NCBI RefSeq assembly: GCF_003935895.2
Contig: NZ_CP054058.1
Coordinates: forward strand, 2,895,177-2,959,176
Reading direction: 5' to 3'
Source: Scandinavium goeteborgense
GTDB lineage: Bacteria > Pseudomonadota > Gammaproteobacteria > Enterobacterales > Enterobacteriaceae
DNA: 64,000 nt
Shown: positions 1 through 64,000 of the stretch, piece after piece
Layout of the letters: each line of letters begins with the position of its first letter
Position numbering within the stretch: the stretch's first letter is position 1
The notes under the pieces: generated by a model
What the model was told of the DNA's origin: nothing
Database searches by the model: none
The model's input: only the letters and a program-made list of their open reading frames with translations
Translations under genes and position numbers: made by a program

Positions 1-75
1 TTTGATATTTACACCAAGTATTATGGTTGAAAATCAAAAGCTGAAAAATACAGATAAAGAGATGTAGGGAGAATG

Positions 76-525
76 ATGCAAATTTCTTTAAGAATCGCCA
101 CCAACGCTGATCTCGCCATCGTTAACGAGCGCTATGCTGAGATTGATTTTGTTCCGTCACTTGCAGGGGAACTAATCGTATTGGCGACTGATGGCGATAA
201 TATTGTTGGTCAAGGTAGAGTTGTAACAATCGATACAGAAAGCGGCGAGCTTGGGGGAATTTATGTTTTTCCCGGCAATGAGGGTCTGGGGATCGCCCGT
301 AAGGTGGTAGATTTCCTGATTAAGAACTCAGTTCTCCCAGTTCTTTACTGTTTACCTTTTGCTGAGCTGGAAGGTTTTTACGGCTCAATGGGATTTGGTC
401 CCGTCAAAGATATAGAGAAAATCCCACCGGCGGTTATCAAAAAGCATGAGTGGTGCCTGAGTAACTACGATAAAACCGTACTCCTTCTGAGTAAGGAGAT
501 GAACGTATGCAGATACTCAGACTAA
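76..525 (+). CDS. GNAT-family N-acetyltransferase
   Basis: A 149-150 residue protein with the layout of a small GNAT enzyme, which moves an acetyl group from acetyl-CoA to an amine; the substrate cannot be told. The central part holds the strand 'GGIYVFPGNEGLGIARKVVDF' region, matching the acetyl-CoA-binding motif A (roughly residues 80-100), and a later 'FAELEGFYGSMGFGPV' matches the usual 'a..fYek.GF' GNAT C-terminal strand. Two ATGs stand side by side at 73 and 76; the purine-rich AGGGAG at 66-71 touches the first, so the second has the better spacing and is chosen, though 73 is possible. Its 3' end overlaps the start of a truncated second GNAT (507), as in a two-gene operon that was later broken. 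Family assignment is secure, function is not. Confidence 0.8.
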   Translation: MQISLRIATNADLAIVNERYAEIDFVPSLAGELIVLATDGDNIVGQGRVVTIDTESGELGGIYVFPGNEGLGIARKVVDFLIKNSVLPVLYCLPFAELEGFYGSMGFGPVKDIEKIPPAVIKKHEWCLSNYDKTVLLLSKEMNVCRYSD

Positions 526-596
526 AAACAGATCGCTTGCTGTTAAAACCATTAGGCACCAGAAAGTGCTGTACTACCGACAGGTTAAAAAACTGA
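507..596 (+). pseudogene. Truncated start of a second GNAT gene
   Basis: ATG at 507 has a good ribosome site (AAGGAG, 493-498) and overlaps the end of the preceding GNAT by 19 nt. The first 16 residues (MQILRLKTDRLLLKPL) look like the N-terminus of a RimJ/RimL-type GNAT ('L.TeRLlLrpl'). After about position 554 the reading is lost and stops at 594-596, so only the first coding fragment of a former gene remains. The junction joins it to an unrelated fragment in another frame. Confidence 0.5.
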
Positions 597-703
597 ATAT
601 CCGGGAAACAGCAGATGCCACAGGCTATAGTTTCTCTCAAGTATGTAGCATCCAGACCCTTTACCGGCAGGCAGAACGCGTTACGACTAACGAGGTTTTA
701 TGA
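554..703 (+). pseudogene. 3' remnant of an HTH protein, possibly a resolvase/invertase tail
   Basis: In the frame ending with TGA at 701-703 there is an uninterrupted stretch of about 49 codons with a helix-turn-helix-like pattern (around 'LNIRETADATGYSFSQVC'), similar in style to the C-terminal HTH of serine recombinases. It has no start codon of its own and begins abruptly at the broken GNAT, so it is read as the 3' end of a deleted gene. Its stop overlaps the ATG of the next gene (ATGA at 700-703), suggesting former translational coupling. The family call is a guess from pattern only. Confidence 0.35.
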
Positions 704-1170
704 AAATCAGAAGGTTCACTAATGGGGATGAAATTGCGTTATTCAGGGTCTTTTTATCTTCTATACATACCATCGCATCACACTACTACACACATGAACA
801 AATAGAGGCCTGGGCTCCACCAGATATCGACCCGGAACAATGGGCCAATTACATGAAGGAGCTGCGCCCCTTTGTTGTTGAAGTGGATGGGGAAATAGCT
901 GGATATGCAGATGTTCAGCCGAATGGGTACATTGACCATTTCTTTGTCTCAGGAACCTACCCGAGACAGGGAGTAGGGACGCTACTGATGAATTGCATTC
1001 ATGAAGAAGCTAGACAACTTGGAATTGCTGAACTTACTTCAAATGTGAGTAAGGCTGCGGAAGAGTTCTTTCTACGGCACGGCTTTCATGTAGTGGAACG
1101 GGGTTTTCCTGTCCGTCGTGGCGTGACACTAGAAAATGCACTGATGCGGAAATATTTGGCGAAACAATAG
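700..1170 (+). CDS. GNAT acetyltransferase, YafP-like
   Basis: A 156-residue GNAT enzyme. The N-terminal 'IRRFTNGDEIALFRVFLSSIHTIAS', the 'YTHEQIEAWAPP' segment and 'YIDHFFVSGTYPRQGVGTLLM' (motif A, about residues 88-108, with the acetyl-CoA pyrophosphate loop R-Q-G-V-G) resemble E. coli YafP and its relatives; 'AAEEFFLRHGFHVVERG' gives the closing strand. YafP-type proteins have been linked to acetylation of small toxic amines, but the substrate here is unknown. The start overlaps the stop of the upstream HTH remnant. It lies in a run of acetyltransferase genes in an IS-rich accessory region. Confidence 0.82.
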   Translation: MKIRRFTNGDEIALFRVFLSSIHTIASHYYTHEQIEAWAPPDIDPEQWANYMKELRPFVVEVDGEIAGYADVQPNGYIDHFFVSGTYPRQGVGTLLMNCIHEEARQLGIAELTSNVSKAAEEFFLRHGFHVVERGFPVRRGVTLENALMRKYLAKQ

Positions 1171-1291
1171 AAAGCTGGCTGAAGAGAAGTATTGACCTTT
1201 TCGCCTGATTGAAATCACTCAATACAGAAAACCATCATAACGTACAATATTTTCCGTTTCCCAAACGGAGCCCAATTACGTCGGAGGGGAT

Positions 1292-1924
1292 ATGCAAGGT
1301 CCAGATCCACTAAATAAGCATCCAATGCTGGGGTTTCCTCAGGTTTGTTTCATCAAAAATACTGTGACGAATCCAAACATTATCATTGGCGATTTCACCT
1401 ATTACGATGACCCAGAAGACTCTGAGAATTTTGAACGAAATGTTCTGTATCACTTCCCTTTCATCGGTGACAGACTGGTTATCGGTAAATTTTGCGCTAT
1501 AGCAAAAGGTGTCCAGTTCATTATGAACGGTGCGAACCACAAGTTATCAGGCTTCTCTACGTTTCCTTTTTATATTTTCGGAAATGGATGGGAAAAGGCG
1601 ATGCCAAAGCCTGAAGATTTGCCGTACAAAGGCGATACGATAATCGGAAATGATGTCTGGATAGGTTACAAAGCGCTGATCATGCCTGGCGTGAAGATCG
1701 GCAACGGCGCGATTATTTCCTCCCAGGCTGTTGTCACCACCGACGTGCCTGCTTATACCATTGTCGGTGGAAACCCTGCAAAAGTGATTAAATCACGATT
1801 TCCAGATGAAATAGTATTCGAACTGGAAAAATTAGCGTGGTGGAATTGGTCTGTAGAAAAGATAACTAAACACCTCTCGGCAATAATGTCTAATGACATT
1901 AATACGCTTCTTACAATCGAGTAA
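1292..1924 (+). CDS. Vat/CatB-family xenobiotic O-acetyltransferase (left-handed beta-helix)
   Basis: A 210-residue hexapeptide-repeat acyltransferase of the family that includes Vat (streptogramin A) and CatB (chloramphenicol) O-acetyltransferases, which use acetyl-CoA to inactivate drugs. Seen here: N-terminal '[10 protein letters not shown]', the substrate loop '[21 protein letters not shown]', the catalytic histidine in 'MNGANH' (His83), '[12 protein letters not shown]', then repeats '[12 protein letters not shown]', '[13 protein letters not shown]' and the closing '[13 protein letters not shown]'. The length and loop are closer to Vat, especially chromosomal Vat(F)-like proteins of enterics, than to CatB. 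GGAGGGG at 1281-1287 sets the ATG. Whether it gives resistance cannot be read from sequence; Gram-negative hosts are usually insensitive to streptogramins anyway. Confidence 0.82.
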
Positions 1925-1958
1925 TCTGAATTGGTACGGCCAGTCGACATCTCGTTTA

Positions 1959-2008
1959 AAGCAGCTACTGAATCGTCTCACTGGCCGTTCTTGCAAGGAG
2001 CGGACATT
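1959..2008. repeat. Dispersed palindromic repeat, copy A (degenerate)
   Basis: This stretch contains 'CTGGCCGTT' followed by 'GGAGCGGACATT', an arrangement found again near 4871, 7660 and 8607. The copies share the core 'gtccgct...agcgga' with a 'TGCCAGGAGCGG' arm. It lies just after the Vat-like gene. No coding potential is seen. Confidence 0.45.
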
Positions 2009-2055
2009 ACTAACTACCCACCATAATAATTGTTGGGGAGCCTCTCAAGACCAAG

Positions 2056-2358
2056 TCATCGCGAAAGAAGTTTGATGATCCTTGATACACATTCATCGCT
2101 GGATAAACTGTACGAGTCTAAAATGAGGTGTTCTCTGTTCCATGGTTCATAAGTCAAATCGGTAACATATTTCCAATCTGGCAGGGTTAACCCCTCGACT
2201 TGTGACTCCCTTGTTTCCACTCGTTTACGATGCTCAATCATATCGGAACATACGATCTCAATTTCTAAAAAATCGGTTCTTGCCGATAAAGCTATTTCTC
2301 GATAGGCATCACGGGTTAACGCCAGTGGGTTTGTAAGTATCCCGCTTAACTGAACCAT
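2056..2358 (-). pseudogene. 5'-truncated P-loop kinase (AAA_33-type ATP-binding protein)
   Basis: The 100 codons on the minus strand match the C-terminal half of small predicted kinases of the AAA_33 type: 'NPLALTRDAYREIA', 'EIEIVCSDMIEHRKRVETR' and 'LTLPDWKYVTDLTYEPWNREHLILD' are characteristic. The N-terminal Walker A half is absent. In-frame stops (TGA, TAA) lie directly upstream of the first ATG, next to the left side of the IS407-like remnant. The gene was therefore probably cut by that element or by a deletion linked to it. An independent function is unlikely. Confidence 0.65.
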
Positions 2359-2410
2359 TCACTTTTAGAGATCTTCCGACATACTGATTATGTCCCCTGA
2401 GGAGATCGCT

Positions 2411-2677
2411 ATGCGTAAGATCCGATTCACCGAACACCAGATCATCGCCGTTCTGAAGTCTGTCGAAGCCGGGCGTACCGTCAAAGATGTGTGCCGCGAA
2501 GCCGCTATTTCCGAAGCCAGCTACTACAACTGGAAGGCGAAATATGGCGGGATGGAAGCCGCTGATATCAAAAAAATCAAAGATCTTGAGGACGAGAATC
2601 GTCGCCTCAAGCAGATGTTTGCCGATCTGAGTCTGGAATGCCGGGCGCTGAAGGACGTTATCGAAAAAAAGCTCTAA
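2411..2677 (+). CDS. IS3-family (IS407-group-like) transposase OrfA
   Basis: An 88-residue HTH protein: 'RFTEHQIIAVLKSVEAG' and 'VCREAAISEASYYNWKAKYGGM' form the DNA-binding helix-turn-helix, followed by a leucine-zipper-like 'DLEDENRRLKQMFADLSLE'. This layout is typical of OrfA of the IS407 group of IS3-family elements. ATG at 2411 is preceded by GAGGAG and fits the family start better than the in-frame ATG at 2390. The end (A7 followed by GCTC, about 2664-2674) is a plausible -1 slippery site feeding OrfB. OrfA is intact, but its partner OrfB is broken. Confidence 0.85.
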   Translation: MRKIRFTEHQIIAVLKSVEAGRTVKDVCREAAISEASYYNWKAKYGGMEAADIKKIKDLEDENRRLKQMFADLSLECRALKDVIEKKL

Positions 2678-3228
2678 AACCAGCGATAAAGCGGGAGCTT
2701 GTCAGCTATCTGACTGCACAATTTTCCATGAGCATCCGCCAGGCATGCAGGACAGTATCGCTGAGCAGGACGGTGTATTTTTATCAGCCCGATACCCGGC
2801 GTGATGAACCGGTGATCCTGGCGCTGACTGAACTGGCAGAACGCTATCCGCGATACGGATTTAAGAAGCTTTTTCAGGTACTTCGCAGGCAGGGTAACGC
2901 CTGGAATCATAAGCGTGTTCACCGGATTTACTGCCTGCTGAAACTCAATTTTCGCCGCAAGGGGAAACAACGTCTTCCGGTGCGCAATCCGGCTCCGCTG
3001 GCAACGCCGGAAGCACTCAACCAGAGCTGGTCGATTGATTTTATGCACGACGCGCTGACATGTGGCCGACGTTTTCGGACTTTTAACGTCGTGGATGATT
3101 TTAACCGCGAGGCTCTGGCCATAGAAATTGACCTGAATATCCCGGCGCAGCGGGTTGTGCGGGTGCTGGACAGGATAGTGGCAAACTGTAGTGGATCGGT
3201 AATTCAGGACACCTCGAAATCCTGTTAA
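2638..3228 (+). pseudogene. Interrupted IS3-family transposase OrfB (IS407-like)
   Basis: This frame, -1 relative to OrfA, encodes the N-terminal part of an IS3-family integrase: 'SIRQACRTVSLSRTVYFY', 'ERYPRYGFKKLFQVLRRQG' and the rve start 'NQSWSIDFMHDAL' with the first catalytic Asp. It is cut at 3186 by insertion of a second IS; the last 14 codons, to the stop before 3228, come from that insert. Beyond the insert only 'cgtggatat' (R-G-Y) of the expected continuation remains before unrelated sequence, so the second Asp and the Glu of the DDE triad are gone. The element cannot make an active transposase. Confidence 0.85.
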
Positions 3229-3256
3229 TGTTAAAACAGTGAACATGAGGTGATAC

Positions 3257-3574
3257 ATGATCAAAACTCGTCGGACTAAACGCACATTTTCCCCGGAGTT
3301 CAAACTCGAAGCTATCGAACAGGTTGTTAAATACCAGCGAGATGTACGGGAAGTTGCTCAGGCGCTCGAACTCAACCCTGACCATTTGCGCAAATGGATA
3401 CGGCTTTATAAGCAGGAACTTCTGGGTATTGAGCCCGTCGGCAATGCTATTACTCCTGAACAGCGCGAAATTCAGCAGCTTAAAGCGCAGATAAAACGTC
3501 TTGAGATGGAAAAAGAAATACTAAAGCAGGCTGCCGTGCTGATGAGCGAAGCCCCCGGAAAGTTATCGCGCTAA
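3257..3574 (+). CDS. IS3-family transposase OrfA
   Basis: A 105-residue protein with an HTH typical of IS3-family OrfA ('[44 protein letters not shown]', residues about 11-55) and a C-terminal heptad-rich coiled coil ('[26 protein letters not shown]'). GAGGTGAT lies just ahead of ATG 3257. OrfB is in the -1 frame and its homology begins about 3553, within the overlap, so a -1 frameshift in the C-rich stretch near 3551 would give the OrfAB fusion. Confidence 0.9.
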
Positions 3575-3600
3575 TCACACGGCTGAAAGCAAAGTGGCCT

Positions 3601-4422
3601 GTGCAGGTTCTTTGTCATTTATTCGGTATTCACCGTAGCGTTTATTACGCGCAGGTGAAGCATCCGGTTAATGTACAAAGAATTGCATTACGAAGTCGGG
3701 TGAGAGCACTGCATGCTCTCAGTCGTGGTGCTGCAGGGAGTCGGGCAATCAGCCAGATGTTACGCCAGAGTGGCGTTGATGCAGGCCGGTGGCTGGCGCG
3801 ACGACTGATGCAGGAATGCGGGCTGACCAGTCACCAGCCTGTTAAACATCGCTACCGAATAAATGAAGACAACAGTCCGGCATTGCCAAACTTATTGAAC
3901 CGGCAGTTTAACCCCGCCGCACCAAACCGCGTCTGGTGTGGCGATATCAGCTTTATTCGCCTGCAGGACAGGTGGTGCTATCTCGCGCTTGTTGTTGATT
4001 TATATTCACGCCGGATTATTGGTTCAGCCCTCTCATTAACCGCTGATGCTGATTTGGTATGCAGGGCTTTGCGTAATGCCCTGGAAACACGGCCGCGTAA
4101 TGAACGTCTTCTGTTTCATTCAGATCAAGGAGTTCAATATAAAAGTAATAAATACAGAAAGTTACTTTGGCGTTATGGGGTAATGCAAAGTATGAGTCGC
4201 AGAGGGAATTGTCTGGATAATTCGCCGATGGAAAGAGTCTTTCGCAGCCTTAAAAGTGAATGGCTTCCCAAAGGTGGTTATGGTGATTTTAGCCATGCGG
4301 TACTCGACATAAACCAGTGGATAAATGGTTATTACAACATGTACCGCCCTCATACGAACAATGGTGGATTATCGCCTTACCTGCATGAAGAAAAGTGGAA
4401 GCAGGTTATTCCGGTGTCCTGA
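3601..4422 (+). CDS. IS3-family transposase OrfB (DDE integrase domain)
   Basis: OrfB carries the HTH_21 region ('[30 protein letters not shown]') and an rve/integrase core with the catalytic acidic residues in '[12 protein letters not shown]', '[10 protein letters not shown]' and '[14 protein letters not shown]', ending '[19 protein letters not shown]'. The GTG at 3601 is only the first possible start; homology extends upstream in the same frame to about 3553 ('[15 protein letters not shown]'), meaning it is normally made as a frameshift fusion with OrfA. All three catalytic residues are present. It ends 17 bp before the end of the element. Confidence 0.92.
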
Positions 4423-4443
4423 TTTTGTGATCCACTACAAACC

Positions 4444-4764
4444 GTGGATATTCTATGTTCGGTTATACCATTCGTACGACTGTTAGTCTTTATCGGGCAA
4501 GTATCGCCTGATTTTTTTTATCCGTTGATAACAGTGTTACTGGCTGTGAGTGTTCTGTCATTGGCTTACAAGCGAGGTCTGGGTGGACCATTGACTAACG
4601 GGAATGCATATCCAAACGGAACTACTTATAAGCCTAATCCTACCCGGACAGAGTTAAAAACGGATATAGCCATCCATGGCAGATCTGTTTTGTCAGATAC
4701 AACGCGAAGTGAAGCCGAACGAGAAAGTCTTCGTCAAATGATTAACGATAAGTACGACGATTAA
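4444..4764 (+). CDS. Hypothetical membrane-anchored protein, chimeric 5' end
   Basis: No family is recognised. The 106 residues have one clear membrane segment ('FFYPLITVLLAVSVLSLAY', about residues 24-42) followed by a polar, probably soluble tail ending 'AERESLRQMINDKYDD'. The GTG start at 4444 lies in the last bases of the IS407-like remnant, so the first residues come from the IS and the original N-terminus is probably lost. No convincing ribosome site precedes the GTG. It is best read as the C-terminal part of an unknown membrane protein; expression is doubtful. Confidence 0.4.
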   Translation: MDILCSVIPFVRLLVFIGQVSPDFFYPLITVLLAVSVLSLAYKRGLGGPLTNGNAYPNGTTYKPNPTRTELKTDIAIHGRSVLSDTTRSEAERESLRQMINDKYDD

Positions 4765-4870
4765 CTCAAGCCCTTCAGTCGCCACGTTGTTAACGTGGCA
4801 CTTTAAAATCACCTGACCTGCCATCTGTTTTTCATACGTCATATTTTTTATAATGTCCGCAGTTCACTCA

Positions 4871-4927
4871 CGGCGAGCCATTAGTTCAGTCAAATCGTCT
4901 GCTTAGTGCCAGGAGCGGGCATTGCTA
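4871..4927. repeat. Dispersed palindromic repeat, copy B
   Basis: This interval contains 'AAATCGTCTGCTTAGTGCCAG' followed by 'GAGCGGGCATT', closely matching the right half of copy C near 7708-7731 ('GTAGACTGCTTTGTGCCAG', 'GAGCGGATGTT') and the end of copy A. It is non-coding and lies between the hypothetical membrane ORF and the ATPase gene. Confidence 0.5.
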
Positions 4928-5088
4928 GCATCTATCTGCATCACCAGTGGGGGGCAGATCACATAAAGGGTGGAAACTGATGCCGCTGAAAGAGCACAGC
5001 ATTCGCTACTAGTGATATATTAACTGCATCCAAACGGAGTCGACACCAGAAACAAATCTCCTAGTAGGACAGTGCGCTAGTATTCATC

Positions 5089-5119
5089 TTGTTCTAATCT
5101 CAATCCGCTGTGGTAAAAT
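5089..5119 (+). promoter_or_regulatory. Possible promoter of the RloC-like ATPase gene
   Basis: TTGTTC (5089-5094) and TAAAAT (5114-5119) resemble -35 and -10 boxes, but the 19-nt spacer is long. They lie 21 nt before ATG 5141, which would give a very short leader with AAGGAA at 5130-5135. This is a weak match and unproven. Confidence 0.3.
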
Positions 5120-5140
5120 CGCGAAGAAAAAGGAATTTAT

Positions 5141-7432
5141 ATGCTTGAAAGAATTCATCAAATTACCAGCGTGGGTTTATTCCAGGATATCCGCCCTGCT
5201 GGTATGCCTTTTAAAAAAATGACCTTTGTCTATGCTGATAATGGGCGTGGTAAATCTACTCTTGCGTCTATTCTGCGTTCCTACACCGAATTAAATCCAG
5301 ATATTGTGCGGCACAGGAAAACGATTGGGGAAACACCCCCTCAAAATATTCATCTCCAGTTCTCTCAGGGAAATCGTGCGATATTTGATAACGGCACATG
5401 GAGTGGTAAGTATTCAGATGTACACGTCTTCGACTTAGATTTTGTTGATCGTAATGTTTACTCAGGTGGTGAAATCAGTGCTAGCCATAGAAAGCGACTG
5501 CTTAGTTTTGCGCTAGGCAATGATGCGGTAGCAGCGAGGGCTGCTTTTAATGATGCATCAGACAAGGCAGATGAGGCCAAGAGAGTTACGAGACTGGCAA
5601 GTGAAAAGCTGACGGTAGTCCGGGGAAATGTAACACTAGCAAGATACATAAAGCCTGTTCAGGAAGAGAACATTCAGGGAAAAATTGCATTAGTCGAATC
5701 AGAACTGGATCTCTGCAAGAGAGCAGAGACGATCCGTAACCGTACGGGCTATCTTCCGTTACCTCTGTACGCTCCTGATTTCAGTTCTTTTTTTTCCACA
5801 CTTGCATCCAGTTATGACAGCCTCAGCGCGGGTGCAGAAGAGGTCGTCTGTGCGCATATTGACCATATCAATGTCGAAGGTTTCGAGCGATGGGCGAGTA
5901 GCGGCCTTGATTATATAAAAGACGAACATTGTCCTTTCTGTACGCAAAGCCTAGAGGGTGTTGAACTGATCCGGTTCTACCGGGAGCGGTTTAACCTTGC
6001 ATACAAAACCTTACTTAATCAGGTTACAGGACTAGATAACGTTGTGGTGACAGCCATGCGCGTTTTCAATCTGGCTTTACTTGAGAGCAAGATTGAGCAG
6101 GCGGTTTTAGTGACTGAAAACTGGAAAGATTGTCTCCAGTTGAACGTGAGTCTCCCTGATTTAGATAAAATTAAAGCTAGTTTGGAAGGTCTTCAGTCAT
6201 CTCTGAGTCGCTTAGCGGAAGCCAAGAAAAGCGATCCGCTTTCAAAGACCCAAGGCGACTATGAAAAAGAAATCGCTGATGCAGTAACTGCAATCAATGA
6301 TGAGCTTTCTGCCTTTAATTCGGGGGTGGAAGCTGCCAATCTGGATATTCAGGCTTATAAAGAGACGCTTGAAACCAAAAATGAAGAAACACTGCGGGTT
6401 ACATTATCCCAACATGAAGCAACCCGACTTCGTCTATCACCTGAAGTAATAGGTTTTATCTCTGATTATCAGACCGCTAAAACAGCTGAAGTGGCGGCCT
6501 CTGAACTAAAGGAAATACGGAGAGGTGAACTGAATGCGATCATGGACTCGACCCTTGGAAAGTATCAATCCTCCATTAATGATTTATTGATGAAGTTTGG
6601 TGCAAGCTTTCGCATCACAGAAATAAATTATAACTATGCCGGCGGCGGTGAGCCTAAATCTGAATATGCAATTGAACTTAGAGGGGAAAAAATTTCGCTA
6701 ACGGGAGAGGAATCCAGTTTCCGAAGTTCACTCAGTGAAGGGGACAAAAGGACGCTAGCCTTTGCATTCTTCATCTCAGTGTTGCTTCATGATACTGATC
6801 TTGAAAGAAAAATTGTCGTGATTGATGACCCGATGTGTAGTCTGGACAGTCATCGCAGGAACCACACAATCACCATCATTAAACAGATTTACCTTCGCAG
6901 CTTGCAGGTAATCATCCTGGCACACGACCTGTTCTTTATCCGTAACATGCGAGATGAGTTCCTTAAAATACCTGCTACACAAATGCAGGACATTTCAGCC
7001 TTATGCATTGTCCACATTGCAGGTGATTTCAGTAACCTGGACAAGCTAGATGTCGATCTGGAATGTGAATCTCCCTACTATAAAAATCACCGGCTGGTGA
7101 GCGGATTTTCCGATGGTGTTCATCATCAGTTTCACGATACGGCGGTGGCAATCAGACCGCTTCTTGAGGGGTATCTGCATCGACGTTTTCCGGGGCGAAT
7201 TTCACCGGGAAATCTGTTTGGAGAGGTAGTCATGCAGATTGCACAAGCACAACCGGACGATCCGTTATTCTTCGCGAAATCACTGGTACCAGAATTGAAT
7301 GAAATTAACAATTATGCCGGTCGTTATCATCATGACACGAACCCTCAGGCATCATCAGAACCTATCACGCCAGGTGAACTGAAATCTTACTCTCGACGGG
7401 CTTTGAATGTGATTTATCGCGGGAACGCATGA
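5141..7432 (+). CDS. RloC/PrrC-like AAA_13 ATPase with zinc hook; candidate anticodon nuclease for phage defence
   Basis: A 763-residue ABC/Rad50-like ATPase of the AAA_13 type. Seen: Walker A 'YADNGRGKST' (31-40), a long polar alpha-helical region (about 130-480) broken by 'CPFC' (264-267), the Rad50-style zinc-hook motif, ABC signature 'SLSEGDKRTLAFAFF' (530-544), Walker B 'KIVVIDDP' (557-564), D-loop 'SLD' (568-570) and H-loop His595 ('LAHD'). The C-terminal domain holds R672-x3-E676 in 'AIRPLLEGYLHRRFP' and His730/His731 in 'NYAGRYHHD', the R-x3-E...H spacing style of PrrC/RloC anticodon nucleases. RloC proteins are stand-alone, have a zinc hook and cut tRNA anticodons when activated, for instance by DNA damage. 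There are no hsd genes nearby, which fits RloC rather than PrrC. Family membership is firm; nuclease activity is inferred. AT-rich composition suggests transfer. Confidence 0.75.
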   Translation: MLERIHQITSVGLFQDIRPAGMPFKKMTFVYADNGRGKSTLASILRSYTELNPDIVRHRKTIGETPPQNIHLQFSQGNRAIFDNGTWSGKYSDVHVFDLDFVDRNVYSGGEISASHRKRLLSFALGNDAVAARAAFNDASDKADEAKRVTRLASEKLTVVRGNVTLARYIKPVQEENIQGKIALVESELDLCKRAETIRNRTGYLPLPLYAPDFSSFFSTLASSYDSLSAGAEEVVCAHIDHINVEGFERWASSGLDYIKDEHCPFCTQSLEGVELIRFYRERFNLAYKTLLNQVTGLDNVVVTAMRVFNLALLESKIEQAVLVTENWKDCLQLNVSLPDLDKIKASLEGLQSSLSRLAEAKKSDPLSKTQGDYEKEIADAVTAINDELSAFNSGVEAANLDIQAYKETLETKNEETLRVTLSQHEATRLRLSPEVIGFISDYQTAKTAEVAASELKEIRRGELNAIMDSTLGKYQSSINDLLMKFGASFRITEINYNYAGGGEPKSEYAIELRGEKISLTGEESSFRSSLSEGDKRTLAFAFFISVLLHDTDLERKIVVIDDPMCSLDSHRRNHTITIIKQIYLRSLQVIILAHDLFFIRNMRDEFLKIPATQMQDISALCIVHIAGDFSNLDKLDVDLECESPYYKNHRLVSGFSDGVHHQFHDTAVAIRPLLEGYLHRRFPGRISPGNLFGEVVMQIAQAQPDDPLFFAKSLVPELNEINNYAGRYHHDTNPQASSEPITPGELKSYSRRALNVIYRGNA

Positions 7433-7488
7433 GAAGTTCTTGATCGGGCATCACCTCATACTTAGAAGATCAACCGCACATTTGAAAG

Positions 7489-7508
7489 TGAGCCCTCTTG
7501 GGGGCTCA
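7489..7508. terminator. Hairpin after the RloC-like gene
   Basis: TGAGCCC (7489-7495) and GGGCTCA (7502-7508) form a perfect 7-bp stem with a 6-nt loop, 57 bp after the stop codon. No run of T follows, so intrinsic termination is uncertain. Confidence 0.35.
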
Positions 7509-7659
7509 TACCGATTATAAGCACTACCGCCGGTGCAAACGCTTCGTTGTGAATATTCTCTTAAGGAACACCCATCTCCAAAAGTGATATTAGAATATGG
7601 GAGCTACATGAGCAGTGCCAGTAAGGGATGTTTAATGTAAACACTCAGTCGTCATAAAC

Positions 7660-7733
7660 TAAACGTCCGCTTCTCGCTCAGAGCGGCTTGTGGCCGTTAC
7701 CGTAGACTGCTTTGTGCCAGGAGCGGATGTTGG
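7660..7733. repeat. Dispersed palindromic repeat, copy C (fullest copy)
   Basis: 'AACGTCCGCTTCTCGCTC' is followed by 'AGAGCGGCTTGTGGCCGTTA' and then 'GACTGCTTTGTGCCAGGAG' plus 'CGGATGTT'. The outer arms GTCCGCTT and AGCGGAT and the inner CGCTC/GAGCG are partly self-complementary. Copies A, B and D match different halves of this unit, so it serves as the reference copy in the window. Confidence 0.5.
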
Positions 7734-8014
7734 TTCAGCGATGCTTTTGTCCATCCAAGGATTCCAGCGCTCAATCCCTGAACGTACTTTGATAACCTCC
7801 AGCACCCTATATTCAACAACGTACTGACTGATTTTTTTGAGGTGAGAAAACCACGACCGCCCCACAGATTGCAGATATGATGATTTCGAATAACTCCCTC
7901 AGGGCCGTTTAAATTTGCTCTCGGGACAACTTTAACTGATGCAATTGTACACAGAACTTCGAACCCCCTTAACTTTGTGTTAAATTTCAAGGATGATTAT
8001 AATTGGAGGTCGTT

Positions 8015-8524
8015 ATGAAAATTGATTATGACGTAAGTCTTTACAGAGAAATCGCAAATTTTAGTGTAAATAAAGTAGTTCAAGTATCTAATAGCAAAGG
8101 TAGAAAAAGCACTATCCATATCACAAATATAACGCAACTTTCGTGGCAAAGTTTGCAATTACTAGTGTCCAGTGGTTCAGATAGATTTAGTAAAATGGTA
8201 TTTCTCTACCGAGAGTATTCCCAGACGGGACAGATTCCTGAGTCAGTTATTAGAGGTAAATCTCTTTCTTCGAATGAAACTAAGGAAATCAACGAGTACA
8301 TAAAAATTTATCGAGAGCATAGTTGCACGAAACACCACGAAGTTAACGATATTATAACCAAGAACAGATTGTGGGATAATTTCAAAACTATTCGTTCGTT
8401 AAACGATCATGGTAAGTTTAAAGGAATTGAAGGTATTCAGCCGCAATACTTTGAGATTATTTGTAATATTCTTAAAATTTTTGGAGGTAAAGGCTTACCA
8501 CTTGATGGCTATCAAAAGTATTAA
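8015..8524 (+). CDS. Hypothetical protein, AT-rich orphan
   Basis: A 169-residue protein of unknown function. GGAGG at 8005-8009 sits 5 nt before ATG 8015, a clear start; the in-frame TTG at 8003 lies within that ribosome site and is rejected. The sequence begins 'MKIDYDVSLYREIANFSVNKVVQVSN', is soluble, rich in Lys, Asn, Ser and Ile, with no signal peptide, membrane segment or recognised motif. Codon use is much more AT-rich than in the core genes, as for an acquired gene. It is separated from the RloC-like gene by 580 bp, so co-transcription is not evident. Confidence 0.6.
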   Translation: MKIDYDVSLYREIANFSVNKVVQVSNSKGRKSTIHITNITQLSWQSLQLLVSSGSDRFSKMVFLYREYSQTGQIPESVIRGKSLSSNETKEINEYIKIYREHSCTKHHEVNDIITKNRLWDNFKTIRSLNDHGKFKGIEGIQPQYFEIICNILKIFGGKGLPLDGYQKY

Positions 8525-8824
8525 AGCAGGTTATGGGTCTGATGCAGGCTATACTAAAACGCATAATTCTCCTAGAATACCTATGCATGTCGATTAGGTT
8601 ACCCTTAAAGTAAACTTCCGCACTTCGCTCTAAGCAGGCATTGGCCATGACAAATGAGATTTACCATAACGTTCTAATTGTACGCACCGCCAAAACGCGC
8701 TCAGGGAGTTTCTGACGAATAACCGGTAAAAAGGGTAACAAACCACCCGAAAACCCGCCAGAAACGCACAGGCAGAATTTTACCCCACTGCATGACTATT
8801 CAGGTAAGTGAATCCGTCCCGTAT
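8525..8824. other. Non-coding interval and presumed left flank of the ISNCY element
   Basis: About 300 bp with no gene. Repeat copy D lies at 8607-8647. The remainder up to 8824 probably includes the unrecognised left end of the ISNCY-type element, since its transposase stops at 8825, but no inverted repeat matching the other side could be seen by eye. Confidence 0.45.
8607..8647. repeat. Dispersed palindromic repeat, copy D (left half)
   Basis: 'AAACTTCCGCACTTCGCTC' followed by 'TAAGCAGGCATTGGCCAT' parallels the left half of copy C ('AAACGTCCGCTTCTCGCTC', 'AGAGCGGCTTGTGGCCGT') at most positions. It is degenerate and non-coding. Confidence 0.45.
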
Positions 8825-10165
8825 TCATCCTGATTTGTCCCTGTCAGCCTTCTTTCTGGGTAACTTCGGTGGTTTTACAGGGGACATACTTTGCGTTCTG
8901 CGTGTATTCCAAGGATGATCGGCTGCCGGTTTAACATAGAACTTCGAACGCAGGTCGAAACGCGCATTCTCAACCCGCTCATGAACACTCTTCTCGTCAT
9001 CAAGAGGTAAGGGCTCAGGCCCATCCACATATTTCTCACAGCCAAGTTCCCGGCTGTCGTGCAACACCGTAATCTCTCCCTGAAAATTCTCACAAACCGT
9101 GACGAGCGCATGCCTGAGTCGGTAACCCTGCCCTTCTGAGCGGATCTGATACGCGCAGGTTTTGTACTGGAACGTCAGGTTCTTGGACAACACACGGCGG
9201 GCCTGATAGGAGAGAATGTAATTCAGTTCTTCCGGAGTGTGATGAATGTCCCGATGGGCATTACCGCCTTCCCGGGGCTGGGATGCAAAGCGGTCATTGT
9301 AATCTTTCACGAATTCAGGCAGCCAGGCGTTAGCCGTTTCGATATCACTGATATGACGAAGTCGCAGCTCTTTAACCAGCCTGTCCTGCAACGTCTGATT
9401 AGCCCGTTCAACCCGACCTTTAGCCTGCGGGGTGTTAGCATGAATCGGCGCTATGCCAAGCGTTTTCACGGCGCGGGTGAACTGCGTCAGCTCACCTTCC
9501 CTTTCCGGGTTATTAACACGGAAAATACTGTGCCGATCTGAATACAGGGCGAGAGGGAGTCCATGGTTGCCGAGATAATCTCGCAGCGTTTCCATATAAG
9601 CGCGGGTGGTTTCGGCCGGGGCGAACCGAAGGGCCATCAACGCACTGGTAGCATCATCGATAAAGACGATCAGCGTGCAGCGCGGCCCCCGTGTTTCGAA
9701 CCAGTCATGCGGAGAGCCATCAATCTGGATCAGCTCCCCATAGCAAGGGCGGCGCTGCCGCCGCTGATAAATACGGGCAATTTTACGACGACGCTCTCGC
9801 CACAGTCCCTCCTCAACCATCCACTTACGCAATGTCTCAGCGGATAGCGCCAGCCCGTGAATTTCCCGCAGCTTCTCGCTGGCGAAGGTGGGCCCAAAAT
9901 CCGGGTATTTATCCCTGACAAGCGAGATAACGAGTGAGCGAAACTCAGGCGAGAAAGCATTATTGGGACGTTTCCCGCGACGACGGGAAACCAGGCCCTG
10001 AGGACCTTCAATCCGGTATCGTTGAACAAGACGTTTGACCTGCCGGACCGAAATACCAATTCGCTCCGCAGCCTGGTCCTGAGTGATGTGGCGGCTGACC
10101 GACTCCCGAATAATCTGGAGCCGATCGAGCTCTTTGTGACTCATGCTAATTATCTCTTTTGCCAT
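8825..10165 (-). CDS. ISNCY-type (IS1202-like) transposase
   Basis: A 446-residue DDE transposase: N-terminal HTH ('ITQDQAAERIGISVRQVKRLVQRYR') and a second HTH ('ALSAETLRKWMVEEGLW'), then an integrase core with acidic residues in 'GELIQIDGSPHDWF', 'ALYSDRHSIFR' and 'KGRVERANQTLQ', and a basic tail ending 'KPPKLPRKKADRDKSG'. This matches transposases filed as ISNCY, IS1202 group. The start is the ATG whose complement is at 10163-10165, because GGGGAGG stands just upstream; the longer reading to 10213 has no such site. The frame is intact. Inverted repeats were not located, and an IS3-family element lies only 54 bp upstream of the start, so the element's right end may be damaged. Confidence 0.82.
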   Translation of the reverse strand: MAKEIISMSHKELDRLQIIRESVSRHITQDQAAERIGISVRQVKRLVQRYRIEGPQGLVSRRRGKRPNNAFSPEFRSLVISLVRDKYPDFGPTFASEKLREIHGLALSAETLRKWMVEEGLWRERRRKIARIYQRRQRRPCYGELIQIDGSPHDWFETRGPRCTLIVFIDDATSALMALRFAPAETTRAYMETLRDYLGNHGLPLALYSDRHSIFRVNNPEREGELTQFTRAVKTLGIAPIHANTPQAKGRVERANQTLQDRLVKELRLRHISDIETANAWLPEFVKDYNDRFASQPREGGNAHRDIHHTPEELNYILSYQARRVLSKNLTFQYKTCAYQIRSEGQGYRLRHALVTVCENFQGEITVLHDSRELGCEKYVDGPEPLPLDDEKSVHERVENARFDLRSKFYVKPAADHPWNTRRTQSMSPVKPPKLPRKKADRDKSG

Positions 10166-10219
10166 GAAATATCCTCCCCAAAATACGATGGGTGACATTT
10201 CAGATTTGGTCAAAGGAGG

Positions 10220-11808
10220 TGCGGACGAATTCCTGGACTCTCAGGAGTCACTTTATGCATTCATACGAAGACCGGATCAAAGCGGTTGAACTCTATTACC
10301 GATACGGAAAGAAAACCTCCGTCGTCGTCAGAGAGCTGGGATATCCGTCCACAAAACAGTTGGGCCGCTGGGTTCGGATTTATGAAGAGACCGGTGATTT
10401 ACCCAGAGATTTAAAGCCAAGAGAGCGCTATTCACGCGCTCAGAAAATTGCTGCGGTTGAGCATTACCTCACGCACGGTGGATGCCTGTCGTTCACTCGT
10501 CGCGCCATCGGTTACCCCAGCAACGAGGTTCTCAAATCCTGGATTCAGGAGTTTTACCCGAACAGCCGTCCTCTGGTCATTCGTTCAGGTACAAACAAAT
10601 GCTTCAGTCCGGAAGAGAGAGTTCATGCTGTCAGGGCGCTCTGCAGCCGGCGCGGAACCGCGCGTAAAGTTGCACAAAACATAGGTGTCAGCGTTCCGGT
10701 CCTGTACAAATGGAAGAAAGACCTTATCAGTGACGAGGCTTATCAATCCATGCGCAAACGTAACGTAGCCCCTCAGGATAAAAATCAGGATGCTTTGCTT
10801 GGTGAAATCCAGCACCTCAGACAACAGATTCATCAGCTGCAGCTCGAACGTGACCTACTGACAAAAGCGAATGAACTGATAAAAAAAGACATGGGCATCA
10901 GCCTTCTGACCCTGAAGAACAGGGAGAAAACCCAGATCGTTGATGCCCTTAAGGAAACGTATCCCGTTGCTGAATTACTTAGTGTTCTGCAACTTGCCCG
11001 CAGCTGCTATTTTTACCACAAAGCAAGCCAGCGCCTGCGTGATAAGTATGCGGAAATACGCGTGATCATGGCTGATATCTTTGAAGAGAATTACCGCTGT
11101 TATGGCTACCGGCGTCTTCACGCGATGCTTCGTGGTAACAACAGGGTTATTTCTGAGAAGATCGTCCGCAGACTGATGGCAGAAGAACAGCTCGTTGTTA
11201 AGCGTACGAGGCGGCGGCGATACAGCTCTTACTGTGGAGAAATCAGCCCGGCACCGGAAAATCTACTCGCCCGGGATTTTAGTTCCTGCAGGCCAAATGA
11301 AAAGTGGCTGACCGATATTACCGAGTTCCAGCTTCCGGCTGGAAAAGTCTATCTGTCGCCGGTTATCGACTGCTTTGATGGCCAGGTAGTGAGCTGGTCG
11401 ATAGGAACACGCCCGGACGCGGTGCTGGTGAATACCATGCTCGATGATGCGGTCAATACGCTCAACGAAAATGAAAAACCGGTGATACACAGCGACCGGG
11501 GGGGGCATTATCGATGGCCAGGTTGGCTTGATCGTATCAATACATCCGGACTTATAAGGTCCATGTCGCGCAAAGGATGCTCGTCGGATAATGCGGCGTG
11601 TGAAGGCTTCTTCGGGCGGGTCAAAAATGAAATGTTCTATGGCAGAAACTGGGCGGGAATAACACTGGAAAAATTTATCCGCTTCCTGGACAGATACATA
11701 CGCTGGTATAACGAGAAGCGTATCAAGTTATCATTAGGTGCAATGAGCCCGGTGAAGTACCGACAGCATCTTGGGATCACAACATAACAGTCCAGGAAAA
11801 CATCCGCA
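10220..11808 (+). mobile_element. Single-ORF IS3-family insertion sequence next to aspC
   Basis: The ends form inverted repeats: left TGCGGAC...TTCCTGGACT at 10220-10239 and right, read inwards on the other strand, TGCGGAT...TTCCTGGACT at 11789-11808. Both start TG. The length is 1589 bp. Flanking triplets differ (AGG at 10217-10219, GCC at 11809-11811), so there is no target duplication. One flank belongs to the ISNCY element region and the other to the aspC leader. Its transposase gene points towards aspC. Confidence 0.88.
10255..11787 (+). CDS. IS3-family transposase, single long ORF (IS150-like)
   Basis: A 510-residue transposase in one frame rather than OrfA/OrfB. The N-terminal half has repeated HTH units ('RIKAVELYYRYGKKTSVVVRELGYPS', 'KIAAVEHYLTHGGCLSFTRRAIGYPS', 'RVHAVRALCSRRGTARKVAQNIGVS') and a leucine-rich coiled coil; the C-terminal half is an rve core with the acidic residues in 'KWLTDITEFQL', 'VIHSDRGGHYR' and 'AACEGFFGRVKNE'. 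ATG 10255 ('MHSYEDRIKAVELYY') is chosen because the longer reading from 10192 would start outside the element's left inverted repeat. No frameshift signal is needed, and the copy looks functional. Confidence 0.9.
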   Translation: MHSYEDRIKAVELYYRYGKKTSVVVRELGYPSTKQLGRWVRIYEETGDLPRDLKPRERYSRAQKIAAVEHYLTHGGCLSFTRRAIGYPSNEVLKSWIQEFYPNSRPLVIRSGTNKCFSPEERVHAVRALCSRRGTARKVAQNIGVSVPVLYKWKKDLISDEAYQSMRKRNVAPQDKNQDALLGEIQHLRQQIHQLQLERDLLTKANELIKKDMGISLLTLKNREKTQIVDALKETYPVAELLSVLQLARSCYFYHKASQRLRDKYAEIRVIMADIFEENYRCYGYRRLHAMLRGNNRVISEKIVRRLMAEEQLVVKRTRRRRYSSYCGEISPAPENLLARDFSSCRPNEKWLTDITEFQLPAGKVYLSPVIDCFDGQVVSWSIGTRPDAVLVNTMLDDAVNTLNENEKPVIHSDRGGHYRWPGWLDRINTSGLIRSMSRKGCSSDNAACEGFFGRVKNEMFYGRNWAGITLEKFIRFLDRYIRWYNEKRIKLSLGAMSPVKYRQHLGITT

Positions 11809-11927
11809 GCCCCAAAGGGGACATTACCGCATAGTCTTAACATTTTCTCGCAAACGGTTGGCTTTTGGTCATTCTCCCGTTAACCTGAGAGCGGATTTCC
11901 CTTCAGTAACCACAATGGAACCTCGTC

Positions 11928-13118
11928 ATGTTTGAGAACATAACCGCTGCCCCTGCCGACCCTATTCTGGGCCTGGCCGATCTGTTTCGTGCCGATGACC
12001 GCCCGGGGAAAATCAACCTCGGGATTGGTGTTTACAAAGATGAGACCGGCAAAACACCGGTTCTGACCAGCGTAAAAAAAGCGGAACTTTATCTGCTGGA
12101 AAATGAAACCACCAAGAACTACCTCGGCATTGACGGTATTCCGGAATTTGGCCGCTGCACGCAGGAGCTGCTGTTCGGGAAAGGCAGTGCGATTGTGGCT
12201 GACAAGCGTGCACGTACGGCGCAGACCCCAGGTGGCACTGGCGCACTGCGCGTAGCCGCAGATTTTCTCGCTAAAAACACTGACGTAAAACGCGTGTGGG
12301 TAAGCAACCCAAGCTGGCCGAACCACAAAGGCGTGTTTAATTCCGCCGGGCTGGAAGTGTGCGAATACAGCTATTACGACGCGAATCAACACGCTCTGGA
12401 TTTTGACGGCCTGGTTTCCAGCCTGAATCAGGCTCAGACAGGCGACGTGGTGCTGTTCCACGGCTGCTGCCACAACCCAACCGGGATAGACCCAACGCTG
12501 GAACAGTGGGAACAGCTGGCAAAACTGTCCGTAGAGAAAGGCTGGTTACCGCTGTTTGACTTCGCCTACCAGGGCTTTGCTCGCGGTCTGGAAGAAGATG
12601 CTGAAGGCCTGCGCGCCTTTGCCGCCGTACATAAAGAACTGCTGGTTGCGAGTTCATTCTCGAAAAACTTTGGCCTGTACAACGAACGCGTGGGTGCCTG
12701 TACGCTCGTTTCTGCGGATTCAGAGACGGTCGACCGCGCATTTAGCCAGATGAAAGCGGTTATCCGCGCCAACTATTCTAACCCACCCGCTCACGGTGCT
12801 GCCGTGGTGGCAACGATCCTTAGCAATGACGCGCTGCGCGCCATCTGGGAGCAAGAGCTGACCGACATGCGCCAGCGCATTCAGCGTATGCGTCTGCTGT
12901 TCGTGAATACCCTCGCCGAGAAAGGTGCGGACCGCGATTTCAGCTTCATCACGAAGCAGAATGGCATGTTCTCCTTCAGCGGCCTGACCAAAGAACAGGT
13001 TCTGCGTCTGCGTGAAGAGTTTGGTGTTTATGCGGTTGCGTCCGGGCGAGTGAACGTCGCGGGCATGACGCCAGACAATATGGCCCCGCTGTGCGAAGCC
13101 ATCGTCGCCGTGCTGTAA
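11928..13118 (+). CDS. aspC: Aspartate aminotransferase
   Basis: AspC transfers the amino group between aspartate/glutamate and their 2-oxo acids, using PLP in the cytoplasm, and also serves tyrosine and phenylalanine synthesis. The 396-residue length equals that of E. coli AspC and the sequence is near-identical in blocks: '[17 protein letters not shown]', 'NPTGIDPT', the PLP lysine Lys246 in '[15 protein letters not shown]', and 'PPAHGA'. It starts in '[16 protein letters not shown]'. The leader just before it ('AATGGAACCTCGTC') looks native, but an IS3-family element ends 120 bp upstream, so the normal upstream context (ompF in E. coli) is not in view. Confidence 0.98.
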
Positions 13119-13126
13119 CTCAGGCG

Positions 13127-13156
13127 AAAAAAAGGTCGCGAAGCGGCCTTTTTTAT
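13127..13156 (+). terminator. Rho-independent terminator of aspC
   Basis: An A-rich run leads into AAAGGTCGC-GAA-GCGGCCTTT followed by TTT, 9 nt after the aspC stop. One G-T pair lies in the stem. Orientation fits aspC. Confidence 0.8.
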
Positions 13157-13169
13157 GTGTTTTGAGCAT

Positions 13170-13196
13170 TAAAAAAGCCGCAAACGCGGCTTTTTA
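13170..13196 (-). terminator. Terminator of gloC (symmetrical hairpin)
   Basis: AAAAAAGCCGC-AAAC-GCGGCTTTTT lies just beyond the gloC stop. With A and T runs on both sides it can act in both directions and separates the convergent aspC and gloC. Confidence 0.8.
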
Positions 13197-13199
13197 TCT

Positions 13200-13847
13200 T
13201 TACCAGACAGGCATCTCGTCCTGCAGGAAAGGATTATGTACACGCTCATGACCGAGCGTTGACATTGGCCCATGGCCTGGAATAAAGCTGACGGCATCGC
13301 CGAGCGGTAACAATTTGCGCTTAATCGAATCGATAAGCTGCCCATGGTCGCCACGCGGGAAATCGCTGCGCCCTACTCCACCTTTGAAAATCACATCGCC
13401 TGAAATCAGCAGCTGCGAAACCGCATCGAAAAAGACAATATGACCCGGTGTATGGCCCGGACAATGCAATACTTTGAGGCTGACGTTACCCACGCTGACG
13501 GTATCGTCTTCATTCAACCAGCGGTCTGGCGTGAGCGGCTGACAGTCTTCAAGACCGAACATTTTGCTCTGCGCTGGCAGCCCCTGAAGCCAGAACTCAT
13601 CTTCTTTTTCCGGTCCAATAACCGGCACACCATAATGTTGTGCCAGCTCCGCAGCAGCGCCAACATGATCAAGATGACCATGGGTCAGCAAAATCTGCAT
13701 CAGCGTCACGCCTGCGGCGGCCACTTCCTGTTTGATACGCTCAGCGTCACCGCCAGGATCCACCAGTGCGGCAAGTTTGGTCTGCTCACACCAGATAAGT
13801 GAACAGTTCTGGGCGAAAGCCGTAACCGGAATAATACGATAGTTCAT
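13200..13847 (-). CDS. gloC: Type II hydroxyacylglutathione hydrolase GloC (YcbL)
   Basis: A 215-residue metallo-beta-lactamase-fold hydrolase that splits S-D-lactoylglutathione in methylglyoxal detoxification. The metal motif is 'THGHLDH' (His56, His58, Asp60, His61), followed by '[12 protein letters not shown]', '[15 protein letters not shown]' and '[13 protein letters not shown]'. The length matches E. coli YcbL. It is the last gene of a minus-strand run after ldtD and mepK, 15 bp from mepK, suggesting co-transcription. Confidence 0.95.
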
Positions 13848-13862
13848 GATGCTCCTGTTTCG

Positions 13863-14414
13863 TTACCAGGTCCTCACCGGCCCGGTATCAATATGCACAA
13901 AGTTACTACGTGGGTAATATCCTACACCACCTGCGCGCATAGATAACGCAGCTTTGCGAATATTGCTTAACGAAACCCCTTCAATATGAAAATCCATCGC
14001 CTGGCCTTTGGTGTGATAGCTGTGTTTCGCTACACCGCGGCTGTGCGCGCGCAACTCATCGTTAGTATTGAGTGAACGATAACCGGAAATAAGCTGCACG
14101 GGCTTGTTGGTCCCCAACAGTCCCTGAAGACGGTACAGATGATCAAAAAGTTTTGGATCGATGGATTTCATTTTATTCGCGCGATAGTCACGGAAAAAAT
14201 GGTTGAGTCTTGCTAATTCATCCTGAATATAGCCTCTGCCATCGAAAAACTCCGCCTTGAGCGACTCACCGGTATGCAGGTTATTGAGCGTCAAAATACG
14301 CGGGCGTGGTGTCGAGAGGGTAGCAAATGCGGGCGTAGGTAAGATGGCCGCTGCGCCGAGCGCAACACCACCTAACGCCAGCAACTTGCGGCGATTAGCG
14401 TCAAATTTGTCCAT
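13863..14414 (-). CDS. mepK: Murein endopeptidase MepK (YcbK), Tat-exported
   Basis: A periplasmic M15-family peptidase that cuts 3-3 and 4-3 crosslinks in peptidoglycan. The 183-residue form starting 'MDKFDANRRKLLALGG' is chosen because the twin-arginine signal (Arg8-Arg9 plus a hydrophobic stretch, with cleavage after 'PAFA') then lies at the N-terminus and matches E. coli YcbK; the longer reading adds 29 unrelated residues. The zinc ligands are visible: His134 in 'SYHTKG', Asp141 in 'AMDFH' and His174 in 'FVHIDTG'. It lies between ldtD, which makes 3-3 crosslinks, and gloC. Confidence 0.95.
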   Translation of the reverse strand: MDKFDANRRKLLALGGVALGAAAILPTPAFATLSTPRPRILTLNNLHTGESLKAEFFDGRGYIQDELARLNHFFRDYRANKMKSIDPKLFDHLYRLQGLLGTNKPVQLISGYRSLNTNDELRAHSRGVAKHSYHTKGQAMDFHIEGVSLSNIRKAALSMRAGGVGYYPRSNFVHIDTGPVRTW

Positions 14415-14593
14415 GATAATCAGGTCTACAAGTAAGTGGTCGTTATTTATGCACTTCTGGCGCACGAAGGGCACCTTAACCGCCGTACACGTCGACGTCA
14501 AGGCCCCCTAATCCCAGTCAATACGGGGCCTCTAGCGATACTGGCCCATATTGACTCATTCATACGACACCTGGTTTATCAGAACTTCTTCAT

Positions 14594-16402
14594 TTACCTG
14601 ATTAATTGTTCAGCTTTTGGCAGAATTTGTGCGCCAGATCGCGCGGTGAGATCATAATTGTAAATATCTGTACGATATTGCGCCCGACCATCCGCGCCGA
14701 CAAACGCCGTCAGATAGTAGAGATTGACCGGGATATTCTGGCGAATATTCACGTATCGCGTATTACCCTGTTTCAGCGCATCGGAGATCCGTGTGTCGTT
14801 CCAGCCTGCATCCTGTAACAGCATGTTGGCCAATTCAGACGCTTTATTGACGCGCACGCAGCCGGAGCTTAGCGCCCGAGTGTCCTTCTGGAAAAGCGTG
14901 TGGTTAGGCGTATCGTGCAGATAAATCGCATCGGAGCTCGGCATGTTGAACTTATAGCGGCCCAATGAGTTATGTACGCCCGGCGCCTGCTGGAAGCGGA
15001 ACGGCAGGTTTGTCGCTGTAATGGTCGACCAGTCGACCTGATAAGGGTTGATGGCTTCTTTACTGTTCCAGCCACGCATCATGGTGTAACCGTGACGGTC
15101 CAGATAACCGGGGTCGTTAACGACTTTCGGTAGAATGTCCTTGCGGGCAAGCGTTGATGGCACGTTCCATGGCGGGTTCACCACCACGTTATTTAACGCA
15201 CTGCTCATCATCGGCGTTTTACGGTCGGGACGACCGACAATCACCCGTGAGGCTAAAACCTGATTACCATCAAGATAATAAACCAACGAATAGGCAGGAA
15301 TATTCACCATGATGCCGGTGGAAAGCTTGCCCGGTAACAGGCGAAGACGCTGAATATTGAGTGCCAGCACGCCCGCACGCTGTGCCGGGCTAACGTTCAG
15401 CCAGTCGCGCGTCGATTGTCCGATAACGCCATCAGCCCCCAGCCCTTGCCAGGTCTGGAAACGTTTCACGGCTTCCACCAGCTGTCGGTCGTAAACCGCC
15501 GGAGCCGTACTATTGGCTTTGGCTTTCTTCGCAGGCACCGCCGATGGACTCACCACCGGGTTATCTCCCGGCAGCGCAATATTAGGCGTAGAGTCCATCA
15601 TCCCCGTGCGCTGCAGAATTTCACGCAGCGCAGGAATGTCTTTGCTCCACTGTCCCGGAGAAAGTTTGGCGCTGCTGGTTAACTGCGGCCACGGACGCGA
15701 ATCGGTCAGTTGCGTGAGCAACGCCTGATGCATGGCCTCATACTGCGGATGCTGCGGCGCCAGCCCTGCGACAAACAGCGGCAACTGCCCGTTATCCAGC
15801 GCCAACTGCCACTGGTTGATCACTGACAACGGTGGCGTAGATAACGTGTACGGTTTATCGCTGTACAGCCAACGGTTGCCCTGCACAGGAATGCTGCTGA
15901 TGAACTGGAGATAGCCCATCATGGCGTCTGACAGCACAACATCACGCGCCATCCCGCTGACGGCCGGATCGGTGAGCAGTTCGACCCATTGAGTAAACTG
16001 TGGCTGGAAACCGGCGATAGCCACTTCAGCAAGCTGCTGCTGAAAGGCCTGAACCGCGTCACGGTTTTCCCACATGGGTTTCATCTGTCGCGCCGCATAC
16101 AGCGCAGACAGCTGATTCATGTAAATCGGTGTGTAACTGGCAGGCAAGAGTGACTGAATATCAGCCCGACTTTTCGCCGCAGCCCCTTCAGGGAGCGGTT
16201 GAATACCAGCCATCATCGCAACGGCTGGTGCCTGGCCGTCTGATTGCGCCAACGCCTGTGACGCATCACCCAGCGTGGCTGAACTGTCTGTTGGTACCAG
16301 TTCAGGCTCGTCGGCCTGAACGCTAAACAGCGGAGCAAATGCCAGCATCAGGCATAAACTCAGCGCTGACAGCCGACGACCATTAGATTTATCGAGTGAC
16401 AT
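14594..16402 (-). CDS. ldtD: L,D-transpeptidase LdtD (YcbB)
   Basis: LdtD forms 3-3 (meso-DAP to meso-DAP) crosslinks in peptidoglycan and can bypass beta-lactam-inhibited PBPs. The 602-residue product starts with a signal peptide ('[26 protein letters not shown]'), has a peptidoglycan-binding domain ('[25 protein letters not shown]') and a YkuD catalytic domain with Cys515 in '[11 protein letters not shown]'. The ATG at 16402 is preferred to a GTG 30 bp upstream (16432), since the upstream ten residues are not part of the usual protein and purine-rich GGGGGCAAGGG precedes the ATG. The unconserved stretch after the signal peptide is normal for the family. Confidence 0.95.
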
Positions 16403-16537
16403 CCCTTGCCCCCTGTTTTCATTGCTGCCCACATCAGACGGGGCTTACTCTCAGTATATAAAGACAAAAATACTTTTGCCTGACCAAATGTAAAGAAGAT
16501 TAAAGATAATACCCTTCTTCGTTCCCAAAGGGATAAC

Positions 16538-16569
16538 AAAAAAGGGCGACATCGCTGTCGCCCTTGTTT
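16538..16569 (-). terminator. Terminator of the cmoM-mukFEB operon
   Basis: On the minus strand AAGGGCGACA-GCGA-TGTCGCCCTT is followed by TTTT, about 20 bp after the mukB stop. It is a strong stem with a GNRA-like loop. Confidence 0.85.
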
Positions 16570-16587
16570 AAAAATAACTATTTACCA

Positions 16588-19500
16588 CTAAGACGCATCC
16601 GCCGTTCCCGGCAACGGTTCCGGTAGCTGAGGCGCGAAACCACGCAGACCGACCACGTGAACGTGTTCCGTATTCTGGAAGACTTTACGCACCAGTTTAT
16701 AGGTCGTGCCTTTTTCTGGACTGATGTTTTCCGGCGCCGCGATGATCAGCTGCATTTCCAGACGGTCACACAGTTCGAACAGCGTGGCGATGGAACGGGC
16801 ATCCAGACGAGCTGCTTCATCGAGGAACAGCAGTCGGCATGGCGAAATATCTTTGCCACGCAGACGTCGCGCTTCATCTTCCCAGCTCTGCACTACCATC
16901 ACCAGAATTGACATGCCGGTACCGATCGCTTCACCGGTCGACAGCGCACCCGATTCCGCACGCAGCCAGCCGTCAGAACCACGGTTAACTTCGACTTCCA
17001 TCTCGAGATAGTTACGGTAGTCCAGCAGCTCCTCACCGATGGTTTGCGGCGTGCGCTGACCCATATCAATCTGCGGGTTCAGGCGCTGATACAGCTTCGC
17101 CAGCGCTTCGGAGAAGGTCAGTCGGTTGCTGTTGAACAAGTCCTGATGCTGTTCGTGCTGCTCGGAAAGCACTTCCAGCAGCGTGGAGTGCGCTTCGCGA
17201 ACGTTGACGTTCAGACGCACGCTGTTAACCTGGCCGAACGATACGCTTTGCAGACCCTGGTTGAGCTGACGAATACGGTTCTGCTCGCGCTGAATGGTCT
17301 TGCGAATGATATTCGCCACGCTACGGGAGCTGATGGCCAGCTTCTGCTCACGCGCCGTCAGTTCTTCCGTCAGGCGGCCCAGCTCAATTTCCATCTGTTC
17401 GATGGCTTCAACCGGGTCGTCGGTACGAATAATATCCTGACGAATACGCTCACGCAGATGCTGATACACCGCCACGAAGAACTGAATTTTACGCTCAGGA
17501 CGCTTCGGATCTTCGGACATGCGCAGCACGTCGCGCAGGTGTTCGTTATCCGCCACCGCCAGACGCAGCGCACCCAGCGCTTTATCCGACATTGAACGCA
17601 GGTCGTCAGCAGACAGATAGGCCAGCTCGCGACGGTGCAGTCGGCGTTCGACGTTGTTGTCTTTCACCAGACGCATCACCGCGCACCAGCCCGCTTTCGC
17701 GCTGACTACCTGCTCTCGCATTTCGAGATAATTACGCTCGAGGCCACGCAGTTTGCGGGTCAGGTTATCCATCTCCGCTTCGCAGAAGGTCAGTGCTTTC
17801 TCCAGCTGATTACGACGGTTGCGGTTATTGGAGAGCTGAGTGTGCAACTCGTCACGACGGGAACGCGCTCGCTCTTCCGCCCCGCTGTCGGCACGTACGC
17901 CGATATCCTGCAGTTCGCGATGTAAATCGGTCAGCAGTTCTTTCTTGGTGTCGTAGGAGCTTTTCAGTGACGCCATCACCTGGCTGTACTGGCTGAGCTG
18001 TGCCGCATGGTTACGCAGCGCTTCACGGGCGCGGGTACGTTCACCTTCAGCCTGTTCCAGACGCTGGCGCAGCTTCTCGTTCAGATCGGTGTTGCCGTTC
18101 AACATTTCAGCCGAGTCGGTGTAACCAAAGTGCGCGCGGCGCTGCACAACTTCGGTGAGGGCAAACGCCTGCTGACGCGCATCGCGCTGCACTTGCTGAG
18201 AATACGCAAAGTCTTCTTTCAGCTGTTCGTACTGTTCCGGATCGCTCTGCAGAACGGACACAACCGGCTCAAGTTTCGCCAGCTGATTACCGTACTGCTG
18301 AATAAAGCGCGCGGCTTCCTGTGCTTCATCCAGACGTTCCTGAATTTCATCCACGCGGTCGGCGAGGGTTTCGTCGGCCAACAGATTCAGACGCGGCAGC
18401 AGGCGGTTAAGTTGGGAAACGCCCTCTTTTGCTTGTTCAAACTGCGCCCGGCTCTGTTGGTTATCATTTTCATGATTGCTGAGCGCACGCTCCAGCTCAC
18501 CGCGACGGGTATTGAGTTTGCGAATTTCCGCTTCCGGATCCGCTTCAAACGCGACGGCTAAATGGCTGCCGATAAAGCGGCTGAATGCCTGATGCAGACG
18601 TTGCGTTTTCTGCACATCAAACGACAGCGTCGCAAAGCGTTCAGACAGAATTTCACGCTCGGCATGCAGCGCTTCGATGCGGTTTTCACGCGCCGCACGG
18701 CCAAACAGCGGCAGCGTTGGGAAACGCGAATAACGCCACTGGCGATCCGCGACTTTAACAACCACCGCTTTTTCCAGCTCGTCGACGCTGAACACGCTGT
18801 CATCAAAGGACGACGGATCCCCCTCGATGAGATAGAGATCTTCCGGACAGTCTTCCAGGCCTTCCAGCTGTTCGGCGATCAGCGACAGATCCGGGACCAC
18901 GATCCCGTGACGTGACGGACCGTACAACGCGGAGAAGTACGGCGCATCTTCGAGGCTGACGTCGTCGTATATCTCTGACAGCAGCACGCCGCCAAAACGT
19001 TCGGCAAGCGCATTCAGGCGCGGGTCTTCCGAGCCACCTGGCTGGCTTAAACGTTCGATTTCATCATCTACCGCACGCTTACGGGCGCCGACTTCATCGC
19101 GTTCAACAATGGCTTCGCGCTCGCGCTCCAGCAACTGCTGCATGAATTCGGTAACGTCCTGGCTGGACTCGAAGGCTTCCCCACTTTGCTCGCACAGTTG
19201 GGTCAGGCTGCTTTGCGCCGCAAGCCAAATTGGCGCGCGTTGCAGCAGCGTCTTGGTGCGGCTTTGCAGCTGTTCCAGTTCCTGACGCAGCGTCATACGG
19301 TGTTCGCTGGCGGAGGAGACGCTGTCGGAGAGTGAAGAAATACGTTCTTCCAACTCCGTGTGCAGCGCTTCCAGGTCCTCAATCTCGATATGACGACCCT
19401 GACGCTTGCAGAATTCGGCCAGCAGACGTTCGGCATCCTGCTGTTCACGCAGACGCTGTTCGAGTTCGTTCAGACGCCCGCGCAGGGCGGTAGACTGCTC

Positions 19501-21036
19501 CGCCAGATGGCGCTGATTCAAGCCTTCACGCAGCAGGTCACGGGCCACTTCCCACGCTTCATCACGGCCCAGTGGACCATTGATGGCGGCGACTAACTGA
19601 TATGCCTGCTCGAACTGACTGTGCGCGGTTTGCGCTACGCTCATTTTCTGCTCGAGTGACAGCAGTTTTTCCGTGGCTTCCTGCTCTTTCGCTTTGAAAG
19701 TATCGAGCCACTCATCGGCGCTATCCGGGCTTAAATCCGGCAGATGGCAAAGCTCTTTCGCACGCTGTAACGCCTGCATCGCCTGGTTGTACTGAATGGC
19801 GCGCGTTTGCTGCACGTCCAGCGCCTGCTGGTAATCGGCCAGCTGGCTTTTCAGTTCATCCACTTCCAGCTCAGCGGCTTCAGCACGGCCTTCGTTTTCT
19901 TCTTGCTGTTCGGTGGCTTCGGCCACCACTTCATTTTGTTCTTCGAGGCGGATCTGCAGTTCGTCGATATCCGCTTCATAGCGCTCGATTTTTTCCTGCT
20001 GACGCAACGCGGTCTGAACCAGGTTCAGGTGATCGCTGGCAGCCTGGTAATCGGCTTCCAGATCGCCTTCAGCCCCGTTGTGCTCTTGCAGTTCCCGCGC
20101 CATATCGACGTGTTTGAACTGCTCGGCGGCCAATTGCTGACGTGATGACAGCAGCTCGCGACGGAATTCGAGGGCTTTATCAAGATGCACGCGACGTTCG
20201 TTCGAATGGCGCATGTAGTCCGCCGCCACGTAGTCTGTGGCCTCGGAGATCAGATGCTTAAACAGGTCGCGGTCCGACTGAGTGACACGAATCGCTTCCA
20301 GCGTCATGCGGTTTTCACGCAGCGCCGCTTCCATATCCTGGAACGCTTTACGCACGCCGCCGTTTTCAGGCAACAGATAGTCGCGCAGCGAGCGGGTAAT
20401 GGCGCTGGAAATACCGCCGTACAGCGAGGCTTCAATCAGACGGTAGTATTTACTACGGTCTGACGCTGAACGCAGGCGACGGGCGACAACGCCCAAATCG
20501 AACATCAGCGAGTGGTAATCGGTGATGGAGTTAAACTGCTTGAACTGCACGCCTTCCATCCCTTCGAGCTTGTCTTTCAGCTCCTGAAGGGTCAATACGC
20601 GCGCTTGTCTGTCATTCAGCGTTTCAGTCACCAGCTCGGTGGGCTGGAAGGACATCGGCAAACCCTGAATAGCAAACGGTTTGATATCCACTTTGCGGTC
20701 ACGCCCGGCAACCTGTTGCAGACGCACGCCCACCAGCACGCGCTGATGACGCGAGTTGATCACGTCAAGCATCGAATAACACACACCGGCTTTCAGCTTA
20801 CCGTGCAGACCTTTATCGCGGGAACCGCTGGTCGCACCGGCTTCGGTGGTGTTACGGAAATGCAGCAACGTCAGATCGGGAATAAGCGCCGTCACGAACG
20901 CCGCCATCGTGGTGGATTTACCGGCACCGTTACCGCCCGAAAGCGTGGTGACCAGTTCATCGAGATCAAAGGTTCGGGCGAAAAAACCGTTCCAGTTAAT
21001 CAGGGTTAATGAACGAAATTTACCGCGTTCAATCAT
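16588..21036 (-). CDS. mukB: Chromosome condensin MukB (SMC-like ATPase)
   Basis: MukB is the SMC-like subunit of the MukBEF condensin, which loops and organises the chromosome and binds topoisomerase IV. The 1482 residues show Walker A '[11 protein letters not shown]' (about 32-42), long coiled coils, a central hinge, and C-terminal signature '[18 protein letters not shown]' and Walker B '[11 protein letters not shown]'. The length is about that of E. coli MukB (1486). Its ATG overlaps the mukE stop (ATGA at 21033-21036 on the minus strand), so translation is coupled. It is the last gene of the operon. Confidence 0.98.
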
Positions 21037-21746
21037 TATTCTTCCTCCCCGCTATCCGTGTCCGGTTGCGCATCGTCGTTCTCGTCATTGAGCTGCAGGC
21101 GGTTTTCAATCGCCATCGCTTCACCATCGCGGATCATGCGCAACTGCGCTTCGCGGGCGTCATCCCCAGAGCGGACGTCAGCGCCGAAGCGGAAAACCGC
21201 CTCTGTAATGCGGAATTTGCTGCTGTCGTGCCCCATAAACCACACCATGCCGAGACGGCGCAGTCGGTTCAGTGAAGAACGCACTTTTTCCTGCAGTTTT
21301 TGTCTGTCGAGATCCGAACCGGTCGAGCGGTTATTCACCAGTTTCAGCAGTTTGGCTTCGTCCGCCAGGCTCATCAGTTCGTCGTACAATTCTTGCTGGG
21401 TGAAAATCCCCTCATTCGCCAGACGTTCCGGGCTGAGGTAGAGATAACAGAGAATTTTGCCAACCATCATGTCCACTTCGGACAACACCGAACGCGGAAT
21501 GAGCGTGGTGGAGCGCGGGCGCAAATAGAAGAAACCTTCCGGCGCACGAATAAGCTCTACGTTATAGCGGGTATAAAACTCTTCCAGATACTCCTGGAAA
21601 TCCATCAGGAAAGCATGGTTGTCCAGCTCGTCCAGACCGATATGACGGCCAGAACGCAGGGCGCTATCCAGCGCCGGGAATAACGGATTGGCCAGGGCCT
21701 GCGCCAGCTTAACTGGCATCACGTGTTCAATATTTGTCGATGACAT
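21036..21746 (-). CDS. mukE: Condensin subunit MukE
   Basis: MukE, with the kleisin MukF, bridges and regulates the MukB heads. The 236-residue form beginning '[18 protein letters not shown]' matches E. coli MukE; the 9 residues of the longer reading are not conserved. The start lies 20 nt inside the end of mukF and the stop overlaps the mukB start, showing tight coupling. The C-terminus is acidic ('[16 protein letters not shown]'), as in the family. Confidence 0.96.
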
Positions 21747-23049
21747 GTGCCTGTACCTTGGCTCCGTAATCATTAATCGGCTGCCACTTCGGCGACAGTC
21801 CGGTGAAATCTGCTTGTGCTACGCCCAGACGAACGGCCTGATCGACCACGATCCGCGCAACGTCGAAGTGACGGGCGCGCGGGTATTGTGCGAGATATTC
21901 CCGCACCACCAGGCCCAAATCGAGCGGCAGTCCTTTATTTTTGTAGATAACCAGCTGCTCTTCGATAAGCGCCGCCAGCTGTTCACGGATTTCGTTAAAC
22001 TCTTCGAATTCGAGGTCCGGCGGAAGTTCCCCGGTCACCTCTTCGTCAAGCAGCATCATCTCTTCGTCACGCATATCAAACAGACGGTCGGCGTTCGCGT
22101 GGGTCAGCGCCCACGGCGCATCGAAGTAGTTCTGTACTGAAACACGCAGACGCTGGGCGAAGACGCGGTTTTTATCCATATCGATAGCGGTACGGATAAA
22201 TTTATGCACGTGCCTGTCGTAGCCAATCCACAGGTCGATGGCCTGTTGGCCCCAGCTGACAATGCGATCGAGTTTACTTTGCAGGTCGAACACCAGACGG
22301 TCGACGAAATGAAGATCGTCGTAAGTCATGGTGGAATCCTGAATGCGCAACAGGTTGGCCTGCAGCTTGTCGCCCGCGGCTTCCAGCGTATCCTGCAATT
22401 CGCGCAGAGTGCCGGAGGTTTCTGACAGCAGCATTTCACAGCTGGAAATCGCCGCCCGCCAGTCTTTATTTAACAGCTGCGCGATATCGTCTTTGACCGA
22501 CTGCTGCTGTTCGTCCATCAGACGCTGCGTAAGGTCGATGCTGTCAAAGATTTCCGCGACGGAATATTTCAATGGCGCGTAGACGTTACGGTGCCAGTGA
22601 AACTCATCGCCGCCTTCATCGGCTGCATCAGCCGCACGCTTCAGCTCGCCACCGACGATAGACAACTGCATCGACAGGCGCAGCGTTGAGAACTCACGCT
22701 GGCGGATATAGTAGTCGGTAATCCCGATGCCAAGTGGCGTCAGACGGTAGATGGCGTTGCCTTCGGTGATTTCGCTGGTAAAGCGGTTCAGCAGACGTTG
22801 ACGCACCATATCGTTGATCGCGTTGTTCGCGCGCACGCTGATGGTTTCGCTGGTTTGCTCAAACGCATCACTGACGTGACGGAAAGCATCAATCAGCTCA
22901 CCTTCGGTAAGCTCGCCTTCAAGCCGTTCGCCATTCAGCGTTGCTACGGCCATCAGGAACGAAAGCCTGTCGACCGGCAACGAGATCGAAAAATCATTTT
23001 TTCTGGCCCAGGCAACCAGTTCGGGGACTGTCTGGGAAAAATCACTCAT
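21727..23049 (-). CDS. mukF: Condensin kleisin subunit MukF
   Basis: A 440-residue kleisin of MukBEF: N-terminal winged-helix dimerisation domain ('[36 protein letters not shown]'), central helical region and C-terminal winged helix that binds the MukB head. The length equals that of E. coli MukF. It overlaps cmoM by 8 nt upstream and mukE downstream, so all four genes form one translationally coupled operon. Confidence 0.97.
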
Positions 23050-23848
23050 TGTTAGTCCTTGTATCTACCTGCGGTTTGAGCGCGGTGACATGAATATAGC
23101 GACCCAGGCTAATCCAGGGTTCCTCACGGCAGTAGCGAGTTTCTAATGCCAGCAGCTGTTCGTAACGCTCGTGCTGCTTATGTTTTTCACGCAGATAATC
23201 ATGAAAGACCCGCACACCGGTTTTGCCGGTTATCTGCCAGCCTGACTCTTGCAGCCACTGATATACCTGCTGTGGTTCGCGTGGGTAGTTCGGCGAAAGC
23301 TTACGTTTTCGGGTCTTTGGCATACCGGCTTCGACGTAATCAAAGTTCGTCACCACCATGTTATGCATCAGCAGACCGTTAGCATTGTAGAACATTAACG
23401 ACAACGCGCCGCCCGGGCGAAGCACCGACCACAACGCGTCTAAAACGGCTTGCGGATTGACCACCCATTCCAGCACTGCATGGCACAATATCAGATCAAC
23501 CGGCCTTTCCAAATGTCCGGCAATCTCCTGCACCGGGCATTGTACAAAATGCATGTTGTGGCTCACACCTTTCTCGTCGGCAGCCTGTTTTGCCAGGGCT
23601 ATCATCTCGGCTGACAGATCGCATAGGGTAACATGATGCCCTCGCTCTGCCATCCGAATTGCCGTTTGCCCGGCCCCACCGCCGCCGTCCAGAATGTGTA
23701 ATGGCGCATCGCCAAAAGACGCCAGCAGGATGTCTAAATCCTGCCAGAGGATCGCCTGACGCAGCTGGCCCTTGGTCGTGCCGTAGATATTGCGCGAAAA
23801 TCGTTCCGCGATACCATCGAAATTGCGATCCTGCACGCTGGACTCCAC
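23042..23848 (-). CDS. cmoM: tRNA 5-carboxymethoxyuridine methyltransferase CmoM (SmtA)
   Basis: CmoM methylates cmo5U34 to mcmo5U in certain tRNAs with S-adenosylmethionine. The 268-residue protein has the class I methyltransferase motif I in '[22 protein letters not shown]', motif II 'LCDLSAEMI' and '[11 protein letters not shown]', and the conserved tail '[43 protein letters not shown]'. It is slightly longer than E. coli CmoM (261). An in-frame GTG four codons in ('[11 protein letters not shown]') is an alternative start. First gene of the muk operon; elyC diverges from it 110 bp away. Confidence 0.95.
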
Positions 23849-23958
23849 TTGCCTGCCACAAAACCGCTATTTTGTCATACCCACAGCGAGAGGGAAGCTA
23901 TCTAGTGTAATATCCGTGCATATCCCCTGTCAGATGGTCAAAAAAGGAACCAACAAGG

Positions 23959-24735
23959 ATGCTTTTCACGCTAAAGAAGTACATTGGCGGCATGATTTTA
24001 CCGTTACCGTTGCTGCTGTTACTGATGGCGCTCGGCCTGGCGCTACTTTGGTTCAGCCGATTCCAGCGAAGTGGTAAGATTTGTCTTAGCATCGGCTGGC
24101 TGGCGCTGTTTCTGCTAAGCCTGCAACCGGTCGCCGATGCGTTACTGAAGCCCATTGAAAGCACTTACCCAACCTGGCGGGGTACTGAACGCGTTGAGTA
24201 CGTTGTCGTTTTGGGTGGGGGTTACACCTGGAACCCAGAATGGGCACCCAGTTCAAATCTGATCAATAACAGCCTACCGCGTCTGACGGAAGGGATCCGC
24301 TTATGGCAGGCCAATCCAGGTGCGAAGATGATTTTCACCGGTGCGGCGGCCACGACCAACCCCGTCAGTACCGGGGAAGCCGGGGCACGCGTAGCGGAGA
24401 GTCTGGGCGTGCTGCGCAGTGACATTATCGTGCTGGATAAACCGAAAGATACGGAAGAAGAAGCCGCGGCGGTAAAAGCAGCGATTGGCGATGCGCCGTT
24501 CCTGCTGGTAACGTCCGCCTCGCATTTACCGCGTGCGATGATTTTCTTCCGCCATGCGGGCCTGCATCCGCTGCCTGCTCCGGCCAATCAGCTGGCCATT
24601 GAATCACCGCTCAATCCGTGGGAACGTTTGATCCCTTCTCCCGTCTGGTTGATGCACAGCGACCGCGTGGGCTATGAAACGCTGGGTCGCATTTGGCAAT
24701 GGCTGAAAGGCAGCTCAGGCGAGCCAGGGGAGTAA
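23959..24735 (+). CDS. elyC: Envelope biogenesis factor ElyC (YcbC)
   Basis: ElyC is an inner-membrane DUF218 protein needed for peptidoglycan assembly at low temperature, linked to undecaprenyl-phosphate carrier use. The 258 residues show two N-terminal membrane segments ('MILPLPLLLLLMALGLALLWF' region and 'SIGWLALFLLSLQPVADALL') and a periplasmic DUF218 domain ('YVVVLGGGYTWNPEW', 'RLTEGIRLW', 'PFLLVTSASHLPRAMIFFRHAGL'). AAGGA precedes ATG 23959. The last 21 bp overlap the convergent ycbJ. Confidence 0.94.
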   Translation: MLFTLKKYIGGMILPLPLLLLLMALGLALLWFSRFQRSGKICLSIGWLALFLLSLQPVADALLKPIESTYPTWRGTERVEYVVVLGGGYTWNPEWAPSSNLINNSLPRLTEGIRLWQANPGAKMIFTGAAATTNPVSTGEAGARVAESLGVLRSDIIVLDKPKDTEEEAAAVKAAIGDAPFLLVTSASHLPRAMIFFRHAGLHPLPAPANQLAIESPLNPWERLIPSPVWLMHSDRVGYETLGRIWQWLKGSSGEPGE

Positions 24736-25608
24736 CGATTTCGACGCCAGATCGAAAATGGCACGGTTAAATCGCCCGGTGTTGACCAACTGGGCGACTT
24801 CATCCCACAGCAGATACAACCAGCGGCGCCAGAGGAATGACTCAGACACTGGCGCACGCTGGAGATAGTGCCACAGCAGCCCTTCCGCCAGCCCGCTCTC
24901 CGACAACCGGAACAGCTCGTACTCACGCGGTGCCCAAAGCATAATGCCCGGCCCGACCATCGCCAGCAGCTGATCACTGCGGGAATCTTTCAGCATACTG
25001 CGCAACGTAAAATTGCCGTGCACCATGACACAATTATCATTAAAACCGTCAAACAGCGCGGGCAGACATTCCCGGGTGCGGAACAGAATACGTTTGTCCT
25101 GCATGGTGAGGCCGGTATTGTGGTAGAGATTCAGCGTGCTCCACAGCATTTCGACGCGCTGGCGATACCAGAGCGGCCAGAGATTTTCCTGCGTGCTGTC
25201 GACCGTGCCGACGCAACCGCCGCTGTCCTGTCGATGCCAGGCCAGCAATCCCTCGACGATCTGATCTTTCAGCTGTTCCCAGCGCTCCGGCGTTCTGGCG
25301 GGGGCCTCCACGGGCACGCCGCGCAGCCGTTCGAGTAGCAGAATATCAGGGCCTGGATGTTCTTCATGGGTCAGCACGCCGTAAACCACCGGCATGCGAA
25401 CGGTCCCACTGCGTGCCAGAGTCGATATTTTCCAGGCCATCTGCTGTGCAAGTCCCGGGGTGGTGAAACTTCGGGCCAGCAGCGGCATCGGGTGTCCCTG
25501 AGCATCGTACAGCGACCACAGTGATGAATCCGTTTTCTCACTCACACACTCTACCCGGCTCAGCTTCTCGCCCAGCAGGTGGCTCAGTTCGGCACGCAGT
25601 TGTTCCAT
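24715..25608 (-). CDS. ycbJ: YcbJ, aminoglycoside-phosphotransferase-fold protein of unknown role
   Basis: A 297-residue protein aligning end to end with E. coli YcbJ ('MEQLRAELSHLLGEKLSRVECV', 'HPGPDILLLERLRGVPVEAPARTPERWEQLKDQIVEGLLAWHRQDS', 'NDNCVMVHGNFTLRSMLKD'). It has the outline of an APH/choline-kinase fold, but the catalytic loop is HGNF rather than the usual HGD, so kinase activity is doubtful. Its 3' end overlaps elyC by 21 bp on the opposite strand. Confidence 0.9.
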   Translation of the reverse strand: MEQLRAELSHLLGEKLSRVECVSEKTDSSLWSLYDAQGHPMPLLARSFTTPGLAQQMAWKISTLARSGTVRMPVVYGVLTHEEHPGPDILLLERLRGVPVEAPARTPERWEQLKDQIVEGLLAWHRQDSGGCVGTVDSTQENLWPLWYRQRVEMLWSTLNLYHNTGLTMQDKRILFRTRECLPALFDGFNDNCVMVHGNFTLRSMLKDSRSDQLLAMVGPGIMLWAPREYELFRLSESGLAEGLLWHYLQRAPVSESFLWRRWLYLLWDEVAQLVNTGRFNRAIFDLASKSLLPWLA

Positions 25609-25720
25609 ATCGGGTTACCCCTGTGTTGACTACTGTTTTTATAATGAGCGCCGATGCCGGAGATGTCACCGGGTAAGATCAATAACGGGGTAAAAAAAGA
25701 GGATATACGAGGCGGGAAAC

Positions 25721-25743
25721 ACTCCCCTCCGGGCGGAGGGGAG
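25721..25743 (-). terminator. GC-rich hairpin after kdsB
   Basis: ACTCCCCTCC-GGGC-GGAGGGGAG lies 7 bp beyond the kdsB stop. On the minus strand it is followed by TGTTTCC, a poor T run, so termination is likely but not certain. Confidence 0.55.
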
Positions 25744-25750
25744 AAGGCGA

Positions 25751-26497
25751 TTAGCGCAGTTCTGCGCGCACGCGAGCAAGATCTTCAGGGGTATCAACCC
25801 CAGTGCCAGGCACTTCTTTCGCCACGGCAACGTGGATTTTTTCGCCGTACCACAGCACGCGCAGCTGTTCGAGCATTTCGATTTGCTCGAGTGGACTCGG
25901 CGCCCAGTTGACGTAACGGCGAATGAAACCAGCGCGGTAGCCGTAGATACCAATGTGACGCAGCAGTGTGTCACCAATGGCATCGCGACTTTGAGCGAAA
26001 CGGTCTCGATCCCACGGAATAGTGGCGCGGGAGAAATAGAGCGCATAGCCTTGCGCGTCCATCACGACTTTGACCGCATTCGGATTGAACGCTTCTTCCG
26101 CATCGTGAATAGGCACCGCGAGCGTCGCCATTCCAGACTGGCTGGCGGCCAGGTTTTCAGCGACCTGGCGAATGATCACCGGTGGGATCATTGGCTCATC
26201 ACCCTGGACGTTGACGATCAGCGTGTCATCGCTGAATCCGCATTTTTCCACCACTTCGGCCAGTCGCTCAGTCCCGGACTGGTGATCGGCGCGGGTCATG
26301 CACACTTCGCCACCTGCAGCCTCGACCGCACGCGCGACGTCTTCATTATCCGTCGCAACGATAATGCGCTCAGCGCCAGACTCACGCGCTCGTTCAAGCA
26401 CATGCACGATCATTGGCTTGCCGTTGATATCCTGCAGCGGTTTGCCCGGCAGACGAGTGGACGCGAAACGCGCGGGAATGATGACGACAAAACTCAT
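25751..26497 (-). CDS. kdsB: 3-deoxy-manno-octulosonate cytidylyltransferase
   Basis: KdsB joins CTP and Kdo to CMP-Kdo, the activated sugar for lipid A-core assembly. The 248 residues carry '[16 protein letters not shown]' (nucleotide-binding P-loop-like start), '[13 protein letters not shown]', '[12 protein letters not shown]' and '[13 protein letters not shown]'. The length matches E. coli KdsB. Its start overlaps the ycaR stop by 4 nt. Confidence 0.97.
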
Positions 26498-26676
26498 GGA
26501 TGGCTCTCTTCTGCGCTCAATGGACGGGCTTCGTTTTCCAGCAGGACGGGAATACCGTCACGCAGCGGGAAAGCCAGGCTGTCGAGTTTGCAGATAAGCT
26601 CTTGCTTATCCTGACTGTAATAGAGCTTTCCGTTGCAGACCGGACAAGCGATGATTTCAAGTAAGCGGTGATCCAT
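26494..26676 (-). CDS. ycaR: YcaR, small Trm112-like zinc-ribbon protein
   Basis: A 60-residue protein, '[20 protein letters not shown]', with a Cys pair in 'CPVC' and a single later Cys; the UPF0434/Trm112-like family. The ATG at 26676 has GGAGG upstream and gives the family's usual length; the longer reading adds 15 unrelated residues. The ATGA overlap with kdsB indicates coupling. Molecular role is not established. Confidence 0.93.
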
Positions 26677-26730
26677 AGTTCCTCCAGATGGACCGAAAAA
26701 GTATCTGCCGCAGCATAGCACAGAGCCCGT

Positions 26731-27960
26731 TTATGCGGCGTCAATTTCCCATCCCTTTGGCTGAGCGTCGAAAAGTTCAGCAGGTCGATGGTTAAGTTCA
26801 ACGCGACCGGCACCTTGCCAGCGCGCAAAATCATTAATGGCTTGAGTCAGACCTTTTTCCAGCGTCTGGCTCACCCGCACGCCGTCCTGCAAATAGACGG
26901 CAAAGATTTCCAGCACGCCGGTTTTGCGGTGCATTTTGCTGTCCATTCGTCCCACCAGTTTTCCCTGATGCAGCAACGGCAGAACAAAATAGCCAAACTG
27001 ACGCTTCGGTGCTGGCGTGTAGCATTCAAGCCGATAGCTAAAGTCGAACAGCTGCTCAGCCCGCTTGCGGTCCCAGACAACCGGGTCAAACGGCGAAAGC
27101 ACCGCGTTGTGGGTGGCAGTCAATTTCCCCGCCTGCGCATCCGTAAGCAGAGGTTGTAAATCAGTATGCAGCCACATCGATCCAAGCCCTTCGACTTCCA
27201 CCGGGATTATCAGCCCCTCTTCTTGCCAGCGGGCAAGTAAGGCAGGCAACGAAGGCTGCCGTAAACGGTAGTAATCCGCCAGCCACTGGCCGCGAAAAAT
27301 CCCGAGGCTACGGGCGCTATTTTGCAGCATTAATTCTTCGGCCTGTTGCTGGCCGAGCAGATCACGCTCATCGTCCCAGTGCGGCATCACCCGGGAGGTC
27401 AAATCGTATATACGCTGGAAATTATGGCGACCAATCACCATCACTTTTCCGGCGGTGAACAGTCCTTCCAGATGTCGCTTGTGCGGCTTCCACTCCCACC
27501 AGCCACTGGCACCTTTACGTGGATGTTCAAAATCCGCCGAGCGCACCGGTCCGTTTTGCTGTATGTGTTCGATGAGCAACTCTATTTCAGCGGCATGTTC
27601 CACCATCCATTCTTGTCGATACTTCCAGCCCATCTTGTCGGGCGAAAGCATCCGATGGCGAATCAGTGAAAAGTCACTTCTCGGTAAGAAGCAGGCCTCG
27701 TGGGCCCAGTATTCCATCAGGTCACCTCGGCTTAATGCCTCATCCAGCCATTGTGATGGATAGCTGCCCAGGCGACTGAATAACACCAGATACGGGCTGC
27801 GCGCGACGATGTTGATGGTGTCGATTTGCAGTAATGACATGCGCTGAATGGTAGAGAGAATGTCACCCGGCTTCGGACGACGGCGGGGCTTTTTGAGTAA
27901 CCCCTGAGCGGCAAGATGAAGATGACGTGCGGCTGTAAGTGAAAGCATTACTTCTGACAT
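26731..27960 (-). CDS. ycaQ: DNA glycosylase YcaQ (interstrand crosslink unhooking)
   Basis: A 409-residue HTH_42 protein. YcaQ/AlkX-type glycosylases excise N7-alkylguanines and unhook nitrogen-mustard interstrand crosslinks. The catalytic-site region 'LLQIDTINIVARSPYLVLFSRLGSYP' with Gln45-Ile46-Asp47 is visible, as are 'YWAHEACFLP' and the C-terminal 'LSPFDPVVWDRKRAEQLFDFSYRLECYTPAPKRQFGYFVLP'. The length agrees with E. coli YcaQ. It lies 54 bp upstream of ycaR on the same strand. Confidence 0.93.
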   Translation of the reverse strand: MSEVMLSLTAARHLHLAAQGLLKKPRRRPKPGDILSTIQRMSLLQIDTINIVARSPYLVLFSRLGSYPSQWLDEALSRGDLMEYWAHEACFLPRSDFSLIRHRMLSPDKMGWKYRQEWMVEHAAEIELLIEHIQQNGPVRSADFEHPRKGASGWWEWKPHKRHLEGLFTAGKVMVIGRHNFQRIYDLTSRVMPHWDDERDLLGQQQAEELMLQNSARSLGIFRGQWLADYYRLRQPSLPALLARWQEEGLIIPVEVEGLGSMWLHTDLQPLLTDAQAGKLTATHNAVLSPFDPVVWDRKRAEQLFDFSYRLECYTPAPKRQFGYFVLPLLHQGKLVGRMDSKMHRKTGVLEIFAVYLQDGVRVSQTLEKGLTQAINDFARWQGAGRVELNHRPAELFDAQPKGWEIDAA

Positions 27961-28001
27961 TCGAAATCCTCGTCAGCTCTGCCTGCGCCGCACGCATTTG
28001 G

Positions 28002-28982
28002 CTAGCGTTGCGTCAGGCTCACCAGTTTCTGAATCAACCGTAGGGCCTGCTCATCGTCAAAGACGGCGTCCACCGGTAAATACCACCAGTTTTCTTCGGC
28101 AAAAGCGCGACACTTCACCGCGTCTTTTTCCGTCATTATCAGCGTTTGCTTGCGGGTTGCGATTGCCTGCACATCTGCAGCGCTTAACGCCTGATGATCG
28201 CCTAGTGCCACGGTCTTCACTGGCTGCACGCCGCAGCTTTCAAGGGTGGCAAAAAAGCGTGGAGGATGACCAATTCCGGCCATGGCGACAACGTCAGTCA
28301 GCAAAGCGACGCTACGTTTTTCACCCGTTTTGAGGTTAACGGCCATACCTGGGCGCAACTGCATCGGGATTTCGCCCGCGCGCGGCACGCCACCGTTGAC
28401 GATAACCGCATCCACGCTTTTCAGGCGTGAAGCCCGTTCGCGCATGGGTCCGGCGGGCAACCACCAGCCATTGCCAAAACGGCGGACGCCATCAATCACA
28501 ACGATTTCTACATCACGCGCGAGGCGGTAATGCTGGAGACCATCGTCGGTGATGATGATTTGTAGGTCATGAGCTGCCAGTAACGCCTGGACGGCATCGC
28601 TGCGGCTGGGAGAAACAGCGACGGGCGCGCCAGTGCGTTGATAAATCAACACCGGTTCATCGCCCGCTTCGTCTGGAGTCGTGTCTGACGTTAATAGCAA
28701 CGGATAATGAGCGGCTTTGCCGCCGTAGCCGCGAGAAACAACGCCCGCTTTGATACCGTGCTGTTGAAGTTGTTCCACCAGCCAGATAGCCACTGGCGTT
28801 TTACCGTTACCGCCTGCGGTGAGATTCCCCACCACCGCTACCGGAACCGGCGCACGCCAGGCTTTCTTAATGCCTAAACGGTAGCTGAGACGAATAACGC
28901 CGCTCACCAGGCCATACAGCCAGGAGAGCGGCAACAGCAGCAGCCAGAGCGGGGATTCGCCAGACCAGATACGTGCGATCAT
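28002..28982 (-). CDS. lpxK: Tetraacyldisaccharide 4'-kinase LpxK
   Basis: LpxK phosphorylates the 4' position of the lipid A disaccharide at the inner membrane. The 326-residue protein has an N-terminal hydrophobic anchor ('[20 protein letters not shown]'), a P-loop '[12 protein letters not shown]' (about 52-63), 'VVSRGYGGK' and '[21 protein letters not shown]'. The start overlaps the msbA stop by 4 nt, the usual msbA-lpxK operon. Confidence 0.97.
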
Positions 28983-30727
28983 TGCCCAAATTGCATTTTA
29001 TGCAGCTGAGCATAGACGCCGCGATGTTCCAGCAGATCCTGGTGGCTACCACGCTCAACGATACGCCCATCTTCAACGACGACAATTTCATCGGCTTTTT
29101 CAATGGTGGACAGACGGTGAGCGATCACCAGAGAGGTACGGTTTTTCTGCAGTTCATCCAGCGCGGCCTGAATGGCACGTTCGGACTCGGTATCCAGGGC
29201 TGACGTCGCTTCATCCAGAATCAGGATCGGGCTGTCACGCAGCAGCGCACGGGCAATCGCGATACGCTGACGCTGACCGCCGGAAAGCAGCACGCCATTC
29301 TCACCAATCACCGTATCCAGACCGTTATCCATCTTATTGATGAAGTCCATGGCGTAAGCCATTGTCGCGGCCCGCTCAATATCTTCACGGCTGTAAAGGT
29401 CGGTCCGGGCGTAGGCAATATTATTCGCCACGGTATCGTTGAACAGATGCACGCTCTGTGAAACCAGCGCCACCTGGTCGCGCAGCGATGCCAGGGTGTA
29501 TTCGCGGATATCGTGTCCATCGAGCACAATGTTGCCGGTATCCACATCATAGAAACGCGTAATCAGACTCGCGATGGTGGACTTACCCGAACCGGAACGT
29601 CCCACCAGTGCGACAGTCTTCCCTTCAGGAACACTCAGATTAATGTCGCGCAGCGCAGGCACTTCACGGCCAGGATACGTAAAGGTGACGTCTTTAAATT
29701 CGAGATTACCCTTCGCACGTTCAACAACGCGGGTACCTTCGTCTTTTTCCTGCTCACTATCAAGGATAGCGAACAGCGTCTGACAGGCCGCCATACCGCG
29801 CTGGAACTGGGCATTGACGTTGGTCAGAGACTTCAGCGGACGCATTAACGCAATCATTGAAGAGAACACGACGGTGATGGTACCTGCGGTCAACGTTTCC
29901 ATGACGCTTGGGAAGCTCGCCGCGTAAAGTACAAAGGCCAGCGCCAGGGAGGCAATCAGCTGAATGATTGGGTCAGAGATAGAAGAAGCTGAAACCATCT
30001 TCATACCCTGCAAACGCATTTTATTGCTGACTTTATCGAAACGCTTGGTTTCGACGCCTTGGCCGCCAAACATCAGGACTTCTTTATGCCCTTTCAGCAT
30101 TTGCTCCGCACTGGTGGTCACTTGCCCCATCGTGTTTTGCATATTTTTACTGATGCTGCGGAAACGCTTGGACACATGGCGAATAGCAAAGGAGACGATC
30201 GGCGCCAGTACAATCAGGATCACCGACAGCTGCCAGCTGTACCAGAACATCATGATGAACAGGCCAATAATCGATGCCCCTTCACGCACGACAGTAATCA
30301 ATGCGCTGGAAGAGGACGAAGCAACCTGTTCGGAGTCATAGGTGATACGTGACAGCAAAGTACCGGTGGACTGTTTGTCGAAAAACGAGACCGGCATCCC
30401 CATCATATGGCCGAAAAGGCGACGGCGCATGGTCATGACCACTTTGCCTGAAACCCAGGAAATACAGTAGCTTGATACGTAGCTGGTCACACCACGGAGG
30501 ATCATCAATCCGATGACCACCAGCGGCATCCACAGCAGCACTGAGCGGTCCGTTTTCCCAAAACCATCATCCAGTAACGGTTTAAGAAGCGACAGCATAA
30601 AGGTGTCACTGGCAGCGTTAAGAACCAATGCGACTGCAGCCACGATAAGGCCAGCTTTAAAAGGCGCTATCGTTGGCCAAAGTCGGCGGAAAGTCTGCCA
30701 CGTGGAGAGATCTTTGTCGTTCTGCAT
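28979..30727 (-). CDS. msbA: Lipid A/phospholipid flippase MsbA (ABC transporter)
   Basis: MsbA flips core-lipid A across the inner membrane. The 582-residue half-transporter has a six-helix membrane domain and a C-terminal ATPase with Walker A 'GRSGSGKST', signature '[16 protein letters not shown]', Walker B '[12 protein letters not shown]' and H-loop 'VIAHRLSTI'. The length equals E. coli MsbA. First gene of the pair with lpxK, which supplies the enzyme acting two steps earlier in lipid A synthesis. Confidence 0.98.
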
Positions 30728-30763
30728 TCAAAAAACCAGCTTATGTTGAGATAGCCGCACATT

Positions 30764-33025
30764 CTACCCGTTATCAACTGCATCGCCAAACCACTGATGA
30801 TACCAACGGGGGTATATTTGATCGCGTAAGCTATGGATTTGCCAACCTTCCGCTGAAAAGTTGACCGTAATCTGCCCCTGGTGAGGCGTTTCGAACCAGC
30901 GATAATGCCGCTGGCTGTATCGCGTTTTCACCTTTGGGGATGGAAAATGCCAGGCATTGTATCGCGCCATCGAAGCCAGCGCGGCCTGCCCATCAATCCG
31001 TTGAAGTAACGCCAACGAAGATGACGTCGAGCTGCCATGATGTGGCACCTGAACAAGTGTAGACGCAAGATGCTGCCAGTAATGACTGAGCATTGACATT
31101 TCTGCCGATATTTCAATATCTCCCGTCAATAAAACGCTATGCCGCCCGTCATCGACTCGTACGACACACGAGCGGTTATTGCCTTTCTCCTCTGAGCCTG
31201 GCAACGGCCAGACTGCACGGAACGTCAGCCCTTCCCAGCGCCAGCTTTCCCCTCGAAAACAGGGAAGATGCCCTTCCCACTGAAGCGGGCTTCTGACCCA
31301 CAATGCAGGCCAGGTTTTAAGCAACGTTTCGAGCCCTCCACGATGGTCGAGATGTTCGTGACTGAGAACGATGCCTTCGGGCTGCAAATGATGCCAGCGC
31401 AGCCATGGGATGATGAGTTGCTGAGCACTGTCCCCACCGGGCCAGGCAAGCCCGGTGTCATAGAGCAGCGCTTTACCGTTTCGGGCAATGACGATGGACA
31501 ATCCCTGCCCCACATCCAACATAGTCACAGACCACACCTGGAGTGGCGGCTGGCGCCAGAGCGGAAAAGTAAGCAGAGTTCCACATGTTAGTATTGAGGC
31601 AGGCCATCTGGTCCAGCCATTCAGTCGCCAGAGGATAATCGCCAGCCACGGCATGACCACAATGCCCTGCCAGCGATAATCGATATCCTGCCAGCCCTGT
31701 GGTAAAACGCGCAAAAACCAAAACAAGCCTTCGAGTAAGCGATCGGCCAACAGCCAGATATAATTTTCCATAGTCGCCGGGCCGGTAAAATGCAGCACGA
31801 TACCGGCCAGCAAAAGTGGAATTTCACCCAGCGTCACCAAAGGCACGGCCACAAGATTGGCGGGCAAAGATGTCCAGGCCATGCCGTGAAATACATTTAC
31901 TTGTAGTGGAAGCAGAAGCAGCATCAACCCTAATTGTAAATGCACTAACGAAATCAGCGCCTTTACTATGACGTTACATTGCAGGCGAAGGGGTGGCATC
32001 CACTGATACCAGAAGATCAACGTTGCAACAGCAAAGGCTGATAACCACAGGCTTTGCGCCAGAAGGGCCAAAGGATCCAACACCAGGATAGCGGCAATAC
32101 AGCACCCCCATACTTCCCATGGCGTCCATCGGCGACCACTTAAGCGCAGCAGGAGCCAGACCCCGGCTGCAATAATGGTACGCAGCGCTGGAGGCTGTAA
32201 CCCACTCAACCACGCATAAATCAACGCCACAATAAAGCTGACACAAAGGGGCATTCGCCAGTCAATCCAGCGGCACGGCAATACCCGTTGGATGCCTCGA
32301 ATGATGGCCCAGCCGAGCATTGCCACCAGAGAAATATGCAACCCGGAGATGGCCATCAGATGCGAGGTCCCCGTTTGCTGTAATAGACGTTTTATTTCCG
32401 CAGGGACATCGGCACGCTCGCCCACAGCCAGTGCCAGCATCACCTGTTGCCACGGATAGGGCTCGAGCGCTTTCGCTAACGAGGAAACAAACCGTGACCG
32501 CAGGCTGCACTGCCCATCTACGATATGTGCCTGCGCAAATCGTCCGGTTAATGGGCGATGTAATGAAAGCGCGTGGCGCTGGCTATCGAACATGCCTTCG
32601 TTGAGTAAACCGTGTACCGCCCGAGCTTTGATGGTCATTTGCCAGATTTGCCCTGCGCAGCCCTTTTCCGGCAGTGCCTGGCCGTAAAGCGCGATGCCCG
32701 GTGCAGGGAGTTGACGCTGGCCGTTGATCCGTAGCAGTTTGCCGTAATAGCTGGTTTCACCGTCCGTGGCGGTGATCGCCACTTCAGCCTGCATCAGCTT
32801 CCCGGATAGCGTATTAGCTGGAAAGATAATCTTCTGCGCGGAAAAAACACCCCAGCAGAAAAAGAGCGCCGTGAGACCCACCGTTCTGAAACGCCGAGCA
32901 ATAATAACGAGCGCTATTGCCATTAACGTTATCGCGCCAGTAACGGCTATCGAAGGTAACTCGGGTAACCAAAGCAGTGGGCAAATGCCAATGATGGCGC
33001 TGATGGCTATTGTGGGTAATCGCAT
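30764..33025 (-). CDS. ycaI: ComEC/Rec2-family DNA-uptake channel protein (YcaI)
   Basis: A 753-residue polytopic membrane protein of the ComEC/Rec2 family, which carries single-stranded DNA across the inner membrane in competent bacteria. There is an N-terminal DUF4131 region, the competence domain with 'SHLMAISGLHISLVAMLGW', many membrane segments, and a C-terminal metallo-beta-lactamase-like domain ('MLDVGQGLSIVIARNGKALLYDTG', 'LSHEHLDHRGGLETLL', 'VPHHGSSTS'). All domains are intact. Role in enterics is uncertain since they are not naturally competent in the classical way. Confidence 0.93.
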   Translation of the reverse strand: MRLPTIAISAIIGICPLLWLPELPSIAVTGAITLMAIALVIIARRFRTVGLTALFFCWGVFSAQKIIFPANTLSGKLMQAEVAITATDGETSYYGKLLRINGQRQLPAPGIALYGQALPEKGCAGQIWQMTIKARAVHGLLNEGMFDSQRHALSLHRPLTGRFAQAHIVDGQCSLRSRFVSSLAKALEPYPWQQVMLALAVGERADVPAEIKRLLQQTGTSHLMAISGLHISLVAMLGWAIIRGIQRVLPCRWIDWRMPLCVSFIVALIYAWLSGLQPPALRTIIAAGVWLLLRLSGRRWTPWEVWGCCIAAILVLDPLALLAQSLWLSAFAVATLIFWYQWMPPLRLQCNVIVKALISLVHLQLGLMLLLLPLQVNVFHGMAWTSLPANLVAVPLVTLGEIPLLLAGIVLHFTGPATMENYIWLLADRLLEGLFWFLRVLPQGWQDIDYRWQGIVVMPWLAIILWRLNGWTRWPASILTCGTLLTFPLWRQPPLQVWSVTMLDVGQGLSIVIARNGKALLYDTGLAWPGGDSAQQLIIPWLRWHHLQPEGIVLSHEHLDHRGGLETLLKTWPALWVRSPLQWEGHLPCFRGESWRWEGLTFRAVWPLPGSEEKGNNRSCVVRVDDGRHSVLLTGDIEISAEMSMLSHYWQHLASTLVQVPHHGSSTSSSLALLQRIDGQAALASMARYNAWHFPSPKVKTRYSQRHYRWFETPHQGQITVNFSAEGWQIHSLRDQIYPRWYHQWFGDAVDNG

Positions 33026-33207
33026 GACACCTCCCTGTCGCGAGCAGTGTCTTGCTTTTAGGTAGGCGAGTCTTCAGACAAAAACAGACGCTGCGAGGAG
33101 GGTTCCAGTAAATCGATGTGGTTGCATAGAATACGTTGCGATTTACGAGGCTCATTCCAAATAATCGGTTGGTTATCGCCTCACACAAGCTGCGTATTCC
33201 AGAAACG

Positions 33208-33233
33208 AAAAAAGCACCCTGTAGGTGCTTTCT
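33208..33233 (-). terminator. Terminator of ihfB
   Basis: On the minus strand AAAGCACC-TACA-GGGTGCTTT continues into TTTCG about 35 bp past the ihfB stop. Confidence 0.8.
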
Positions 33234-33267
33234 TCTCGTTCAAGTTTCGCGGGATATCCGCAATAAC

Positions 33268-33552
33268 TCAATCGTAAATATTGGCGCGATCGCGCAATTC
33301 TTTCCCCGGCTTAAAGTGCGGAACGTATTTACCTTCCAGCTCTACTTTATCGCCTGTTTTCGGGTTACGCCCAACGCGTGGGGCGCGGTAATGCAAAGAG
33401 AAACTACCGAAACCGCGGATTTCAATGCGCTCGCCCTGGGCTAGCGTAGAGGCCATATGCTCCAGCATCTCTTTCACAGCATCTTCAACCGCTTTCGCAG
33501 GGATGTGAGATTGCTGGCTTGCAAGTCTTTCGATGAGCTCTGACTTGGTCAT
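33268..33552 (-). CDS. ihfB: Integration host factor beta subunit
   Basis: A 94-residue HU/IHF-family DNA-bending protein. The conserved arm and loop are visible ('[48 protein letters not shown]'), including the Pro that intercalates in DNA in 'RNPKTG'. The length equals E. coli IhfB. IHF heterodimers bend DNA at promoters, origins and phage attachment sites. It follows rpsA, as in E. coli. Confidence 0.98.
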
Positions 33553-33597
33553 GATTCCTCCGGTTTCCTTTCAGGAAAGTATAAGCTAACAGCTTGA

Positions 33598-33623
33598 ACA
33601 AGGGCGGCCGTAGCCGCCCTTTG
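33598..33623 (-). terminator. Hairpin between rpsA and ihfB
   Basis: AAGGGCGGC-CGTA-GCCGCCCTT is a perfect stem of 9 bp, 60 bp after the rpsA stop. On the minus strand only TTGTTC follows, so it may attenuate rather than fully end transcription. On the plus strand the flanking TTGTTGTTG is more T-rich. Confidence 0.55.
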
Positions 33624-33682
33624 TTGTTGATTACAGGACGAATCCTGCAATCTGTCAAGTTACTCGGTGAAGAGTGACCTGA

Positions 33683-35356
33683 TTACTCGCCTTTAGCTGC
33701 TTTAAATGCTTCAGCCATAGCGTTGGAGAAGTTGCTTTCTTCCTGTTTGTTGTTAACAGTAGCGATTGCATCTTTCTCGTCAGCTTCGTCTTTAGCACGT
33801 ACAGACAGGCTGATTGCACGGTTCTTACGGTCAACACCGGTGAATTTAGCTTCAACGTCGTCGCCTACGTTCAGAACCAGAGTTGCATCTTCAACGCGGT
33901 CACGTGATGCTTCAGAAGCACGCAGGTAACCTTCAACGCCGTCAGCCAGCTCTACGGTTGCGCCTTTAGCGTCAACTGCAGTTACTTTACCGTTAACGAT
34001 AGCGCCTTTCTTGTTCAGAGCAACCCAGTTGTTGAACGGATCTTCAGCCAGCTGTTTCACGCCCAGGGAGATGCGCTCACGCTCTGCGTCAACCTGCAGA
34101 ACAACGGCAGCGATTTCGTCGCCTTTCTTGTATTCACGAACTGCTTCTTCGCCTGCAACGTTCCAGGAGATGTCAGACAGGTGAACCAGACCGTCGATGC
34201 CGCCGTCCAGGCCGATGAAGATACCGAAGTCAGTGATAGACTTGATTTTACCTTCAACGCGATCGCCCTTGTTGTGGGTTTCTGCGAACAGCTGCCATGG
34301 GTTAGATTTGCACTGCTTCAGACCCAGGGAGATACGACGACGTTCTTCGTCGATGTCCAGAACCATAACTTCCACTACATCACCAACGTTAACAACTTTG
34401 GATGGGTGGATGTTTTTGTTGGTCCAGTCCATTTCGGAAACGTGTACCAGGCCTTCAACGCCTTCTTCGATTTCAACAAAGCAGCCGTAGTCGGTCAGGT
34501 TGGTCACGCGACCAGTCAGTTTGGTACCTTCTGGGTAACGCTTAGCGATAGCTACCCATGGATCTTCGCCCAGCTGCTTCAGACCCAGAGAAACACGGGT
34601 ACGCTCGCGGTCGAACTTCAGCACTTTAACAGTGATTTCGTCGCCAACGTTCACGATTTCGCTTGGGTGTTTAACGCGTTTCCACGCCATATCAGTGATG
34701 TGCAGCAGGCCGTCTACGCCGCCCAGGTCAACGAATGCGCCGTAGTCAGTGAGGTTCTTAACGATACCTTTAACTTCCATGCCTTCCTGGAGGTTTTCGA
34801 GCAGCTGATCACGTTCTGCGCTGTTTTCGGATTCGATAACGGCACGACGGGAAACAACAACGTTGTTACGCTTCTGGTCCAGCTTGATAACTTTGAACTC
34901 AAGCTCTTTGCCTTCCAGGTGCAGCGTATCGCGAACTGGACGCACGTCTACCAGTGAACCTGGCAGGAACGCACGAATACCGTTCAGCTCAACAGTGAAG
35001 CCACCTTTAACTTTGCCGTTGATAACACCAACAACAGTTTCAGCGTCTTCGTATGCTTTTTCCAGCGTGATCCAAGCTTCGTGACGCTTAGCTTTCTCAC
35101 GGGACAGCAGGGTTTCGCCGAAGCCGTCTTCTACTGCGTCCAGCGCAACGTCAACTTCGTCACCGACCTGGATTTCCAGCTCGCCCTGGGCGTTTTTGAA
35201 CTGCTCTGCCGGGATGGCGGATTCAGATTTCAGACCGGCGTCAACCAGTACGATATCTTTATCAATAGCAACAACAACACCACGAACGATGGAACCCGGA
35301 CGGGTTTCGATTGTTTTTAAGGATTCTTCAAATAGTTGAGCAAAAGATTCAGTCAT
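33683..35356 (-). CDS. rpsA: 30S ribosomal protein S1
   Basis: S1 binds mRNA leaders and brings them to the 30S subunit. The 557 residues contain six S1 (OB-fold) repeats, seen by the recurring 'G..v.G.V..i.dyGafVdl.gg.dGLlHiSd' pattern (for instance '[27 protein letters not shown]'). The length equals E. coli S1. It follows cmk, as in the conserved cmk-rpsA-ihfB arrangement. Confidence 0.98.
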
Positions 35357-35481
35357 GTTTAATCTTCGAAGTTAGATTTAACGTCCACCTGACACCATGT
35401 CGGATGGGGTTGTTTAACATACCCGCTCACAATCCATTGCAGCGGGGGTACTACAAATTCGGAGGCTCGCTTATCTTTTAA

Positions 35482-36165
35482 TCAGACAGCAGCCAGTTTT
35501 TGGCGCGCGTATTGTAACGCTTTTTCAATCACTTGCTCAATGCTTAATCGTGTTGAATCCAGGACTAAAGCATCAGCAGCGGGAACTAACGGTGCCACCG
35601 CACGGTTGCGGTCACGGTCATCGCGTTCCTTTATCTCGACCAAAAGGCGTTCAAAGTTAACACTAAAGCCCTTTTCCTGCAACTGAAGCATACGGCGTTG
35701 AGCACGTTCTTCCGGGGAAGCGTCAAGGAAAATTTTGACCGGGGCATCGGTAAACACCACGGTTCCCATATCGCGTCCGTCGGCAATCAGGCCCGGGGCT
35801 TCACGGAATGCGCGTTGGCGCCGCAACAAAGCTTCACGTACACGTGGGAACGCAGCCACCTGAGAGGCCGCATTTGCAACGTCCTGAGTGCGGATTTCGC
35901 CACTAACATCTTCACCCTCGAGGATAACCTCAAGGTTGCCGTCGGTCGAAACAAAACGAACATCCAGATGTGCCGCCAGTGGGACCAGCGCTTCTTCGGA
36001 GGTCACGTCGACGTGATGATGTAAAGCCGCCAGAGCCAGAACGCGATAAATAGCGCCAGAATCCAGCAGGTGCCATTGCAGTGCTTCCGCCATGGCTTTG
36101 CACAGCGTGCCTTTCCCGGCGCCGCTAGGCCCGTCAATGGTAATTACCGGGGCAATTGCCGTCAT
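35482..36165 (-). CDS. cmk: Cytidylate kinase
   Basis: Cmk phosphorylates CMP and dCMP. The 227-residue product begins '[21 protein letters not shown]' with Walker A 'GPSGAGKGT'; '[14 protein letters not shown]', '[12 protein letters not shown]' and '[18 protein letters not shown]' (NMP-binding and lid) follow. The ATG at 36165 is chosen over the one 15 nt upstream because it gives the E. coli start and length and GAAGGAGA lies just ahead. In E. coli ycaL lies between cmk and aroA; here only 185 bp remain and ycaL is absent. Confidence 0.97.
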
Positions 36166-36310
36166 CGTTATCTCCTTCAATCAGGGCGTCTGTTACTTAA
36201 ACGCCGCGCATTATACTCGCCAAAGTGCCAGTCCGTTAATGTTGCGTGCAAAATGCGGAATAATGGCTACCTATCGCACAATAATTGGGCAAGTATAGAT
36301 CAGATGCGGA

Positions 36311-36339
36311 CAGAAAAACGCCGACCAGACGGTCGGCGC
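36311..36339 (-). terminator. Terminator of serC-aroA
   Basis: On the minus strand CGCCGACC-GTCT-GGTCGGCG is followed by TTTTTC, 12 bp past the aroA stop. Confidence 0.85.
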
Positions 36340-36350
36340 AGGAGGCAAAA

Positions 36351-37634
36351 TCAGGCAGGGGTGCTTATGCGAGCGAGTTGTTCGAAATAATCCGGGAAAG
36401 TTTTCGCCGTACATTTCGGATCAAGAATGGTCACCGGCGTGTCGGATAACGCCACCAGTGAGAAACACATCGCCATACGATGATCGTTATACGTGCCGAT
36501 CTCCGCGAAAGTCAGATGCGCTGGCGGAGTGACGCGAATGTAGTCTTCGCCCTCTTCCACTTCCGCACCCACTTTACGCAGTTCTGTCGCCATCGCGAAC
36601 AAGCGGTCGGTTTCTTTTACACGCCAGTTATAGATGTTACGCAGCGTCGTTGTGCCTTTGGCAAACAGCGCGGCCGTAGCGATAGTCATCGCCGCATCCG
36701 GAATATGGTTCATATCCATGTCGATGGCGGTTAGTTCAGCGCCTGTGCAGGCGATGAAGTCATCACCCCAAGTCACGGTCGCGCCCATTTTTTCCAGCAC
36801 ATCGGCAAAACGGATATCGCCCTGCACGCTGTTGCGTCCGATTCCGGTTACTTTTACCGTGCCGCCTTTGATAGCACCCGCGGCGAGGAAATACGACGCA
36901 GAGGAGGCATCGCCTTCCACCAGATACGCGCCCGGTGACTGATAATGCTGTCCGCCTTTGACGATAAAACGCTGATAGTTCTGATTATCCACCTTCACGC
37001 CGAAAGTATTCATCAGATGCAGCGTGATATCGATGTACGGCTTAGAAACCAGATCGCCTTTAATGGTGATAACGGTATCTTGCGCAGCCAGCGGCGCAGT
37101 CATTAACAACGCCGTCAGGAACTGGCTGGACACGCTGCCATCAACGGCGACTTCGCCACCGACAAAACCGCCCTTAAGGCGCAGCGGCGGGTAGTTTTCC
37201 TGCTCAAGATATTCAATCTGTGCCCCACCCTGACGCAGCGCGTCAACCAGATGCCCAATCGGACGCTCTTTCATCCGCGGTTCACCGGTCAGCACGATAT
37301 CGTTACTGCCCAGGCACAATGCCGCCGCTAGTGGGCGCATTGCTGTTCCGGCGTTACCCAGGAACAGTTCCAGTGCAGCCTCTGCTTTCAACGGGCCACC
37401 GTTGCCGGTCACTTCACAGCGTGTGCGATCGGAAGACAGAGTGTACTGAACGCCCAACGCGGTCAGGGCATTGAGCATGTGGCGCACATCGTCACTGTCC
37501 AGAAGATTGGTCAGGACGGTGGTGCCACGGCCCAGAGCCGCCAGCAGCAATGCGCGGTTTGAGACGCTTTTTGAACCAGGTAAATTGATGGTGCCGTCTA
37601 CATGCGCGATGGGTTGTAACGTCAGGGATTCCAT
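36351..37634 (-). CDS. aroA: 3-phosphoshikimate 1-carboxyvinyltransferase (EPSP synthase)
   Basis: AroA transfers the enolpyruvyl group of PEP to shikimate-3-phosphate in aromatic amino-acid synthesis. The 427-residue form beginning '[23 protein letters not shown]' matches E. coli; three extra residues of the longer reading are dropped. The PEP loop '[17 protein letters not shown]' has Gly96, Thr97 and Pro101, the standard glyphosate-sensitive (class I) residues. It follows serC with a hairpin in between, the mixed-function serC-aroA operon. Confidence 0.98.
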
Positions 37635-37659
37635 GAAACTCAACTCTCAAAAGCAGAAA

Positions 37660-37688
37660 ATAAAAAACCCCGCAGGCCCGCTGCGGGG
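37660..37688 (-). terminator. Intra-operon attenuator/terminator between serC and aroA
   Basis: On the minus strand CCCCGCA-GCGGGCC-TGCGGGG is followed by TTTTTTA, directly after the serC stop and ahead of aroA. The serC-aroA operon of E. coli also has a terminator here that lets only part of transcription through, so the same role is likely. Confidence 0.8.
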
Positions 37689-37703
37689 ATGAAAACAGGA
37701 ATA

Positions 37704-38792
37704 TTAACCGTGGCGGCGTTCGAATTCTTTCATGAAGTCGGTCAGCGCCTGAACGCCCGCCAGCGGCATGGCGTTATAAATAGAGGCGCGCATTCCACCG
37801 ACCACGCGATGGCCTTTCAGTGCATGCAGGCCCGCGGCAAAGGATTCTTCAAGGAACAGTTTATCCAGTGCGCTGTCGGCCAGCTGGAACGGCACGTTCA
37901 TACGGGAACGGTTGGCTGCGGCCACGTCGTTACGGTAGAAATCGCTGTTATCGATAGTGCCGTACAGCAGTTCCGATTTTTGCTGGTTGATGCGGTTCAT
38001 GACGTCTAAACCGCCCTGCGCTTTCAGCCATTTAAAGACCAGGCCAGACAGATACCAGGCAAACGTCGGCGGCGTGTTGAACATCGAATCGTTGTCGTTC
38101 AGCACGGTGTAATCAATGATTGATGGGCAGGCGGCGTGGGCTTTACCCAGCAGATCCTCACGCACGATAACCAGCGTCAAACCGGCCGGGCCGATATTTT
38201 TCTGCGCACCCGCGTAAATCACGCCAAAGCGGCTGACATCAAGCGGGCTGGATAGAATCGTGGAGGAGTAATCTGCGGCAACCACAACGTCTTTGCCGAA
38301 ATCGGGGACTTCATCAATGGCGATGCCGTCAATAGTTTCGTTCGGGCAATAGTGCAGATAGGCTGCGTTGTCAGAGAGCTGCCAGTCGCGCATCGGCTTC
38401 ACCCCACGCAAACCATCAACGGTGACTTTGGCGTCAATGACGTTTGGCGTGCAGTATTTTTTCGCTTCTTTTACCGCACTGGCCGCCCAGTAACCGGCAT
38501 CCACGTAATCTGCCGTGGTTTTGTCGCCCAGCAGATTCAGCGGAACGCCCGCGAACTGGCCGCGACCACCGCCATGGCAGAACAGGACTTTATAATTGGA
38601 AGGGATTTTCAGCAGGTCGCGGAAATCTTTTTCTGCTTCTTCGGCCACCTGGATGAACTCTTTACCACGATGGCTAATTTCCATTACCGAGGTACCCAAA
38701 CCCTGCCAGTCGCAGAGTTCCTGTTGGGCCTGTTGAAGCACATCCGCCGGAAGCATTGCCGGACCAGAACTAAAATTAAAGACCTGAGTCAT
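37704..38792 (-). CDS. serC: Phosphoserine aminotransferase
   Basis: SerC is a PLP enzyme converting 3-phosphohydroxypyruvate to phosphoserine, and also acts in pyridoxal phosphate synthesis. The 362 residues start '[19 protein letters not shown]' and carry the PLP lysine Lys198 in '[15 protein letters not shown]', plus '[18 protein letters not shown]' binding phosphate. The length matches E. coli. It is the first gene of the serC-aroA operon. Confidence 0.98.
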
Positions 38793-38970
38793 TTCCCCTC
38801 ACCACGCTATACACGTTATCAGCCCGTAGGCATAAGTTATTCCTGTGGCTATCGGTTTTACCATTCAGTGACACACGCCGCAATGGCTAATACTCGCGAG
38901 CCGAAAAATGCGGTCAAGCTCACACAACAGAATATGCCAGCTTGACGTCACAATGCCGACAATTTGCCTG

Positions 38971-39663
38971 TCAGGTGATGCGTTTTGCCCGGCTGGCCTT
39001 CGCCCATTCGGGATGTGCGCAGCGAGGGCATAATTGATGATCGCCCGCATGCATATGGAATATTGCACTGCACCGTGTGCAGGCATAATCGTTCTCTTCC
39101 GGCATCGTTTTGAAACGCTCCACGCATTTCCCCGGCAAAATCGGCAAGCCAGCTTTTACCTCATCGTCGCTAAAAAAGTAGACGCTGATTTGGCCATTTG
39201 TCTCCATTATCGCCCGCTTGACCTGGCCCAGATGTTCAATCCCGTTCAGACGCAGTTCCATAAAAAATTCAAACTCGGTCAGGTTTTCTGCTCGCAGCTT
39301 CTCCCAGGCAAGTTCCCCTTCGTCCACCACGACCACCGGTTTACCCTCGAACAAATCTTCCAGTTTCTCGCTGTGCGCCATCAGCCACATCACAAGCCGG
39401 TAGAGCACGGCCAGGGTTACAAAGACAATGAATACCGGCAGCATCGGGACGTCGTCATAGAACGCCACGTCTCCCGCCGCAGAGCCTAACGTCAGGATGA
39501 TGAGCACTTCAAAGAGCGACATTTGGCGCACGCCACGACGTCCGGTAATTTTTAAAAACAGGAATACCAGCACGAAGGTATAAAGGCTACGCAGGGCTAC
39601 TTCCCCGAGAAATTCCACGGGGACTTTATCGAATGCCATTCGGTGCAGATCAAACGCTTGCAT
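38971..39663 (-). CDS. ycaP: YcaP, DUF421 inner-membrane protein
   Basis: A 230-residue protein with three N-terminal membrane segments ('LYTFVLVFLFLKITG', 'LFEVLIILTLGSAAGDVAFY', 'MLPVFIVFVTLAVLYRLVMWLM'), a DUF421 cytoplasmic domain ('LEDLFEGKPVVVVDEGELAWEKL'), and a C-terminal zinc-ribbon-like tail with Cys pairs 'CTRC' and 'CPRC'. It aligns throughout with E. coli YcaP. Function unknown. It diverges from ycaO. Confidence 0.93.
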   Translation of the reverse strand: MQAFDLHRMAFDKVPVEFLGEVALRSLYTFVLVFLFLKITGRRGVRQMSLFEVLIILTLGSAAGDVAFYDDVPMLPVFIVFVTLAVLYRLVMWLMAHSEKLEDLFEGKPVVVVDEGELAWEKLRAENLTEFEFFMELRLNGIEHLGQVKRAIMETNGQISVYFFSDDEVKAGLPILPGKCVERFKTMPEENDYACTRCSAIFHMHAGDHQLCPRCAHPEWAKASRAKRIT

Positions 39664-39800
39664 TTTAGTTGCCTGAACAGTGAGTTATAGCTTCTAAGCG
39701 TAGCCGAGCCTTTTATTTTCGCCGCCCGCGCCGGGACGATAGCGCCTGACACGCAAAACCCGTATCATTGCGCGCTTTCCGTACGATAAAAGTGATCGCC

Positions 39801-41567
39801 ATGACCCAAACATTTATTCCCGGCAAAGACGCCGCTCTGGAAGACTCCATCGCCCGCTTCCAGCAAAAATTAACGGACCTCGGATTCAACATTGAAGAAG
39901 CGTCCTGGCTGAATCCGGTGCCGAACGTCTGGTCTGTACATATCCGCGACAAAGAATGCGCGCTGTGCTTCACCAACGGTAAAGGGGCAACAAAAAAAGC
40001 GGCCCTGGCTTCTGCACTCGGCGAATATTTTGAGCGTCTGTCCACCAACTACTTCTTCGCCGATTTCTGGCTGGGCGAGACCATCGCCAATAGCCCATTC
40101 GTGCATTATCCGAATGAAAAATGGTTCCCGCTGCCGGAAGATGACGAAGTGCCAGAGGGCGTTCTCGATGAGCGTCTGCGCGCGTTCTACGATCCGGACG
40201 ATCAGCTGACCGCCAGCCTGCTGGTGGATCTGCAATCCGGTAATGGCGATCGCGGCGTTTGCGGCCTGCCGTTCACTCGTCAGTCCGATGGCGAGACGAT
40301 TTACATTCCGATGAACATCGTCGGCAACCTGTACGTTTCTAACGGCATGTCCGCCGGTAACACCCGCAACGAAGCGCGTGTTCAGGGCCTGTCCGAAGTG
40401 TTTGAGCGTCACATCAAAAACCGCATCATCGCTGAAAGCATCAGCCTGCCGGAAATCCCGGCCGACGTGATGGCGCGCTATCCGAGCGTGGTGGAATCCA
40501 TTGCTAAGCTGGAAGCTGAAGGCTTCCCTATCTTTGCGTACGACGGTTCGCTGGGTGGCAAATACCCGGTTATCTGCGTGGTGTTGTTCAACCCGGCAAA
40601 CGGCACCTGTTTCGCCTCCTTCGGCGCGCACCCTGATTTCGGCGTGGCGCTGGAGCGTACCGTGACCGAACTGCTGCAAGGCCGCGGTCTGAAAGATCTC
40701 GACGTCTTCACCCCGCCAACCTTCGATGATGAAGAAGTGGGTGAGCACGCTAACCTTGAAACACACTTCATCGATTCCAGTGGTTTGATCTCCTGGGATA
40801 TGTTCAAACAGGATGCAGATTATCCGTTTGCTGACTGGAACTTCTCCGGCACGACAGATGAAGAATTTGCCACGCTGATGGCGATTTTCCAGGCTGAAGA
40901 TAAAGAAGTGTATATCGCGGATTACGAGCACCTGAGCGTTTACGCTTGCCGTATTATCGTGCCAGGCATGTCTGATATTTATCCAGCCGAAGATCTGTGG
41001 CTGGCAAATAACAATATGGGCAGCCAGCTGCGTGAGACCATTCTTTCTCTGCCGAGCAGCGAGTGGGAAAAAGAAGATTATCTGGCGCTGATTGAGCAGA
41101 TGGATGATGAAGGTCTGGACGACTTCACCCGCGTTCGTGAGCTGCTGGGTATGGCGACCGGGAAAGATAACGGCTGGTACACCCTGCGCATCGGTGAGCT
41201 GAAAGCTATGCTGGCGCTGGCTGGCGGCGATATGGAGCAAGCGCTTATCTGGACTGAGTGGACCATGGAATTTAATGCTTCTGTGTTCAGCCCGGAACGT
41301 GCCAACTACTACCGCTGTCTGCAAACGTTGTTGTTGCTGTCTCAGGAAGAAGAACGTCAGCCGCTGCAATATCTGAATGCGTTCGTACGTATGTACGGTG
41401 CAGATGCAGTTGAAGCGGCGAGTGCGGCCCTGAGCGGTGAAGAGGCCTTCTACGGCCTGCAGCCTGTAGACAGCGACCTGGCGGCCTTCCCGGCGCATCA
41501 GTCACTGTTGAAAGCGTACGAAAAACTGCAACGCGCAAAAGCCAAATTCTGGGCTAATCCGCAGTAA
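39801..41567 (+). CDS. ycaO: YcaO, ATP-dependent cyclodehydratase-fold protein linked to RimO
   Basis: The founding member of the YcaO family. In E. coli it supports beta-methylthiolation of ribosomal protein S12 with RimO; relatives make azoline rings in peptides. The 588-residue form starting 'MTQTFIPGKDAALEDSIARFQ' matches the E. coli protein; 11 residues of the longer reading are not conserved. The ATP-binding core is seen in 'FTNGKGATKKAALASALGEYFERLS' and 'SAGNTRNEARVQGLSEVFERH', and the C-terminal TPR-like part in 'GWYTLRIGELKAMLALAGGDMEQALIWTEW'. No peptide-precursor gene lies nearby, in line with a housekeeping role. Confidence 0.96.
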   Translation: MTQTFIPGKDAALEDSIARFQQKLTDLGFNIEEASWLNPVPNVWSVHIRDKECALCFTNGKGATKKAALASALGEYFERLSTNYFFADFWLGETIANSPFVHYPNEKWFPLPEDDEVPEGVLDERLRAFYDPDDQLTASLLVDLQSGNGDRGVCGLPFTRQSDGETIYIPMNIVGNLYVSNGMSAGNTRNEARVQGLSEVFERHIKNRIIAESISLPEIPADVMARYPSVVESIAKLEAEGFPIFAYDGSLGGKYPVICVVLFNPANGTCFASFGAHPDFGVALERTVTELLQGRGLKDLDVFTPPTFDDEEVGEHANLETHFIDSSGLISWDMFKQDADYPFADWNFSGTTDEEFATLMAIFQAEDKEVYIADYEHLSVYACRIIVPGMSDIYPAEDLWLANNNMGSQLRETILSLPSSEWEKEDYLALIEQMDDEGLDDFTRVRELLGMATGKDNGWYTLRIGELKAMLALAGGDMEQALIWTEWTMEFNASVFSPERANYYRCLQTLLLLSQEEERQPLQYLNAFVRMYGADAVEAASAALSGEEAFYGLQPVDSDLAAFPAHQSLLKAYEKLQRAKAKFWANPQ

Positions 41568-41610
41568 AACCACAAATTACTTATGGCGAAATTATTCGCC
41601 TGCGCTATAT

Positions 41611-41643
41611 TACGGGGCCTCTGAAAGGGCCCCGTTTTATTTT
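41611..41643 (+). terminator. Terminator of ycaO
   Basis: ACGGGGCC-TCTGAAAG-GGCCCCGT followed by TTTATTTTT, 45 bp after the ycaO stop. Confidence 0.88.
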
Positions 41644-41890
41644 TCATGGCCCCTTCGTTAATTTGTAATAATTAAGTTAATTATGAGTAAATACTATTAT
41701 TAGTAGCTTACAAACAATGTTAATTTTAATGCATATTACTCCATTTTAATTAACTGCTTAAAAGGGGGTCATTGAAAAAATTCAACTCTAATTGCAAATT
41801 TTAAAATTTATTTTTATTTTGATAATCAAAAAGTTACGCCGTGAACGCTGAAAAACCATGCGTTTTGCGGGCCTATAAGCCAGGCGAGAT

Positions 41891-41932
41891 ATGATCTATA
41901 TCAATTTCTCTTCTATAATGCTTTGTTAGTAT
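41891..41932 (+). promoter_or_regulatory. FNR site and dependent promoter of focA-pflB
   Basis: ATGAT-CTAT-ATCAA at 41891-41904 differs from the FNR consensus (TTGAT-N4-ATCAA) at one base. TAGTAT at 41927-41932 is a reasonable -10; a start near 41939 would put the FNR site centre at -41.5, the classical class II position used by the anaerobic pfl promoter in E. coli. The better-looking TATAAT at 41914-41919 would place FNR over the -35 and is not preferred. Confidence 0.7.
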
Positions 41933-41964
41933 CTCGTCGCCGACTTAATAAAGAGAGAGTTAGT

Positions 41965-42822
41965 GTGAAAGCTGACAACCCTTTTGATCTTTTACTCCCA
42001 GCTGAGATGGCCAAAGTGGCCGAAGAAGCGGGTGTCTATAAAGCTACGAAACAACCGCTTAAAACCTTTTTCCTGGCGATTACTGCGGGTGTGTTCATCT
42101 CCATTGCCTTCGTCTTCTACATTACGTCCACGACAGGCACTGCGGGAATGCCGTTTGGTATTGCCAAGCTGATTGGCGGTATCTGCTTCTCACTGGGTCT
42201 TATCCTGTGTGTTATTTGCGGCGCTGACCTTTTCACCTCCACGGTGCTTATCGTGGTGGCTAAAGCAAGCGGCAAAATCACCTGGGGCCAACTGGCGAAG
42301 AACTGGTTCAACGTCTATGTTGGTAACCTGATTGGTGCCTTGCTGTTTGTTCTGCTGATGTGGTTATCTGGCGAATATATGGCTGCCAACGGAGGTTGGG
42401 GACTGAACGTCCTGCAAACCGCCGACCACAAAATGCATCATACTTTTATCGAGGCCGTGTGCCTGGGTATCCTGGCAAACCTGATGGTCTGTCTGGCGGT
42501 GTGGATGAGCTACTCCGGCCGCAGCCTGATGGATAAAGCGATGATAATGGTGCTGCCAGTGGCCATGTTTGTTGCCAGCGGCTTCGAGCACAGTATCGCG
42601 AACATGTTCATGATCCCAATGGGTATCGTCGTTCGCAACTTCGCCAGCCCGGAATTCTGGACCGCAATCGGTTCGTCTCCGGACAATTTCTCTCACCTGA
42701 CTGTCATGAACTTCATCACTGATAACCTGATTCCGGTAACTATCGGTAACATTATTGGTGGCGGTCTGTTAGTTGGGTTGACGTACTGGGTCATTTACCT
42801 GCGTGGCAACGACAATCATTAA
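41965..42822 (+). CDS. focA: Formate channel FocA
   Basis: FocA is a pentameric inner-membrane channel that exports or imports formate made by PflB. The 285-residue protein has six membrane segments with the FNT signatures 'GGICFSLGLILCVICGADLFTSTV' and 'NWFNVYVGNLIGALLF', and the pore histidine in 'MFVASGFEHSIANMF'. The start is GTG at 41965 after AAGAGAGAG, giving the E. coli N-terminus 'MKADNPFDLLLPAEMAKV' (the GTG being read as Met). It is co-transcribed with pflB 51 bp downstream. Confidence 0.96.
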   Translation: MKADNPFDLLLPAEMAKVAEEAGVYKATKQPLKTFFLAITAGVFISIAFVFYITSTTGTAGMPFGIAKLIGGICFSLGLILCVICGADLFTSTVLIVVAKASGKITWGQLAKNWFNVYVGNLIGALLFVLLMWLSGEYMAANGGWGLNVLQTADHKMHHTFIEAVCLGILANLMVCLAVWMSYSGRSLMDKAMIMVLPVAMFVASGFEHSIANMFMIPMGIVVRNFASPEFWTAIGSSPDNFSHLTVMNFITDNLIPVTIGNIIGGGLLVGLTYWVIYLRGNDNH

Positions 42823-42873
42823 TCGTCGTTTCAGGCAGTAAATAAGAAATCCACATAAGAAGGTAGGTGTTAC

Positions 42874-45156
<2,283 letters not shown>

Positions 45157-45195
45157 TGTGTTTTGACTGAAAACGCGATGTAAAAAGCGTACAAT

Positions 45196-45227
45196 AAAGG
45201 CTCCACACCTGTGGGGCCTTTTTTTAA
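45196..45227 (+). terminator. Terminator of focA-pflB
   Basis: AAAGGCTCCACA-CC-TGTGGGGCCTTT followed by TTTT, 40 bp after the pflB stop and ahead of pflA, so pflA has its own transcription signals or depends on read-through. Confidence 0.88.
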
Positions 45228-45362
45228 CAATGACTCTCCTGCCCCAGCCTGCTTTGCCAGCCATCTATACTATGGGTATCTGTCAAAACAGACTTAACAC
45301 AGCCGGCTTTGAGCTGTGCATACACTGGCCCCGGATGGGCCGTATCTGGAGATAACACCGCA

Positions 45363-46103
45363 ATGTCAGTAATTGGTCGCATTCACTCCTTTGAATCCTG
45401 TGGCACCGTCGATGGCCCAGGCATCCGTTTTATCACCTTCTTCCAGGGCTGCCTGATGCGCTGCCTGTATTGCCATAACCGCGATACCTGGGATACCCAC
45501 GGCGGCAAAGAAGTTACGGTTGAAGAGCTTATGAAAGAAGTGGTGACCTATCGCCACTTTATGAATGCGTCCGGCGGCGGCGTAACGGCCTCCGGCGGCG
45601 AAGCCATTTTACAGGCTGAGTTTGTGCGTGACTGGTTCCGCGCTTGCCGTAAAGAAGGTATTCATACCTGCCTCGACACCAACGGTTTTGTTCGTCGTTA
45701 CGATCCGGTGATTGATGAACTGCTGGAAGTGACTGACCTGGTCATGCTCGATCTCAAACAGATGAACGACGAGATCCACCAGAATTTAGTCGGCGTGTCT
45801 AACCACCGTACGCTGGAATTCTGCCGTTACCTGGCGAACAAAAATATTAACGTCTGGATCCGCTACGTGGTTGTTCCGGGTTGGTCTGACGATGACGATT
45901 CTGCACACCACCTGGGCGAATTCACCCGCGATATGGGCAACGTCGAGAAAATCGAGCTCCTGCCCTATCATGAACTCGGCAAACACAAATGGGTGGCGAT
46001 GGGCGAAGAGTACAAGCTGGACGGCGTGCATCCACCGAAGAAAGAAACAATGGATCGCGTGAAAGGCATCCTCGAGCAATACGGTCACAAAGTCATGTAC
46101 TGA
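45363..46103 (+). CDS. pflA: Pyruvate formate-lyase-activating enzyme
   Basis: PflA is a radical-SAM enzyme that puts the glycyl radical on PflB. The 246-residue form beginning '[26 protein letters not shown]' matches E. coli; the reading from 45309 adds 18 non-conserved residues. The iron-sulfur motif is '[11 protein letters not shown]' (CxxxCxxC), followed by '[15 protein letters not shown]' binding SAM and '[18 protein letters not shown]'. Confidence 0.98.
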
Positions 46104-46107
46104 CTCA

Positions 46108-46133
46108 GACAGCCTCTTCGGAGGCTGTTTTTA
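46108..46133 (+). terminator. Terminator of pflA
   Basis: ACAGCCTC-TTCG-GAGGCTGT followed by TTTT, directly after pflA. The UUCG tetraloop makes it stable. Its last bases touch the end of the convergent LysR gene. Confidence 0.88.
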
Positions 46134-47003
46134 TATCCCCTCTTCCATCGCCGTCAGCAGTTGCGCCAGCATGGGCGCACCGATCACCCCCGGTTTCCAG
46201 AGCGCCACCAGCGGATGCGTCAGACCCGTCGTCCCCATTTCGGTATCAATTCGTGCCACGCCTTCCAGCCGCTCAGCACAAAAATGCTCCGGCAAAAAGG
46301 CCCAGCCACAACCCCGTTGCAACAGCCCTTCCAGCAAGGTTATCTCATTGACGTGAATCAGCCTGTCCGCGATACGAATTCGCCCGGCAAGTGAGGGAGG
46401 AAGGTCACGGAACGGCATGAGCTGCGGTTGCGAGGCCAAATGCAGCAACGACACAGGCTGTTTTGGGAAATAATCTTCACGGGCATACACCGCAAGCGAA
46501 ACGCTCCCCACCGCACGCCAGTGCAGATGGTCGTTTACGGATCGGTTCACGGCCTGAAAAAGACCAAGATCGACGCTACCCTCATCCAGCCATTGTTCCG
46601 CCTGACCCCGCTCACAGGCGATCATATCCAGCTGAATATGCTGCGCCTGAAGTCGTTCAGCCAGTTTCAGCACCAGCGCGCGTGGCGTAAAGAGGTCATA
46701 ACATAGGGTCAGATGCGTTTCGAGAGTGTCAGGAATATTTCGGGCAATGCGCGAGAAGGCTTCGGCTTCATGCAGAAACAGCCTTGCCTGCCGATAAAGC
46801 AGCTGGCCCTGCGGCGTCAGAGTTAACGGTCTTGTCGAGCGGTCAAACAACGCGTAGCCAAGATCTACCTCCAGATATTCGAGCAGTTCGCTGACGGTGG
46901 TGCGATCCTTTTTCAACTTTTTCGCCGCCTGCGTCAGCGTGCCGGTCTCGCACACGCAGGCAAAGGCTTCAATCTGGGCAAGCGTAAAACGCAACAACTC
47001 CAT
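46131..47003 (-). CDS. LysR-family transcriptional regulator
   Basis: A 290-residue LysR-type regulator: N-terminal winged HTH ('FTLAQIEAFACVCETGTLTQAAKKLKKDRTTVSELLEYLEVDLGYALFDRSTRPLTLTPQG', about 6-66) and a periplasmic-binding-protein-like effector domain. The recognition helix 'DRTTVSELLEYLE' is unusual against the common 'sqpavSrqIkrLE'. Its target and ligand are unknown. It occupies the place between pflA and ycaD where E. coli has ycaK, ycaN and ycaM; I cannot show it is the ycaN orthologue, so no symbol is given. It is convergent with pflA. Confidence 0.88.
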   Translation of the reverse strand: MELLRFTLAQIEAFACVCETGTLTQAAKKLKKDRTTVSELLEYLEVDLGYALFDRSTRPLTLTPQGQLLYRQARLFLHEAEAFSRIARNIPDTLETHLTLCYDLFTPRALVLKLAERLQAQHIQLDMIACERGQAEQWLDEGSVDLGLFQAVNRSVNDHLHWRAVGSVSLAVYAREDYFPKQPVSLLHLASQPQLMPFRDLPPSLAGRIRIADRLIHVNEITLLEGLLQRGCGWAFLPEHFCAERLEGVARIDTEMGTTGLTHPLVALWKPGVIGAPMLAQLLTAMEEGI

Positions 47004-47054
47004 CGGATGTCCTTCTTCGCAATGAGGAAGTCACCTTACCGGAGAGTCGATAAA

Positions 47055-47083
47055 GAAAAAAGCCTGTCGTCCGACAGGCTTTG
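47055..47083 (-). terminator. Terminator of ycaD
   Basis: On the minus strand AAAGCCTGTCG-GA-CGACAGGCTTT followed by TTTC, directly past the ycaD stop and ahead of the LysR gene. Confidence 0.85.
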
Positions 47084-47087
47084 ATTA

Positions 47088-48233
47088 TCAGGCGTGTGCC
47101 ACCGGCGTTGGGTGATGCCCGGCTTTGCGCAGCAGCATCAACAGGTAGATAAATGACACACTGGCGATCATCACAAACAGCAGGTTGTCAGAGTAGTTCT
47201 GCATCAGCATCGACGTAAACGTCGGCCCTAGCAGGCTGCCGATAGTGTAGCTCAGCAACAACGCCTGGTTCATCGCCACCAGCTGATGATGTTCAACTTT
47301 CTCGCAGGCCCAGGCCATCGCCACCGGATACAACGTAAAGCCCGCTGCGCCCAGAATAAACAGCGTAGGTGCCATCGCCGCACCACTCAGCATTGCCATG
47401 CAGCCGAGGATAACCACAAACACCTGCACGCGCAGCACCAGCAAACGACCGTAGCGATCGGCCAGACGTCCCACCGGCCACTGACCGAGGATCCCGGCGC
47501 TGACCATGACCGCCATCCAGAAGCCAATGCCTGAATCGCTGACGCCCTGATGATTGAGCCACAGTGGCATCAACCCATACAGCGAACCGAGAACAATCCC
47601 TGAGATAATGCAGCCGTTGACGCCCAAACGCGCGTGCCGCAATTTTAGCATCGGCCAGACCAGCGTCGGCGCCTCTTCATGAGTCTGATTCGCAATTCGG
47701 GTAAACAGCAGCGGCAGAATTGCAGCCAATACCATGCCCGTGACCCACGGCAGGACGCTCATCAGGTCTGTCGGGAATTTGCTGACCATCAACTGCCCCA
47801 GCACGGTGCCCACGTAATACACCATCATATAGGCCGCCAGCAGTCGCCCGCGATTACGTGAGGTGCCGCTGCACATCAGCGCGCTTTCGACCACCACCCA
47901 AATCATCGCGCAGCCTACCCCGGCGAGGAAACGCCAGCTGAGCCAGCTCCAGAAGCCCATGGTCAGCCCTAGACCGATGCAGCCCACGGCGAAAATGAGT
48001 GACGCGAGGTAATAGCTGCGATTAAAGCCAAGGCGCTTGATCAATCGCCCACAGAGCAACGTTCCCACCAGGTTACCGGTGAAATATGACGAGCTCACCA
48101 TGCCCACCTGCCAGGTTGGCAAATGATCATGGGCGAGCCACAGCGGGACGAGCGTATTCAGCACCGCAATCGCCAGCGTCAACAAAAGTAAGCCACAGAG
48201 CAATAAAAGCACTGGGCGGGAATACGTGGACAT
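47088..48233 (-). CDS. ycaD: YcaD, MFS-type transporter of unknown substrate
   Basis: A 381-residue, 12-segment major-facilitator protein aligning with E. coli YcaD throughout ('[26 protein letters not shown]', '[36 protein letters not shown]', '[28 protein letters not shown]'). The ATG at 48233 gives the E. coli start 'MSTYSRPV'; the 14 residues of the longer reading are not conserved. Substrate unknown. Confidence 0.92.
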
Positions 48234-48468
48234 GGATATAAAACCGTGAGGAAGTTCAGAATTCGAGCGCATCATGCCACCGCCGTTGGCAAAGTCAATT
48301 GCCTCCAGGCCAGAGCTGGCGCGGTTTTCAGGGGAACAATAGAAGTTTTTTATCTAGCGGAGCGGCAATGGAATTTATTTTTAAATTATTCCATTGTTTT
48401 TATTAGGTAATTGGAAATATTACGACTTATTTTCAGTTGAAAAATTTCATGGATGGTGCGCATTTTTT

Positions 48469-48498
48469 GTTGCGCCGGACCGTTGCAATCCGGCGCAA
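48469..48498. terminator. GC-rich hairpin after dmsC
   Basis: TTGCGCCGGA (48470-48479) and TCCGGCGCAA (48489-48498) make a perfect 10-bp stem just past the dmsC stop. No T run follows on the minus strand, though a T run precedes it on the plus strand. It may block 3'-exonuclease decay of the dms transcript. Confidence 0.55.
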
Positions 48499-48506
48499 TA
48501 AACGGC

Positions 48507-49370
48507 TTAGCTGGCGACAGCCATCCCGACGGTCATATGCAGACCGTAGAATACGCCGCGGCCGATGAGCTCACCCACGAACATCAGTACAAACGCCAGG
48601 CTCAGCAGCGGAACGGCTGGCTGACGCCCTTTCAGTTGTGGCGCAATCCAGCACACCAGGGCCAACACGAGCACCACCAGACGCCAGGCCATCAGAGAAC
48701 CGTACGCTGGCACCAGCGCAGAAGCCTGCTGAATGGAGCTGTGAATCGTTGCCAGCTCACTCCCTTGCATCACTACCACAATGGCGCTGACCAGCAGAGC
48801 CAGCATCGATACCACCGGCAGCAGGCGCATCGCCCAGCCGTCGACGCCAGCCACACGCAGCAATAGATACCCTAGCAGCGGCCCACCGATAAACATCGTC
48901 AGGAAGAAGCTCAACGGCGTCCAGATGCTGTACCAGGTCGGCACGGTATCGATGGTGTTATAAACACGAACCATCATCCAGACGAAGAAGACGCCCAGAA
49001 CCATGGTCAACAGCAGCCACACCGTACGCAGTGCCTGCGGCAGCTTGTTGATAACCGCCAGAAGCCAGCCAATCCCACCGACTGCGAAGAACACGGAGCC
49101 GCTGGCAATTTCATTACTCAGCGAAGAAGCACCGATCCGGTTCAGCGAGTTAAACGCGCGCAGCGGCGACCCGAGGTGCAGGATTGAGGCGATAAAGCCC
49201 AGCCCCATCAGCACCCACAGGCCGAACATGCTCAGTATGACCAGACGCTGCTGTTCACGCGAAAGTTCGCCTTTCATCAGCGCCAATGCCAGAACGATAA
49301 AGCCACCGGCGACGCATTGCCCGAGGACCGTGAAGATCATCAGCGGCCATTCATGCCATCCACTTCCCAT
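48507..49370 (-). CDS. dmsC: Dimethyl sulfoxide reductase membrane anchor DmsC
   Basis: DmsC anchors DmsAB in the inner membrane and oxidises menaquinol. The 287-residue form starting 'MGSGWHEWPLMIFTVLGQC' equals E. coli DmsC in length; the longer reading adds 59 unrelated residues. Eight membrane segments can be traced, with the conserved 'ILHLGSPLRAFNSLNRIGASSLSNEI' segment carrying the His linked to quinol binding. It begins right after the dmsB stop. Confidence 0.97.
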   Translation of the reverse strand: MGSGWHEWPLMIFTVLGQCVAGGFIVLALALMKGELSREQQRLVILSMFGLWVLMGLGFIASILHLGSPLRAFNSLNRIGASSLSNEIASGSVFFAVGGIGWLLAVINKLPQALRTVWLLLTMVLGVFFVWMMVRVYNTIDTVPTWYSIWTPLSFFLTMFIGGPLLGYLLLRVAGVDGWAMRLLPVVSMLALLVSAIVVVMQGSELATIHSSIQQASALVPAYGSLMAWRLVVLVLALVCWIAPQLKGRQPAVPLLSLAFVLMFVGELIGRGVFYGLHMTVGMAVAS

Positions 49371-49371
49371 C

Positions 49372-49989
49372 TTAAACCTCCTTCGGGTTTGCCAGATAGC
49401 CGGTGGTGTCACCCGTCGGACGGCTGTTGGCGTTAGGTTTGATAACAATGCTTGGTTTGGTGAAGTGCGCAGACGGCAGCGGAGCAACCGCCGCCAAATG
49501 ACCATGCTTTTTACGCAGCTCTTCAATCGGACCAAAGTCCAGCGCACGCAGCGGGCAGGACTCTACGCAGATAGGCTTTTTGCCATCCGCAACGCGCTCA
49601 TGACAGCCGTCGCATTTAGTCATATGGCCTTTGGCTTCGTTATACTGCGGCGCGCCGTATGGGCAAGCCATATGGCAGTAGCGACAGCCGATGCACACGT
49701 CTTCATTCACGACAACAAAGCCGTCTTCACGCTTATGCATCGCCCCGCTCGGGCAGACCTTGGTACAGGCCGGATCTTCGCAGTGGTTACAGGCGATTGA
49801 CAGGTAGTAGGCAAACACATTCTGATTCCATGTGCCGTTGTCTTCCTGCCAGTCGCCACCGGCATACTCATAAATGCGGCGGAAGCTGACGTCAGGCGTC
49901 AAATCTTTGTAGTCTTTGCAGGCCAGTTCGCAGGTTTTGCAACCGGTGCAGCGACTGGAATCAATAAAAAATCCATACTGAGTGGTCAT
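49372..49989 (-). CDS. dmsB: Dimethyl sulfoxide reductase iron-sulfur subunit DmsB
   Basis: The electron-transfer subunit with four [4Fe-4S] clusters. Four Cys groups are seen: 'CTGCKTCELACKD', 'CNHCEDPACTKVCP', 'CIGCRYCHMACPYG' and 'CDGCHERVADGKKPICVESCP'. The 205-residue length equals that of E. coli DmsB. It passes electrons from DmsC to the molybdenum cofactor of DmsA. Confidence 0.98.
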   Translation of the reverse strand: MTTQYGFFIDSSRCTGCKTCELACKDYKDLTPDVSFRRIYEYAGGDWQEDNGTWNQNVFAYYLSIACNHCEDPACTKVCPSGAMHKREDGFVVVNEDVCIGCRYCHMACPYGAPQYNEAKGHMTKCDGCHERVADGKKPICVESCPLRALDFGPIEELRKKHGHLAAVAPLPSAHFTKPSIVIKPNANSRPTGDTTGYLANPKEV

Positions 49990-49999
49990 CGGTTACTCC

Positions 50000-52444
50000 T
50001 TACGCTTTTACGACCTGAACGAGGTTAGTGTGCGACGGGTTGCCCTTCGCCAACGGCGACGGACGCTGAGTGGTCAGGACGTTTATACAGCCCGCCTGGT
50101 CAACGCCTTTTGCATCCGGCGCATACCATGCCCCCTCACCTAACGCTACAACGCCTGGCATCATGCGCGGCGTAACCTTCGCTTCAATGTGGACCTCACC
50201 GCGACCGTTAAAGATCTTCACGCGGTCGCCATTGGCAATCCCACGTTTCTTCGCGTCCATCGGGTTCATCCACATTTCCTGAGGACATGCAGCCTTCAGA
50301 ACATCTACGTTGCCGTAAGTAGAGTGGCAACGCGCTTTATAGTGGAAGCCCGTCAGCTGCAACGGATAATCTTTGGCCAGCGGATCGTCGTAGTTTTCGA
50401 AGCCTGCCGCGTAGATTGGCAGTGGATCGATAACATCGCCTTCCGTCAGTTGCCAGGAGGCGGCAATCTCTGCCAGCTGCGCTGAGTAAATTTCGATTTT
50501 GCCTGACGGCGTGGTCAGCGGGTTGGCAGCCGGGTTCTCGCGGAACGCCTTATAGGCCACGTGATGCCCTTCTGGATCGCGCTGCTTGAACATGCCCTGC
50601 TTGCGGAACTCTTCAAACGTCGGCAGCCCTGGGATCGCCTGGCGAGACTGTTCGTACAGATGGCGCATCCACTCTTCCTGGTTACGGCCTTCAGTGAACT
50701 TCTGCTCAACACCCATGCGTTTTGCCAGCTGAGTGGTCATCTCATAGATGGTTTTGCACTCGAAACGCGGTTTGATAACCTGGTCGGCAAAGATGACGTA
50801 GGACATGTTGCCGCAAGACGCATCCAGCGCGAAGTCCATCTGCTCAGACGCGGTGCAGTCTGGCAGCAGGATATCGGCATATTTCGCCGAAGAGGTCATG
50901 TGGCAATCCACCACCACAATCAGTTCGCATTTCTTGTCATCTTGCAGGATGTCGTGAGTACGGTTGATATCGGAGTGCTGGTTGATAATGCAGTTACCCG
51001 CATAGTTCCAGATCATCTTGATCGGCACATCGAGTTTATCTTTACCGCGCACGCCATCGCGGGTAGCGGTCATTTCCGGGCCGCGCTCAATCGCATCGGT
51101 CCACATAAACATCGAAATGCTGGTTTCTACCGGATTATCCAGCGTTGGCATACGTTCGAATGGCAGATCGTATGAACCTTCACGCGCGCCGGAGTTACCG
51201 CCGTTAATGCCGACGTTGCCGGTCAGAATCGCCAGCATAGAGATAGCACGGGTGGCAATCTCGCCGTTAGCATGACGCTGCGGACCCCAGCCCTGGCTGA
51301 TAAATGCCGGCTTGGCGGTCGCGATTTCACGTGCCAACTGGACAATACGTTCCGCCGGGATCCCAGTGATGGACGCAGCCCACTGTGGCGTTTTAGCGGT
51401 GCCGTCTTTGCCCTCACCAAGAATGTACGCTTTATAGTGTCCATTCGCAGGCGCAGTGGCAGGCAGGGTTTTCTCGTCGTAGCCGACGCAGTATTTGTCG
51501 AGGAACGGCTGATCGACCAGATTTTCAGTGATCATCACCCATGCCAGACCTGACACCAGCGCGCCGTCGGTACCTGGGCGAATTGGGATCCACTCATCTT
51601 CACGGCCTGCACCGGTGTCGGTGTAGCGCGGATCGATGATGATCAGACGTGCATTGGATTTTTCACGCGCCTGTTCAAGGTAATAGGTCACGCCGCCGCC
51701 GCTCATGCGGGTTTCACCTGGGTTGTTGCCGAACAGCACAACCAGCTGGCTATTTTCAATATCCGATGGGCTGTTGCCGTCGGCCCAGCCGCCGTAGGTG
51801 TAGTTCAGACCTTCCGCAATTTGCGCGGAAGAGTAATCACCGTAATGATTCAGGTAACCGCCGCAGCAGTTCATCAGACGGGCAATCAGCGTTTTTCCTG
51901 GCGGCCAGGAACGCGTCATGGTGCCACCCAACGTGCCGGTACCATAATTGAGGTAGATAGATTCGTTGCCGTAATCTTTGATCAAACGCTGCATATTGTT
52001 GGCGATAGTGTCATACGCCTCTTCCCAGCTAATGCGCTCGAACTTCCCTTCCCCACGTTTACCGACGCGTTTCATCGGATATTTAAGGCGGTCAGGATTA
52101 TAAACACGGCGACGCATAGAGCGGCCGCGAAGACACGCGCGCACCTGATGCAGACCATCGTAGTTATCGTCGCCGGTATTGTCGGTTTCAACGTATTTGA
52201 TTTCGCCATCGACCACGTGCATACGCAGCGGGCAGCGGCTACCGCAGTTCACCGTACAGGCGCTCCAGACCATTTTCCCGGCAACAGCGGCTGGCGCAAT
52301 GGCGTCGGCGGCATTGGCGATACGGGTAAACGGTAACGTGAATGCGCTACTGGCGATCGCCAGTCCGCCGATTGCCGAGGTTTTCATCAAACCTCGGCGG
52401 CTGACTTCGGCAGTCAGCAAAGCATCAGGTGCTTTTATTTTCAT
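50000..52444 (-). CDS. dmsA: Dimethyl sulfoxide reductase catalytic subunit DmsA
   Basis: A 814-residue molybdo-bis(guanine dinucleotide) enzyme that reduces DMSO and N-oxides as anaerobic electron acceptors. A Tat signal is visible at the start ('EVSRRGLMKTSAIGGLAIASSAFTLPF'), then 'CTVNCGSRCPLRMHVVDGEIKYVETD' for the [4Fe-4S] site, the molybdopterin-binding core and C-terminal 'TQRPSPLAKGNPSHTNLVQV'. The length matches the E. coli precursor. FNR and ModE operators lie upstream, matching known anaerobic induction and molybdate response. Confidence 0.98.
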   Translation of the reverse strand: MKIKAPDALLTAEVSRRGLMKTSAIGGLAIASSAFTLPFTRIANAADAIAPAAVAGKMVWSACTVNCGSRCPLRMHVVDGEIKYVETDNTGDDNYDGLHQVRACLRGRSMRRRVYNPDRLKYPMKRVGKRGEGKFERISWEEAYDTIANNMQRLIKDYGNESIYLNYGTGTLGGTMTRSWPPGKTLIARLMNCCGGYLNHYGDYSSAQIAEGLNYTYGGWADGNSPSDIENSQLVVLFGNNPGETRMSGGGVTYYLEQAREKSNARLIIIDPRYTDTGAGREDEWIPIRPGTDGALVSGLAWVMITENLVDQPFLDKYCVGYDEKTLPATAPANGHYKAYILGEGKDGTAKTPQWAASITGIPAERIVQLAREIATAKPAFISQGWGPQRHANGEIATRAISMLAILTGNVGINGGNSGAREGSYDLPFERMPTLDNPVETSISMFMWTDAIERGPEMTATRDGVRGKDKLDVPIKMIWNYAGNCIINQHSDINRTHDILQDDKKCELIVVVDCHMTSSAKYADILLPDCTASEQMDFALDASCGNMSYVIFADQVIKPRFECKTIYEMTTQLAKRMGVEQKFTEGRNQEEWMRHLYEQSRQAIPGLPTFEEFRKQGMFKQRDPEGHHVAYKAFRENPAANPLTTPSGKIEIYSAQLAEIAASWQLTEGDVIDPLPIYAAGFENYDDPLAKDYPLQLTGFHYKARCHSTYGNVDVLKAACPQEMWMNPMDAKKRGIANGDRVKIFNGRGEVHIEAKVTPRMMPGVVALGEGAWYAPDAKGVDQAGCINVLTTQRPSPLAKGNPSHTNLVQVVKA

Positions 52445-52480
52445 GGATACTCACTTCATTGCTCATTGAAATGAACCAAT

Positions 52481-52504
52481 CGCTATATAGATATGTATAT
52501 AGCG
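52481..52504 (-). promoter_or_regulatory. ModE operator in front of dmsA
   Basis: CGCTATATA (52481-52489) and TATATAGCG (52496-52504) are perfect inverted repeats separated by 6 bp. This matches the known ModE box (CGnTATATA-N6-TATATAnCG) used by molybdate-bound ModE, which controls dmsABC in E. coli. It lies 37 bp upstream of the dmsA start, downstream of the predicted FNR promoter. Confidence 0.82.
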
Positions 52505-52577
52505 AAGTCGGTTTTTTTTAGAGTTTTATGCTGCTTCTAATTCGAAGGGAGTATCCCTGCTTTCGACTGAAGGGTTA

Positions 52578-52591
52578 TTGTTCAGTATCAA
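52578..52591 (-). promoter_or_regulatory. FNR site of the dmsABC promoter
   Basis: On the minus strand TTGAT-ACTG-AACAA matches the FNR consensus with one base change, and it is nearly the same as the functional E. coli dmsA site (TTGATACCGAACAA). With class II geometry (-41.5) the start would be near 52543, about 100 bp before the dmsA ATG, leaving the ModE box in the leader. Confidence 0.82.
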
Positions 52592-52599
52592 AACAGGTA

Positions 52600-52628
52600 T
52601 AAAAAAAGCGCCCTAAGGCGCTTTTTTA
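52600..52628 (-). terminator. Terminator of serS
   Basis: AAAAAAGCGCC-CTAA-GGCGCTTTTTT is symmetrical and lies 20 bp past the serS stop, directly ahead of the dmsA promoter on the same strand, insulating the two transcripts. Confidence 0.88.
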
Positions 52629-52647
52629 AGAAAGGAATGAGGAGCTA

Positions 52648-53961
<1,314 letters not shown>

Positions 53962-53965
53962 TTAG

Positions 53966-54000
53966 TAAAATGAGAAAATGACCGCAGCCTGCGGTCATTA
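53966..54000 (-). terminator. Terminator of lolA-rarA
   Basis: On the minus strand AATGACCGCA-GGC-TGCGGTCATT followed by TTCTCATTTT, between rarA and serS. Confidence 0.8.
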
Positions 54001-54034
54001 GAGATTTAGCGATAACCTTACCGCAACGCCCTGT

Positions 54035-55378
54035 TTAGCGGTAGCGTTTTGTGGGGCTATTTTGATCCTGCTCGGTAAGCCAGGCGAGCTTTTCACCAAT
54101 CTTACCTTCAAGACCACGCGAGGACGGCGTGTAATAACGGGTTTGCGACATTTCTTGCGGGAAATAGACTTCGCCAGCCGCGTAAGCGTTGGGCTCGTCG
54201 TGGGCGTAGCGATACTCCTGACCGTAACCCATCTCTTTCATCAGTTTGGTCGGTGCATTGCGAAGATGCACCGGCACGTCGTAGTCAGGTCGTTCTCGCG
54301 CGTCAGCCATCGCCGCTTTAAAGGCGGTATAGACAGCGTTACTCTTCGGCGCACAGGCCAGATAGACAATCGCCTGCGCAATCGCGCGTTCGCCTTCGGA
54401 AGGGCCGACGCGGGTAAAACAATCCCAGGCCGAAATCGCCACTTGCATCGCCCGCGGATCAGCGTTGCCGACGTCTTCGGAAGCAATCGCCAGACAACGA
54501 CGGGCGACGTATAGCGGGTCACCTCCGGCGGTAATAATGCGAGCGTACCAGTAGAGTGCCGCGTCCGGTGCACTACCGCGGACAGATTTATGCAGCGCAG
54601 AAATCAAATCGTAGAAGCGGTCGCCTTTGTTATCAAAGCGCGCGCTACGTTCTCCGGCAATCTCGGTTAACAATTCTGGCTTTAATACGCGCTTGCCGGA
54701 ATCATCCAGCTCCGCCATATCCGCCATCATCTCCAGGGTGTTTAACGCCCGGCGGGCATCACCGTTGACCAGTTCTGCAATCGCCTTGCGCGTTTCGTCA
54801 GGAAAGACGATATCCTGGCCACCGTAGCCGCGAGCGCTGTCGGTCATCGCCTGAGTTAATACCTGTTCGATATCTTCGACAGTGAGCGATTTCAGCAGAT
54901 ACACACGGGCGCGGGAAAGCAGTGCCGAGTTGAGTTCAAAAGAGGGGTTTTCGGTGGTAGCGCCAATGAAAAAGATGGTTCCGTCTTCAATATGCGGCAG
55001 AAACGCATCCTGCTGGCTTTTATTGAAACGATGGACTTCATCGACGAACAGAATGGTGCGTCGTCCGGCATTGCGATTCTGCCGGGCACGTTCGATAGCT
55101 TCTCGAATTTCTTTCACGCCGGACGTGACCGCAGAGAGGCGTTCCACGTCGGCGTTAGCATAGCGGGCAATCACTTCTGCCAGCGTCGTTTTCCCGGTTC
55201 CCGGCGGTCCCCACAGAATCATTGAATGCAGGTGTCCTGCTTCAATGGCACGTGGCAACGGTTTGCCGGTAGCCAGCAGATGCTGCTGGCCAATGTACTG
55301 CGCTAAATTTTCTGGCCGCATACGCGCGGCCAGAGGTTGAAACGCATTATCAGAAAAATCGAGCGACAGATTGCTCAC
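54035..55378 (-). CDS. rarA: Replication-associated recombination protein RarA (MgsA)
   Basis: A 447-residue AAA+ ATPase related to clamp-loader subunits that acts at stalled forks. Seen: Walker A '[21 protein letters not shown]', Walker B '[25 protein letters not shown]', sensor 1 '[24 protein letters not shown]' and the C-terminal tetramerisation part '[38 protein letters not shown]'. It starts 9 bp after the lolA stop, so the two are co-transcribed. Confidence 0.97.
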
Positions 55379-55387
55379 GCACGCCTC

Positions 55388-55999
55388 TTATTTACGCTGA
55401 TCGTCCACCGTTACTCCTTTTGGCGGAGTAAAGGTAAATTTGGATGCATCCACCGTGCCGTTCTGCTGGGACTTCAGCTGATAGCTGCTACGCTGATCGT
55501 CCTGCTCAATGGCGCTGAATTGATGAATGGTGCCATCGCGGCTCACGTTGATGGTGAACTCTTTCAGATTACCGTTGCTGCCTTTTGGGGTCAGCACAAA
55601 ATCGTCACCGCTCTGCTTGATGTTGTACTGCTTCCAGTCGCTGGACTGGTTACGCGCAATCAGCATGAACGGCGTGTTGCTGGTCGCGTCTTTCAGCCAG
55701 GTCGCGGTTGCTTGTTCAACGAACGGGTTATAGAACCACAGCGTTTTACCATCGGAAACCAGAATACTTTCATCCGGTTGCGTCATATGCCAGTTAAAGA
55801 GGTTTGGACGCTTGACGGATAAATCGCCCTGCCCGTCCTGAACCGCATTACCGCTGCCATCGGTCACTTTCTGGGTGAAGCTGGCGTTGAAGCTGCTGAC
55901 TTTATCCAGGCGGCTTTTCAGGTCGCTCGCGGCATCGGCCCAGACGCTGCTGGCAACAAAACTGGTCAGTAAGGCACAGGTGATGGCAAATTTTTTCAT
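55388..55999 (-). CDS. lolA: Outer-membrane lipoprotein chaperone LolA
   Basis: LolA ferries lipoproteins across the periplasm from LolCDE to LolB. The 203-residue form starts '[21 protein letters not shown]', a clear Sec signal peptide cut before '[10 protein letters not shown]'. The ATG two codons upstream (56005) is an alternative; the shorter form equals E. coli LolA. '[10 protein letters not shown]', '[33 protein letters not shown]' and '[12 protein letters not shown]' are conserved. Confidence 0.97.
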
Positions 56000-56128
56000 C
56001 TTCATTCCTTAAATGCGTCACTCCCGACACGGGAGTCTCTTTATTCCCACTGTAAGCAGTGAACCTACAGTGGGACAGGAGAAAATACTGATTTTTTGGC
56101 TATTTACGCAACTTTTCAAACGCTGCGT

Positions 56129-59100
56129 TTAATCAAACGGAGGCGGGGCCAGTACTTCACGGTTGCCGTTATGGCCCGCTTCGCTGACGATCCCCTGCGC
56201 TTCCATCTGCTCGATGATGCGCGCGGCACGGTTGTAACCGATGCGGAACTGACGCTGTACACCAGAGATAGAGGCTTTGCGTTTTTCGGTCACAAATTTC
56301 ACCGCCTGATCAAACAGCTGATCGAGCTCTTCACCGTTGTCCAGACCAGCTGAACCACCCTCACTTTCGCTGTCGGACGTGATGCCGTCGACATACTGCG
56401 GACGACCGCGCGCTTTCCAGTCCTGAACCACCGCGTGGACTTCCTGGTCACGGACGAATGCACCGTGAACACGCGTCGGTGCCGAGCTGGAGTTTGGCCC
56501 GGAGTAGAGCATGTCACCCATACCGAGCAGTGATTCCGCACCGCCCTGATCGAGAATGGTACGGGAGTCAATTTTGCTCGACACGGTAAAGGCGATACGG
56601 GTCGGGATGTTAGCTTTGATAAGACCGGTGATCACATCAACCGACGGACGCTGTGTTGCCAGCACCAGGTGAATACCGGCGGCACGCGCTTTCTGCGCCA
56701 GGCGGGCGATTAACTCTTCCACCTTTTTACCGACGGTCATCATCAGGTCAGCGAATTCATCCACCAGTACCACGATGTATGGCAGTTTTTCCAGCGTCGG
56801 ATGCACTGCATCCATGCTGTCGCCTGGCTTCCAGTACGGATCCGGAATTGGACGCCCCATCTGCGCGGCCTGAGCAATCTTCTCGTTATAACCCGCGAGA
56901 TTACGCACTCCGAGCGCTGACATCAGCTTGTAGCGACGTTCCATTTCATTGACGCTCCAGCGCAGGGCGTTGGCAGCATCCTTCATGTCGGTCACGACTT
57001 CCGTCAGTAGATGCGGGATACCTTCATAAACGGACAGCTCCAGCATTTTCGGGTCGATCATGATGAAGCGCACGTCTTCCGGCGTTGCCTTGTAGAGCAT
57101 GCTAAGGATCATGGCGTTCACACCGACAGACTTACCGGAGCCGGTCGTACCGGCCACCAGCAGGTGAGGCATTTTCGCCAGGTCGGCAATCACTGGCTCA
57201 CCGGCAATGTCTTTCCCGAGCACGATAGTCAGCGGCGATGGGCTTTCGCGGAATTTCGCGCAGTCCAGCACTTCACGCAGGTAAACGGTTTGACGTTTTT
57301 TGTTTGGCAGTTCCAGGCCTACATACGGTTTGCCAGGAATAACCTCAACCACACGCACGGCAACGGTCGATAACGAACGCGCCAGGTCACGAGAGAGGTT
57401 CGAAATACGTGCGGCTTTTACACCCGGCGCCAGATTCAACTCGAAACGAGTAATGACCGGGCCCGGTGAATAGTTCACGACGTCTGCCTTGATACGGAAA
57501 TCGGCCAGACGTGTTTCCACCAGGCGTGCGGTTTGCTCCAGCGCGAAGGTATCAACTGGCTCGATTTCAGTCGGCGGCTGGGTCAACAGATCCAGTGACG
57601 GCAATGGCGTAGTCGGTTTTTGCCGCGGACGATCGTCACCGTTACGCATCAGCAGCGGATGAATCAGGCTTTCCTGCGGCTGAGGCGCGGGCTGTTGCTG
57701 AGGCTGCTGGTAGGCGGGTTGCGCCTGAGGAGCCTGCGGCGGTTGTTGATATGCCTGAGCCTGCTGAGGTTGTTGATTGACCTGCGGCTGCGGTGCCATT
57801 TGCTGCGGTTGCTGGTAGGCCTGCGGCGGCTGTTCCGGCGCGACACTTGGCGTAAATAGCGGCGCTTTCGGCGTATCATCGACGAGCGTTTTCATCGGTG
57901 AGAATTCATAGTCCGTAGGGGAGAACGGATTCGCCCCCTGTGGCTGTTCGCTGGCATAACGTTGCTGCTGTGTGGCTGCAAACTGGCGTGCCAGTTCGGC
58001 TTCGGCGGCAGCATCTTCGTCTTCCTGCGTCTCAACGTAGCTGTTGTCTTCGTATTCCTGACCATAGCGTTGCTGCTGGGTGGCAGCAAACTGACGAGCC
58101 AGCTCGTCCTGATGTAACCCATCAGCGTCTTCATCGCCCATCAACTCGTCAGACAATTCTTCAGCCTGGCGCTGTGACGGTATTTTGATACCAAAAGAGG
58201 CTGAGGCCAGTTCACGGCGCGTGGGTACACGCACTGGATTCGGACGTGGAAGCTGCGGGCCAATACCGGCTTTAACCTGCGGACGCGGCGCATCTGTCGG
58301 ACTGAACAGCTGAGCGGCCGACGCGGCGGTGGCGGCAGCGGCGGCAGCTCCGGTAGCCTGATGAACACCGGCTGCGACAGAAGCAACAGCCGCCGCTGGG
58401 GCAACTGCGGCCAGCGGATCGACAATCGACGCAGACGGCGCAGGCATGGTTGGCATTGGCGTGCTCACCGTCGCCGGTTCCGGCGTTGGCTGATACCACG
58501 CGGCAAGCTGTTCACGTTCACGCGCACGCTTTTCTTCCACTTCTTCGAAATAGTAGAGCGGTGGGCGCTGCGGTTTAATTTCTTCTTCCGGTTCTGGTGC
58601 CACTTCTGGCATTGGCGGAGCCTGCTCTACAGGCGGAACATATTCCGGCTGAGCGTAATACTCAGGTTCAGGTTGTTGCCAAGGCTGCTCAGGCTGCGCG
58701 TACTGCTGCACTGGCTCCGGATCCTGCCACAACTCTTCAATAGAAGGCTGCTGACGGAAGGCTTCCGGCTGAATATATTCGGGTTTCGCAACCGGTGCCT
58801 GCGGCGGCCAATTGTCCGGAGACGGAGCAATAACCGGGTCTGGCGTTTGCGGAGCCGGAACGGCCTGCCATTCCACACTCGGTGCGGCCATTTCACCGCC
58901 CGGAACGGAAGGGGCAACCATCGCGGCTGATGCAGGTTCTGCCCATGCTTGAGTGGTCGCCATCGCAGCCGCCGCTGCGGCAACCGGTTCGGCAATGGAA
59001 TGACCGTTCATCAGCGGATCGTTTTCATCCCAGGCAGCCGGGCGGGTCGCGCTGTTGCCGGAGAAAAGTACATCGTCGGCATCAGGCTGGCGCGTTGCGC

Positions 59101-59989
59101 TATTGCCCGAGAACAAGACGTCATCGGCATCTGCGGCTTGACCGCGCGCACTGTAGTGTACTTCCGCTTCGTCTTCATCCATTCGACGACCAGAGAACAA
59201 CGCAGCGTCCGTTTTGCGCCCCATCGGGTTGCTAAACTTATCGGCAATGCGCTGACGACGCGCCAGTGCACCGCGCAGAATACGGGCGCGGCGCCCTTCT
59301 TTCTTCGGTGCGGCGTCATGTTCGTCTTCGTCATCTTCGTACTCTTCGTCGTCAATCCACGAATCGTCGCGACGAGTACGGTTACTGGCGAAGGTCAGAA
59401 TATTGAGGATCCAGTTACCGATTTTCTCGGCAATGCTGACCCAGGACCAGCCGGTGAACAGCGTCAACCCTGCAGCCCAAATGCACAGCAAGGCCAGCGT
59501 ACCGCCGCTGCTGTGCAGCATAGGTTGCAATGCGGTGCTGAGCAGGCTGCCGATAACCCCGCCGGAGGCGAAGTACCAGATGTCATCTGCGTTGATCGCG
59601 GCAAGCCCACACATAGTGAGGATCATCGCCAGGACGCCAATCAGACGTAGCGCCACTGCAAAATAATCAACGTATTCGTCACTCGCACGATGCTTATACG
59701 CAAACCAGCAGGCACCGATAATCATCACGGGCAAGGTGTAGGCCATTACGCCAAAAATGAAAAACAGCGTATCTGCAAGCCATGCACCCGGCATTCCGCC
59801 AAGATTATGGATCGGTTCGTGCCAGGCGGTTTGTGACCAACTGGGATCGGAAGGATTAAAGCTAAGTAGTGCTGCCATCAGCCAGATGGCAAAAAGGGAA
59901 CAGAGGATCAGGAACGCTTCAAGTAGACGGCGCCCGCTGCTTAATCTGTTAATCGTTACTTCTTTTTCTTCAGTGTATTCCTGGCTCAA
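56129..59989 (-). CDS. ftsK: DNA translocase FtsK
   Basis: FtsK couples division with chromosome-dimer resolution: its N-terminal membrane domain joins the divisome and its C-terminal motor pumps DNA and activates XerCD at dif. The 1286-residue protein has four membrane segments (about 22-190), a long low-complexity Pro/Gln/Ala linker with internal repeats, then the motor with Walker A '[14 protein letters not shown]', Walker B '[13 protein letters not shown]' and the winged-helix gamma domain '[28 protein letters not shown]' that reads KOPS. The start is TTG at 59989 (GGAG 8 nt upstream), giving the E. coli N-terminus 'MSQEYTE' (TTG read as Met); the GTG 9 nt earlier overlaps the ribosome site. 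Slightly shorter than E. coli (1329) because of the linker. Confidence 0.96.
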
Positions 59990-60012
59990 GAAAGGCACTC
60001 CAGGTCCTTGAT

Positions 60013-60051
60013 GCTAAAACGGACAACAGCGCCGGGTCTCCCCGGCACTGT
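60013..60051 (-). terminator. Terminator of lrp
   Basis: On the minus strand ACAGTGCCGGG-GAGA-CCCGGCGCTGT is a strong stem (one G-T pair), followed by the moderate run TGTCCGTTTT, between lrp and ftsK. Confidence 0.65.
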
Positions 60052-60108
60052 TGCTGTATGGATTAACAGGAGTGTAATCAACTTGCGTTGATTTTGCACC
60101 TGTTCCGT

Positions 60109-60603
60109 TTAGCGTGTCTTAATTACCAGACGATTACTCTGTTTGACCTCTTCCATAACCACGTAGGTACGGGTGTCATTTACGCCTGGCAGGCGCAGCA
60201 GGGTTTCGCCTAACAGCTTACGGTACGCTGACATGTCCGGCACGCGGGTTTTCAACAGATAGTCGAAATCACCGGAGACCAAATGACACTCTTGAATTTC
60301 TTCAAGTTTTTGCACAGCGGAGTTAAATTGTTCAAACACATCTGGCGCGCCACGATTCAGAGTTATCTCAACAAAAACCAGCAGCGATGCATCCAGATAA
60401 TGCGGGTTCAGCAGCGCGGTATAGCCCTGAATAAACCCTTGTCTTTCCAGCCGACGTACGCGCTCAAGGCAAGGTGTCGGAGAAAGTCCCACTCGTTTAG
60501 AGAGCTCGACGTTGGAAATTCGCCCATCCTTTTGCAATTCGTTCAAAATGTTACGATCGATGCGGTCGAGATCTTTGCCTGGGCGCTTTTTGCTATCTAC
60601 CAT
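60109..60603 (-). CDS. lrp: Leucine-responsive regulatory protein
   Basis: Lrp is a global regulator of amino-acid metabolism and adhesins, responding to leucine. The 164 residues equal E. coli Lrp: N-terminal HTH ('DRIDRNILNELQKDGRISNVELSKRVGLSPTPCLERVRRLE') and C-terminal RAM ligand domain ('FVEITLNRGAPDVFEQFNSAVQKLEEIQECHLVSGDFDYLLKTRV'). The ATG at 60603 gives the known N-terminus 'MVDSKKRPGKDLDRID'; the longer upstream reading is the leader. The long untranslated leader fits an autoregulated gene. Confidence 0.99.
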   Translation of the reverse strand: MVDSKKRPGKDLDRIDRNILNELQKDGRISNVELSKRVGLSPTPCLERVRRLERQGFIQGYTALLNPHYLDASLLVFVEITLNRGAPDVFEQFNSAVQKLEEIQECHLVSGDFDYLLKTRVPDMSAYRKLLGETLLRLPGVNDTRTYVVMEEVKQSNRLVIKTR

Positions 60604-62121
<1,518 letters not shown>

Positions 62122-62148
62122 TCTTTACAAGTCAGTAACAAAGGTAAA

Positions 62149-62178
62149 GAAGGCGACGATAAGTCGCCTTTATTATTT
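62149..62178 (+). terminator. Terminator after trxB
   Basis: AAGGCGAC-GATAA-GTCGCCTT followed by TATTATTTCC, about 30 bp after the trxB stop and 60 bp before cydD. Confidence 0.75.
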
Positions 62179-62236
62179 CCCCGATGTAACATTGCCGTGC
62201 CCAATGATTTCTAATAAGACACCTGCTAAGCACGCA

Positions 62237-64000
62237 ATGAATAAAACCCGTCAACAAGAGCTTACCCGCTGGTTAAAACAGCAAAGCGTTCTCTCCCGCC
62301 GATGGCTGATGCTTTCCCGTCTGCTCGGTGCGGTCAGCGGAGTGCTGATCATCGCCCAAGCCTGGCTTCTGGCCAAGATCCTGCACCATATGATTATGGA
62401 GAACATTCCTCGGGAAGCGCTGTTGCTGCCCTTTGTGGTGCTGATTCTGGTCTTTATTCTGCGTGCGTGGGTGGTCTGGCTGCGAGAACGGGTGGGTTTC
62501 CATGCCGGGCAGCACATCCGTTTTGAGATCCGAAAAACGGTACTCGACCGCCTGCAACAAGCAGGTCCAGCGTGGATACAGGGGAAACCTGCGGGCAGCT
62601 GGGCGACGTTGATTCTTGAACAAATCGACGACATGCATGACTACTACGCCCGTTATCTGCCGCAGATGGCGCTGGCCGCCTCCGTGCCGCTGCTTATCGT
62701 CATCGCGATTTTCCCGTCTAACTGGGCTGCCGCGCTCATTCTGTTGTGTACCGCGCCGCTGATCCCGATGTTTATGGCGCTGGTTGGCATGGGTGCTGCC
62801 GATGCCAACCGTCGTAATTTCCAGGCACTGGCAAGACTGAGCGGCCATTTTCTCGACCGCCTGCGCGGGATGGACACCTTACGTATTTTCGGACGCGGTG
62901 AAGCGGAAACTGACAACATTCGTCAGGCTTCCGAAAGTTTCCGCCAGCGCACAATGGAAGTTCTGCGTCTCGCTTTCCTCTCTTCTGGTGTTCTGGAATT
63001 TTTCACGTCGCTTTCGATTGCCGTGGTTGCCGTTTATTTTGGTTTCTCCTATCTCGGCCAGCTGAATTTTGGCAGCTATGGCACGACCGTCACCTTGATG
63101 TCAGGCTTTTTAGCGCTAATTCTGGCACCAGAATTCTTCCAGCCGTTGCGCGACCTTGGTACGTTTTATCATGCTAAAGCGCAGGCAGTGGGCGCCGCCG
63201 ACAGTCTTAAAACCTTCCTCGAAGCCCCGCTGGCGCAGCCAGAGCGCGGCAGTGTCGCGCCGGATGAATCGCAAAATGTGAGCCTCGAAGCGCAGGGTCT
63301 GCTGATTAAATCGCCGGAAGGAAAAATCCTCGCCGGACCGCTGAACTTCAGCCTCAACCCTGGCGAGCGCGTGGTGCTGGTCGGCCAGAGCGGTTCAGGA
63401 AAAAGTTCCCTGCTCAACACCCTGGCCGGTTTTCTGCCCTACGACGGCTCGCTGAAAGTGAACGGCACAGAGCTGCGTGACCTGGATCCTGAGGCATGGC
63501 GACGCCTGCTCAGCTGGGTCGGACAAAACCCGCAGCTTCCGGCGCATACGCTGCGTGACAATGTGCTGCTGGCAAATCCAAAAGCCAATGAGACCCAGCT
63601 GCAACATGCGCTCGACCGCGCCTGGGTGAGCGAATTTGTTAGCCAGCTTCCGCAAGGGATTGATACCCCCGTCGGCGATCAGGCGGCTCGCTTGTCCGTC
63701 GGTCAGGCCCAGCGAGTGGCCGTCGCCCGCGCCCTGCTCTCTCCTTGCCACTTTTTGTTACTGGATGAGCCTGCTGCCAGCCTCGATGCCCACAGCGAAC
63801 AGCGCGTTATGCAGGCGTTGACGGAAGCCGCAACCCACCAGACCACGCTGATGGTCACGCATCAGTTAGAAAATCTCGCCGAATGGGATGCCGTTTGGGT
63901 CATGCATCAAGGCCAAATCGTCGAGCAGGGTTCGTTTGCCGAGCTCGCTGAAGCACAGGGGCACTTTGCGCACCTGCTTGCCCATCGTCAGGAGGAGATT
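62237..64000 (+). CDS. cydD: Glutathione/cysteine ABC exporter subunit CydD (stop codon beyond the window)
   Basis: CydD pairs with CydC to export glutathione and cysteine to the periplasm, needed for assembly of cytochrome bd oxidase. The reading frame from ATG 62237 ('MNKTRQQELTRWLKQQS') runs open to the last base, 588 codons, equal to the length of E. coli CydD and ending with its 'LLAHRQEEI', so only the stop codon is missing. The N-terminal part has six membrane segments; the ATPase shows Walker A 'GQSGSGKSS', signature 'LSVGQAQRVAVARAL', Walker B 'FLLLDEPAASLD' and H-loop 'MVTHQLENL'. cydC would be expected next. Confidence 0.97.
   Translation, partial: MNKTRQQELTRWLKQQSVLSRRWLMLSRLLGAVSGVLIIAQAWLLAKILHHMIMENIPREALLLPFVVLILVFILRAWVVWLRERVGFHAGQHIRFEIRKTVLDRLQQAGPAWIQGKPAGSWATLILEQIDDMHDYYARYLPQMALAASVPLLIVIAIFPSNWAAALILLCTAPLIPMFMALVGMGAADANRRNFQALARLSGHFLDRLRGMDTLRIFGRGEAETDNIRQASESFRQRTMEVLRLAFLSSGVLEFFTSLSIAVVAVYFGFSYLGQLNFGSYGTTVTLMSGFLALILAPEFFQPLRDLGTFYHAKAQAVGAADSLKTFLEAPLAQPERGSVAPDESQNVSLEAQGLLIKSPEGKILAGPLNFSLNPGERVVLVGQSGSGKSSLLNTLAGFLPYDGSLKVNGTELRDLDPEAWRRLLSWVGQNPQLPAHTLRDNVLLANPKANETQLQHALDRAWVSEFVSQLPQGIDTPVGDQAARLSVGQAQRVAVARALLSPCHFLLLDEPAASLDAHSEQRVMQALTEAATHQTTLMVTHQLENLAEWDAVWVMHQGQIVEQGSFAELAEAQGHFAHLLAHRQEEI

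Follow-up and report, generated by a model that had tools for sequence, protein, structure and literature searches.

Several described proteins join an ABC ATPase to a C-terminal ribonuclease domain or to the triad of one. PrrC, as published, accompanies a type I restriction-modification (R-M) enzyme (PMC2610378). RloC has been characterised from G. kaustophilus and A. baylyi and is seldom tied to type I R-M; its C-terminus is defined as R-x3-E-x36-52-H, with Ser often preceding the His (PMC2610378). Every residue of this triad is required and mutations in the hook alter regulation, and the enzyme is activated by linear, not circular, DNA and excises the wobble nucleotide of tRNA, as described in PMC2610378 and PMC3874168. 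In addition, prophage ABC-HEPN proteins of the APECO1_4465 type were described by Anantharaman et al. (2013; PMC3710099), and prophage-borne ABC-HEPN proteins were put forward there as anti-phage genes. A candidate system named PDC-S06 stands in a published table of predicted systems.

The window, a stretch of 64,000 nucleotides from Scandinavium goeteborgense, carries a gene with a related build, whose parts are as follows.

5141..7432, + strand: ABC ATPase-HEPN protein of 763 aa, intact, with ATG start and without internal stop, from reading the ORF (HEPN part as predicted)
5234..5260, + strand: Walker A, residues 32-40 (ADNGRGKST), from the alignment of 93 proteins
5480..6595, + strand: coiled-coil arms and hook region, residues 114-485, long helices in the AlphaFold2 model
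5930..5941, + strand: zinc-hook motif C264-P-F-C267, both Cys in 93/93, same alignment
6731..6751, + strand: ABC signature LSEGDKR, residues 531-537, same alignment
6812..6847, + strand: Walker B and D-loop, residues 558-569, with D562, D563, P564, S567 and D569 in 93/93, same alignment
6923..6925, + strand: H-loop histidine H595, 92/93, same alignment
7067..7429, + strand: HEPN-like helical domain, residues 643-763, from the predicted structure
7154..7168, + strand: R672-x3-E676, 93/93, in register with the RloC-type R-x3-E, from alignment and profile comparison
7328..7333, + strand: H730-H731, with H731 in 93/93 and H730 in 90/93, from the alignment

The encoded protein is an ABC ATPase of the Rad50/SMC type that has coiled-coil arms, a zinc hook and, in its C-terminal part, an Arg-Glu-His triad. 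Its matches are to Pfam AAA_13 (5e-39) and to PADLOC model PDLC04895 of PDC-S06 (7.3e-71, over residues 1-688), but the PDC-S06 label is a prediction that spans several ABC-HEPN groups; weaker, secondary PADLOC matches include LmuB (3.1e-15), PrrC and others. The full-length AlphaFold2 model has a mean pLDDT of 88.2. The solved ATPase heads nearest to it are of the Rad50, SMC, RecF and RecN kind, with Lamassu LmuB among the Foldseek rows, and since the list consists of such heads it is uninformative on the HEPN part.

Relatives were gathered by profile search as the best 80 of 226, from bacterial genomes of several phyla, together with 16 loci in viral contigs. Conservation was counted over 93 aligned proteins, namely the window protein and those of 92 of these 96 loci, leaving out L038, L053 and L100 with internal stops and the truncated L063; two 90-row alignments (A2, A3) were made without L094, L095 and L099. 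N34, G37, K38, T40, S532 and D535 are each present in 93/93 and G534 in 90/93. Within residues 600-763 four columns are invariant, R672, E676, G694 and H731, and as the triad makes up three of these four it lies beyond chance. An earlier note, made from the sequence alone, had reported an ORF with Rad50-like ATPase motifs and a CPFC zinc hook, both of which are borne out. It had also singled out R672, E676 and His730/731; the first two and H731 proved invariant, and H730, absent from three proteins, did not, so that H731 is the better catalytic candidate. Its suggestion that A32 is an unusual Walker A residue did not survive, as Ala is the commonest residue at this position (Ala 69, Gly 20, Ser 4; n=93), which rules out A32 as the mark of a degenerate Walker A. 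Moreover, dN/dS is about 0.14-0.17 for three close copies (NG86), and the gene is under purifying selection.

Folded alone, the C-terminal domain reaches a pLDDT of 94 and is predicted to adopt the HEPN helical-bundle fold, with HEPN ribonucleases as its best structural resemblance. The R-x4-6-H motif of the HEPN superfamily is present in 2/93 family proteins. Comparison of profiles with hhalign scored the family C-terminus against 19 RloC-type C-termini at 38.5 (E 1.6e-5; 100 column shuffles, at most 18.0), with the R, E and H of the family in register with those of the RloC-type proteins, which in turn scored 47.9 against 15 PrrC C-termini (shuffles at most 17.9). Compared directly with the PrrC C-termini, the family gave 14.6 with shuffles up to 21.0, which is not significant, and any link to the PrrC C-terminus thus seems to run solely through the RloC-type proteins. 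The RloC-type set was picked by Pfam AAA_13 match plus motif and none of its members was recognised as a characterised RloC; the profiles took in 15 of 16 PrrC and 19 of 20 RloC-type proteins, the remainder being without a recognised motif. With smaller profiles the family scored 33.6 for RloC-type group I (maximum of 40 shuffles 17.2), 23.6 for group II alone (E 0.0049, without shuffles), 34.9 for groups I and II together (shuffles up to 15.8) and 11.7 for PrrC (shuffles up to 21.3). Neither a PrrC nor the APEC protein described below found a match by sequence in the PDB. In PHROGs the best match was phrog_2801, of unknown function, and the C-terminal domain alone matched nothing.

How does the protein compare with the described systems? 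With RloC it shares the Rad50-like ABC ATPase head, the coiled coil, the CxxC zinc hook and the C-terminal R-x3-E...H. It differs in having His-His where the RloC-type proteins have Ser/Thr-His, and the spacing is E-x54-H in 71/93 family proteins versus E-x36-44-H in the RloC-type set (L144 ambiguous). Accordingly the published RloC spacing does not describe the window protein, in which 54 residues separate E676 from H731 (53 from H730) and a His precedes. In a quickly built tree with midpoint root and long branches, six RloC-type proteins stand apart from the other 101 with an SH-aLRT of 100. Because an RloC-like anatomy goes together here with a clade of its own, the window protein is not filed as RloC; judged by its separate clade, its His-His and its wider spacing, it is not RloC sensu stricto. 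Two RloC-type proteins, L123 and L124, come near the published G. kaustophilus geometry (C291, R692, E696, H737). The likeness to PrrC consists in the ABC ATPase and the C-terminal R-x3-E...H, and one PrrC orthologue (L114) has R320, E324 and H356, the published PrrC triad; the PrrC orthologues are, however, 371-433 aa long versus 763 aa, and the four checked have no CxxC. With the APECO1_4465 type it has in common that it is a prophage-borne ABC-HEPN protein. The AAA gene of APEC O1 lies between replication endonuclease and portal genes and is taken to be APECO1_4465, an unconfirmed assignment made from position alone; its product differs in a C-terminal RGSH and in its best PADLOC model, PDLC04886 versus PDLC04895. 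The RloC/PrrC-like C-terminus put forward in the earlier note is upheld, on the RloC side, by the RloC-type profile match and the triad in register; the direct PrrC comparison gave no significant match. The comparison of predicted C-terminal structure with nucleases that it proposed came out in favour of HEPN ribonucleases, and its overall reading as an RloC/PrrC-like ATPase is supported in part, the separate clade speaking against RloC itself.

The gene is horizontally mobile, being found in prophages, on a plasmid and in a chromosomal IS island. The shared blocks and the elements at their edges are the following.

4896-7686: block common to the window and an Erwinia plasmid, in two pieces
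4899..4918, + strand: 20-nt direct repeat, left copy, flanking the module and conserved in the flanks from E. coli and Erwinia
5012..7575, + strand: block common to the window and E. coli prophages, about 92% identity
7489..7508, + strand: hairpin TGAGCCC...GGGCTCA, from an alignment by eye with hand-counted position
7707..7726, + strand: 20-nt direct repeat, right copy, flanking the module

Among 5426 complete E. coli genomes eight carry the gene; the DNA identity is 93% in seven of them and 85% in the remaining one, and IS1A interrupts one of these copies. In the two loci viewed in full the gene occupies the slot from DUF977 to hokD of a lambdoid prophage, and a query spanning this slot is at least 80% covered in all eight genomes. 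A conjugative plasmid of Erwinia billingiae carries it at 94% protein identity. In a viral contig (L093) a 93% copy has genes for an EcoRII restriction enzyme and a DNA methyltransferase as neighbours; this contig is labelled 'lambdoid' on the tree, though its surroundings are a tail-fibre region with the EcoRII genes. Furthermore, a 91% copy (L095) adjoins portal and terminase genes, and relatives at 46-47% (L096-L099) are flanked by a replication-nicking gene on one side and a portal gene on the other, neighbour families having been checked for L095 and L097 and assigned in the others by BLAST to these. We take these loci to be P2-type prophages. In a sample of Enterobacteriaceae, 3/295 family genomes match at E <= 1e-20: the window's own genome, one with a full-length protein at 24% identity and one with a partial copy containing a stop. 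A tblastn search in 50,697 phage records gave no match.

In other prophages the DUF977-hokD slot (L003:14306-18200 and matching E. coli prophages) holds varied cargo: a PDC-S39 candidate, DUF5677, QueH, an alpha/beta hydrolase and a protein with a HEPN_RES_NTD1 match below cut-off. This survey listed 40 of 5193 records and viewed five of them, and one of the five cargo proteins scanned had a PADLOC match.

The earlier note had described the gene as stand-alone, with no R-M genes nearby, AT-rich and in an IS-rich setting. A scan of the ORFs around 5141-7432, up to 14 kb of the window, brought up no R-M gene. In the window's genome HsdR_N was not detected (0/1; the same search was positive in 9/14 controls), nor was DUF2130 (0/1; positive on G839 and G840), and type III Mod is represented by just two 49-residue stretches at 28-30 bits, with no full Mod. 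A guardian acting in trans within the window's own genome was rejected, no HsdR_N, DUF2130 or full type III Mod having been detected there. The gene is AT-rich in a relative sense, its GC content being 44.6% versus 52.8% for the window, and integrase-core transposase domains lie on both sides, at 2638-4422 and 10192-11787, confirming the IS-rich setting. The stand-alone character holds for the window gene among the ORFs scanned; it does not extend to all relatives, some of which do adjoin R-M genes.

At 16 of the 96 loci of relatives a DUF2130 gene is present, ending at most 200 bp upstream on the same strand in 15 and touching in the sixteenth. Within the stretch covered, a type III Mod-like gene occurs at 15 loci and a Res-like gene at 11, in counts that, like those for DUF2130, rest on BLAST to exemplars of checked family and include whatever neighbours occur by chance. 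DUF2130 upstream is combined with Mod and Res downstream in seven loci (L016, L018, L020, L025, L028, L040, L044), four of which (L016, L020, L025, L028) additionally have a DrmD-like helicase; the row of L016 also holds a small nucleotidyltransferase. It is possible that the DrmD-like helicase, DUF2130, ABC-HEPN, type III Mod and Res genes form a composite defence system. Among grouped rows the DUF2130-linked proteins correspond to one change on the tree, the ungrouped L021 and L024 lying inside the branch. The literature searched for DUF2130 yielded no title on phage defence. As to plasmids, one relative (L008) is near a KAP NTPase and a TIR-domain gene, another near DUF262 and BsuBI/PstI genes and another near N-6 methylases; for two further ones no R-M gene is among those listed within 6 kb.

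How might the protein act? The gene is real, intact and mobile and belongs to a distinct ABC-HEPN branch, and it probably encodes an ABC-HEPN ribonuclease that stands alone, has moved horizontally and serves abortive defence against phages. Homology and the anatomy shared with RloC suggest an ATP-gated release of the HEPN RNase. Briefly, the Rad50-like head would bind and hydrolyse ATP, and the arms with the zinc hook would pair two heads, as in Rad50 and RloC. At rest, the ATPase would hold the HEPN domain at the C-terminus in check. A signal caused by the phage, of which linear or broken DNA is the likeliest by analogy with RloC, would then drive the ATP cycle, whereupon the HEPN domain would cut RNA with R672, E676 and H731, most likely in tRNA anticodon loops, so that translation would halt and the infection abort. 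The ATP switch, RNA cutting, tRNA target and role in phage defence are all inferred from these likenesses, and signals from DNA or from the phage are likewise expected to act as the trigger, in place of a type I R-M guardian.

A ribonuclease of the same build could instead cut mRNA, rRNA or tRNA elsewhere than in the anticodon, which we regard as a serious possibility at somewhat less than even chances: mRNA is the substrate of HEPN RNases such as RNase LS (PMC3710099), and the His-His, an E-to-H spacing longer than in both the RloC-type and the PrrC sets, and the clade of its own mean that substrate contacts may differ. On the other hand, the characterised relatives by sequence, RloC and, via the RloC-type proteins, PrrC, are anticodon nucleases according to PMC2610378. 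The mobile carriers raise another question, whether the gene serves the element rather than the cell, as a self-regulated toxin or in superinfection exclusion. Close copies on a lambdoid prophage, on a contig with portal and terminase genes and on a conjugative plasmid would fit such a maintenance gene, as would hokD downstream in E. coli; the gene is, however, also found in the chromosomal IS island of the window and beside EcoRII genes, and the block common to window, E. coli and Erwinia has no second gene as a possible antitoxin. We consider this reading unlikely, and it overlaps with defence, since superinfection exclusion is itself defence. Still further from the favoured ribonuclease is a DNA repair or SMC-like protein, or a Lamassu-like sensor, with a C-terminal bundle that is structural and not a nuclease. 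The Rad50, SMC and RecF heads, the LmuB chains among the Foldseek rows and the PADLOC match to LmuB point that way, but an invariant polar triad within an otherwise variable bundle, HEPN structures as the best matches of that domain and the sporadic presence in the Enterobacteriaceae sample make it very improbable.

More speculatively, and with some doubt on our side, the family could form a third type of ABC-HEPN guardian, next to PrrC and RloC. Within it, one branch would take part in a multi-gene barrier (DrmD-like, DUF2130, Mod, Res). The enterobacterial branch, which includes the window protein, would be partnerless and shuttled between prophage slots and plasmids; it would sense phage DNA on its own and cut RNA via a His-His site unlike the Ser-His site in RloC and PrrC. 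No experiment on this branch was recognised in the literature searched, a search outside which Brenes and Laub (2025) falls. The branch is a widespread one of Rad50-like putative RNases, with relatives that occur with or without R-M partners and close copies in several kinds of mobile element, and these two features make it directly testable whether an ABC-HEPN switch senses phage DNA by itself or guards a restriction system.

Finally, some details of the surroundings should be mentioned. The two copies of the 20-nt repeat are 95% identical; five copies with at most two mismatches exist genome-wide, the third some 705 bp before the window begins. A promoter consensus scan found 6 promoter-like sites versus 6.2 in shuffles, none of them before the gene. 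The hairpin has no T run and was not reported by the terminator scan; it is also found downstream of the four close copies aligned, in one with a shorter stem. The ORF at 8003-8524 was rejected as a partner, having no family match and lying outside the block common to E. coli and Erwinia. The minus-strand ORF at 8825-10213 has Pfam HTH domains, and the stretch in which it lies matches an annotated IS1202-like transposase. For the 3' flank (7484-7680) there are matches in 262 E. coli genomes; the identity is 60-80% in 255 of these, and 78.1% in the ten listed. In the one E. coli viewed (L169) this flank-like sequence lies near fim and restriction endonuclease genes, and a gene remnant beside it was dismissed after no convincing match at this one locus tried. 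At 73-1924 three acetyltransferase-type genes follow one another, one of the hexapeptide-repeat type and two GNAT, the first of these two scoring just below the Pfam cut-off.
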